Origin: an uncultured Bacilli bacterium
GTDB taxonomy: Bacteria; Bacillota_I; Bacilli_A; RFN20; CAG-449
Assembly (NCBI GenBank): GCA_944332525.1
Contig: CALVKD010000082.1
Span: 1 to 40,243 of the forward strand
Length of the DNA: 40,243 nt
Direction of reading: 5' to 3'
This document shows, in pieces, positions 1 to 40,243 of this stretch. The position numbers and the translations under genes are program-made. Every line of letters starts with the position of its first letter. The stretch's first letter is position 1. Below the pieces are notes generated by a model, which searched no databases, was not told the origin of the DNA, and saw only the letters and a program-made list of their open reading frames with translations.

Positions 1-67
1 TTAATCCTAATCCCTCTTCACAATATAATCTAATTATTTCTTTTTTGTCTTTTAAACTTAGTTTCAT
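1..67 (-). CDS. IS3-family transposase OrfA, N-terminal fragment
   Basis: Twenty-two codons are visible from the ATG at 67 before the window ends. The peptide begins MKLSLKDKKEIIRLY and continues into CEEGLGL, which is the first helix of the helix-turn-helix DNA-binding domain of IS3-family OrfA proteins (basic, Lys/Ile-rich, then a Gly-rich turn). It starts about 36 bases inside the terminal inverted repeat, as expected for IS3 elements, and is preceded by GAAGGGG as a ribosome binding site. Known of the family: OrfA and OrfB are joined by programmed frameshifting into a DDE transposase. The fragment is cut by the window, not visibly degenerate. Confidence 0.75.
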   Translation of the reverse strand, partial: MKLSLKDKKEIIRLYCEEGLGL

Positions 68-102
68 ATAAAAAACCCCTTCAGCTTTTCCGATGTTACT
101 CG

Positions 103-121
103 GTCCAACTTTTGGGGTTAA
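103..121 (-). repeat. IS3 terminal inverted repeat, OrfA side
   Basis: On the minus strand this reads TTAACCCCAAAAGTTGGAC. It matches 16 of 19 positions of the terminus at 40126-40144 (TGAACCCTTAAAGTTGGAC, plus strand), which belongs to the OrfB side of the second copy. This is the expected inverted-repeat relation of the two ends of one IS type. Confidence 0.8.
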
Positions 122-148
122 TTACAAAGCGGCATCTTTTTGAAAATT

Positions 149-1186
149 TTATCTTTTTACTAAGCAATGAACGTATTCAACCGTATAATCGCGTTCATAT
201 TGACGGTTGGAATCAGCCTTAAACCGTTTATACTTTTTTTCATATCGCGAATATGTTCCATACTTAGACATAATTTTTTCAATCTCATCTAAAGAAATAA
301 TTCCTTCATCATTATAAGATAAGAAAATATAACGGAATTGCGCGGCTTTTATCAATTCTTCTAAATAATCCGCGGCTTCATTTTTCACGCAGAATTTACT
401 TCTTTTATTTAATTCCACGCGAACCCCAGTTTTACCTTTAATTTTCGGTGAATCATACAAGGCAATAGTCTCTAAAAGATGATAATTCGTGTCATATTTA
501 CGGTTATTATAAGGGGGATCCATATAGAGAATATCGCCTTTGACATGACTTAATAATTCTTTAGCATCTTCGTTAAAGGCTAAATACATATGCTCGCCTT
601 GAAAAACGATATTTAAATCTAATGGTCTTAAAATCATTCTTTTCTGCGCGGAAGTTTTAATTTTTTTCAAAAACGCTTCATAAACCGACGCGGTATTAGC
701 TACTTTATCACTCGCTTCAATTAAGCAAGCTAATAGATAGTAATATTCTTTTTCATTGATTAAAGCATTTCTTTGCCAGAGGCGAATTTTTAAACGTATA
801 GCATCGATTAACTTACTATTTTCATCGCTAAAGTACATTCTTTGATGTTCTTTTTCCTTGGTTCCTTCAAAAGAATAGTTTTTATAAATAAAACCTTTTC
901 TGCCCTTTAAATTATTTAAATATTCAAAAGGATCAGCAATTCCAGCTTTTTTTAATGTTTCAAAAGTTAATGGATGGTTATTTTCGATGATTGCTTTAGC
1001 ATTTACATAGGAAAAATACTGGATATCATTAACATAGATATCAAGATTCTTTGTTTTAAAATAAGAAGCAACTGCATTAGTTCCACCAAAGATGTCAAGC
1101 AATGAATGAACGTCGGTTTTAACGACATTATCCATTGCTTCTTCAATAAACTGCAGAAGCGATAATTTACTGCCGATATAATTCAT
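149..1186 (-). CDS. N6-adenine DNA methyltransferase (D12 class), solitary
   Basis: This 345-residue protein is a SAM-dependent adenine methyltransferase of the MethyltransfD12/Dam-like group. The N-terminal YIGSK (residues 3-7) and FGGTNAVASYF (33-43) form the SAM-binding part. The catalytic DPPY motif is at residues 223-226, followed by NNRKYDTNYHLLETIA, a continuation I associate with type II adenine methylases of the NlaIII/FokI type. Residues 80-200 would hold target recognition, and the recognition site cannot be read from sequence. The start is fixed by GAGGAAAA upstream and by TAATG coupling: its ATG is upstream of, and its operon partner is, the aminopeptidase gene, whose stop lies away from it; its own gene begins at 1186 where the neighbour's ATG also lies, giving a one-base junction. 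No restriction endonuclease is visible; downstream there are 27 bases and then an IS, so a lost partner cannot be excluded. Confidence 0.85.
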   Translation of the reverse strand: MNYIGSKLSLLQFIEEAMDNVVKTDVHSLLDIFGGTNAVASYFKTKNLDIYVNDIQYFSYVNAKAIIENNHPLTFETLKKAGIADPFEYLNNLKGRKGFIYKNYSFEGTKEKEHQRMYFSDENSKLIDAIRLKIRLWQRNALINEKEYYYLLACLIEASDKVANTASVYEAFLKKIKTSAQKRMILRPLDLNIVFQGEHMYLAFNEDAKELLSHVKGDILYMDPPYNNRKYDTNYHLLETIALYDSPKIKGKTGVRVELNKRSKFCVKNEAADYLEELIKAAQFRYIFLSYNDEGIISLDEIEKIMSKYGTYSRYEKKYKRFKADSNRQYERDYTVEYVHCLVKR

Positions 1187-2967
1187 TAAATTTTCCTCGT
1201 CGCCTTCTTTAAGAATTTTCTTTCATCTTCATTTAAATACTTACTAACCTTTTTATAAACCAATGCATGATAGTTATTTAAATAACGTTTCTCATCTTCA
1301 TCAAGATATGAAGGTAAAATCGCATCGAGATCAAACGGTACTAAAGTTAAAGGTTCAAAACGGAGAAATGAACCAAATTCATTAGTGATATCTTTAACAG
1401 TTAATTCAAGATTTTCATGACGAATTCCATATTTATTAGTTAAATATAAACCTGGTTCATCACTAGTAATCATACCTTCTTTTAATGGAACATTGTTAGC
1501 TCTAGATAAAGAAATATTCTGCGGTCCTTCATGGACTGAGAGAAGATAGCCTACTCCGTGTCCTGTGCCGTGATTAAAGTTTAAATGATGAGCGAATAAC
1601 GGCTCTCTTGCAATCATATCGATTTGATTGCCCGTTACACCTTCAGGGAATTTTGCTTTAGCTAAATCAATATGTGATTTTAAAACTAAAGTGAAATTCT
1701 TTTTCATCTCATATGAAACTTTACCGATGACAATAGTCCTAGTAATATCCGTTGTTCCTTCTAAATAATGTCCTCCGGAATCAACTAAAAGAAAATTATT
1801 ATTGGTGATCTCAGCATTAGTTTCTTCTGTCGCTTCGTAATGGACAATCGCCCCATGTTCGGCCCATCCCGCGATAGTAGCAAATGATAAGTCAACAAAG
1901 TTTTTTTGCTCCCGGCGGAAACTCTCTAATTTATCCGCGACTGAAATTTCACTCTTCTTATCCTGGCTAGTTTTTAGATAATAGATGAATTTTACCATCG
2001 CAACAGCATCTTTTAAATGAGCTTTCTTAATATTACGAATTTCTACTTTATTTTTAACGCCTTTCATGTCCGCAACATATTCTTTAACAAAGCAGACTTT
2101 ATTGCTTGAATCTAAGCTTTCTAATGTTTGATAATTAACCTTTTGCTTATCCGCGCCGACAGTTTCAAAGCGCAAATTCTTAATATCTTCATAGAATTCA
2201 AAATAAGATTTAATCTCGACGCCTAATGAAGAAAGATATTCTCTAACTTTTTCATTAACTGCCGCATCTTGAAGATAGATGACCGCTCTATCTTGATAAA
2301 TAAGCGAGTAAGATAATCCAACCGGAGTAAAATCAATATCGTGAGCTCTTAAGTTATATAGATACATCACGCTTTCTAAGCTAGATAAAATATAAACAGT
2401 TAAAGAATCTAGAGCCATTTTATCTCTAACAATTCTTAATTTTTCGTTAGATGATTGTCCAGCATATTTTTCTTCAAGAACAAAAAGCTCACTGCTTTTC
2501 ATCTTCGGACGAGAAGACCAAATTTCTCCGACTAAGTCTTCATTAACTAACTTTGAAGTTAAATTGTTATTTTTAATTTCTTCTTCTAAAGCTTTACCGA
2601 ATTGATAAGGGACAACTTTAAAATCAAAACAAAGGTGATAATTTTCAATATGTAATTTGCTCTTTAAAAGATCAAAAGGAGTAATTACGCTTCTATCACC
2701 GAGTTTCATTAACTTTAAATAAGTATTTTTTAATTGTTCTTCCGCTTGAAGAAAATATCTTCCATCAGTATAAAGATATGCTTCATCTTGAGACAAGAAT
2801 ACCGAACCAGCCGATCCGGTAAAACCAGAGATAAATTCTCTTTCTTTAAAATAATCACCGACATATTCACTTAAGTGATAATCATCGCTTGGAATAAAGA
2901 TTCCATCGATATTTTTTTCTTTCATCAGATTTCTTAATTCATCAATTCTTTGATTAATATTCTGCAT
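1186..2967 (-). CDS. pepP: Xaa-Pro aminopeptidase (aminopeptidase P, M24B)
   Basis: A 593-residue cytoplasmic dimetal peptidase removing N-terminal residues ahead of proline. It has the long three-domain form: two creatinase-N-like domains (about 1-300), then the pita-bread M24 domain (about 310-530) and a C-terminal extension. All five metal ligands are visible: D396 in DSGG, D407 in TTDITR, H470 in HGTGHGVG, E504 in DEPG and E518 in RHENLEL. The length fits eukaryote-like XPNPEP1-type proteins found in many Bacillota rather than short PepP/PepQ. Its ribosome binding site GAAGAGG lies inside the 3' arm of the terminator that follows trxA. The downstream methyltransferase touches it at 1186, suggesting cotranscription. 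Confidence 0.9.
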   Translation of the reverse strand: MQNINQRIDELRNLMKEKNIDGIFIPSDDYHLSEYVGDYFKEREFISGFTGSAGSVFLSQDEAYLYTDGRYFLQAEEQLKNTYLKLMKLGDRSVITPFDLLKSKLHIENYHLCFDFKVVPYQFGKALEEEIKNNNLTSKLVNEDLVGEIWSSRPKMKSSELFVLEEKYAGQSSNEKLRIVRDKMALDSLTVYILSSLESVMYLYNLRAHDIDFTPVGLSYSLIYQDRAVIYLQDAAVNEKVREYLSSLGVEIKSYFEFYEDIKNLRFETVGADKQKVNYQTLESLDSSNKVCFVKEYVADMKGVKNKVEIRNIKKAHLKDAVAMVKFIYYLKTSQDKKSEISVADKLESFRREQKNFVDLSFATIAGWAEHGAIVHYEATEETNAEITNNNFLLVDSGGHYLEGTTDITRTIVIGKVSYEMKKNFTLVLKSHIDLAKAKFPEGVTGNQIDMIAREPLFAHHLNFNHGTGHGVGYLLSVHEGPQNISLSRANNVPLKEGMITSDEPGLYLTNKYGIRHENLELTVKDITNEFGSFLRFEPLTLVPFDLDAILPSYLDEDEKRYLNNYHALVYKKVSKYLNEDERKFLKKATRKI

Positions 2968-2971
2968 AAAT

Positions 2972-3019
2972 AAAAAACCTCTTCTTTAGAGTTATTGTAA
3001 CGCTTTGAAGAGGTTTTTT
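2972..3019 (-). terminator. Intrinsic terminator after trxA, overlapping the pepP ribosome binding site
   Basis: Perfect 13-bp inverted repeat (AAAAAACCTCTTC at 2972-2984, its complement at 3007-3019) with a 22-nt loop. Poly-A/poly-T flanks make it usable in either direction. Read leftwards it ends trxA transcription, and its second arm supplies GAAGAGG 10 nt before the pepP ATG. Confidence 0.75.
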
Positions 3020-3025
3020 TAATAA

Positions 3026-3331
3026 TTACTTAATGAAGTCTTCGAGTTTTTCTCTTGATTGGAAACCAACTGTCTGCTTAGTTGCAACGCCGTTTTCAAA
3101 TAATATGAGAGTTGGAATAGAATAAACCCGGAATCTTTGAGCTATTTCTGGATTTTCATCGACATTTACTTTGGCAATTTTTACTCCGTCAGTTCTGCCT
3201 TCAGCCATGCTTTCAATGACTGGTCCAAGCATTCTGCATGGTCCGCACCAAGGTGCCCAGAAATCGACCAAGGTCTTACCTTCTTTAATTTCGGTATCAA
3301 AAGTTGATTTATCTAAATGTAATAATGACAT
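3026..3331 (-). CDS. trxA: Thioredoxin
   Basis: A 101-residue single-domain thioredoxin, normal length for the family. The redox-active WCGPC is at residues 28-32, preceded by LVDFWAP, and the cis-proline motif is in YSIPTL. It reduces protein disulfides in the cytoplasm using thioredoxin reductase, which is not in this window. The start has a strong AGGAGG site 9 nt upstream. It lies alone between two terminator-like regions, downstream of the ABC exporter genes on the same strand. Confidence 0.95.
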   Translation of the reverse strand: MSLLHLDKSTFDTEIKEGKTLVDFWAPWCGPCRMLGPVIESMAEGRTDGVKIAKVNVDENPEIAQRFRVYSIPTLILFENGVATKQTVGFQSREKLEDFIK

Positions 3332-3383
3332 ATATTAGTTCCTCCTAACTTCTATTATACATTAAATAACTATTTAAACAATC

Positions 3384-5117
3384 TTAATTATCTTCATTAA
3401 CGAACTGCGAGTTATAAAGCTCGTGATAGAAGCCTTTTTTCTTTAACAAATCCTGATGTGTTCCGCTTTCAATAACATTTCCGTCTTTCATCACTAAAAT
3501 AATATCAGCATCTTTAATCGTGCTTAAGCGATGAGCGACAATAAATGATGTTTTATTTTTCATTAAAATATTAAATGCTTGCTGAATCTTAATCTCAGTC
3601 CGGGTATCAATTGAAGAAGTCGCTTCATCAAGGATTAACATCGGAGGCAATCTGAGCATTACCCTGCATATTGCAATTAACTGTTTTTGACCTTGAGAGA
3701 AATCCCCTCCGTTTTCATCAATTAATGTATTATATCCATCTTTTAATAAAGAAATAAAGTGATCACAAGACGACATTTTCGCCGCTTCTACAACTTGCTC
3801 ATGAGTAAAGTTATCACCCATAGTAATATTTTCTTCAATCGTTCCATAACGAAGATAGGTATCTTGAAGCACCATGCCGTAGTTTCTTCTAAGCGAATCT
3901 CTAGTTATAGTTTTAATGTTATGTCCGTCAACTGAAATAGAACCATTGTTTACATCATAGAAACGCATTAACAGATTAATAAATGTCGTTTTTCCACAGC
4001 CAGTTGGTCCAACTAAAGCAATCTTTTGTCCTTTTTTAACATTCAAAGAGAGATGTTCAATTAGTTTTTGATTAACATCATAAGAGAAAGAAACATCATT
4101 AAGAGAGATATTGCCTTCAACCGCTTCTAATTTTTCATTACCTTTATCAGATACTTCGTCTTCTTCATCAAGCAATTCATAGACTCTTTTTAAACATGTC
4201 AAAGCATTTTCAATTTCGGTTATAACCGAAGATATGTCATTAAAAGGTGTCGCATATTTCGAGGCAAAAGATAAAAAAGTCATCAATAATCCAACTGAAA
4301 AACCTAAATTATAAATTGTTAATAAAACTCCGATTAAAATAATCACCACATAAATTAAGGCATTAACAAATCTTGTGACCGGATTAGGTAAGGCTGAGAA
4401 AAATGATGATTTTCTCGTCGCATCTTCTAGCTTATCCGTAATGATTGAAAAATCTTCTTCACTTTTATCTTCATAATTAAAAGCTCTAACGACTTTTTGA
4501 TTATTCATCATCTCTTCAATAAAAGCGATTTGCTCGCCGCGATATGAAGCTTGCTGATAGAAATAACGGTTAATATTTTTGGCGATAAACCGCGCGGCAA
4601 AAAGAGATAAAGGTGTAAGAACGACTACAACAATCGCCATAATGTAATTAAGAATAAACATAAATACTAAAGTCATTACGATGGTAAAGACTCCAATGAA
4701 TAGCTGATTCATACCAATCAATAAGCCATCATTAACAACTTCAATATCACTTGATAATCTCGATAAAATATCACCTGAAGGATGTGAATCGAGATACTTT
4801 AATGGAAGGCGTTCAAGTTTTTCAAATGTTCTTTTTCTTAAAGATGCAGCATATTTATAAATTAAGTGGTTATTGCAGAGATTTAAAAGATATTGAGCGA
4901 TAGCAGCGATAACCAAAAGAAGTCCCATAATTATGAATATCTGAAAAATCTTTTCAAAATTAACATTACCTTTTTCAACAATTAAATCGACGCAGTCACC
5001 TGCTAAAATTGGCAAATATAAAGAAGCGACAACGTAAATAATTGCTAAAATAATTGAGGAAAACAGGAAAAATTTAGCTTTTCCCAGATCTTTAAAAATC
5101 TGCTTATAAAGTTTCAT
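3384..5117 (-). CDS. ABC exporter, half-transporter with consensus ATPase site
   Basis: A 577-residue type IV ABC exporter: six transmembrane helices (about 17-310) followed by a nucleotide-binding domain. Walker A GPTGCGKT is at 370-377, the signature FSQGQ at 473-477, and Walker B with catalytic glutamate LILDE at 494-498. The switch histidine is H529 in VAHR. It overlaps the upstream partner gene by 14 bases (ATG at 5117, partner stop at 5104), so the two are translationally coupled. Together they form a heterodimer of the TM287/288, BmrCD or LmrCD type: this subunit supplies the competent Walker B/switch residues and the partner the degenerate set. Substrate unknown; drugs, peptides or lipids are all possible. 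Confidence 0.9.
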   Translation of the reverse strand: MKLYKQIFKDLGKAKFFLFSSIILAIIYVVASLYLPILAGDCVDLIVEKGNVNFEKIFQIFIIMGLLLVIAAIAQYLLNLCNNHLIYKYAASLRKRTFEKLERLPLKYLDSHPSGDILSRLSSDIEVVNDGLLIGMNQLFIGVFTIVMTLVFMFILNYIMAIVVVVLTPLSLFAARFIAKNINRYFYQQASYRGEQIAFIEEMMNNQKVVRAFNYEDKSEEDFSIITDKLEDATRKSSFFSALPNPVTRFVNALIYVVIILIGVLLTIYNLGFSVGLLMTFLSFASKYATPFNDISSVITEIENALTCLKRVYELLDEEDEVSDKGNEKLEAVEGNISLNDVSFSYDVNQKLIEHLSLNVKKGQKIALVGPTGCGKTTFINLLMRFYDVNNGSISVDGHNIKTITRDSLRRNYGMVLQDTYLRYGTIEENITMGDNFTHEQVVEAAKMSSCDHFISLLKDGYNTLIDENGGDFSQGQKQLIAICRVMLRLPPMLILDEATSSIDTRTEIKIQQAFNILMKNKTSFIVAHRLSTIKDADIILVMKDGNVIESGTHQDLLKKKGFYHELYNSQFVNEDN

Positions 5118-6834
5118 CTTTTTCCTCCTTATATTGTGAGAAATAGATTTCGCGGTAAATCTGCGAGGATTTCAAGAGTTCTTCATGGGTACCTAAACCA
5201 GCCATATGCCCCTTATCAAGAACAATAATTTGGTCGCAGGCTCTTAATGAAGCCGTTCTTTGAGAAACGATAAAGATAGTTTTATTAAGTTTCTTTAATC
5301 CCTTACGAAGTTCCGATTCAGTTTTAAAATCTAAGGCTGAAGAAGAATCATCAAGAATTAAAATATCGCTTTGCTTAACTAAAGCTCTAGCAATTGTCAA
5401 TCTCTGCTTTTGTCCGCCAGAAAAATTTCTTCCCTCTTGCTCAACAGGATAAGAAAGCCCGCCTTCTTTAGCCATGACAAAATCGTATCCCTGACTAATT
5501 TTTAAAGCGTTATAAAGCGTTTCATCATCAGCAGTTAAGTTGCCTAATTTTAAATTATCTCGTATCGTTCCTTTAAAAAGCTGCGATTTTTGAGGTACTA
5601 CAGCAATTTCCGAGCGAAGTGTCTTTTCGTCATAATTTAATAAATTTAAACCTTTATAATAGATTTTACCTTCAGATATATCGTAGAAGTGAGGAATTAA
5701 ATTTACTAAAGTTGTTTTTCCAGAACCAGTACCCCCAATAATACCTATCATCTGACCTTTCTTTACTTTAAAAGAAATATTATTTAATGCCGTTTCTTGT
5801 CCGTTATAAGACATACTGACATTATCAAAAACTAACAAATCGTCAGTATTAATCTTATCAATTACATCGAGATGTTTTAAATTTGATTTAATTGAGAATA
5901 TCTGTTCAATACGCTTATTACTCGCTAAAGATTTTGACATGGTAACTAATAATGTAGCAAACTTGACCATCTCGACTAAGATTTGGCTAGCTAAATTATA
6001 TAAAGCGACAACATCCCCGTTTTCTAAACTGCCTACGTCAACTTGCAATGCGCCAACGTAGATTAAAGCAATAATAAAAATGTTGATTAACGCGAATGTT
6101 AATGGATTAATGATATTAGAAATCTTACCGACAAAAAGCTGATATTTTGCTAATTTATCATTTGTTTTATTAAACTTTTCAATTTCTGCTTCTTGTTTAT
6201 TAAAAGCTCGGATAACTCTAACCCCATTAAGATTTTCTCTAGATAAACGGACGACAACATCTAATTTTTGCTGGCTTTTCTTAAATAGAGGAATGGTAAA
6301 AACCATTACTAAAAAAATTAATAAAAATAAAACCGGCACAGTAATTAAAAAAGTAATTCCGGCGAGATTAGAGAAGAAAAAAGCTACAATAACCGCGCCG
6401 ATAATGACAATTGGAGAACGTAAAAGTAATCTTAAAGCCATATTAACTCCAGTAGTTACTTGATTAACATCGCTTGACATTCTAGTAATTAATGAAGCCG
6501 TTCCAACATCATCTAATTCTTTATATTCCAAAGAGTTAATTTTCTTTAACAAATCTGTTCTTAATGCTGACTGTAATTTGCTAGATGCTACTGCGGCAAA
6601 ATACTGCGCAGTTACCGATGAAAGCAATCCTAAAATGCCAAAAGCAAATAAAATTCCACACATTAAAAATATAAACTTTAAATCGCTTTGTCCTCCTTCA
6701 TTAATTCCTTTATTAATAATTAAAGAAACTATGACTGGGACTAACAATTCAAAAACTACTTCCAGCATCTTAAAAAGAGGAGCTAATATCGCTTCTTTTT
6801 TTGTTCTGGATAAATACATAAAAATTCTTTTCAT
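5104..6834 (-). CDS. ABC exporter, half-transporter with degenerate ATPase site
   Basis: A 576-residue transmembrane-plus-NBD half-transporter, first gene of the pair. Walker A GGTGSGKT is at 367-374 and the signature FSGGQ at 471-475. The catalytic glutamate after Walker B is Asp (D496 in LILDD) and the switch histidine is Gln (Q525 in SQR). This is the asymmetry known from heterodimeric exporters in which only one of two ATP sites turns over. The start codon has no good Shine-Dalgarno sequence; a TATAAT box lies only 9 bases upstream, see the promoter entry. A second ATG five codons downstream is an alternative start. Confidence 0.88.
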   Translation of the reverse strand: MKRIFMYLSRTKKEAILAPLFKMLEVVFELLVPVIVSLIINKGINEGGQSDLKFIFLMCGILFAFGILGLLSSVTAQYFAAVASSKLQSALRTDLLKKINSLEYKELDDVGTASLITRMSSDVNQVTTGVNMALRLLLRSPIVIIGAVIVAFFFSNLAGITFLITVPVLFLLIFLVMVFTIPLFKKSQQKLDVVVRLSRENLNGVRVIRAFNKQEAEIEKFNKTNDKLAKYQLFVGKISNIINPLTFALINIFIIALIYVGALQVDVGSLENGDVVALYNLASQILVEMVKFATLLVTMSKSLASNKRIEQIFSIKSNLKHLDVIDKINTDDLLVFDNVSMSYNGQETALNNISFKVKKGQMIGIIGGTGSGKTTLVNLIPHFYDISEGKIYYKGLNLLNYDEKTLRSEIAVVPQKSQLFKGTIRDNLKLGNLTADDETLYNALKISQGYDFVMAKEGGLSYPVEQEGRNFSGGQKQRLTIARALVKQSDILILDDSSSALDFKTESELRKGLKKLNKTIFIVSQRTASLRACDQIIVLDKGHMAGLGTHEELLKSSQIYREIYFSQYKEEKDETL

Positions 6835-6843
6835 ACTTTAGGT

Positions 6844-6872
6844 ATTATATATATTTTAACTTTATAAAACAA
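6844..6872 (-). promoter_or_regulatory. Promoter of the first ABC exporter operon, leaderless geometry
   Basis: Read leftwards: TTGTTT (6872-6867), 17 bases, TATAAT (6849-6844), then 9 bases to the ATG at 6834. Transcription would begin within about three bases of the start codon, and no ribosome binding site is present. Confidence 0.5.
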
Positions 6873-6891
6873 AGATTAATCCAACTTACAG

Positions 6892-6918
6892 AAAAAAAGG
6901 AGGTCGCCCTCCCTTTCT
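6892..6918 (-). terminator. Intrinsic terminator after the 75-residue membrane protein
   Basis: On the minus strand GGAGG-GCGA-CCTCC (6912-6899), a five-base stem with a GNRA-type tetraloop, extended by an A/T stem and followed by seven T (6898-6892). It lies 5 bases after the stop codon of the gene at 6923-7150. Confidence 0.75.
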
Positions 6919-6922
6919 CTCA

Positions 6923-7150
6923 TTATTGTAAGAACAACTTCTTGAATAATAAGCACCAAATCAAATCAATCCAGCCAAGAATGATACCAACACCAAAGAT
7001 GACGATAATTGCTAAGATTAAACGTAACAAGCCCCCTTTAGAAAGGAAAGCTGACCATCTGACGATTATTTCAGTAATCCAGTTGACGCCAGGAATCAAA
7101 AGCAAAATGATTTGGATTAAACGCGGTAAACGCATAAATGCCTTATCCAT
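6923..7150 (-). CDS. Small two-helix membrane protein, function unknown
   Basis: A 75-residue protein with two hydrophobic segments: about 10-30 (LIQIILLLIPGVNWI) and about 42-70 (LILAIIVIFGVGIILGWIDLIW). A basic, Arg/Ser loop separates them and a Lys-containing tail follows. No family is recognised. Reality is supported by a perfect AGGAGG site 9 nt before ATG, an extended -10 promoter upstream and a GNRA terminator right after the stop, so it is a monocistronic gene despite its size. The overlapping plus-strand open frame of similar length has no ribosome binding site and is a shadow. Confidence 0.7.
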   Translation of the reverse strand: MDKAFMRLPRLIQIILLLIPGVNWITEIIVRWSAFLSKGGLLRLILAIIVIFGVGIILGWIDLIWCLLFKKLFLQ

Positions 7151-7173
7151 ATAGTTTCCTCCTATTAATTAAT

Positions 7174-7182
7174 ATTATAACA
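7174..7182 (-). promoter_or_regulatory. Extended -10 promoter of the small membrane protein gene
   Basis: TGTTATAAT on the minus strand, 24 bases before the ATG and ahead of AGGAGG. No good -35 is seen, consistent with an extended -10 promoter. Confidence 0.45.
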
Positions 7183-7364
7183 GATTAAAGTCTAAAATCA
7201 TGCACAATAAATATTATAATAAAGATTATAGACGCATGTTAATAATTTACGTTTATATTCATAGTCATAATTAGTTTTTTGCAAAACAAAAAAGTATTAA
7301 AATCAAATATTAAAATTTTAAAAAGTCATTTTATATTTTTAACATACAATAGAGGGGGATTTTT

Positions 7365-8806
7365 ATGAAAAAAACATTTTTTTGCTATTTTCATTAATAG
7401 CAAGCAGCTTAATTTTAGCTTCTTGCGGAGGAACTTCATCAATTAGTTCTTCTACTATCTCAGGAATATCTTCTACTAGTTCACCTTCCTCACCGGTGAC
7501 TTCGACACCGGTATCAAGCACAACTATTACTTCAACACCTAGCTCATCTGTTTCATCTCAAACAATTGATGAAAAAATTCATTCTGCCGCGAAAGCATTA
7601 GCAGAAAGCACTAGTTTCTCAATGAATTATAATTATGATGGCGAAGATTTTACTGATATCTACAATATCGAAAAAGGATATATTTATATCGACTACGATC
7701 AATCTGGATATATAACTTTACCTTTCAAAGATGAAAAGCAAATCTATGCTTATTCTGTTGATAATAATTCTATCACCTTAGAAGGTAGACCGGAAAATGA
7801 AACAGGATATGCCGAATTTGAAGATTTACTCTACGGCTTACCAGCATTAGCAGAAAAAATTTCTAAAGCTTCTTTAGCTGGAGCTGATTATATTCAAAGC
7901 AATAGCGAAGCCGATGTCTTAGTTATTGCTGAATTATTGGGTTTTGGAAGTTATGCTGAAGAATATTATTTCTACGGGGTTCAATTCACCATTGATGATG
8001 ATGATAACTTAGTTGCTTCACTTGTTCTCGATAGCGATTATGCTGGAACATTTGAACAAGAATGGTTAACTGTAACATTTACAAATTTAAATGATAGCAC
8101 ATATGCTCTTGCTGAAAATTATCTATCTTCTTATCAAGAACCAGAAGTTAATCTATTTGGCATTGCTCCTAAAGTTCTTGCAGAAACAAGCGAAAATACC
8201 TATGGCCTTATCTCCGGCGTCAGCGATATAGACAAAGTCTTACCTTCGACAGATAGAAGCCATGCCAATGCTGCTATCGAAGTTGGATTTGAAGTTAAGA
8301 CAGACGGAACACACATTACTAGCGTTTCTTATGTCTCAAGTGGATTCCTTTCTTACGCTGAAACTATAACCTATGACTATGAAAATGCAACTATCTCTCC
8401 AACTATCATGGATGCGTTAAAAACATTGCAAGTCAACGATTCAATGTTAACCTGGGCTGACTGCGGAGTGGCTTCTACATATGACACACTGGTTAGCTTC
8501 TATTGTGAAGAAATTGCAGCAACTATCCCATATCTTCACGATAATGCACTAACAGGTAATTGGTATGCATCCACATTAACCGAAGGTGAAATTAATATCT
8601 ATTCTTTCAACTGGAATCTCACAGAAAAGCAATGGAGTACTTATGTTGAAACTTTTGTTGCTTTAATAGAAGAAAACGGTTATGTAGAAATGGCAGAAGG
8701 AACCGAACAATACGCAGGTTTAGATACATATATTAATGAAGAAAACGGAGTAATAATCTCTATTGGCAGTGGCTCATTTGATGGAATGTACTTCTATAAA
8801 GCTTAA
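7365..8806 (+). CDS. Secreted lipoprotein of unknown function with frame-disrupted start
   Basis: The uninterrupted frame runs from 7382 and encodes about 474 residues. It begins LLFSLIASSLILASCGG, a lipoprotein signal with lipobox LASC, then a Ser/Thr-rich linker of about 40 residues and an acidic extracytoplasmic body without recognised domains. The only start with a ribosome binding site is ATG at 7365, 6 bases after GAGGGGG, and it is out of frame by one base. Between them lie seven A (7368-7374) and seven T (7377-7383). One extra T would give MKKTFFLLFSL, an ideal signal peptide. As it stands the ATG frame stops after about ten codons. TTG at 7382 is a possible but poorly placed start. 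Phase variation, slippage or a consensus error could each explain this. Confidence 0.75.
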
Positions 8807-8813
8807 GGAAAAT

Positions 8814-8841
8814 AAAAGGTAGGTCAATGACCTACTTTTTT
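8814..8841. terminator. Bidirectional terminator between convergent genes
   Basis: GTAGGTC-AAT-GACCTAC (8819-8835) extended by G-U/A-T pairs, with A-rich 5' and T-rich 3' flanks. It ends the lipoprotein (plus) and the 132-residue gene (minus), whose stop is at 8840. Confidence 0.75.
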
Positions 8842-9238
8842 ATTCCACTTCTAATTTAATTAATGCTTTAACAATATCAGTTAAAGCATTTAATTTTGTC
8901 AGAAAATAATTTAACGATGAATTAACCATCGATACATATTTTATTTCTCTTTGATTATTCTCCTCATAAAACATTGTAATTTGATAAACTATTCCATCAA
9001 ATAATTTAGTTAAGCAAACGTCGTTTAATTTATCCGCGGCAATAAATAATTCATTAATTAAAGATTTTTCCTCATCTCTAAATTCATATTCATATCCATA
9101 ATTTAATAAATTAGGTGATTGTCTTACTCCCTTAAAAACAATTTTATCTAAATTAATAACATACTCTTTTTTCCTAGCAATTCCATCTCCATGAAACGGA
9201 TAGGTAATTTTAATTATTAAACCGTTTATATTATTCAT
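8840..9238 (-). CDS. Hypothetical protein, 132 residues
   Basis: Soluble, acidic protein with no signal peptide or membrane segment and no recognised family. It begins with a predicted beta-rich half (IIKITYPFHGDGIARKKEY) followed by a helical C-terminus (LNYFLTKLNALTDIVKALI). The start at 9238 is supported by AGGTGA five bases upstream. It converges with the lipoprotein gene and shares its terminator. It is separated from the flavodoxin pseudogene upstream by 27 bases, so it could be read through from the redox operon. Confidence 0.6.
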   Translation of the reverse strand: MNNINGLIIKITYPFHGDGIARKKEYVINLDKIVFKGVRQSPNLLNYGYEYEFRDEEKSLINELFIAADKLNDVCLTKLFDGIVYQITMFYEENNQREIKYVSMVNSSLNYFLTKLNALTDIVKALIKLEVE

Positions 9239-9265
9239 ACTATCACCTAATTAATTATAACATTT

Positions 9266-9880
9266 TTAAATTAAATTAATATCTAGACTATCTATCCAAG
9301 AATGAATAACATTTTCTTCAATTTCACTATGGCGAAATCTTCTTCCCTGTAAAACATTTGCTCCCGGGGCCAAATCTTCTAATTCATCAATAGAAAAATT
9401 TGATGATGAAGCTGTCGCAAAAGGAATAATGGTTTTATTAGTAAAATCATTAGAAATTACAAAATCATTAATTACCCAGCTTAACTCTCCCCACCAAACA
9501 GGCGCACCTAGAAAAATATACTCCGCATTATTAAATTCAGGAAAATTTACTTCAACTAATTCTGTCAAATGATTAGGATCATTTCTCTCCTAGCTAACCC
9601 GTGAATTAGAATCAAGATAATCAAGATCTTCATTTGTATATGGATTAACTGGAACTAATTCATGGAAAGATGAGCCAATATAATTAGTAATAATCTCTGC
9701 GACTTCTTTTGTATTTCCGGTTGCAGAAAAATAAACGACTAAAGCATTTGCATTAAGATTTTCTCCAATATTACTTTCAGATGAAAAGATACTGCTATTA
9801 GATGTAGAAGTTGATGATATGATATTTTCTCCGCATCCAACTAGTAAAGCCGCCATTGCCAACAACATTATTTTTTTCAT
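9266..9880 (-). pseudogene. Lipoprotein flavodoxin, interrupted by an in-frame amber codon
   Basis: One continuous 205-codon frame with a single TAG at 9592-9590 (codon 97). The first part is a lipoprotein signal (MKKIMLLAMAALLVGC), a Ser/Thr linker, then flavodoxin sequence: VVYFSATGNTKEVAEII is the FMN phosphate-binding loop, followed by ELVPVNPYTNEDLDYLDSNSRVS. After the TAG the same frame continues with ERNDPNH and the rest of a Flavodoxin_4-type domain (YIFLGAPVWWGE, KTIIPFATASSS). Family members usually read SRVSREHND here, so the stop replaces one sense codon. Without suppression the product lacks the second half of the FMN site and is inactive. TAG is a normal stop elsewhere in the window (12696, 38331), arguing against recoding. 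Confidence 0.8.
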
Positions 9881-9892
9881 AATTATTCACCT

Positions 9893-10422
9893 CTATTTTA
9901 GATTTTTTCCTAAATCATAAGCCATCTTTAAATACGATTGTCTAATCATTGAAGGATAACCTGCTCCGCGAGCCATGATTCTACCAATTTCATTAAAGTT
10001 AAGATAAGTTGTCAGTATGTTAAAATGCATATCTAAAGCGCTCATAACTGTTGAGTCATCATTCCAAACTGCAGCGATATAGATTACTTTTAGATGCCTT
10101 CTTTGAATCATCATATTTCTCGCGTAAAAACGATCTAATACCGTTTTTAACTGAGCAGACATTCCAAAATAATAAACCGGTGTAACAAAAACTAAGCAAT
10201 CGGATTCTAAAATCTTGGCTAGTAGTTTGTTTCCATCATCCTTTTGAATGCATTCACCATTCATATGGCAATAATCACATCCTAGACATGGGTGAATATT
10301 GCCGTGTCCAGCATCATAAATTTCAATTGTATTATTTTCTTGAGCACCTTAATAAATTCATTAACTATTGTATTAGTTGTCCCGTTTATATGTGGACTTC
10401 CTTTTATAATTAAAATTCTCAT
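9893..10422 (-). pseudogene. Iron-sulfur flavoprotein-like NAD(P)H:FMN reductase, frameshifted
   Basis: The start ATG at 10422 overlaps the aldo/keto reductase stop (ATGA) and follows AAAGGAG. Twenty-five codons in this frame give MRILIIKGSPHINGTTNT and NEFIK, the N-terminal FMN-binding strand and phosphate loop (GSPxxNGTT). Near 10348-10354 the frame shifts by one base: the continuation GAQENNTIEIYDAGHGNIH is in the frame that runs to 9893. It contains CLGCDYCHMNGEC, a CX2CX2CX5C spacing like the compact [4Fe-4S] motif of iron-sulfur flavoproteins, and later FVTPVYYFGMSAQLKTVLDR. Full length would be about 176 residues, normal for the family. A restart at ATG 10264 would lack the FMN loop and most of the cysteines. 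Confidence 0.8.
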
Positions 10423-11396
10423 AAATTATCTCCTTTATCTAAAGCTCCAACAACTTTATGAGGACGATATAATTCCTCAAGGAACTTTATCTCTTCGTCT
10501 GTCAAATTAACGTTAAGCGCATTTACGGCATCATCAATATATTTTTCTTTTGTCGCCCCAATAATTACAGAAGCAACAATCTTTTTAGATAATAGCCAAG
10601 CTAAGGCTATCTCGCTTTGAGGCACATTTTTTCCAACGGCAAGCTGATGTACTCTTTCAACAATTGGATAATCCTCATCTTTTGTATCGTCATATTTTTT
10701 CTTAGCAAAAGCATCTAGTTTACTTCTCCTAGTTTCCCCATCCCAGAGCCTACTGAGCCTACCGCCAGCTAATGGAGAATAAGGAGTTGCTGAAACATTT
10801 TCTTCATCTAACAATTTCAGCATTTCTCTTTCTTCTTCGCGATATATTAAATTGTAATGATTCTGCATAGAAATAAAGGTATGAAGATGATGTTCACGCG
10901 CGCAATCCTGCATTTTAGCAAATTGATAAGCATACATTGCTGAAGCACCGATATATCTAACTTTTCCGCTTTTAATAACTTCATCAAGAGCCTGCATAGT
11001 CTCTAAAATAGGTGTATCGTAATCAAATCTATGGATAATCAACAAATCAATATAATCCGTTCCTAAACGTTTTAAAGATTTATCAACTTCTCTTAAAATT
11101 GCTTCACGCGATAATTTTCCTTCATTGAAATAAACTTTTGTCGCAATGACAACATCTTCTCTTTTCGCGTACTTTTTTAATGCTTTTCCGAGAAATTCTT
11201 CACTGCTACCAGATGAATAACAGTTCGCAGTATCGAAAAAATTAATTCCTAAATCCAAAGCATGCTTAATTATTTTTTCACTTGATCCATAATCTAAGGC
11301 CCAATTTTGCATACCGGTCGCATTGCCAAAGCTCATACATCCTAAACAGATTCTTGATACCTTTATATCAGAATTGCCTAGTAATACATATTCCAT
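10419..11396 (-). CDS. Aldo/keto reductase
   Basis: A 325-residue (beta/alpha)8 NAD(P)H-dependent oxidoreductase of the YajO/Tas-like group. The catalytic tetrad is visible: Asp and Tyr in FFDTANCYSSGSSEEFLG, Lys in VVIATKVYF, and His in DLLIIHRFDYDTPI. The C-terminal cofactor-binding segment is SVIIGATKEKYIDDAV. A strong AGGAGGAGA precedes the start. It is the second gene of the TetR-controlled redox operon: 15 bases after the flavin reductase and overlapping the next gene by ATGA. The physiological carbonyl substrate cannot be told from sequence. The operon context suggests detoxification of an electrophile, quinone or aldehyde sensed by the TetR protein. Confidence 0.88.
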   Translation of the reverse strand: MEYVLLGNSDIKVSRICLGCMSFGNATGMQNWALDYGSSEKIIKHALDLGINFFDTANCYSSGSSEEFLGKALKKYAKREDVVIATKVYFNEGKLSREAILREVDKSLKRLGTDYIDLLIIHRFDYDTPILETMQALDEVIKSGKVRYIGASAMYAYQFAKMQDCAREHHLHTFISMQNHYNLIYREEEREMLKLLDEENVSATPYSPLAGGRLSRLWDGETRRSKLDAFAKKKYDDTKDEDYPIVERVHQLAVGKNVPQSEIALAWLLSKKIVASVIIGATKEKYIDDAVNALNVNLTDEEIKFLEELYRPHKVVGALDKGDNL

Positions 11397-11411
11397 AAAA
11401 TTTCTCCTCCT

Positions 11412-11951
11412 TTATTTTTTAAAAGAAATACATTTTCCTAACACTTTGCCAGTTAACAAATACTGATACGTTGGAAATTCAAATAAGACCGGCTTAAATT
11501 TTTGATAATCAATTTGATTGTTAGTAAGATACTTATCCTCAACATAGACCGCTTTGATTTCACAGATAAAATTATCAAACCCATCAATTTCATAAATATC
11601 AATTACTGAGCATTCAATTGTTAACGGAGCTTTATCGATAATAGGCAATCCAGTTTCGCCTAAACGATAAGTAAACATATTTGATTTATCTTGATCCTTT
11701 CCTGAAACAAAACCGGTCTGATTAGCAGCAATTAACATATCTTCATCAATTAAATTAATTGTCAAAGCTTTATTTTCACGAATACCCATATTGCTATAAT
11801 GATTTTTCGCTAGACTCACAAGAATATGATGATGTGAGACAATTCCAAAATGCGCGGCTAAAGCGTAATTAATTTTGTTTTTTACAACTGAGCCGATGAT
11901 TGCGACAGGCATAGGGTATAAGCATAGTTTTGTCCCAATATTCTTTTTCAT
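11412..11951 (-). CDS. Flavin reductase-like FMN-binding protein
   Basis: A 179-residue split-barrel protein of the flavin reductase (Flavin_Reduct) family. The N-terminal stretch LCLYPMPVAIIGSV, followed by the ISxxP-like region and ALTINLIDEDM, forms the FMN-binding barrel; FVSGKDQDKSNMF and the TIECSVIDIYEI strand are typical. It may supply reduced FMN or act as a flavin-linked reductase. It is first in the leftward redox operon, with AAGGAG upstream and the palindromic TetR operators between it and the regulator. Close relatives are often annotated as flavoredoxin. Confidence 0.83.
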   Translation of the reverse strand: MKKNIGTKLCLYPMPVAIIGSVVKNKINYALAAHFGIVSHHHILVSLAKNHYSNMGIRENKALTINLIDEDMLIAANQTGFVSGKDQDKSNMFTYRLGETGLPIIDKAPLTIECSVIDIYEIDGFDNFICEIKAVYVEDKYLTNNQIDYQKFKPVLFEFPTYQYLLTGKVLGKCISFKK

Positions 11952-11970
11952 AATGTTCTCCTTAAAAATA

Positions 11971-11987
11971 ATTGACGTGGTGTCAAT
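11971..11987. promoter_or_regulatory. TetR operator 1
   Basis: ATTGAC-GTGGT-GTCAAT, perfect 6-bp arms with a 5-bp centre. It covers the predicted start point of the leftward redox operon and is a near copy of the second site 33 bp away (centre to centre). Confidence 0.7.
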
Positions 11988-11990
11988 TAA

Positions 11991-12019
11991 ATATTAGGTA
12001 ATCTTTGACACGATGTCAA
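11991..12019 (-). promoter_or_regulatory. Promoter of the redox operon
   Basis: Read leftwards: TTGACA (12019-12014), 17 bases, TAATAT (11996-11991). The -35 hexamer is one half of operator 2, and the predicted start lies in operator 1. Confidence 0.65.
12005..12019. promoter_or_regulatory. TetR operator 2, carrying both divergent -35 boxes
   Basis: TTGAC-ACGAT-GTCAA. The palindrome contains TTGACA on the plus strand (12005-12010) and TTGACA on the minus strand (12019-12014), so one bound dimer would cover the -35 elements of both divergent promoters. Confidence 0.75.
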
Positions 12020-12033
12020 TTATTATTTATAAT
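12005..12033 (+). promoter_or_regulatory. Promoter of the tetR gene
   Basis: Consensus sigma-A promoter: TTGACA (12005-12010), 17 bases, TATAAT (12028-12033), 23 bases before the ATG. Overlap with operator 2 predicts negative autoregulation. Confidence 0.8.
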
Positions 12034-12056
12034 ATTTTCAGAGAGAAAAAGATTTT

Positions 12057-12698
12057 ATGTACTTAAGAGCTAGAAATTCAAAACAAATTGATGAACGAAA
12101 AAAAGAAATTATCGCTGCGATGGACAATTTATATATGAACAAAGAACTTAGTAATATCTATTTAAAAGACATTGCTGCTTCAACGCATATATCGCGCACA
12201 GCCATCTACTCTTACTATAAAAGCAAAGAAGAAATATTACTTGATTCCCTTTATAATCATTTTATTTCGCTTGATGACGAGTTAGAAAAAATAATTTCTT
12301 TAGAAATAAAGGAAAGCGAAGCAATTAATAAAATCACAAAGCTATTTGAAAAAAATGTTATTATTTTAAAAATCATGTCGACAAATCTAGAAGATATTGA
12401 AAGGCTATCGACTTTAGAAAATTTAATTACTTTAAAATCAGAATTAAAAAGATTTCAAGAGGCCTTTAGAGGTATTTTAAAAAAATATCATCCACATGCA
12501 GATTCTAGTATAATAAATAAATCACTTTATATTTTGATTACAATGCTTTATGGTTTTTATCCGATAGCTTATCCTATTGAAGTTCAAAAAAAAGCAATGG
12601 AAATAACTAACACATATATTGATATAACTTTGCAAAACTTGATTGCTTCATCTTTGCAAATGATTTTTAATAATTTGGAAAAAGAAAACGCTGACTAG
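12057..12698 (+). CDS. TetR/AcrR-family repressor of the redox operon
   Basis: A 213-residue regulator. Its N-terminal helix-turn-helix is at about residues 30-55: LKDIAASTHISRTAIYSYYKSKEEIL, in parts typical of TetR (here IAASTHISRTAIYSYY). The C-terminal ligand-binding domain is all-helical and not assignable to a ligand. It is divergent from the flavin reductase/aldo-keto reductase operon, with two related palindromes between them, so it very probably represses both. The stop TAG lies in the loop of the downstream terminator. The ribosome binding site (GAGAG) is weak, which suits low repressor levels. Confidence 0.9.
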   Translation: MYLRARNSKQIDERKKEIIAAMDNLYMNKELSNIYLKDIAASTHISRTAIYSYYKSKEEILLDSLYNHFISLDDELEKIISLEIKESEAINKITKLFEKNVIILKIMSTNLEDIERLSTLENLITLKSELKRFQEAFRGILKKYHPHADSSIINKSLYILITMLYGFYPIAYPIEVQKKAMEITNTYIDITLQNLIASSLQMIFNNLEKENAD

Positions 12699-12710
12699 CA
12701 GCGTTTTTTT
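12685..12710. terminator. Bidirectional terminator with the tetR stop codon in its loop
   Basis: AAAACGCTG (12685-12693), loop ACTAG including the TAG stop, CAGCGTTTT (12699-12707), then more T. The opposite gene's stop codon starts at 12709, so the hairpin serves both convergent genes. Confidence 0.85.
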
Positions 12711-13605
12711 AATCAAGAGAATTTTCTTTAGTCGGTTTTCTTTTAACCTCTTCATGAAAAAAATAATTAACCACGATTGGTTTAGCAGAGAATGGTCTTT
12801 TCATCGAATCATCATCTCTAACATATTCAAGTCCTTCATTTAAGCAAAACTTTTTTAATTTTTTATTTAAATCATACCAATATTGATAGTTATTTTTACG
12901 ATATATTTCTTCATATAAAGGTAATAAATCCGGATGTTTTTCTTTAATATACTTCATAATTACTTCTTTATAATCTCCGCGTAAATTTAGATTTTCTAAC
13001 CAGATTAAATTACAAACATTTTTACATTTTCTAATAATCGCCTCAACATCTGTTATTCCTGGAAAAATCGGTGAAATAAAACAAGTCGTTCGAATGTTAG
13101 CTTCATGGAGAATCTTCATCGCTTTTATTTTTCTTTCAATTGTTACAGAATCATCCATTTCCGTACGAAATTCTTCATCAAGAGTATTAATAGAAAAAGA
13201 AACGCGCGCATCGGTAAAAGTTTTAATTAAATCGAGATCGCGTAAAACTAAATCCGATTTTGTCGCGATAGAGACTTTGCAGCCACTGCCTTGCAGTTCT
13301 TTTAAAAGATTTCTTGTTCTTTCATACTTTTCTTCTAATGGTTGATAAGGATCGGTAACCGAGCCAAAAAACATCTCTTTTCCTGCATATTTTTTGGGAT
13401 TTTTAATTGGTTCCCAATACTTGACATCAACAAAACTTCCCCAAGGCTCGCTATGATTGGTAAATCTTTTCATAAAAGATGCATAGCAATATTTACAGCC
13501 ATGCTGACATCCGACATAAGGATTTACTGAATAATCAGAAACAGGCAAATTAGACTTTGTTAAGACATTTTTTACTTTTATTTCTTTAACTATTATATCT
13601 TTCAT
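12709..13605 (-). CDS. Radical SAM protein, SPL-like (COG1533)
   Basis: A 298-residue protein with the CQHGCKYCYA motif near residues 33-42 (CX3CX2C), which binds the [4Fe-4S] cluster that cleaves SAM. The preceding VLTKSNLPVSDYSVNPYVG, the later EMFFGSVTDPYQPLE and the strand VSIATKSDLVLRD are characteristic of the group related to spore photoproduct lyase. It lacks the DNA-binding C-terminus and length of true SplB (about 340 residues), and no sporulation gene is seen nearby, so photolesion repair should not be assumed. The start has GAGGAG upstream. It appears monocistronic. Confidence 0.82.
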   Translation of the reverse strand: MKDIIVKEIKVKNVLTKSNLPVSDYSVNPYVGCQHGCKYCYASFMKRFTNHSEPWGSFVDVKYWEPIKNPKKYAGKEMFFGSVTDPYQPLEEKYERTRNLLKELQGSGCKVSIATKSDLVLRDLDLIKTFTDARVSFSINTLDEEFRTEMDDSVTIERKIKAMKILHEANIRTTCFISPIFPGITDVEAIIRKCKNVCNLIWLENLNLRGDYKEVIMKYIKEKHPDLLPLYEEIYRKNNYQYWYDLNKKLKKFCLNEGLEYVRDDDSMKRPFSAKPIVVNYFFHEEVKRKPTKENSLD

Positions 13606-13690
13606 AAAGCTCTCCTCTTTTATTTTATAAATGCCCGCAGACTAAATTAAACTATCAGCTAAGATTATTATATATTATTATATTAAAGAC

Positions 13691-14041
13691 TCATTTAATA
13701 ATTGCGTCGCCTGCTGTAAATTCTTCCAAAGAACCCTTTTTTGTCTGAATACAAATATATTTGATGCCGTTTTCAAAAGCGAAAATTTGTCGATTAGCCT
13801 CTGGATTAATTTTTACAAAATCACCAGCATTCACCAAAACATCTTCATCATCAATAACGATTTTTCCATTACCTTCAACAATGTAATAGACTTCTTCATT
13901 TTGTTTATGTGCGTGAATGAATGGCACTGATGTATTACCAGGTAAAGTATTAATGCTAATTTCTGAACCAGTTAAAGTTAATTTATCATGTAGTTCAATT
14001 CTTGCTCCCTCTTCTTTTCTAAATATCGAATAATTAATCAT
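13691..14041 (-). CDS. Cupin-domain protein
   Basis: A 116-residue single-domain beta-barrel. The first cupin motif is visible in IHAHKQNEEVYYIVEGNG (His, His, Glu metal ligands), and the second motif is represented by VNAGDFVKINPEANRQIFA, where the usual His is replaced. Many such proteins bind a metal and modify or sense small molecules; the substrate is unknown. The start follows AGGAGG. It is divergent from an HxlR regulator with inverted repeats between, suggesting that the cupin is the regulator's target. Confidence 0.83.
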   Translation of the reverse strand: MINYSIFRKEEGARIELHDKLTLTGSEISINTLPGNTSVPFIHAHKQNEEVYYIVEGNGKIVIDDEDVLVNAGDFVKINPEANRQIFAFENGIKYICIQTKKGSLEEFTAGDAIIK

Positions 14042-14085
14042 ATTATTTCCTCCTAAGCTTAATTTTACTAACCATAAAAAATATT

Positions 14086-14121
14086 TGTAGTACGCACAAA
14101 AAAGTAACTACATGTACTTTT
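14086..14121. promoter_or_regulatory. Candidate HxlR operator
   Basis: Two overlapping inverted repeats lie in the cupin-HxlR gap: TGTAGT (14086-14091) with ACTACA (14107-14112), and AAAAGTA (14100-14106) with TACTTTT (14115-14121). An extended -10 box for hxlR (TGATAAAAT, 14131-14139) follows directly. Confidence 0.45.
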
Positions 14122-14158
14122 ATAAATACGTGATAAAATAAGCATATGGAGAATTAAA

Positions 14159-14482
14159 ATGAAAACAAAAGATCAATTACCTTCTTGTCCAGTTGCAACA
14201 ACAGTTAGTTTAATCGGCAGCAAATGGAAATTATTAATTATTAGAAATCTAGTTAAACGCGATTGGCGGTTTAATGAGCTAAAAAAATCCATTGATGGAA
14301 TATCACAAAAAGTTTTGACATCAAGCCTTAGAGAATTAGAAAGCGACGGGATTATCTACCGTAAAGATTATCAAACTAATCCTCCAAAAGTTGAATATAG
14401 ATTAACGAATTTAGGAAAACATCTAAAAACATTATTAGATACGATGGCTGAATTTGGTGATTATTACAAATCACAAATATAA
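14159..14482 (+). CDS. HxlR-family winged-helix regulator
   Basis: A 107-residue regulator. The conserved N-terminal CPVATTVSLIGSKWKLLIIR (Cys-Pro then GxKWxxLI) defines the family; the helix-turn-helix is ISQKVLTSSLRELESDGII and the wing KVEYRLTNLGKHL. In several relatives the single N-terminal cysteine is the sensor of electrophiles or oxidants, and it is present here at residue 10. The ATG follows GGAG, with an extended -10 promoter placing transcription just upstream. It probably controls the divergent cupin gene and itself. Confidence 0.9.
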   Translation: MKTKDQLPSCPVATTVSLIGSKWKLLIIRNLVKRDWRFNELKKSIDGISQKVLTSSLRELESDGIIYRKDYQTNPPKVEYRLTNLGKHLKTLLDTMAEFGDYYKSQI

Positions 14483-14508
14483 AAAAAGATGATGCAACAC
14501 ATCATCTA
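14482..14508 (-). terminator. Terminator of the tRNA-Ser gene
   Basis: AGATGATG (14488-14495), loop CAACA, CATCATCT (14501-14508). The run of T follows on the minus strand (14487-14482), so it mainly terminates leftward transcription from the tRNA. Confidence 0.75.
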
Positions 14509-14521
14509 ACTTCTTTTCTAA

Positions 14522-14612
14522 TGGCGGAGGAAGAGGGATTTGAACCCCCGCTGGTCGTGAAACCACTGCTAGTTTTCGAAACTAGTCCCTTCAGCCTCTT
14601 GGGTATTCCTCC
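14522..14612 (-). tRNA. tRNA-Ser (anticodon CGA)
   Basis: A 91-base class II tRNA with CCA encoded. Acceptor stem GGAGGAA/TTCCTCC; D arm between CCC and GGG; anticodon stem CTAGT/ACTAG around the loop TTCGAAA, so the anticodon is CGA (reads UCG). A long variable arm (CAGTGGTTTCACGACCAGC) and the T loop GGTTCAAATCC follow. The long variable arm confirms serine. Confidence 0.95.
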
Positions 14613-14698
14613 AGCAAAAATTATTATAACAACACTTGATTTCAAATGCTATTATAATTTTTCAAAGTGTAGTAAAATACGTTCATGAGGAACTAGAT

Positions 14699-16429
14699 AT
14701 GAAAATAAATTCTTTAGCCTTTACATTAGGAACATCACATATAATTATACTTTTAGCTTTTGTTATCTGCTTTATTGCCATAGCAACTATTTTTACTTAT
14801 TTTTATCATAAGAAAAACGAGCAGATGAATAAAGCTATCGCTGAATGTAATAATACTAGCCATTTGACTGTCGATTTATTAAATAGAATGGTCAATTCTT
14901 TTAATTTAGTCGATATTACTTCATCGCAAAAAATTGATCTTGATACATATTTAAAGAAATATGGTAACGCTAAAAACGCTTCTTTAGTTAACCAATGGCT
15001 ATTAAATCTTTTAAACCCAAACATCAAAACTTCACATTACTTAGAAATCTATGTTCCAATTAAATCATTTTATTACTCTTTAGCAATTTTACATGCAACA
15101 AAAATTAATTTAAAAAAGAACTTAATTCACCTAGATATTTATCGCTCTCCGCGTTTAGTTAAAAACCACGATGAGTCAAATTTAATTAAAACTGATGATG
15201 AAATTGAAAATATCATCGAAAGACTCCATAAAAATTCAACTTTAATGCTGAATTTAATCAGTTTCTATTCAAAAACAAGAATTAAATCAGATGAGCAATC
15301 TTTTGACAGAATCACTCAAAGAAGATTAATTGATATTTTATCTAAAATGGTTAATACAAAGAAAAATCGTTATATCACTGTTCTTAAAAATGGTGATTTA
15401 GCAATTGTTTCAATTAATAATGTAACAAGCGACAATGCCTTATTAAAACGTCTCCAAAGCGCATTAAAAAGATTTTATGCAGTCAATAATTTAAGCGATA
15501 AAGCTTTTAATATGTCTGTCATATACGCTAAAGGCAACAAAGTTAATTACAAAGTTCTTCTTAAAAAAGCTCGCGATTTATCTAACTATCATATCGCGAT
15601 GCGCGAAGATAACAATGAAACTTATTATTATAATCAAAATAACGAAATCAAATTTAAAGAAACATTACAGCTTAGAATCAACCAAGATGTAAAAGCGCTG
15701 ATGACTGAAAAAGACTTCTCATTCATCTATAAGACAATTTTCGATGTCAAAGAAAAATCCCGTTCCGGATATATTCTCAATATCATTCCAAACAATAAAA
15801 TGATTCGCGAAGGAAATTATCTTTATGAAACTATTAAAGAAGAAAATTTAACTGAAGATTTTTTCAAATTAATCGCTGAACGCTTACAAAACGATTTCTT
15901 AGATATTAAGCAAAAACACATCTATATTTCTCTTCCATTGATGCTTTTAGAAGAATTTAAAAATTTCAGAAAATATATCAATCTTCCATCTCTAGAAATC
16001 AGCATCATTTTAACCGACACCGATATTAGTGAAAACTTGAAAACTAACAACGATTTAGTATTCTCTTTGCAAGAAGACGTATCATCTTCCAAATTTAATT
16101 ATTATATTGAATTAACCAATCCGCTTCTCAAAGATAATGATATCGTCACTTGTGCAAACGGCTTTATTTGCCCGATGGATCAATATTCTCGCGCTTCAAA
16201 AATAAAGGAAAACAAAATACTTTATCCAGGTTTAATTGATAAATTACTGAGTCTTCAAAAAGAAGCAATATTCACAAATGTCAATAATCTTCTCGATTTT
16301 GAAACGTTAATCAGCCAAGGAATTACTAAAATTGAAGGATCAATTTTAGAGATAGAAGACGACCTTCAAAGCGAAGTTTCCACTAGAGTTTTACAGAGTT
16401 TAAGTGAGATTTATTGTAAATATTATTAA
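14699..16429 (+). CDS. Membrane-anchored protein with degenerate GGDEF/EAL-like domains
   Basis: A 576-residue protein starting at ATG 14699 after GAGGAAC; a longer open frame upstream is ignored. One transmembrane helix (about 15-40: HIIILLAFVICFIAIATIF) is followed by a region of unknown fold. At about 210-300 a GGDEF-like layout is seen, with NGDLAIV where GGDEFAI would stand. From about 310 the layout resembles an EAL domain: EKDFSFIYKTIFDVKEK where EAL proteins have eF.l.YQPI.d, and near the C-terminus GITKIEGSIL in place of the final Gly-Tyr-Phe segment. The EAL triplet and its metal-binding acids are missing, so catalysis is unlikely. It might bind a nucleotide or act as a scaffold. 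The assignment is from layout, not from strong motifs. Confidence 0.55.
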   Translation: MKINSLAFTLGTSHIIILLAFVICFIAIATIFTYFYHKKNEQMNKAIAECNNTSHLTVDLLNRMVNSFNLVDITSSQKIDLDTYLKKYGNAKNASLVNQWLLNLLNPNIKTSHYLEIYVPIKSFYYSLAILHATKINLKKNLIHLDIYRSPRLVKNHDESNLIKTDDEIENIIERLHKNSTLMLNLISFYSKTRIKSDEQSFDRITQRRLIDILSKMVNTKKNRYITVLKNGDLAIVSINNVTSDNALLKRLQSALKRFYAVNNLSDKAFNMSVIYAKGNKVNYKVLLKKARDLSNYHIAMREDNNETYYYNQNNEIKFKETLQLRINQDVKALMTEKDFSFIYKTIFDVKEKSRSGYILNIIPNNKMIREGNYLYETIKEENLTEDFFKLIAERLQNDFLDIKQKHIYISLPLMLLEEFKNFRKYINLPSLEISIILTDTDISENLKTNNDLVFSLQEDVSSSKFNYYIELTNPLLKDNDIVTCANGFICPMDQYSRASKIKENKILYPGLIDKLLSLQKEAIFTNVNNLLDFETLISQGITKIEGSILEIEDDLQSEVSTRVLQSLSEIYCKYY

Positions 16430-17664
16430 ATTTTAACGGTTTTAAGCAACAATTCATCATTTTCGATGATGGTATTAAATAACTCTAAAATATCTTTATC
16501 AATATTATCGCTTTGCAAATATTTTTCACGAATTTGTTTAATAATTTCCATATGCTCTACAAATTTTCCTGATGCGAAAAGTTTAAAGCTCTCCTCAAAT
16601 TCTTTTTTCAAATCCTCATTTAAGGTTTTTAACGCTCTTGTTAAAACCTTTTTATTAATTGGTTTTAAGTTATGAAACATATTACTAGCTCTTAAAGACT
16701 TTATTTCTTTAATGCGGTTATCGATAAGCGTGTTGATGTCTTGAAGCGATGGATTATTATCGTTTTGCGATATTAATGAGCTATTTTGATTAACCACAGC
16801 TTTAATTTCTTGAAGATAAGGAATAATTCCGTCATCAGCTTGATAAGCAGTCAAAATGCCCATAAGAGGATTAAAAGCAAAAGTTAAAAGAAGGCCACTG
16901 CCAAGCATAATTACTTCAATTAAGTTAAGCGAAGTAATATCTGTGCAGAACAAAGCAATACACATTCCAATAATGCAGCCAATAAGAAAAATGAATGCGT
17001 AAATAAGTCCGTAGATTAATCCGCATTTTTTTAAAGCCGGGCTAATTTTTTGACGGCTAACTTTACTTCCCAAATGCGCTAAGCGATAAGGAATAGGTAA
17101 AGCAAATGAAGAAAAAGCATCATAAGAATAACGAAAAATTCGATATAAGAAAAAGAAGCAGGCGACAATATCGCTAGCTAAATAAACATAGATATAATTC
17201 GGCAAATTAATAACTTGGTTATAAATATTCATAGTTACGCCGCTATCATTAATTTGCTCATATAAACTAAGAATAATTTCTTGATTAAAAACAACATAAT
17301 TCATCGTAAAAACAATTAAGCAAAGCCATTGAATTAAAATAAAGAAAATAAATGTTAATAACGAATTAAAAATGCCTCTAAAACGCGGAGAAAAATATTC
17401 CTTATGATGTTTGCCAAAACTACTATAATTTATTTTTTCTCCAGATGAAGCTTCACCGATAACTGAGAGAAAATCAAAAACAAATGGAAAAAAGATTAGC
17501 CAACCGACTAAAACACTTATCAGTCCTCCATCATAAGGACTAATAAGATAAAAAAGGACAAGCTCTAAAACTTCCATTAAAAACAAAGCAATTGCAAAAG
17601 CAAAAAAATAACGGAAGTTCCGTTTATATGTCAAAAAAATATTTGATGAATATTCTCTAAACAT
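16426..17664 (-). CDS. Polytopic membrane protein with cytoplasmic C-terminal helix region
   Basis: A 412-residue protein with about six to seven hydrophobic segments (about 20-45, 48-70, 100-130, 155-180, 215-240, 248-275), then a 130-residue soluble, Lys/Glu/Asn-rich helical tail. No family recognised. Its stop overlaps the stop of the opposite GGDEF/EAL-like gene by 4 bases, leaving no room for a terminator. The start has AAGGAG overlapping the end of the HAD gene, 4 bases upstream, so the two are cotranscribed. Functional link to the neighbour is unknown. Confidence 0.75.
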   Translation of the reverse strand: MFREYSSNIFLTYKRNFRYFFAFAIALFLMEVLELVLFYLISPYDGGLISVLVGWLIFFPFVFDFLSVIGEASSGEKINYSSFGKHHKEYFSPRFRGIFNSLLTFIFFILIQWLCLIVFTMNYVVFNQEIILSLYEQINDSGVTMNIYNQVINLPNYIYVYLASDIVACFFFLYRIFRYSYDAFSSFALPIPYRLAHLGSKVSRQKISPALKKCGLIYGLIYAFIFLIGCIIGMCIALFCTDITSLNLIEVIMLGSGLLLTFAFNPLMGILTAYQADDGIIPYLQEIKAVVNQNSSLISQNDNNPSLQDINTLIDNRIKEIKSLRASNMFHNLKPINKKVLTRALKTLNEDLKKEFEESFKLFASGKFVEHMEIIKQIREKYLQSDNIDKDILELFNTIIENDELLLKTVKI

Positions 17665-17668
17665 TACC

Positions 17669-18310
17669 TTACTCCTTTATTACTTCAAGCAGTTCACCGA
17701 TATGGTGCAGAGGTTTCCCCATCTTAGACAATACTTGATAACTTTGATGTCCATCTGCGACTAACAAATAATTGATATGGCATTTTTGAGCGATTTCCCC
17801 ATCATGTAAAGTATCGCCAATCATTACAGTTTCATCGCGCTTTAAGCCTTTACGAGTTAAAAATTCTTCCAATGATGCTAGTTTTCCTTGAGCTTTAATA
17901 TCATCTTGTCCGACGATATCTTCAAAATAATCATAAATATGAGCCTGTTTTAACTGCTTAACTAACATATTTTTTTCCGAAGCTGAAACGACATAGAGAT
18001 GTTTATTAAGCTTTTTTAATTTATCTAAGGTCGAAATTAATCCTGGATATAGTTGGCATTTTGAGCTCTTTTCATTGTATAAAGCAAAAAAGTGCTTTGC
18101 TAATGTATCAAAATCATCTTTAGGTAAGTCAAAGCCGGCTTTCTTATAGTATTCAATCACCGGAAAGGTAAAAATATCTAAATATCTTTTTTTATCGATA
18201 GAAGGATGATTTTTCTCGTTTAGCATCTGATTAAGGATATCTAAGCAGACATCGACATCATCTAGAATCGTACCATTAAAATCAAATAAAATATAATTCA
18301 CATTTTTCAT
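17669..18310 (-). CDS. HAD-superfamily hydrolase, phosphoglycolate-phosphatase-like
   Basis: A 213-residue HAD protein with alpha-helical C1 cap. Motif I is FDFNGTILDD (residues 9-18): the nucleophile Asp is present and the second, general-acid Asp of DxD is Asn, a variant known in some HAD families. Motif II is the Ser in VVSAS, motif III a Lys after it, motif IV MIGDTLHDGEIA. It probably dephosphorylates a small metabolite; the substrate is not predictable. It has no clear ribosome binding site, and a TATAAT lies 9 bases before ATG. The membrane protein gene follows 4 bases after its stop. Confidence 0.85.
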   Translation of the reverse strand: MKNVNYILFDFNGTILDDVDVCLDILNQMLNEKNHPSIDKKRYLDIFTFPVIEYYKKAGFDLPKDDFDTLAKHFFALYNEKSSKCQLYPGLISTLDKLKKLNKHLYVVSASEKNMLVKQLKQAHIYDYFEDIVGQDDIKAQGKLASLEEFLTRKGLKRDETVMIGDTLHDGEIAQKCHINYLLVADGHQSYQVLSKMGKPLHHIGELLEVIKE

Positions 18311-18319
18311 AATAAATTA

Positions 18320-18347
18320 ATTATAGCAACTTTCTATCTTTTGTAAA
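18320..18347 (-). promoter_or_regulatory. Promoter of the HAD gene, leaderless geometry
   Basis: Read leftwards: TTTACA (18347-18342), 16 bases, TATAAT (18325-18320), 9 bases, ATG at 18310. The -35 box overlaps the T-tract of the preceding terminator. Confidence 0.5.
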
Positions 18348-18375
18348 AAAAGAAGATTAAAATTTAATCTTCTTT
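18344..18375 (-). terminator. Terminator after the NERD-like gene
   Basis: Perfect 12-bp stem AAAGAAGATTAA / TTAATCTTCTTT (18349-18360, 18364-18375) with a 3-base loop and T-tract at 18350-18344 on the minus strand. It overlaps the stop codon at 18374. Confidence 0.8.
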
Positions 18376-18982
18376 AATGGGCAACGCCTTTTTTATAAAT
18401 ATCAAGAACCAGTCTAGAAAGTAGCTGCGGATCAATTTCAGCAACAGAATTATCGCGTTCATAATTCTTGACCAATTTTTCGAAATTTTTTAAATTTATA
18501 ACTTTGCTATATTTATCTTCTCCGTCAATAACATTTCTCAATAAGCAAGAATTATTAACAATGACGCAGGCGACAAATAATTCCTTTGAAGAAGTGATTA
18601 AAGAAGCAAAGTAATTAACTCTTTCGCGATGTAATTTCATCGGATTATTAATAATTTTATTCTTCCCGCGATGATTATAACTAAACCACGATGGATCGCT
18701 CATCTTCCCGTCAATACCATAAGAATAATAATTTCTACCAACGCAATAGATATATTTATCGCCAAAGAGAAGATGATCGAAGTGGATGACTTTATTACCA
18801 ACTTTGATTGCTACTTTATTAAGAAGATATAAATCGCAATTTTTAGCTATTTTATATAAAGTTTTATAGACTTTCTTCTTAAAAGTTATTTTTTCCCAAA
18901 GCAAAGATAACGGATGATAAAACAATAAAAGTAATCCGCTTAGAGAAAATATAACGATGATAACAATCAAAAAGACAAACAT
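18374..18982 (-). CDS. Membrane-anchored NERD-like protein
   Basis: A 202-residue protein: N-terminal transmembrane helix (residues 2-25) followed by a soluble domain. The segment VIHFDHLLFGDKYIYCVGRNYYSYGIDGKM matches, in parts, the core of nuclease-related (NERD) domains, where an Asp-His pair, a strand and a Gly-rich turn followed by a Trp are typical (here DPSWFSY). The catalytic Lys/Glu set of nucleases is not clear, so activity is uncertain. Its ATG overlaps the deoD stop (TAATG), so both are one transcript. Confidence 0.55.
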   Translation of the reverse strand: MFVFLIVIIVIFSLSGLLLLFYHPLSLLWEKITFKKKVYKTLYKIAKNCDLYLLNKVAIKVGNKVIHFDHLLFGDKYIYCVGRNYYSYGIDGKMSDPSWFSYNHRGKNKIINNPMKLHRERVNYFASLITSSKELFVACVIVNNSCLLRNVIDGEDKYSKVINLKNFEKLVKNYERDNSVAEIDPQLLSRLVLDIYKKGVAH

Positions 18983-19686
18983 TATTCAGCGATTTCCAAA
19001 GCGATTTTCATCATATCGGTAAATGATTTCTCTCTTTGCTCTGCAGTTGTTTCTTCAGAGACGATAAAAGAATCTGATATAGTCAAAATCGTTAAAGCTT
19101 TTTTATGTAAAGAGGCAGCAATTGAGTAAAGCGCGTATGTTTCCATCTCAACAGCCATAACGCCCATTCTCGCCCAATTTTTCCAAACTTCTGGACGATC
19201 GTTATAAAAAATATCACTTGATAAAACATTTCCGACATGCGTTCTAACTTTTAATTCTTGAGCTTTATCATAAGCTTTCTTTAATAAATCAAAAGAAGCG
19301 ATTGCCGAGAATGTTCCTGGAAGTCCATATTGATGAGCCCAAGCCGAATTTGTGCAAGCTCCTTCAGCTAAAACGACATCAAATAATTTGCAGTCAGCTT
19401 GATAAGAACCGGCTGAGCCAATTCTGATGATGCTTTCAACGCCATATTCATTATATAATTCAGTAGCATAGATACCAACGCTTGGCATACCCATGCCCGA
19501 ACCCATGACTGAAACCTTTTTGCCGTTATAATAACCGGTAAAAGCTAACATATTTCTAACTCCGTTAACCTGCTTAACATCAGTTAAAAAATGTTCAGCG
19601 ATAAATTTAGCTCTTAAAGGATCGCCAGGGAATAAAACAGTTTTAGCGAAATCGCCCTTATTTGCTTGATTATGAGGTGTTGACAT
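18982..19686 (-). CDS. deoD: Purine-nucleoside phosphorylase
   Basis: A 234-residue hexameric-type PNP, usual length. Phosphate-binding FPGDPLRAKFIA (19-30) and the Arg region after it, the family signature GSGMGMPSVGIYATELY (62-78), the ribose/base site VEMET near 180, and the catalytic Asp in ISDSF near 205 are all visible. It splits purine (deoxy)nucleosides with phosphate for salvage in the cytoplasm. Strong AGGAGG precedes the ATG. It follows the cdaA terminator and is coupled to the NERD-like gene downstream. Confidence 0.95.
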   Translation of the reverse strand: MSTPHNQANKGDFAKTVLFPGDPLRAKFIAEHFLTDVKQVNGVRNMLAFTGYYNGKKVSVMGSGMGMPSVGIYATELYNEYGVESIIRIGSAGSYQADCKLFDVVLAEGACTNSAWAHQYGLPGTFSAIASFDLLKKAYDKAQELKVRTHVGNVLSSDIFYNDRPEVWKNWARMGVMAVEMETYALYSIAASLHKKALTILTISDSFIVSEETTAEQREKSFTDMMKIALEIAE

Positions 19687-19766
19687 TTGATTTCCTCCTA
19701 TTAATGTAACCTATTTTAGTCTATCACAAAAATAGCAAATAAAAAATATATCGCCGGCTTTGTCAC

Positions 19767-19794
19767 AAAATAAAAGAGGAATAATATTCCTCTT
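19767..19794 (-). terminator. Terminator after cdaA
   Basis: AAGAGGAAT-AAT-ATTCCTCTT (19774-19794), 9-bp perfect stem three bases after the cdaA stop, with T-rich sequence beyond it on the minus strand. Confidence 0.8.
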
Positions 19795-19797
19795 CAA

Positions 19798-20628
19798 TTA
19801 ATCTTCATTATAATGGAAGAATCTTCTCTTCTTTTTAGTTTCTTTATTTTGCTCTTCTTGTGCCCGTTTCTTATCATCAATTGACATTAAATCGCTAAAT
19901 TCACTTAGAAAAGTATCTAAAGGAACCACTTCAAGTGATCCATTATACGCTATTGAAACACGACCTGTTTCTTCAGAAACGACAACAGTAACCGAATCTG
20001 TGACTTCCGAAATACCAAATGCCGCGCGGTGACGAGAGCCAAACTTACCATTAACCGCACGAGTTGACGGAGTATAATAAACAGATGCTGCGACGATGAT
20101 ATTACCTCTAATAATAACCGCGCCATCGTGTAATCTTGTACCTTCATAGAAAATAGTTTCTAAAAGTTCTTGACTAACTGGTGCATTGATAATCGTACCA
20201 TTTTTCATATACTCATCAAGATTAGTTGATCTTTCAAACGTCATTAAAGCCCCTGTTTTACTTCTTGAAAGCGAATGAACTGTATCATCAATCTTTCTAT
20301 ATAAATCTGTCTTATCATACTTTAACTGATTAGATTTTGTCTTTTTCATTGGTAAGGAAAGAAAATGCCGAATTGAGCCGATATTGACGAAATAAAAGAT
20401 AACGAATCCAACAATTGAAAGTAATCCGAGGAATAAAGCTACTGTCGCTAAGCCAACCAAAGATAAAATAACTGTTAATAAAAGGACTGTCAATAAGACA
20501 TAAATAGCAGGTATTTTACGGAAAATAATGATATTAAGGACTGCAAAGGCAATAAAACAAATAATCACGATTGTTAGATTTGCAATTTCTAAATTTGTCA
20601 TCAATAAATTTGCCACGTTAAAAGCCAT
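19798..20628 (-). CDS. cdaA: Diadenylate cyclase (c-di-AMP synthase), CdaA type
   Basis: A 276-residue protein with three N-terminal transmembrane helices (about 12-95) and a DAC (DisA_N) domain at about 110-250. The catalytic motifs are LHDGAVII and FGSRHRAAFG (DGA and RHR), with GTRL before them. It makes c-di-AMP from two ATP, the nucleotide that controls potassium and turgor in Bacillota. The C-terminal tail is Lys/Glu-rich. The start follows GAGGG. In many Bacillota cdaA is followed by cdaR and glmM; here a terminator and deoD follow instead, so the usual operon is not conserved. Confidence 0.93.
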   Translation of the reverse strand: MAFNVANLLMTNLEIANLTIVIICFIAFAVLNIIIFRKIPAIYVLLTVLLLTVILSLVGLATVALFLGLLSIVGFVIFYFVNIGSIRHFLSLPMKKTKSNQLKYDKTDLYRKIDDTVHSLSRSKTGALMTFERSTNLDEYMKNGTIINAPVSQELLETIFYEGTRLHDGAVIIRGNIIVAASVYYTPSTRAVNGKFGSRHRAAFGISEVTDSVTVVVSEETGRVSIAYNGSLEVVPLDTFLSEFSDLMSIDDKKRAQEEQNKETKKKRRFFHYNED

Positions 20629-20724
20629 TTTTATACCCTCTTTTATATCTAATTTAAGTATATCAATTATTATTTTTAAATAAAATGACTAAATGAATAA
20701 TTTTTTCTGAACTTTCACTTATTT

Positions 20725-23586
20725 TCATAAACGAACTTCATCAAGAGGAAATTGTCTTTTTTTATAAACGAACAGCGGTGAAATATATAATGCTAAAAGC
20801 AATTCTAAAGCAATTGAAGCAAATAATGTTCCGTATATTAATCCCTTCTCAGTATAGACTATTTTAATAGTATGTTCACCTTCGCTAATAGATGAAATAT
20901 CGCAGGCAGAAAAGATATTAAAACGGATATATGTATTAACTTTCTTACCATCAATATAAATTTGCATTCCATCTTCATAAGGCAAAGTAAATAAGAATTC
21001 ATTTAATCCTTCTACCTTATTGAATTTACCGCTTAACGTTAAGCTTTGTAATTGATAAGAAAATGATGCATCAAATAGAGAACTTTGATTAATCGATTCA
21101 GCATACTTTCTTAATATATCAACGTTTTCATAATATATTTCTGGTTGAACTCGGAAATTTGTTAATTCATAACCGCTCTTGTTACGAAGAATTAAAGTAT
21201 GATAATGACGGCTATTATCGTCAAAAGATCTAATCCCGCGATGCCAATAGGATGTCATTTCATAACTTCTTCCATCCATTCTAACTTGTAAAACATCGTT
21301 ATACATATCTTTTAAAGCAAAGTATAGATTATATTCATCTTCGCCAAGAGAATATACTTCTTCTGGAACTTCAAAAGTAATCGTTATCTGAGCATTAGGT
21401 TTAAGATTATAATAACGTTCACCTGGATGGAGATATTCTTGGTGCGAAGATGTGACATCCTCTACTCCCGAACTATATGAAACATCATAATCAAGAGGCG
21501 AAAAAATATCTGCGTCTACTTGATTTGTTATCGCGCGATATAAAGAGTTTTGATACTCAAAATGATCATACCAATAAACATTATCACCAATATAATACCC
21601 GTCTCCGAGAAAAGTCGCAGAGTTAGATAATACGCTAAAACCTAAAGGTAAGGCAAACTGGTTTTCATATACAGAAATATCGCGGTAACTCATCTTTAAA
21701 TTATCAGAATTAAGCTGATTGGTAATATCTTCTATTGACGTTAAGAAATGTGGTTTATCGACTGAATAATCACTATTATCATCAATGAGATAACGAATAC
21801 CTAAAAATGCATTTGCCGCCAATGTCGATCCGCCATCATATCCTTCAAAAAATCCATTATCATGAAATCCAAGTTTTCCCATATAAGACATCACCTCAGC
21901 TAATTCACAAGATGAGAAATGAGAAATCCCATTATAGTCATAAAACAAAGGATCATTATCTATTTGATTATAGTTGCCTGGTCTATTAAAGGTATTTTCC
22001 ATTCGATAGGCATTATTAACATCTAACGCTTTTACTTCATCAACAACTGTTTGAAATTCATCATCTTTTAAATAGGTTTGATACTGTTGGTATTCATTGC
22101 TTTCAATATTGCTTTTCAAAATATTGTCGTCGCCGCGATAAGTCGAGATTAAACTCAATGCAGTTATAGCAACAGTTATAACCGGGGTAACAAATTTTGC
22201 TTTTGAATTAGATTTATTTGCAATCAAACTATTAATGAATAAAAGGACTAATGTTAAAGCAAAAATGGAAAAACTTATTAAAGAAAAATCATACATTTCA
22301 CCATCATCATTAATCGGTTGATTAAAAATAACGATTAAAGCTATAACAGTTAAGGATAACGGGGCTAAATAATCGTTTAAACGCGTTTTATCCATTTGAT
22401 CATATTGCTTGCCTCCAAAATAACAAACCATAAAAGAAATGATAAAAGAAAAACGCGTAGGAAACCAAGTAGGTGGTTTGCCTCCATGCATAATTACATA
22501 TAATCCATAATTTAAAACCGCTAAGAGATAAATAAGTAATAATCCTAGAGCTGAAAAACGTTCATGCTTAGAATAATGACGGTTGAAGAAATATAAAATG
22601 ACAAAAGCGAGCAAAGAAATTGAAGTAAACATATTGGCATAGCCGTCATATATCTTAATTTCACTTGCAGAATAACTATTTTCAAAAAATCCCTGCAATA
22701 ACATTGCCAAAGTATCAAAGGAAAAAGGATAATAAGAAAAAGAAAATCCGCTCGCCTTTGTCCCACCAAAATGAATAAAGGCTGATAGCCAAACCGGTGA
22801 AGCTAATAGACCGCCAATTAACGAATAAGTAATGAATCGTCCTACTAGTTTTTGCCAAGGAAATTTATCGCTTTTTAAATGTAAGTATTTTTTGTATTCG
22901 CCATAGCTACTAATTATTTTAAAAATCATAAACAGCACGCTAAATAAGCAGATAAACGCTCCTATATACCAAGAGCAAATCAACGCGTACATAAGGGCTA
23001 AAGGATAAAGCCATCTAGTTCTATCTTCCGTTAATCTTTCTAATCCTAAAATAACTAAAGGTAAAATCATAACTCCATCAAGCCACATAATATTAGAAAG
23101 ATACATAAAAGAATACGCGCATAATCCATATCCACAAGCAAACATTAAGTAACCAACTTTAGCATGTCCGGTTTTAAATCTTAAAAGTAAATACATACTC
23201 ACCGAGCTTAAAATCATCTTAACTATACCGATGATTAGCATAAATCCCGGAATATCTTTATCATTAACAAAAGCGACTAACAAATTTAACGGGGATGCTA
23301 AATAAAAAGCGTATATCGACATAAAATTTCCGCCGAAAGCTTTGCCTAAAGTATATGAAAGAGACTGATTATTTACCAAAATTGCTTTCAAATAACGAAA
23401 ATATGCTACATATTCGCTTTGAGCATCAATCATTAACATTGTTAATCCGTTTTCATTAAAAGGATAAAAATCATGGTTATAAAATAAGAAAATAACCATG
23501 ATGCTCGGAATAAGTAAAATTAAAGTTGCGATGAATATTTCTTTAATTATTGATTGTAGATTATTTTTTGTCAGACTTTTCTCCAT
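20725..23586 (-). CDS. yfhO: YfhO-family membrane protein (putative extracytoplasmic glycosyl transfer)
   Basis: A 953-residue GT-C-like protein with about a dozen transmembrane helices in the first 480 residues. A large extracytoplasmic part (about 485-925) follows, with a final helix near 930. FDTLAMLLQGFF and NIMWLDGVMILPLVILGLE resemble conserved YfhO segments. In B. subtilis yfhO is adjacent to csbB and takes part in GlcNAc decoration of lipoteichoic acid; the same pairing here supports a surface-glycan role. ATG 23586 (after GAGG) is preferred to TTG 23592. It overlaps the glycosyltransferase gene by 26 bases, so they are coupled. Confidence 0.87.
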   Translation of the reverse strand: MEKSLTKNNLQSIIKEIFIATLILLIPSIMVIFLFYNHDFYPFNENGLTMLMIDAQSEYVAYFRYLKAILVNNQSLSYTLGKAFGGNFMSIYAFYLASPLNLLVAFVNDKDIPGFMLIIGIVKMILSSVSMYLLLRFKTGHAKVGYLMFACGYGLCAYSFMYLSNIMWLDGVMILPLVILGLERLTEDRTRWLYPLALMYALICSWYIGAFICLFSVLFMIFKIISSYGEYKKYLHLKSDKFPWQKLVGRFITYSLIGGLLASPVWLSAFIHFGGTKASGFSFSYYPFSFDTLAMLLQGFFENSYSASEIKIYDGYANMFTSISLLAFVILYFFNRHYSKHERFSALGLLLIYLLAVLNYGLYVIMHGGKPPTWFPTRFSFIISFMVCYFGGKQYDQMDKTRLNDYLAPLSLTVIALIVIFNQPINDDGEMYDFSLISFSIFALTLVLLFINSLIANKSNSKAKFVTPVITVAITALSLISTYRGDDNILKSNIESNEYQQYQTYLKDDEFQTVVDEVKALDVNNAYRMENTFNRPGNYNQIDNDPLFYDYNGISHFSSCELAEVMSYMGKLGFHDNGFFEGYDGGSTLAANAFLGIRYLIDDNSDYSVDKPHFLTSIEDITNQLNSDNLKMSYRDISVYENQFALPLGFSVLSNSATFLGDGYYIGDNVYWYDHFEYQNSLYRAITNQVDADIFSPLDYDVSYSSGVEDVTSSHQEYLHPGERYYNLKPNAQITITFEVPEEVYSLGEDEYNLYFALKDMYNDVLQVRMDGRSYEMTSYWHRGIRSFDDNSRHYHTLILRNKSGYELTNFRVQPEIYYENVDILRKYAESINQSSLFDASFSYQLQSLTLSGKFNKVEGLNEFLFTLPYEDGMQIYIDGKKVNTYIRFNIFSACDISSISEGEHTIKIVYTEKGLIYGTLFASIALELLLALYISPLFVYKKRQFPLDEVRL

Positions 23587-24562
23587 GGGCAATAGACCTC
23601 ACTGAATCAAATTGTTCACCGATAAGATAGGTCGGACGATTTTGAGTATTAATGTGAATGACCTTTAAATACATACATGGGATGTACACTACAATTGATA
23701 GAACCCCAACAATCAAAATTCCAACAAAAATTATTAAAGCAAAAATTAAATGAAAATATGTTAATTCAGTACCAATATCTAAATTAGTGTTAATTATTAT
23801 ATAAGCGATAATGCAGCCAAGCATTCCTAAAAATCCGACAAAAGAAAATAATAATCCGATTTTCAAAACCATCGTTAATAAGCCGGTTGTTGAATCGACA
23901 AGGGTTCTCTCACCTAAATCAAACAATCTATGGAAATTATATTTAGTTTTTCCGGCTTCTCTTTGTTGTCTTTCAAATTTAATATAGCAAGTTTTAAGTC
24001 CAATAAACGGAACTTCACTACGAATGATTCTATCGCTTTCAGGTAATGAATTAAGGTAGTCTAAAGCTTTTCTTGAAAGAAGGCGGTACATTGAAACATT
24101 TGGAGGTACGACCTCTTTCTTAGCCACTTTATTTACGAAACGATAAAATATTCCCGAACTAGTCTTTTTAAAATAAGTATCGGTTTCTCTTTTACTCCGC
24201 TGAGGATTTACCACATCATATCCTTCTTCATATTTTTCTAAGAGCTGAAAAATTAATTCAGGTGGATCTTGCATATCGCAGTCAATCATAATCGCGCAGT
24301 CGCCGGTTGCTTTTTTCAAGCCAGCTGATAAAGCTGGGTCTTGTCCGCAGTTCTTACTTAATGATATATATGAAATACGTTCGGATTTAAGGCTTGCTTC
24401 ACGCAAAATTTCCAATGTTTTATCCTTAGATCCATCATCAACATAAATGAAATCGAAATTATATTTATCATTATCAATAAAAAGTTCTTCAGCCTTTTTT
24501 AAAAATAATGGAAGCATTTCCTCCTCATTATAACAAGGTACGATTATCGTAACGTTTTTCAT
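23561..24562 (-). CDS. csbB: Polyprenyl-phosphate glycosyltransferase, CsbB/GtrB-like
   Basis: A 333-residue GT2 enzyme of the DPM1/GtrB group. The GT-A domain begins VTIIVPCYNEEE and holds IYVDDGSKDKTLEIL and MIDCDMQDPPELI (the DxD-like QDPP motif). Two C-terminal transmembrane helices (about 228-255 and 263-295) anchor it. It should transfer a sugar from a nucleotide donor to undecaprenyl phosphate on the cytoplasmic face; YfhO downstream would use the lipid-linked sugar outside. The start follows AGGGAGG, with an extended -10 upstream. Sugar identity is not readable; csbB is by analogy. Confidence 0.85.
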   Translation of the reverse strand: MKNVTIIVPCYNEEEMLPLFLKKAEELFIDNDKYNFDFIYVDDGSKDKTLEILREASLKSERISYISLSKNCGQDPALSAGLKKATGDCAIMIDCDMQDPPELIFQLLEKYEEGYDVVNPQRSKRETDTYFKKTSSGIFYRFVNKVAKKEVVPPNVSMYRLLSRKALDYLNSLPESDRIIRSEVPFIGLKTCYIKFERQQREAGKTKYNFHRLFDLGERTLVDSTTGLLTMVLKIGLLFSFVGFLGMLGCIIAYIIINTNLDIGTELTYFHLIFALIIFVGILIVGVLSIVVYIPCMYLKVIHINTQNRPTYLIGEQFDSVRSIAHGEKSDKK

Positions 24563-24584
24563 AATGTCCTCCCTTTTTCTAAAG

Positions 24585-24593
24585 ATTATAACA
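24585..24593 (-). promoter_or_regulatory. Extended -10 promoter of the csbB-yfhO pair
   Basis: TGTTATAAT on the minus strand, 22 bases before ATG, same nonamer as at 7174-7182; no clear -35. Confidence 0.5.
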
Positions 24594-24669
24594 CTTTTAC
24601 TAAATTAAAAGATATTTTATTTAATTATTCTAGAAAAAGTAGCCTTAATTATATTTTATCTTCATAATT

Positions 24670-24697
24670 TTGACTATATAAAAAAATGGGTTATAAT
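24670..24697 (+). promoter_or_regulatory. Promoter of the FGGY kinase gene
   Basis: TTGACT, 16 bases, TATAAT, followed by TAAGAGG and ATG at 24723. Confidence 0.6.
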
Positions 24698-24722
24698 TAA
24701 CATATAGAAATAAGAGGTCCAT

Positions 24723-26273
24723 ATGCAATCTAAGCTCATTCTCGCCCTAGATTTAGGGACGCAGTCAGCGCGCGCATCTTTAATTGATGATCACGGCAAT
24801 ATCAAAGCGTTATCAAAAGTAAAATATAATCCGTTATATCTAACCGATGAAAACGGAGTCTGCGAACAACATCCAGATGTCTATTTTGACTATATCAAAA
24901 AAGCCTTATTGGAGTTGAAGAAAAACGGGGGAGAATATTTAAAAGACATAGGGGCCTGCGTATTAACAACATTTCGTGATACAGCTGTTTTTTTAGACAA
25001 GAATAATGAAGTCTTAAGGCCTTGCATTCTTTGGCTTGATCAAAGAATTGCTACTGAATATCCAACATTTCCTCTTTGGAAAAAATTAGCTTTTAAACTT
25101 GTCCATATGACATCTTTTATTCGCTTTCAACAGATGAAAACCGCGATTCACTGGGTAAAACAGCATCAAAGAGATATTTTTGACAAAACCAAAAAGTATG
25201 TTAATATTTCCACATATTTAAATTATAAATTAACCGGGGAATTAGTCGATACTCCGGCCGCGGTTATCGGACATTATCCATTAGAATATCGAACCGGAAA
25301 ATGGTATAGTCATCATTCGATTAAATATGGGGTTTTTGATATCAAAGAATCCACATATTGCACGTTAAAAAAGCCTGGGGAAATTCTTGGATACTTAAAA
25401 AAAGATATCTTAGATATTTTAAATATTGATTATCAAATTCCTTTAATCGGCTCCGGATCTGATAAATCATGCGAATCATTAGGAAACGGCTGCATTGACG
25501 AAACATTTGCTTCTATTTCTTATGGCACAGCTTCAACTGTCACAATTACCAGTAAAAAATATGTCGAACCATCACCGTTTTTACCGGCTTACACCGCCGC
25601 GCAAAATGGTTACTTTAATTCAGAATTACAAATTTACCGCGGTTATTGGATGCTTAATTGGTTTAAAGATGAATTTTGTAAAGATGAAATCAAAAAATAT
25701 CCAAATGAGCATGCTTTCTTTGATTATCTCGATCAAGTCATCGAAAAAATACCTCCTGGAGATGACGGCTTAATCTTGCAGCCATATTGGGGTCCATGCC
25801 TAGAAAGGCCGAATGCTCGCGGAGCTATTCTCGGATTTTCTGAACGCCACGATAAGTATCATATCTACCGGGCGATTATTGAAGGTATAGCCTATTGCTT
25901 AAAAGAAGGATTTGAAAGAATTCAAAAAAAAGAAGATAAAAAAGTTAAATATTTAGTTTGTTCAGGAGGAGGTTCAACTTCCGATATCGTCTTACAAATT
26001 ACCGCAGATATTTTTAATCTTCCAGTCTACCGCGCGCCAACAACGGAAACATCATCCTTAGGCGCGGCAATTGTTGGCTTTATGTCTTTAAAACGTTTTT
26101 CTTCTTATCAAGAAGCTAAAGATTCGATGGTCCATTACCAAAAAGAATTTTTACCAATAAAAGAAAATCATCAACTATATCAAAAACTTTATGAAAAAGT
26201 CTATCTCAAGATGTATAAGCAATTAAAAAACATTGATGCCACATTAAGAGAATTCACAAATGAAAGATTTTAA
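24723..26273 (+). CDS. FGGY-family carbohydrate kinase
   Basis: A 516-residue sugar/polyol kinase with two actin-like domains. ILALDLGTQSARASLID (phosphate 1 motif) opens the N-terminal domain, and IGSGSDKSCESLGNG and SYGTASTVTIT lie at the interdomain region. The C-terminal FGGY part holds YLVCSGGGSTSDIVLQ and APTTETSSLGAAIVG (adenosine and signature motifs). It phosphorylates a carbohydrate in the cytoplasm. It is not clearly xylulokinase, glycerol kinase or rhamnulokinase, and no transporter or isomerase lies beside it. It is monocistronic with its own promoter and a strong terminator. Confidence 0.88.
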   Translation: MQSKLILALDLGTQSARASLIDDHGNIKALSKVKYNPLYLTDENGVCEQHPDVYFDYIKKALLELKKNGGEYLKDIGACVLTTFRDTAVFLDKNNEVLRPCILWLDQRIATEYPTFPLWKKLAFKLVHMTSFIRFQQMKTAIHWVKQHQRDIFDKTKKYVNISTYLNYKLTGELVDTPAAVIGHYPLEYRTGKWYSHHSIKYGVFDIKESTYCTLKKPGEILGYLKKDILDILNIDYQIPLIGSGSDKSCESLGNGCIDETFASISYGTASTVTITSKKYVEPSPFLPAYTAAQNGYFNSELQIYRGYWMLNWFKDEFCKDEIKKYPNEHAFFDYLDQVIEKIPPGDDGLILQPYWGPCLERPNARGAILGFSERHDKYHIYRAIIEGIAYCLKEGFERIQKKEDKKVKYLVCSGGGSTSDIVLQITADIFNLPVYRAPTTETSSLGAAIVGFMSLKRFSSYQEAKDSMVHYQKEFLPIKENHQLYQKLYEKVYLKMYKQLKNIDATLREFTNERF

Positions 26274-26308
26274 AAAGCATATCAGAGAAACTGATATGCT
26301 CTTTTTTA
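26272..26308. terminator. Bidirectional terminator between FGGY kinase and bcp
   Basis: AGCATATCAG (26276-26285), loop AGAAA, CTGATATGCT (26291-26300), then CTTTTTTATTT; A-rich on the other side, so it can end both convergent genes. Confidence 0.85.
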
Positions 26309-26767
26309 TTTTTCTAATTTTTCTAATATTTTCAATGTTGAAACAGCATCTTCAGCCGCTTTAACTTTAAAATTTTGATAGACTAGTTGATGATTGTTAT
26401 CAAAGATAAAGGTTGATCTAACTACACCCATAAATTTTTTGCCGTATAAACTCTTTTCTTGATATGATCCGAGTTCTTTAATCAAAGTTAAATTTTCATC
26501 GCTTAGCAAAGTAAAAGGTAAACTATATTTTTCTTCAAAATTTTTATGAGATTTGACTGAATCTTTGCTTAATCCGAAAACTTTATAGCCCTTAGCCTCT
26601 AATAATTGGTAATTGTCGCGGTAAGAACAAGCTTCTTTCGTACAGCCTGGAGTATTATCCTTAGGATAAACATAAATGATTATTCCTTGATTAAGATAAT
26701 TTTCTGAAGAAATCATCTCTCCGTTTTGATTAGGTAAAGCGAATTTAATTTTATCGCCGATATTCAT
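26306..26767 (-). CDS. bcp: Peroxiredoxin, thiol peroxidase Bcp/PrxQ type
   Basis: A 153-residue PrxQ starting at ATG 26767 after AAAGGAG; eight extra upstream codons are not needed. The active site YPKDNTPGCTKEACSYRD holds the peroxidatic Cys (TPGCTKE) and the resolving Cys five residues later, as in E. coli Bcp. GLSKDSVKSHKNF and the C-terminal RSTFIFD are typical. It reduces peroxides with thioredoxin (a trxA is at 3026). It overlaps the GH43 gene by ATGA, an unusual operon partner for a peroxidase. Confidence 0.93.
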   Translation of the reverse strand: MNIGDKIKFALPNQNGEMISSENYLNQGIIIYVYPKDNTPGCTKEACSYRDNYQLLEAKGYKVFGLSKDSVKSHKNFEEKYSLPFTLLSDENLTLIKELGSYQEKSLYGKKFMGVVRSTFIFDNNHQLVYQNFKVKAAEDAVSTLKILEKLEK

Positions 26768-27936
26768 ATTCTTTCTCCTTTTAAATTCCATTTACTATAA
26801 TATCTTATCTGCATTTTAGCATCTTCAAAAGTAATTGGTAAAAATACATAACGCGAATCTCTAAGATCTTGGCTGTCCCAGCGGTCACCTAAATAAATAT
26901 ACTGCTCCCCGTATTTAAAAATCGAAGTCGATTGAGTATCAAAAGTTACCATCTTGCCGTTGCCGACACAAGGATTTCCGTCATTAACATATTTGCCAAA
27001 AATCGTATCGCTAGAATAAACGCGCGCGGAATTACTCATCCAGCCGGTAGTTGATGAAGACATTAAATAATATCTTCCATCATATTTAGTTAAAACCGGT
27101 GCTTCTCTCATCGCATTCGGAAAAATTCTTGTGAAATCTTCACCTTCCTTCGCTAATGAAGCAGGAACAGCTAAATCAGTATAGTCTTCATTTAAGCGCG
27201 AGATAAACAACGATTTATTGTTTTCAGAAGTATATACAATATAGGCTTGATTGTCATCATCAAGAAACAAATTCATATCTCTTGCTTCACCTAAAGAATT
27301 CGGATTAGCGTTAAAACCATCTGTAACATAATTAAGTCGATGAGAAGCAATAAAACGATATGGTCCAAAAATACTATCAGAAACTGCCACTGCGGCATTA
27401 CCAGTTCCATAACGGTAATAATCGTTAACTGAAGAATATCCGTCTTGATGAAACCATAAGACATAGTTATCATTTTTGGCATTATATAATAATTTTGGCC
27501 TTTCAATTACTGATGTAGGTCCGATTGCTTTCAAAAGATCTTCTCTTTCGCGAAGTGTCAATGAGCTATATAAAGAATTAAAGTAGCTATCTTCATCAAT
27601 AGCTTCCATCGACGGCACTCTTTTTAAAATGGTTCCTTCAAAATCCCAGTTATATAAATCCGTTGAAGAATAGGCATTAACTTCAGCATAATATCCATTT
27701 TTCCTATCTTCTCCAATCCAAACATATTTAGTAACAGTTTCTCCATTTTCTTGATAAGTATATTGAGAAATCTGTCCACCATGCGCTTGGATAAGATTAC
27801 CATCGGTATCATTATAAACATCACCTGGAGCAAAGCAGTCATACGGGATTGATTGATTGCGGGCAAAAGACGGTAAAGAACCGCAGCTATTGAGCAAAGC
27901 AAATAAAGATAATAACATTAAACTTCTCTTTTTCAT
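26764..27936 (-). CDS. GH43-type glycoside hydrolase lipoprotein
   Basis: A 390-residue extracytoplasmic lipoprotein. Signal peptide MKKRSLMLLSLFALLNSC, then a five-bladed beta-propeller typical of GH43. The start of the domain, DTDGNLIQAHGGQIS and later the WIGED and YSSTDLYNWDFEG segments, resembles GH43 subfamily 24 (exo-beta-1,3-galactanase-like) and related members. The probable catalytic acids are the Asp of NDTDG, an Asp in SLGEARDMNLFLDDD and the Glu of MREAPVLTKYDG. It would trim galactan or arabinose-type side chains outside the cell. The start follows the membrane protein's stop by one base. No polysaccharide-utilisation partners are adjacent. Confidence 0.75.
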   Translation of the reverse strand: MKKRSLMLLSLFALLNSCGSLPSFARNQSIPYDCFAPGDVYNDTDGNLIQAHGGQISQYTYQENGETVTKYVWIGEDRKNGYYAEVNAYSSTDLYNWDFEGTILKRVPSMEAIDEDSYFNSLYSSLTLREREDLLKAIGPTSVIERPKLLYNAKNDNYVLWFHQDGYSSVNDYYRYGTGNAAVAVSDSIFGPYRFIASHRLNYVTDGFNANPNSLGEARDMNLFLDDDNQAYIVYTSENNKSLFISRLNEDYTDLAVPASLAKEGEDFTRIFPNAMREAPVLTKYDGRYYLMSSSTTGWMSNSARVYSSDTIFGKYVNDGNPCVGNGKMVTFDTQSTSIFKYGEQYIYLGDRWDSQDLRDSRYVFLPITFEDAKMQIRYYSKWNLKGERI

Positions 27937-27937
27937 A

Positions 27938-28603
27938 TCAATACACCATTAAAGGAAGGCACATAAAATCAATAATAAAAATTAAAGCGAAGAAAGTGCT
28001 AACCTCTTCTATCACAAAGAAAACTTTTTTCTCGTGGTTAAACGAACTAAATTCGCGGAAAGCAATAAATACAGAAAAAGGAATAAAGAAGGTAATAGCC
28101 GGTTGTCCTTGGTAAGAAAAGAAATTAAAGATTATCAAAAAAATCGGTAAGATTAAATATAAAATCTTTAAAACGGTTTTAAGAGGATACGCTCCAATTT
28201 TTTGATATGAGAAAAATATTGCTACTAACAATAAAACAATTAACAAATACAAACTATTATCTAGATTGCTCCAAACTAAATCTGATCCATTTAAATAGAT
28301 TAACTCAGCGATAATTAACATAATAAACGATAATAGGCTAAGCACTTTATCAATTATCAACCCATATTTTTTTAAAATATTACTTACAAATGAACCTATA
28401 AAAATAAATAAAATACTATTAAAAAGCAAAATATTTGTCGCTGATGGATCTAAATACAATCCCTCAAAAGCAAATAATGAGAGAAAAATCCCTTCTAAAA
28501 GAAAAAATACTAAGCTAAAATATTTAAAATTTCCTTTTAAAGCGAAATTTAATATTAGAAAGATAACAAGAAAAATTAAACTTAAAACTCCATAAATCAA
28601 CAT
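27938..28603 (-). CDS. Polytopic membrane protein, function unknown
   Basis: A 221-residue protein with seven or eight hydrophobic segments (about 2-20, 27-48, 57-78, 85-104, 116-134, 145-165, 168-185, 195-218) and few charged residues. No family recognised. It is the first gene of the membrane protein > GH43 > bcp operon, ending one base before the GH43 start codon (TGA then ATG). No Shine-Dalgarno sequence precedes its ATG; TAAAAT lies six bases upstream. Confidence 0.65.
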   Translation of the reverse strand: MLIYGVLSLIFLVIFLILNFALKGNFKYFSLVFFLLEGIFLSLFAFEGLYLDPSATNILLFNSILFIFIGSFVSNILKKYGLIIDKVLSLLSFIMLIIAELIYLNGSDLVWSNLDNSLYLLIVLLLVAIFFSYQKIGAYPLKTVLKILYLILPIFLIIFNFFSYQGQPAITFFIPFSVFIAFREFSSFNHEKKVFFVIEEVSTFFALIFIIDFMCLPLMVY

Positions 28604-28647
28604 AAGTTTATTTTACATAATCTAGTTTTTTATTTAAAGACAAAAAT

Positions 28648-28682
28648 ACAAAAAAAAAAGCATGAGGCAAAACCTCATGCTA
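28648..28682 (-). terminator. Terminator of the MarR-ABC operon
   Basis: AGCATGAGG (28659-28667), loop CAAAA, CCTCATGCT (28673-28681); nine-base T run follows on the minus strand. Confidence 0.9.
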
Positions 28683-28687
28683 AGAAA

Positions 28688-30589
28688 TTATTCGAGTTCG
28701 AAAGCTCCAGTATATAGTTGATAGTACACACCTTTTTGAGCGATTAATTGATCGTGTGTACCTCTTTCAATGATGTTGCCGTGATCAAGAACCATAATTA
28801 CATCAGAATTTTGAACTGTAGATAAGCGGTGAGCGATAACGAAAACTGTTCTATTTTTCATCAAGGCATCCATACCTTTTTGAACTAATCTTTCAGTTCT
28901 AGTATCAATTGAGGAAGTAGCTTCATCGAGAATCATAACTGGAGGGTTAGCAACAGCGGCACGGGCAATAGCAAGCAGCTGTCTTTGTCCTTGTGACAAT
29001 GACATACCTCCACCGAGTAACATCGTGTTATAACCTTCTGGAAGCATTTGGATAAATCCATCAGCATTAGCTAATTTAGCCGCGGCGATACATTCTTCAT
29101 CAGTTGCATCTAACTTACCATAACGGATGTTATCCATAATAGTTCCTGTGAAGAGATTAGTATCCTGCAAAACGATACCTAAAGATTTTCTTAAATCATC
29201 TTTTTTAATCTTATCAATATTAATTCCATCATAGCGAATCTTTCCGGAAGTAATATCATAGAAGCGATTAATTAAATTGGTAATAGTTGTTTTTCCGGCT
29301 CCAGTAGCTCCGACAAACGCTACCTTTTGACCTGGGCGAGCATAAAGATTGATATGGTGTAAGATTTCTTTTTCCTTAGTATAGCCAAAGCAAACATCTT
29401 CAAACACAATATCGCCTTTTAAAGGAATGTAATCTGTTTTTCCTGTGTCTTTATGGTAATGTTTCCAAGCCCATTTACCAGTCCAGTGATTAACTTCAGT
29501 AATCTTTTTATCTTCAGATACTTCAACATTTGCTAATGTGACATAGCCATTATCGACTTCTGGAGCAACGCTCATGAAATTGAAGATTCTTCCAGCACCA
29601 GCTAAAGCGAGAATAACGAAGGTTAATTGTTGAGAGACTTGTCCGATTGGGTTAATGAAGGCTTTTGTAAAGTTAACGAAAGCAATAATTGTACCAATTC
29701 CAACACCTAATGATGGAACCTTAATTGCGAAGATAGCACCGATTAAAGCAACAAAGATATAAGCCAAGTTACCAAGGTTATTGGCAGCAGGCATTAAGAT
29801 ATTTATGTATTTATTACCAGCTGTTGAAGCTTTGCAAAGTTCATTATTTAATTTATCAAAAGCTTGTTCAGCTTTTCTTTCGTGATTAAATACTTTAATA
29901 ACTTTTTGACCATTAGTATATTCTTCAATAAATCCAGTTTCTTTTGCTAAGCATAATTGAGTTTCTTTGAAGTATTTAGCGCTTCTAGACACTAATAATC
30001 TAGTAAATAAGACAACAAACGATGTTAAGAAAATAACAACTAAAGCTAAAGCCCAGTTAAGGACAAACATCGCTACTAAGTTACAAACAATCATAACAAA
30101 GCAGTTAATCATCTGAGGTAATGACATTGAAATTAATTGTCTCAGGGTATCAGTATCGTTTGTGTAATAAGACATGATTTCACCATGTGTATGTGAATCA
30201 AAATAGGAAATAGGTAACTTTTGCATCTTCCAGAACATATCATCACGGATTGCTTTCAAAGTACCTTGCGAGATAACAGCCATCAAGCGAGTGTAAATAT
30301 ACATCGCAACGACACCGACAAAATACATAAAAGCGATGATAATAATAACAATGCTGAGTTCCTTCATTAAAGAATCAACTAAAGTTGGATCAGCAACCAT
30401 CGGATCGATATAGCGATCAACTAATACTTGAATAAACATCGTATTAATTGCTGCAACTACACCGGATACGATAATCGCAATTAAAACAACAATAAATCTT
30501 TTTGGAAAATTTTTCCAAATATAGGAGAAAATTCTACCTAAAATTTTAAAGGCTGATGGACGTACTTGTGTTTTCTTTGCATTATTCAT
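28688..30589 (-). CDS. ABC exporter, half-transporter with consensus ATPase site
   Basis: A 633-residue half-transporter starting at ATG 30589 after GGAGGGG; a 63-codon longer frame inside the upstream gene is rejected. Six transmembrane helices are followed by an NBD with Walker A GATGAGKTT, signature LSQGQRQ, Walker B plus glutamate VMILDEATSSID and switch His in IAHRLST. An extra stretch of about 35 residues, rich in Trp and Lys (WTGKWAWKHYHKDTGK), sits between membrane domain and NBD; it is seen in a subset of heterodimeric Bacillota exporters. It overlaps its partner by 8 bases. With the partner and MarR it looks like a drug or toxic-metabolite exporter. Confidence 0.9.
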   Translation of the reverse strand: MNNAKKTQVRPSAFKILGRIFSYIWKNFPKRFIVVLIAIIVSGVVAAINTMFIQVLVDRYIDPMVADPTLVDSLMKELSIVIIIIAFMYFVGVVAMYIYTRLMAVISQGTLKAIRDDMFWKMQKLPISYFDSHTHGEIMSYYTNDTDTLRQLISMSLPQMINCFVMIVCNLVAMFVLNWALALVVIFLTSFVVLFTRLLVSRSAKYFKETQLCLAKETGFIEEYTNGQKVIKVFNHERKAEQAFDKLNNELCKASTAGNKYINILMPAANNLGNLAYIFVALIGAIFAIKVPSLGVGIGTIIAFVNFTKAFINPIGQVSQQLTFVILALAGAGRIFNFMSVAPEVDNGYVTLANVEVSEDKKITEVNHWTGKWAWKHYHKDTGKTDYIPLKGDIVFEDVCFGYTKEKEILHHINLYARPGQKVAFVGATGAGKTTITNLINRFYDITSGKIRYDGINIDKIKKDDLRKSLGIVLQDTNLFTGTIMDNIRYGKLDATDEECIAAAKLANADGFIQMLPEGYNTMLLGGGMSLSQGQRQLLAIARAAVANPPVMILDEATSSIDTRTERLVQKGMDALMKNRTVFVIAHRLSTVQNSDVIMVLDHGNIIERGTHDQLIAQKGVYYQLYTGAFELE

Positions 30590-32330
30590 TATTGTCCCCT
30601 CCTTTATTGTTTTGTGTATAGTAAACTTCTTGGTAAATCTTATTACGGGATAAAAGTTCTTCATGGGTTCCCATATCATCGATTTTACCATCGTCCAAAA
30701 CGATAATTTTATCGGCATCTTGAATTGAAGTAATTCTTTGAGCAACAATAAACTTTGTCGTATTTGGAATCTTTTCACGGAAAGCTTCTCTAATTAAAGC
30801 ATCAGTTCGCGTATCAACAGCCGAAGTTGAATCATCAAGAATTAATACTTTAGGTTTCTTTAATAAAGCTCTAGCAATGCAAAGTCTTTGCTTTTGTCCA
30901 CCAGAAACATTGTTACCGCCTTGTTCAATATATGTATCATATTTATTCGGGAACTGCTTGATAAAACTATCTGCTTGAGCTAATTTACACGCTTCTATCA
31001 TTTCTTCATCAGTTGCATTCTCATCACCCCAGCGAAGATTATCTTTAATAGTTCCTGAAAAAAGAGTGTTCTTCTGTAAAACTACTGCGATTTTATCTCT
31101 TAAAGCAGTCAAATCATAATCTTTAACATTAACATCACCAACTAAAACTTCACCGCTTGTGACATCATAAAGACGAGCGATTAAATTAACTAACGAGGTT
31201 TTTGATGAACCAGTACCACCTAAAATTCCAACAACTTCACCTTCTTTAACTTTGAAATTAATATCGTTTAATACTAATTTGCTAGCTTTTTCTGAATAAG
31301 CAAAGTTGACATGTCTGAATTCAACATCACCATTTTTAACATCGACAACTGGATTTGTTTTAGAGGTGATATCGCTTTGTTCAACAAGCATCTCGTAAAT
31401 TCTTTCAGCAGAAGAAGATGCGATAATTATAGTGACAAAAATCATTGAAATCATGATAAGTGTATTAAGGACCATCCAAGCATATGAGATTAAAGAAGAT
31501 AATACACCCGTTGTCATAGTTGTGTTTGGATTAATAATTAATCTACTTCCAAAATAGCTTAAAACAACCATAATTGCATAGATTGCAAATTGGACAAATG
31601 GTGAATTGAATGCAGAAATTTTTTCACCTTTTGAGAATAATTTATAAATTTTCGTGGAAATTTTATTAAATTTTTGGTTTTCAAATTCCTCTCTATTAAA
31701 AGATTTTACAACTCTCATTCCTTGCAAATTTTCTTGAACAACACCATTTAACCAGTCATAAGTCGTGACACCTTCATGGAAATATGGATGCGCTTTAAAT
31801 ACAATAAAAATCAATGCTCCACCGAGTAAAATTGCAATCCCTAAATAAATCAATCCAATAATCCAGCTACTGATAAATGTTAAAATTAATGCTAAAACCA
31901 ACATAATAGGAGCTCTAATAGCTGTTCTAATTATCATTAGATAAGCATTTTGAACGTTAGTGCAATCAGTTGTGATTCTCGTAACAATTGATGCTGAAGA
32001 AAATTTATCGATATTCTTAAATGAATAACTTTGCAGTTTATAATACAAATCATGTCTTAAATTTTTAGTTAATCCGCATGCAGCGGTTGAAGCCATAAAA
32101 CCAGCCTCTACACCAGCGATAAAACAGATAACTGTCATAACGACTAAAACGATAGTTAAATAGAAACATAAATTAAGATCATTTTTTTTGAGTCCTTGAT
32201 CAAGCAAAATAGACATGACAAATGGAACTAATGTTTCTAAGATAACTTCAAAGAAAACAATAATCATCGTTAGAATTGATTGCTTCTTGTATTCTCGGAT
32301 ACTTTTTGCAAGTGTCTTAATAATATCCAT
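30582..32330 (-). CDS. ABC exporter, half-transporter with degenerate ATPase site
   Basis: A 582-residue partner of the preceding subunit. Walker A is GGTGSSKTS, with Ser replacing the usual Gly before Lys. The signature is VSGGQKQR, the residue after Walker B is Asp not Glu (LILDDSTSAVD), and the switch residue is Gln (VAQRITS). So the same site is degenerate as in the 5104-6834 protein, and more so. It begins three bases after the MarR stop and is coupled to it. The two exporters share this plan and gene order but are clearly separate paralogous pairs. Confidence 0.9.
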   Translation of the reverse strand: MDIIKTLAKSIREYKKQSILTMIIVFFEVILETLVPFVMSILLDQGLKKNDLNLCFYLTIVLVVMTVICFIAGVEAGFMASTAACGLTKNLRHDLYYKLQSYSFKNIDKFSSASIVTRITTDCTNVQNAYLMIIRTAIRAPIMLVLALILTFISSWIIGLIYLGIAILLGGALIFIVFKAHPYFHEGVTTYDWLNGVVQENLQGMRVVKSFNREEFENQKFNKISTKIYKLFSKGEKISAFNSPFVQFAIYAIMVVLSYFGSRLIINPNTTMTTGVLSSLISYAWMVLNTLIMISMIFVTIIIASSSAERIYEMLVEQSDITSKTNPVVDVKNGDVEFRHVNFAYSEKASKLVLNDINFKVKEGEVVGILGGTGSSKTSLVNLIARLYDVTSGEVLVGDVNVKDYDLTALRDKIAVVLQKNTLFSGTIKDNLRWGDENATDEEMIEACKLAQADSFIKQFPNKYDTYIEQGGNNVSGGQKQRLCIARALLKKPKVLILDDSTSAVDTRTDALIREAFREKIPNTTKFIVAQRITSIQDADKIIVLDDGKIDDMGTHEELLSRNKIYQEVYYTQNNKGGDNNE

Positions 32331-32333
32331 GTT

Positions 32334-32780
32334 TTACTCCTTTCTCGCTTCTTCTTTTAAATTGGAAATAATCGTAATCAGATAACCTGACAAGTTGTTA
32401 ACATCTTCTTTAGAAAGATTTTCACTTACCTTTTTTTCTAAGGCATGGGTCTGCCAATCCATTTTTATTCCTTCTTCAATGCCCTTCTCAGTTAAAGTGA
32501 TTTTTTTTAATCGTGAATCCAAATTAGATTTTTCACGACAAATAAATCCATCTTCTTCTAAAGCAGCAATGATAGAGGTCATAGTGGAAGAGCGCACCGA
32601 AAAACATTTTTCAAGATTTTTTTGAAATATGTCTTCTTGTCGATGACGATACAAAAACCTAATGACTCTTCCTTGAGTTCCCCCTCTTACATCGTAAGTT
32701 AATGAAAGTTCATTGAAGAAACGATCAAGCAAGATATTGCATTCACGAATCAAAAGTCCAATATCAGTAGTTCTCTCCAT
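32334..32780 (-). CDS. MarR-family regulator of the ABC exporter
   Basis: A 148-residue winged-helix regulator. SVRSSTMTSIIAALEEDGFICREKSNLDSRLKKITLT in parts shows the recognition helix and the wing (DSRLKKITLTEKG), which is the MarR signature. The N- and C-terminal helices form the dimer. It is the first gene of the operon, with a perfect palindrome between its promoter and its GAGGAG site, so autorepression with induction by the exporter's substrate is likely. Confidence 0.92.
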   Translation of the reverse strand: MERTTDIGLLIRECNILLDRFFNELSLTYDVRGGTQGRVIRFLYRHRQEDIFQKNLEKCFSVRSSTMTSIIAALEEDGFICREKSNLDSRLKKITLTEKGIEEGIKMDWQTHALEKKVSENLSKEDVNNLSGYLITIISNLKEEARKE

Positions 32781-32790
32781 ACTCTCCTCA

Positions 32791-32810
32791 TTTGTTAGGA
32801 TGCTAACAAA
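32791..32810. promoter_or_regulatory. MarR operator
   Basis: TTTGTTAGGATGCTAACAAA: perfect 8-bp arms around GATG, located between the predicted start point and the ribosome binding site of the marR-ABC operon. Confidence 0.8.
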
Positions 32811-32821
32811 TTCCTTTACTC

Positions 32822-32849
32822 ATTTTAATAAGAAAAAAAATTAAGTCAA
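32822..32849 (-). promoter_or_regulatory. Promoter of the marR-ABC operon
   Basis: Read leftwards: TTGACT (32849-32844), 16 bases, TAAAAT (32827-32822). The start would be near 32815, directly ahead of the operator palindrome. Confidence 0.65.
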
Positions 32850-32959
32850 TAAGATTTTTTTTGAAAGAGCTTTCTTTTTATATATAAATATATAAATTAA
32901 TCTATCAATATATATTCATATCAAAACAATAAACCATAAAAGTGCAATCATTTAATAAT

Positions 32960-32983
32960 GAGCATATGCTCTGTTGTTTTTTT
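32960..32983. other. 12-bp palindrome with T-run in the marR-lipoprotein gap
   Basis: GAGCATATGCTC (32960-32971) followed by TGTTG and seven T. The 32781-33170 gap also holds the marR promoter and operator, the lipoprotein promoter and its leader; outside these it is featureless A/T-rich sequence. The palindrome may be a weak terminator or a protein site; no gene reads into it from the left. Confidence 0.35.
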
Positions 32984-33028
32984 AAATATTATAAATATTA
33001 TTTAATCAAAATAATTATCATAATTTTA

Positions 33029-33057
33029 TTGCATTAAAAGCAAAAAGACTTTAAGAT
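33029..33057 (+). promoter_or_regulatory. Promoter of the lipoprotein operon
   Basis: TTGCAT (33029-33034), 17 bases, TAAGAT (33052-33057). The start would fall at about 33063-33065, the first base of the leader hairpin. Confidence 0.6.
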
Positions 33058-33063
33058 AAAAAC

Positions 33064-33158
33064 AATAAAAAAAGGGGAGTTAAGTAATTTGATATCTATA
33101 TACACATTCTTAATGAAGTGTATTTTAACAATATCTCCTTTTTTATTAAAGAAAGGAG
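33064..33158 (+). promoter_or_regulatory. Switch-like 5' leader with mutually exclusive hairpins
   Basis: Structure 1: AATAAAAAAAGGGGAG (33064-33079) pairs with CTCCTTTTTTATT (33135-33147), enclosing nested stems GATAT/ATATC and ATACAC/GTGTAT. Structure 2: the same CTCCTTTTTT (33135-33144) pairs with AAGAAAGGAG (33149-33158) over the loop ATTA, ten pairs with one G-U, hiding the Shine-Dalgarno sequence of the gene at 33171. Both cannot form at once. The 5' arm imitates the Shine-Dalgarno sequence. No known riboswitch class is recognised. Confidence 0.6.
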
Positions 33159-33170
33159 TCTTTAGCACAA

Positions 33171-35234
33171 ATGAAAAACTCAAAGAAAATACTTGTAAGC
33201 TTATTAGCTATAGGAATGTTAGCTTCCTGTGGTGGAGGAAGTTCAACACAATCTTCTAGCACAACTACTTCTTCTAACCCACCTGTTTCTAGCGAATCAT
33301 CTCAACCAACAGTCAAACACACCATTACTGTTGGAGAAACTGGAGGAGCGATTGTGACTTTTGACAAAGAAACCGCATCAGCAGGAGAAAAAGTCACTAT
33401 CACAATCACTAATATTCCAGAAGATAAAGTTATTGATGAAGTAACAACCGGCATTGATGGTGTCGATGTAATGACTACAGATAATGTTACGTATTATTTT
33501 ATTATGCCAAATATTGACGTTACTATTTCAGTTATTTTGAAAGACAAAGTAGCGACTAGCTATCAATTAACTATTAAAAACAATGCTGATGTTACTTATC
33601 ATTTACTCGATTCTGGCATGAACGAATTAATTGGAGAAAATGGTATATTCACCCTAAAAGCAAATCAGCCATATTACATTTCAGTAGCTGGTGGAAATAA
33701 CAATCTTTTAATTTATCAAGAAGGATATAAAGATTGGCCATTTGCTTCTCAAGATGGAATTTATTCTTTTACTATGCCAGAAGATGACTATGTTATTGTA
33801 ATTGATCAAAAAGAAGTAGGTAAAGTTGTTTTAGATTTCAATGCAGAAGCATTTGAAATTGCTCCTTATCTCGTTGTTGGAGAAACAATGGTTGATGAAG
33901 CAAATATTGCAGTTGGATCTACTGTAAAATTAGAGTATTCTCTTAATCAAGGTTTTATCGTAACTGCAGTAAAAATTAACGGATCTCCAATAGAAGCTAG
34001 TAGCAATGGTTTATATTCCTTCGTAATGCCAAGTGGAACTATAACTTTGACAATTGAAACTGCTGAAGAAGGTATTGAAGATGATGGAAAATATTTGGTA
34101 ACTGTTAATGATGAAGTCCAAGTATTTAAAGTTACATTTGGAACATTAAAAGGATCTAATAATACTTTTGTTCCATCTACATCTTTTATCCAAAATTACA
34201 CTGAACTAGAAACTGGAACAACAATGTATTTCTGCGTAGAATTATCTAAACCATATGTAGGATTATATTCTTTATCTGAAATCTTAATTGATGGAACTAA
34301 AGCTGAACCAGCTTTTGAAGTTACAGAAGGAACAGAGACAATTAAATATTACTCATTTACTATTACCGATCATGATATCGTTATTACCATAAAATCAGAA
34401 GCAACATTAATGCCATTAAATTTCACTGATACTGAAAGTACTGGTGCAACATGTGTATTCACTAACGCAGAAGGTGAAACAGTTACTAGCGCACCATATA
34501 ATTCAAGAGTTACTGCTACTTTCGATAATATTCCATCAGGATTGTCTCTATATCAATTAAAAGTAAATGGATACAATCCAACAAATCCAGTTTATGAAGG
34601 TAATAGTTGTACATTCACAGTTCCAAAAGCCGGAACAAGTGGAAACGTTGAAGTCACTGCTGTATTTGCTGATACAACAACAGCTTATAATTTGACCTAT
34701 GTTGCAAAAGCTGGTGCAACCGATTTAACAACAGATACAACTGTCAAATTCTATACTGATGTCTTAGGTAATCCAATAACTACAGCTCATTATGGCGATG
34801 TAATTTATTTCAATGTTAGCGCACCTAATGGTTATATCGTGAAAAGCGTCACAATAGATTCAAATGATGTATCACAAACCTGGGGTGATGATGGAAAACG
34901 TTACTATACGTTTACAGTGGAAAATTCAAATATCAATATAAACATCGAATTAGAAGCCACTAGCCAAACATACTCTTTCTCTTTTGATACAACTAATTGG
35001 CCTTCAGAATACGATTTAACTGTCAAAATCAATAGAAATGGTTGGCAATTTTTAAATGAAGATCAATATTTCGGCGAAGCAGGTGAAACCTTTAGTATAG
35101 ATTTATGGTCAACCGAAAAAATGTTGATTGCTTTATATGCTAATGGTGAAGAATTATCCATTGGTCCTGATGGAGTTACATATTCATTTACATTACCAGC
35201 TGAAGATGTTGTAATTACTGCTGAATGGATGTAA
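33171..35234 (+). CDS. Surface lipoprotein of seven divergent InlB-B-like modules
   Basis: A 687-residue lipoprotein: signal peptide with lipobox MLASC at about residue 20, Ser/Thr linker to about 45, then seven beta-rich modules of about 70-100 residues. Each ends in a Y-S-F-x-MP-type strand: YYFIMPNIDVTI, YSFTMPEDDYVIV, YSFVMPSGTITLTI, YSFTITDHDIVITI, CTFTVPKAG, YYTFTVENSNINI and YSFTLPAEDVVITA. This is the layout of divergent InlB B-repeat (Flg_new_2) domains found in cell-surface proteins. No cysteines occur after the lipobox region except isolated ones, and no enzyme motif is visible. It is the first gene of a four-gene operon with a structured leader. Ligand unknown; adhesion or glycan binding is a guess. 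Confidence 0.8.
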   Translation: MKNSKKILVSLLAIGMLASCGGGSSTQSSSTTTSSNPPVSSESSQPTVKHTITVGETGGAIVTFDKETASAGEKVTITITNIPEDKVIDEVTTGIDGVDVMTTDNVTYYFIMPNIDVTISVILKDKVATSYQLTIKNNADVTYHLLDSGMNELIGENGIFTLKANQPYYISVAGGNNNLLIYQEGYKDWPFASQDGIYSFTMPEDDYVIVIDQKEVGKVVLDFNAEAFEIAPYLVVGETMVDEANIAVGSTVKLEYSLNQGFIVTAVKINGSPIEASSNGLYSFVMPSGTITLTIETAEEGIEDDGKYLVTVNDEVQVFKVTFGTLKGSNNTFVPSTSFIQNYTELETGTTMYFCVELSKPYVGLYSLSEILIDGTKAEPAFEVTEGTETIKYYSFTITDHDIVITIKSEATLMPLNFTDTESTGATCVFTNAEGETVTSAPYNSRVTATFDNIPSGLSLYQLKVNGYNPTNPVYEGNSCTFTVPKAGTSGNVEVTAVFADTTTAYNLTYVAKAGATDLTTDTTVKFYTDVLGNPITTAHYGDVIYFNVSAPNGYIVKSVTIDSNDVSQTWGDDGKRYYTFTVENSNININIELEATSQTYSFSFDTTNWPSEYDLTVKINRNGWQFLNEDQYFGEAGETFSIDLWSTEKMLIALYANGEELSIGPDGVTYSFTLPAEDVVITAEWM

Positions 35235-35279
35235 TACTTAAAATTTTAATTATAATTCCAACAAGAAAGGATAAAAAGA

Positions 35280-36776
35280 ATGAAGAAAAAACTAATTAAT
35301 GTATTAACTTTATTATTCACTACTGGTGCTTTAGTATCATGTGGTGGAACTACTACATCTGGAGCGACGTCATCGGTATCTACTTCACAAACTCCATCTC
35401 AAACAGTTGAACCAATTGAAATCAATGACGTAATTAACTCTCTTAGAAAAGGTTTTAAAATGACTGGAACTTTGACAGTTGACTATTCTTATTTCACTGA
35501 TTCAACATACCAAGTACCAGATACTGCTGTAGAAGAAAAAGCAAATCAATATACATTCGAATTTAATTATGAAGATTCAGAATCATATACTGGATTAGAT
35601 AGACGTTTTTTCAAAGTAAATGGCGATACCACTACTTATTATTTCGGAGAAAATTCTTTTAACGACAATGGTTATGCTGCATTAAATTATCTTGATTATG
35701 ATAACACAGTTGCCCAATCTATTGCAGTTGATTCAAATGGCGATTTAGTACCTTATGGAACTAATGGCTTATTAAATCCATTTAAATTATTACAAAGAGA
35801 TGATTTCCATCAAACAGCTGAAGGATTCACTTTATCTTCAACAAAAGCCACATTATTGTTCACAACATTATTTTCTCAAGTCGAAGATTATCGTCAAAAT
35901 GTTACATTTGAGACTAGAAACTTTAATTTCACAAGTGACACATTAACATCGGCTGACTTAGTATCATTTAACATGGATTCTGTTACAGCATCTACAGTTG
36001 AAACCGAAGAAGATGACTATCATCAAACTTATATTAGATATAATTTCTCTGTACATCTTGAATTTAGTGAAATAGGTACAGCTAAAAGTAGCGATATGAT
36101 TAACCCTATTCCTTCAACAGAAGAAAATGATCCTCTTAGAAAAGCTCTTGCCAATATGGTAGAAAAGGAGGAAGTAACTGTTAAGAGAAGATTAACACCA
36201 TATATAGACGGAAAATATGTTGGTTATGATAATTGCTATAATGTTTATTATATGGGTGAAAGTGAAGGCATTTATGGTCAATCATTCAACTTATATGAAG
36301 GCGATTCTGAACCTGATTATCCAACAACAAGTGACATTATATTAAAACCATATAAAGGAACTCCTAATACATTATTGAGAGTTTATCAACTTAACGATAC
36401 TACTAATAAATTCTCTATGAATAGTGCCAATTTTAGCAATTTGGACAATCAATTTCTTTATAACAATGTCAAGTATGATTTATCTATTTTAAGCGCTGAT
36501 ATTTTTACAAAGAACGAAGATGGATCATATACCCCTAATATCGATAATATTCCTTATATTACTAGAGATTTATTTATGTCTACATTTGATATGTTTACAC
36601 CTGTTGACATGGGCTATGTAAATGATGTAAGAGTCTATGTAAACGAAGATGAAACCTGCATTGATTATATAGAAATTGATTATGCTGATTTTACTGGTTA
36701 CTCAGGATTAATGACTATTACTTATGAAGACTTAGGCGACTCTAAACCAGCCTTTGATATTGTTATTGATGAATAA
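35280..36776 (+). CDS. Lipoprotein of unknown function, paralogue A
   Basis: A 498-residue lipoprotein. Signal peptide with lipobox LVSC, a Ser/Thr linker of about 25 residues, then an acidic, Tyr/Asp/Asn-rich body. It begins INDVINSLRKGFKMTG and ends with YEDLGDSKP. Two halves are suggested by internal recurrence of an LR...(L/M)... helix and a final F(S)EIG / YEDLG strand. The next gene shares LRKGFK(M/L)TG and FS(E/D)IG at similar places. No family recognised. AAAGGA precedes the start, 45 bases after the previous gene. Confidence 0.75.
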   Translation: MKKKLINVLTLLFTTGALVSCGGTTTSGATSSVSTSQTPSQTVEPIEINDVINSLRKGFKMTGTLTVDYSYFTDSTYQVPDTAVEEKANQYTFEFNYEDSESYTGLDRRFFKVNGDTTTYYFGENSFNDNGYAALNYLDYDNTVAQSIAVDSNGDLVPYGTNGLLNPFKLLQRDDFHQTAEGFTLSSTKATLLFTTLFSQVEDYRQNVTFETRNFNFTSDTLTSADLVSFNMDSVTASTVETEEDDYHQTYIRYNFSVHLEFSEIGTAKSSDMINPIPSTEENDPLRKALANMVEKEEVTVKRRLTPYIDGKYVGYDNCYNVYYMGESEGIYGQSFNLYEGDSEPDYPTTSDIILKPYKGTPNTLLRVYQLNDTTNKFSMNSANFSNLDNQFLYNNVKYDLSILSADIFTKNEDGSYTPNIDNIPYITRDLFMSTFDMFTPVDMGYVNDVRVYVNEDETCIDYIEIDYADFTGYSGLMTITYEDLGDSKPAFDIVIDE

Positions 36777-36791
36777 GGAGGATAATCGACA

Positions 36792-38333
36792 ATGAAAAAA
36801 CAAAACATTTTATTAATATCATTATTTGGAATCTTGGCGCTTACCTCCTGTGGTGAAACATCTTCAACGACAGGATCATCTAGTTCTGCATCAAGTTCTC
36901 AACCAGAAATTTCAACAAGTGATTCTGAAAAAGAAGTATTTAATGATGAGATATTAAAAAACAATATTGATTTACTTAGAAAAGGATTTAAATTAACTGG
37001 TAACGTACTACAAGAACGCTATAACTCATCAACTGATAGCGAAGGAAACTATATTCCTGTAGGCGAACCAATTGAAGAAAATAGATATGTTACTGAAGTT
37101 GCTTTCAATAGTACAACAGAAAATGCTTTCTATAAATATTCTTATCGTACAGTTGAAGGTGTAGTTATTCCAGCTGAAGGGCCATACACATATTTTGAAG
37201 ATGATAATGGCTACGCATATACAGAAGAAATCGACTATACTAATACTGTTGTCAAAAATTACTCTTCTGCATTAGCTACAACACAAAATGGATTAACTTT
37301 TGCTGATAATGGATTCTATAATTTTGCTACTATACTATTAGAAGACGATTTTACAAAAGATGAAGATTCTGTCGCATTTACGAGATATGACTTGAATATT
37401 GATAAGGCTGCGATTATTTCAAACAATTTGCTTTACTCATTAAATTCAGGTGCTTATGCTCTACCAGAAGAAGCTTACATTCGTGTTGATAATGGAATTT
37501 TTACATCATTGAATATTACTTTATCACCAATTTCATCAGTTGATATCTATACTGGTCAAGTCACAATGATTTCTAACACAGTTACTTTTACTTTCAGCGA
37601 TATTGGTGAAGAAACTGTCACTCACTTACAACCAAATGAATCTTCTGCTGATTCCGAAAAATTAGAAACCGCTTTATCAAAATTTGCTAATACTTCATAT
37701 AAGATGACTACTGTAGAGAATTATGAAAGTACTAATATCTACACTGGTGATGTTGAACAATTAATTAACTATACTCAAGATTTCTATTTTACTGGTAAAG
37801 AAATCTATATACATGAAAGAGGTAGAAACGAAACTTCAACTGTCTTAGATAAAACTAATGACTATTATTTAGCGCCTGCTTCTGAAGCAGACCCTCATTT
37901 ATATCCTTATGGATATGATGCTTCAACTCAAGGTTGGACTATCAAAGCAGATGGATATTACGGAGAAGATGGAAGCATTAAATTTGCAAAAGGATATTGT
38001 GGAATGTATTTATACGAAGATTTACTTCCAATCATTGCAGATGTTTCTGGTACATTCTTTGAATATAACGCAGAAGAAAACGCCTTCTACGCTAAAGATG
38101 GAATGATTACTTATTTATCACAATGTTTCATTATCAGTAAACAACCATTTACAATGACAAACTTTGAAAATGCAGATACTTTAAAAATTTCCTTAAATGA
38201 TGCTAATGAAGTTTCAAGTATTGAAATAATATACAATTATACAGATAGCCTTGATGGAACAATATACGATGGAAACATTACTGTTACTTATACAGATGTA
38301 GGTAATATCACATTAGAAGGATTAGTTGGTTAG
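36792..38333 (+). CDS. Lipoprotein of unknown function, paralogue B
   Basis: A 513-residue lipoprotein with lipobox LTSC and a Ser/Thr linker of about 25 residues. Shared with the preceding protein: LLRKGFKLTG at the start of the body, FSDIGEE midway, YTDVGNI at the end, and a long Asn/Tyr/Thr-rich beta-type composition. The two arose by duplication. The start has GGAGG directly after the previous stop (TAAGGAGG), 13 bases upstream. No catalytic motif is visible. Confidence 0.75.
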   Translation: MKKQNILLISLFGILALTSCGETSSTTGSSSSASSSQPEISTSDSEKEVFNDEILKNNIDLLRKGFKLTGNVLQERYNSSTDSEGNYIPVGEPIEENRYVTEVAFNSTTENAFYKYSYRTVEGVVIPAEGPYTYFEDDNGYAYTEEIDYTNTVVKNYSSALATTQNGLTFADNGFYNFATILLEDDFTKDEDSVAFTRYDLNIDKAAIISNNLLYSLNSGAYALPEEAYIRVDNGIFTSLNITLSPISSVDIYTGQVTMISNTVTFTFSDIGEETVTHLQPNESSADSEKLETALSKFANTSYKMTTVENYESTNIYTGDVEQLINYTQDFYFTGKEIYIHERGRNETSTVLDKTNDYYLAPASEADPHLYPYGYDASTQGWTIKADGYYGEDGSIKFAKGYCGMYLYEDLLPIIADVSGTFFEYNAEENAFYAKDGMITYLSQCFIISKQPFTMTNFENADTLKISLNDANEVSSIEIIYNYTDSLDGTIYDGNITVTYTDVGNITLEGLVG

Positions 38334-38335
38334 TC

Positions 38336-40102
38336 ATGAAAAAAAGTTTTGTTGCACTATCTATATTTTTAGCAACTGCGGCATTAGTAGTCGGTTGCAA
38401 TAATAATTTACCAACAAGCACATCACTCCCATCTAGTTCTATTTCCGAAACACCTGAGCTCTTTTCTTATAAAATTAGCATAACTGGCGAAGGGTCTGTA
38501 AAAGCATATAAAGATGGAATAACTATAACCGAGGACAATTTTGCACAAAATGTTGAAGTAGGTGATTCTATCACACTTGTCATCACTCCTAATCAAGGAT
38601 ATGAAATTACTTCTGTATCACTAAATGGTAATTATATTGCAAAATCTAATGGTACATATACATTCACTTGTGTTGATGGAGAAAATCATGTAAATGTAAT
38701 CTTTTCATTAATTGAAACAAACAACGATGACTTTACATTTGCTATAGAAGACAATCAAGCTATTGTTACTGGCTATCAATGTTCTACGATTACTCTTCCT
38801 TCACCTGTTGTTATACCTAATACTGTCACTTTAAAAAATGTTGAATATAAAGTTACAGGAATTGCCGACTATGCTTTCTCAAATACAGATATTTCTTGCT
38901 TAAGATTAGGTAGCAATATTAAGTCTATAACTCCTTTATCTTTTGCTAATATGAACTTTTTAACATCTTTTGAAGTCGATGAAAATAATACATATTTATT
39001 TGCCGAAAATGATCTTCTCTATTCTAAAGATAATCAATTAGTTAGGGCTCCAATCAATTATCAACATAAGACTTTAACAGTAAGGAGTGGTACTACTTCC
39101 TTAGCTGATTACTCAATATCAAGTGTTTTATTAGTTGAAGAAGTAATTCTGCCAGACGGTTTAAAAGCAGTTGGAAACTATGCTTTCTATTTTGATAAAT
39201 CGCTTAGTAAATGTGATATGCCAGACACTGTTGAAAGTATAGGTGACTTTGCTTTTAGAAATTGTCAAGACTTAAATACTATCGATTTAGGCATTTCTCT
39301 TAACTCAATTGGTAGTGGAGCTTTCTACACTAGTGGAATTACAACCATTACCTTTCCGTCTACGTTAAAAACCATCTCTGAATATTGTTTCTATTATTGC
39401 AAAAGTTTGAAAAGCATTTACTTTAATGAAGGTTTAGAAACGATTGAAGAACAAGCATTTATTTCTACAGCTTTAACATCTGTCACCTTGCCAAATTCAT
39501 TACGTTATTTGAAAGGACATGCCTTTGAAACATGTTCATCATTGACAAATATTACTTTAAACGATGGATTATTAGAAATTGGGGATTTATGTTTTTCCAG
39601 ATCTTATTCCCTAACTAAAATAGAAATTCCTTCATCCGTGACTACGATGGGAATTAATCCTTTCTCTGGAATTACTCGTCTCGGTTATGAAGATGATTCA
39701 TTTACAATTCGCGGTAATAATCCAAACTTTGAAATAATAGATGGAGTCCTTTTTTCAAAAGGCGATAATCCAACATTAATTTGTTATCCTGTAGGAAAAA
39801 TTGATACTTCATATACTATTCCAAATGGAATTACAACATTAGCTCAAGATTCTTTCATATATCAAAGATCTGTTAAAACTATTACCATTCCTGTTTCAGT
39901 AACAGATATCAATGGAGCATTTGTCTCCATGTATACCGATATGACAGATGGTCAAATTCATACTTTATCTATTGTATATCTTGGAACATCTGCGCAATTC
40001 CGTCAAATCAATCTCCATGGTAGTGAAGGCGAATGGCATTCTGGAACAACACTTACAAATGGTTCAGTTACTTGTTCTGATGGTCAAATCATAGTTGATT
40101 AA
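38336..40102 (+). CDS. BspA-type leucine-rich-repeat lipoprotein
   Basis: A 588-residue lipoprotein. Signal peptide with lipobox VVGC, linker, one divergent InlB-B-like module (about 45-135: ISITGEGSVKAYKDG, then VEVGDSITLVITPNQGYEI), then about ten LRR_5 repeats to the end. Examples are SIGDFAFRNCQDLNTIDL, ISEYCFYYCKSLKSIYF and LKGHAFETCSSLTNITL. These domains occur in surface adhesins of gut and oral bacteria and protists. The start is two bases after the previous stop with only a distant GA-rich site, so translation is coupled. It is last in the operon; an IS end follows 23 bases after the stop and no terminator is seen. Confidence 0.88.
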   Translation: MKKSFVALSIFLATAALVVGCNNNLPTSTSLPSSSISETPELFSYKISITGEGSVKAYKDGITITEDNFAQNVEVGDSITLVITPNQGYEITSVSLNGNYIAKSNGTYTFTCVDGENHVNVIFSLIETNNDDFTFAIEDNQAIVTGYQCSTITLPSPVVIPNTVTLKNVEYKVTGIADYAFSNTDISCLRLGSNIKSITPLSFANMNFLTSFEVDENNTYLFAENDLLYSKDNQLVRAPINYQHKTLTVRSGTTSLADYSISSVLLVEEVILPDGLKAVGNYAFYFDKSLSKCDMPDTVESIGDFAFRNCQDLNTIDLGISLNSIGSGAFYTSGITTITFPSTLKTISEYCFYYCKSLKSIYFNEGLETIEEQAFISTALTSVTLPNSLRYLKGHAFETCSSLTNITLNDGLLEIGDLCFSRSYSLTKIEIPSSVTTMGINPFSGITRLGYEDDSFTIRGNNPNFEIIDGVLFSKGDNPTLICYPVGKIDTSYTIPNGITTLAQDSFIYQRSVKTITIPVSVTDINGAFVSMYTDMTDGQIHTLSIVYLGTSAQFRQINLHGSEGEWHSGTTLTNGSVTCSDGQIIVD

Positions 40103-40125
40103 TAAAAAACTGCCTTAATTTATAG

Positions 40126-40144
40126 TGAACCCTTAAAGTTGGAC
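40126..40144 (+). repeat. IS3 terminal inverted repeat, OrfB side
   Basis: TGAACCCTTAAAGTTGGAC, matching 16 of 19 bases of the terminus at 103-121 as an inverted repeat. It starts with TG, as IS3-family ends do. Confidence 0.8.
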
Positions 40145-40153
40145 TAAATAAAA

Positions 40154-40243
40154 TTAATTTAATATTACATTATTTGTGGATTGATATCTATATGTTATAG
40201 GTGTCAATCCATTTAATTTTGTCATAATTCTTTGATTATTGTA
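40154..40243 (-). CDS. IS3-family transposase OrfB, C-terminal fragment
   Basis: The last 29 codons of a transposase frame entering from the right edge. The peptide YNNQRIMTKLNGLTPITYR is the diagnostic C-terminal block of IS3-family OrfB integrases (usually YNxxRxxxxLxGxSPxxYR). The stop codon (40156-40154) lies 9 bases from the inverted repeat. The DDE catalytic core is outside the window. Confidence 0.85.
   Translation of the reverse strand, partial: YNNQRIMTKLNGLTPITYRYQSTNNVILN

Follow-up and report, generated by a model that had tools for sequence, protein, structure and literature searches.

The window, which means here the whole stretch of 40,243 nucleotides that was analysed and which is a contig from the genome of an uncultured member of the Bacilli, carries on its forward strand an operon of four open reading frames. 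The first gene (33171-35234) encodes a repeat-rich surface lipoprotein of 687 aa (MKNSKKILVSLLAIGMLASC) with a lipobox in its sequence, and three further lipoprotein genes with signal peptides follow in the same operon (35280-36776, 36792-38333 and 38336-40102, spanning 35280-40102). The preliminary description had placed a 7-kb surface-lipoprotein operon at this site, and this agrees with the four genes found, all of which begin with lipoprotein-type signal peptides. The product of the gene at 38336-40102 is a BspA-type leucine-rich-repeat lipoprotein (LRR_5) with a partial match to the adhesin HupY/LrrG. Upstream of the operon, a MarR regulator gene and two ABC transporter genes are located in divergent orientation. 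Just upstream of the marR start codon a perfect 9-bp inverted repeat, ATTTGTTAG-GATG-CTAACAAAT, was observed (32790-32811); it is identical in the same-genus relative G001 and similar in G002 and G021, and it is probably the MarR autoregulatory operator of a marR-ABC-ABC operon.

The leader of the lipoprotein operon (33064-33170) was found ahead of the orthologous lipoprotein gene, promoter included, in both same-genus relatives, G001 (73% protein identity) and G002 (33%) (records CALVJL010000005.1 and CALVJO010000009.1). The divergent MarR gene stands beside the lipoprotein ortholog in both of them, as in the window. In the genome collections examined the whole-leader orthologs were three only, and the GTDB genome scan returned just the two relatives, G001 and G002; the genome of the window is referred to as G000 below.

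The predicted promoter is of the sigma-70 type (33029-33057, forward strand) and consists of TTGCAT at 33029-33034, a 17-nt spacer and TAAGAT at 33052-33057. It was not listed by the automatic promoter scan of the window, because its -10 element matches the consensus too weakly. The aligned promoters of the relatives, read by eye from the alignment, are TTGAAA-17-TAATAT in G001 and TTGAAA-17-TACTTT in G002, with equal spacing and an equal distance to the hairpin. Since the same promoter form occurs at the aligned position in the relatives, the transcript of all three species is predicted to start at the foot of the hairpin, at about 33064 in the window and 4 nt ahead of the helix. The promoter proposed earlier is thus upheld by comparison, with the start as a prediction from it.

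The three pairing segments first described in the leader were confirmed by a sequence check, both their coordinates and their letters being exact: AAAAAAAGGGGAG occupies 33067-33079, CUCCUUUUUU 33135-33144 and AAGAAAGGAG 33149-33158. On the forward strand, the 5' arm of the outer helix, AAAAAAGGGGA (33068-33078), is a Shine-Dalgarno-like (SD-like) sequence and pairs with 33134-33144, while the 3' arm, UCUCCUUUUUU (33134-33144), includes a U-tract, is terminator-like, and is complementary both to the 5' arm and to the SD. In the minimum-energy structure the 5' side of an inner helix, GUUAAG (33079-33084), pairs with 33124-33129; this pairing is weakly supported, as its equivalent is displaced by about 5 nt in G001 and G002 is without one. 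The apical hairpin, AUACAC-A-UUC-UUAAU-GAA-GUGUAU (33100-33123), has a bulged A at 33106, a UUC/GAA stem (33107-33109/33115-33117) and a loop at 33110-33114. The ribosome binding site, AAGAAAGGAG (33149-33158), is the alternative partner of 33135-33144, and both pairings claimed for this segment could be folded in silico. The fold of the 112-nt leader, which is the long hairpin, has -21.9 kcal/mol (z -2.74, with 4 of 200 dinucleotide shuffles equally good), and the local sequestor hairpin 33135-33144/33149-33158 has -10.1 kcal/mol. When 30 nt of coding sequence were added to the leader, the minimum-energy structure (-22.1 kcal/mol) contained the sequestor hairpin; the long-hairpin and the SD-sequestering structures are nearly equal in energy in G000. 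Against shuffled sequences the fold was clearly better in two of the three species (z -2.74 in G000 and -2.33 in G002), the value of G001 (-0.61) not being significant alone.

Conservation of the leader hairpin exceeds that of its surroundings. Between G000 and G001 the hairpin is 86% identical (72 of 84 aligned bases), as against 70% in the upstream spacer and 59% in the first 99 coding bases. In G002 the hairpin measures 58 nt instead of 84, with the A-run, the apex AUUCUUAAnGAA and the U-rich 3' side retained, and the layout of promoter, hairpin and SD is conserved in the three species. In the three-species alignment, two-sided compensatory changes were seen in 4 of 20 pairs, and 10 of 500 shuffles reached the observed counts, which is the strongest result this test can yield on three sequences. 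In the outer helix of G002 one pair changed from G-C to A-U on both sides and one from G-U to A-U, and the apical hairpin contains three pairs with two-sided changes within the genus. When the outer helix and the apex were evaluated over the three species, 94.7% of the cells could pair as compared with 47-67% when the partners were slid by 1-3 columns, although this percentage leans towards the structure, which was drawn from those same sequences. The exact apical pattern occurs once in each genome of the genus, solely at the leader of the lipoprotein operon. Judged by its conservation, the leader hairpin is beyond chance.

The leader had been suggested to be of sequestor/anti-sequestor design. 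As a translational switch, it would use the 5' arm to keep the 3' arm off the SD until a signal (a protein, temperature, a ligand or 5'-end processing) frees the 3' arm, so that the SD becomes paired and translation stops. Several results point in this direction. When 14 nt of the 5' arm were kept single-stranded in silico, the accessibility of the SD fell from 0.43 to 0.07 in G000, from 0.22 to 0.01 in G001 and from 0.89 to 0.12 in G002, the last despite its changed arm sequences. The local sequestor of G000 is the strongest among the leaders of the 137 genes tested (-10.1 kcal/mol, with -10.0 in G001 and -4.5 in G002), and in this genome the near equality of the two structures would suit a switch. 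However, similar accessibility drops were obtained when SD regions taken from 492 further genes of the genus were grafted behind the same hairpins: 32% of the donor SDs dropped at least as much as the native one in G000, 40% in G001 and 3% in G002. This is explained by the 3' arm, CUCCUUUU, which resembles the ribosomal anti-SD and whose complementarity extends to practically every SD. A special match between the SD and the anti-SD arm did not pass this donor test and was rejected. Moreover, seven leaders from other genera showed no comparable effect of the 5' arm on the SD. The covariation check proposed for the three segments gave a divided answer, as the arms of the outer helix are conserved and covary, but the sequestor arms show no two-sided covariation in the genus. 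Thus, of the original design, the ability of the 3' arm to take the 5' arm or the SD as its partner stands in all three members of the genus, while the donor test, the sequestor covariation and the other genera speak against an evolved switch, which we regard as rather unlikely. The mutually exclusive, SD-hiding pairing is present in silico in the three species, no better than with the donor SD regions; competition for the SD is possible within the genus according to these folds and would not be the conserved function. Translational riboswitches and RNA thermometers similarly allow mutually exclusive pairing of the SD, but the present leader differs from them in that no aptamer core is found and the competition is neither tuned to the native SD nor common to the other copies.

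Because of the U-tract, transcription attenuation would be the main rival inside the genus. According to this explanation the long hairpin and the U6 tract form an intrinsic terminator, and a factor bound to the apex chooses between an RNA of about 80 nt and read-through. Behind the stem stands UUUUUUAUU in G000 as well as in G001, and UUAUUUAUUU in G002; a U-tract follows the hairpin in G169, too. There are, besides, few other uses for a hairpin of the terminator kind that lies between a divergent promoter and the gene it serves. A stem and a U-tract in the leader are also shared, in the genus of the window, with those intrinsic-terminator attenuators whose hairpins are bound by proteins. In contrast with such attenuators no antiterminator segment was found: if transcription starts at 33064, the hairpin foot, no sequence is left upstream of the 5' arm to form one, as judged by eye and in the folds. 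The U-tract, though kept in the genus, is absent from most copies in other genera and is not general, and a terminator scan restricted to loops of 3-8 nt did not list the long hairpin. Attenuation is considered unlikely.

A ligand-binding riboswitch of a new class was also considered, and the conservation of the leader, with its alternative pairings ahead of an operon, speaks for it. At the gathering threshold, Rfam returned only a tRNA in the window and left the leader unmatched, and a search with the leader alone at E 10 gave no credible match, which bears out the earlier remark that the leader matches no known riboswitch class. However, the leader consists of one hairpin only, with a lone bulge and a loop that varies, and the conserved multi-helix core of a riboswitch is absent; the invariant core comprises the bulged purine and UUC/GAA, not the many invariant unpaired bases of a riboswitch-type ligand core. 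The target genes are surface proteins and do not belong to metabolism or transport. The suggestion of ligand sensing finds no support, nothing being aptamer-like and no Rfam family matching. A metabolite riboswitch is unlikely, and we consider a new ligand-binding class very improbable. The conserved hairpin is probably a real, undescribed RNA control element rather than a metabolite sensor, as far as can be judged from the sequences.

A reading frame starting from TTG 33089 is open over 33089-33170 and enters the gene out of frame; it is open in G001 and missing in G002. A leader peptide from this codon was rejected, as nearly all the differences between G000 and G001 alter amino acids (by eye) and G002 is without a start codon there.

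A covariance model (R1) built on the whole leader was run over 279 genomes of the order. Besides the three orthologs it returned a few weak hits, one of which, in another family (G211), is situated 52 nt upstream of a lipoprotein start codon; in the orthologs of the G211 leader from two sister species, the stem and the bulge are preserved and the loop is variable. A second covariance model (R2) was built from nine sequences, and its matches were ranked blind to their context. The best non-training matches that were non-coding and had a clear downstream gene (G169, G200 and G176) all precede lipoprotein or secreted-protein genes, at 27-31 nt from the start codons of these signal-peptide genes. 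A fourth non-coding match (L286) precedes a doubtful frame of 84 aa. By our own estimate the chance of three out of four blind non-coding matches lying before signal-peptide genes is about 0.01, with a base rate of about 8% lipoproteins among the genes (44 of 521), or an assumed 15% or so when other secreted proteins are included. The N-terminal repeat domain of the window protein recurs in two of the three new lipoproteins (41% over 66 aa and 39% over 109 aa), so that for these two a shared ancestry of gene and leader is likely.

In a set of 11 leaders from five genera, which bears on the apical hairpin, two-sided changes were observed in 8 of 12 pairs, and the covariation score was reached by none of 500 shuffles. 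With the third model, R3, all 10 non-coding matches at E <= 0.02 within the order lie upstream of lipoprotein or secreted-protein genes; since all 10 are members of the model, the result describes the set and does not test it, and only three of them were found blind to context. The G210 leader, which has no clear SD, had been used in R2 and was excluded from R3. The models were refined stepwise with sequences that had in part been picked out through their context; the E-values of these are not independent, E-values are rough in general, and three blind matches are a small number. As a control, 20 R3 matches from other genomes of the class, outside the order, were examined; none precedes a lipoprotein or secreted-protein gene, and they comprise coding chance matches, terminator-like palindromes and others. 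A DNA-pattern search for the apex in the 279 genomes gave mostly coding chance matches, about as many as the reversed control pattern, and synteny with the MarR neighbour revealed no further leaders in other genera. Across genera, the leaders share a hairpin near the mRNA start, a bulged purine that sits three base pairs beneath the loop, and a strong SD a short way downstream. By comparison of these leaders, the conserved and recurring part is the apical bulged hairpin (stem, bulged A, UUC/GAA and a loop of 4-5 nt), which the preliminary description had not singled out.

These copies also bear on the reading of the hairpin as an inverted repeat which acts in DNA as an operator, or as a chance palindrome. 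The intergenic region is AT-rich and TTC-N5-GAA is a dyad, as such a reading would have it. However, each of the 11 copies has an additional base on the 5' side that interrupts the DNA dyad, the stems change by compensation, as expected of RNA, and the covariation is above both the shuffled and the slid controls. We find this reading quite improbable.

The best explanation, to which we give somewhat less than an even chance, is that the first 80 or so nucleotides of the mRNA form a 5'-terminal hairpin that serves the surface-lipoprotein operon as a cis-acting post-transcriptional element. It would act by protection of the mRNA, by binding of a factor to the bulged apex, or by both. The hairpin, standing just upstream of the ribosome site, would shield the 5' end of the mRNA, prolong its lifetime and keep the site open. 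The bulged apex, to judge from its conservation, may be the contact of a protein or nuclease that sets expression. In the genus of the window a further layer is possible, in which the 3' arm of the outer helix serves as an anti-SD and the ribosome site would close if the hairpin were opened from its 5' side.

Stabilisation of mRNA by a hairpin at the 5' end or close to it, together with ribosome binding, is known from B. subtilis, for example from the aprE leader (PMC3997798). The leader of the window has in common with the aprE-type 5'-terminal stem-loop stabilisers of Bacilli (compare ompA and papA in E. coli) the hairpin, here predicted to lie at the 5' end, the strong SD close behind it and the gene of a secreted or surface protein downstream. 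It differs from them by its recurring bulged-A UUC/GAA apex, which suggests recognition. The STAB-SD leaders (cryIIIA) likewise have a purine run resembling an SD close to the 5' end of the mRNA, as AAAAAAAGGGGAG is here, but in the window this run lies within a helix.

We propose, as a tentative and less probable extension, an undescribed element of the whole order: the bulged-A UUC/GAA hairpin in the 5' leader would tag transcripts for surface lipoproteins and secreted proteins, which an RNA-binding factor would then control jointly in uncultured Bacilli. Should the apical motif be a genuine recognition site, these uncultured gut Bacilli would control surface proteins post-transcriptionally via a shared RNA hairpin described by no catalogued family. 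It offers a short testable element (about 33 nt) and about 10 loci in five genera for seeking the binding partner.

The assumption that the lipoprotein genes of the genus generally have leader hairpins failed (17 versus 189 leaders, p 0.34). In another genus, g50, the lipoprotein leaders were weakly more structured than others (p 0.011, the paralogs not being independent). Many paralogous lipoprotein genes of g50 (L182, L184, L186, L193 and L249) have strong leader hairpins with mutually unrelated sequences, which sit between a TATAAT-like box and a AGAAAGGA ribosome site. Another lipoprotein gene of the window's genus, in G001 (L119 7299, forward strand), has a strong, unrelated leader hairpin as well (AAUAUUAGC...GCUGAUAUU).
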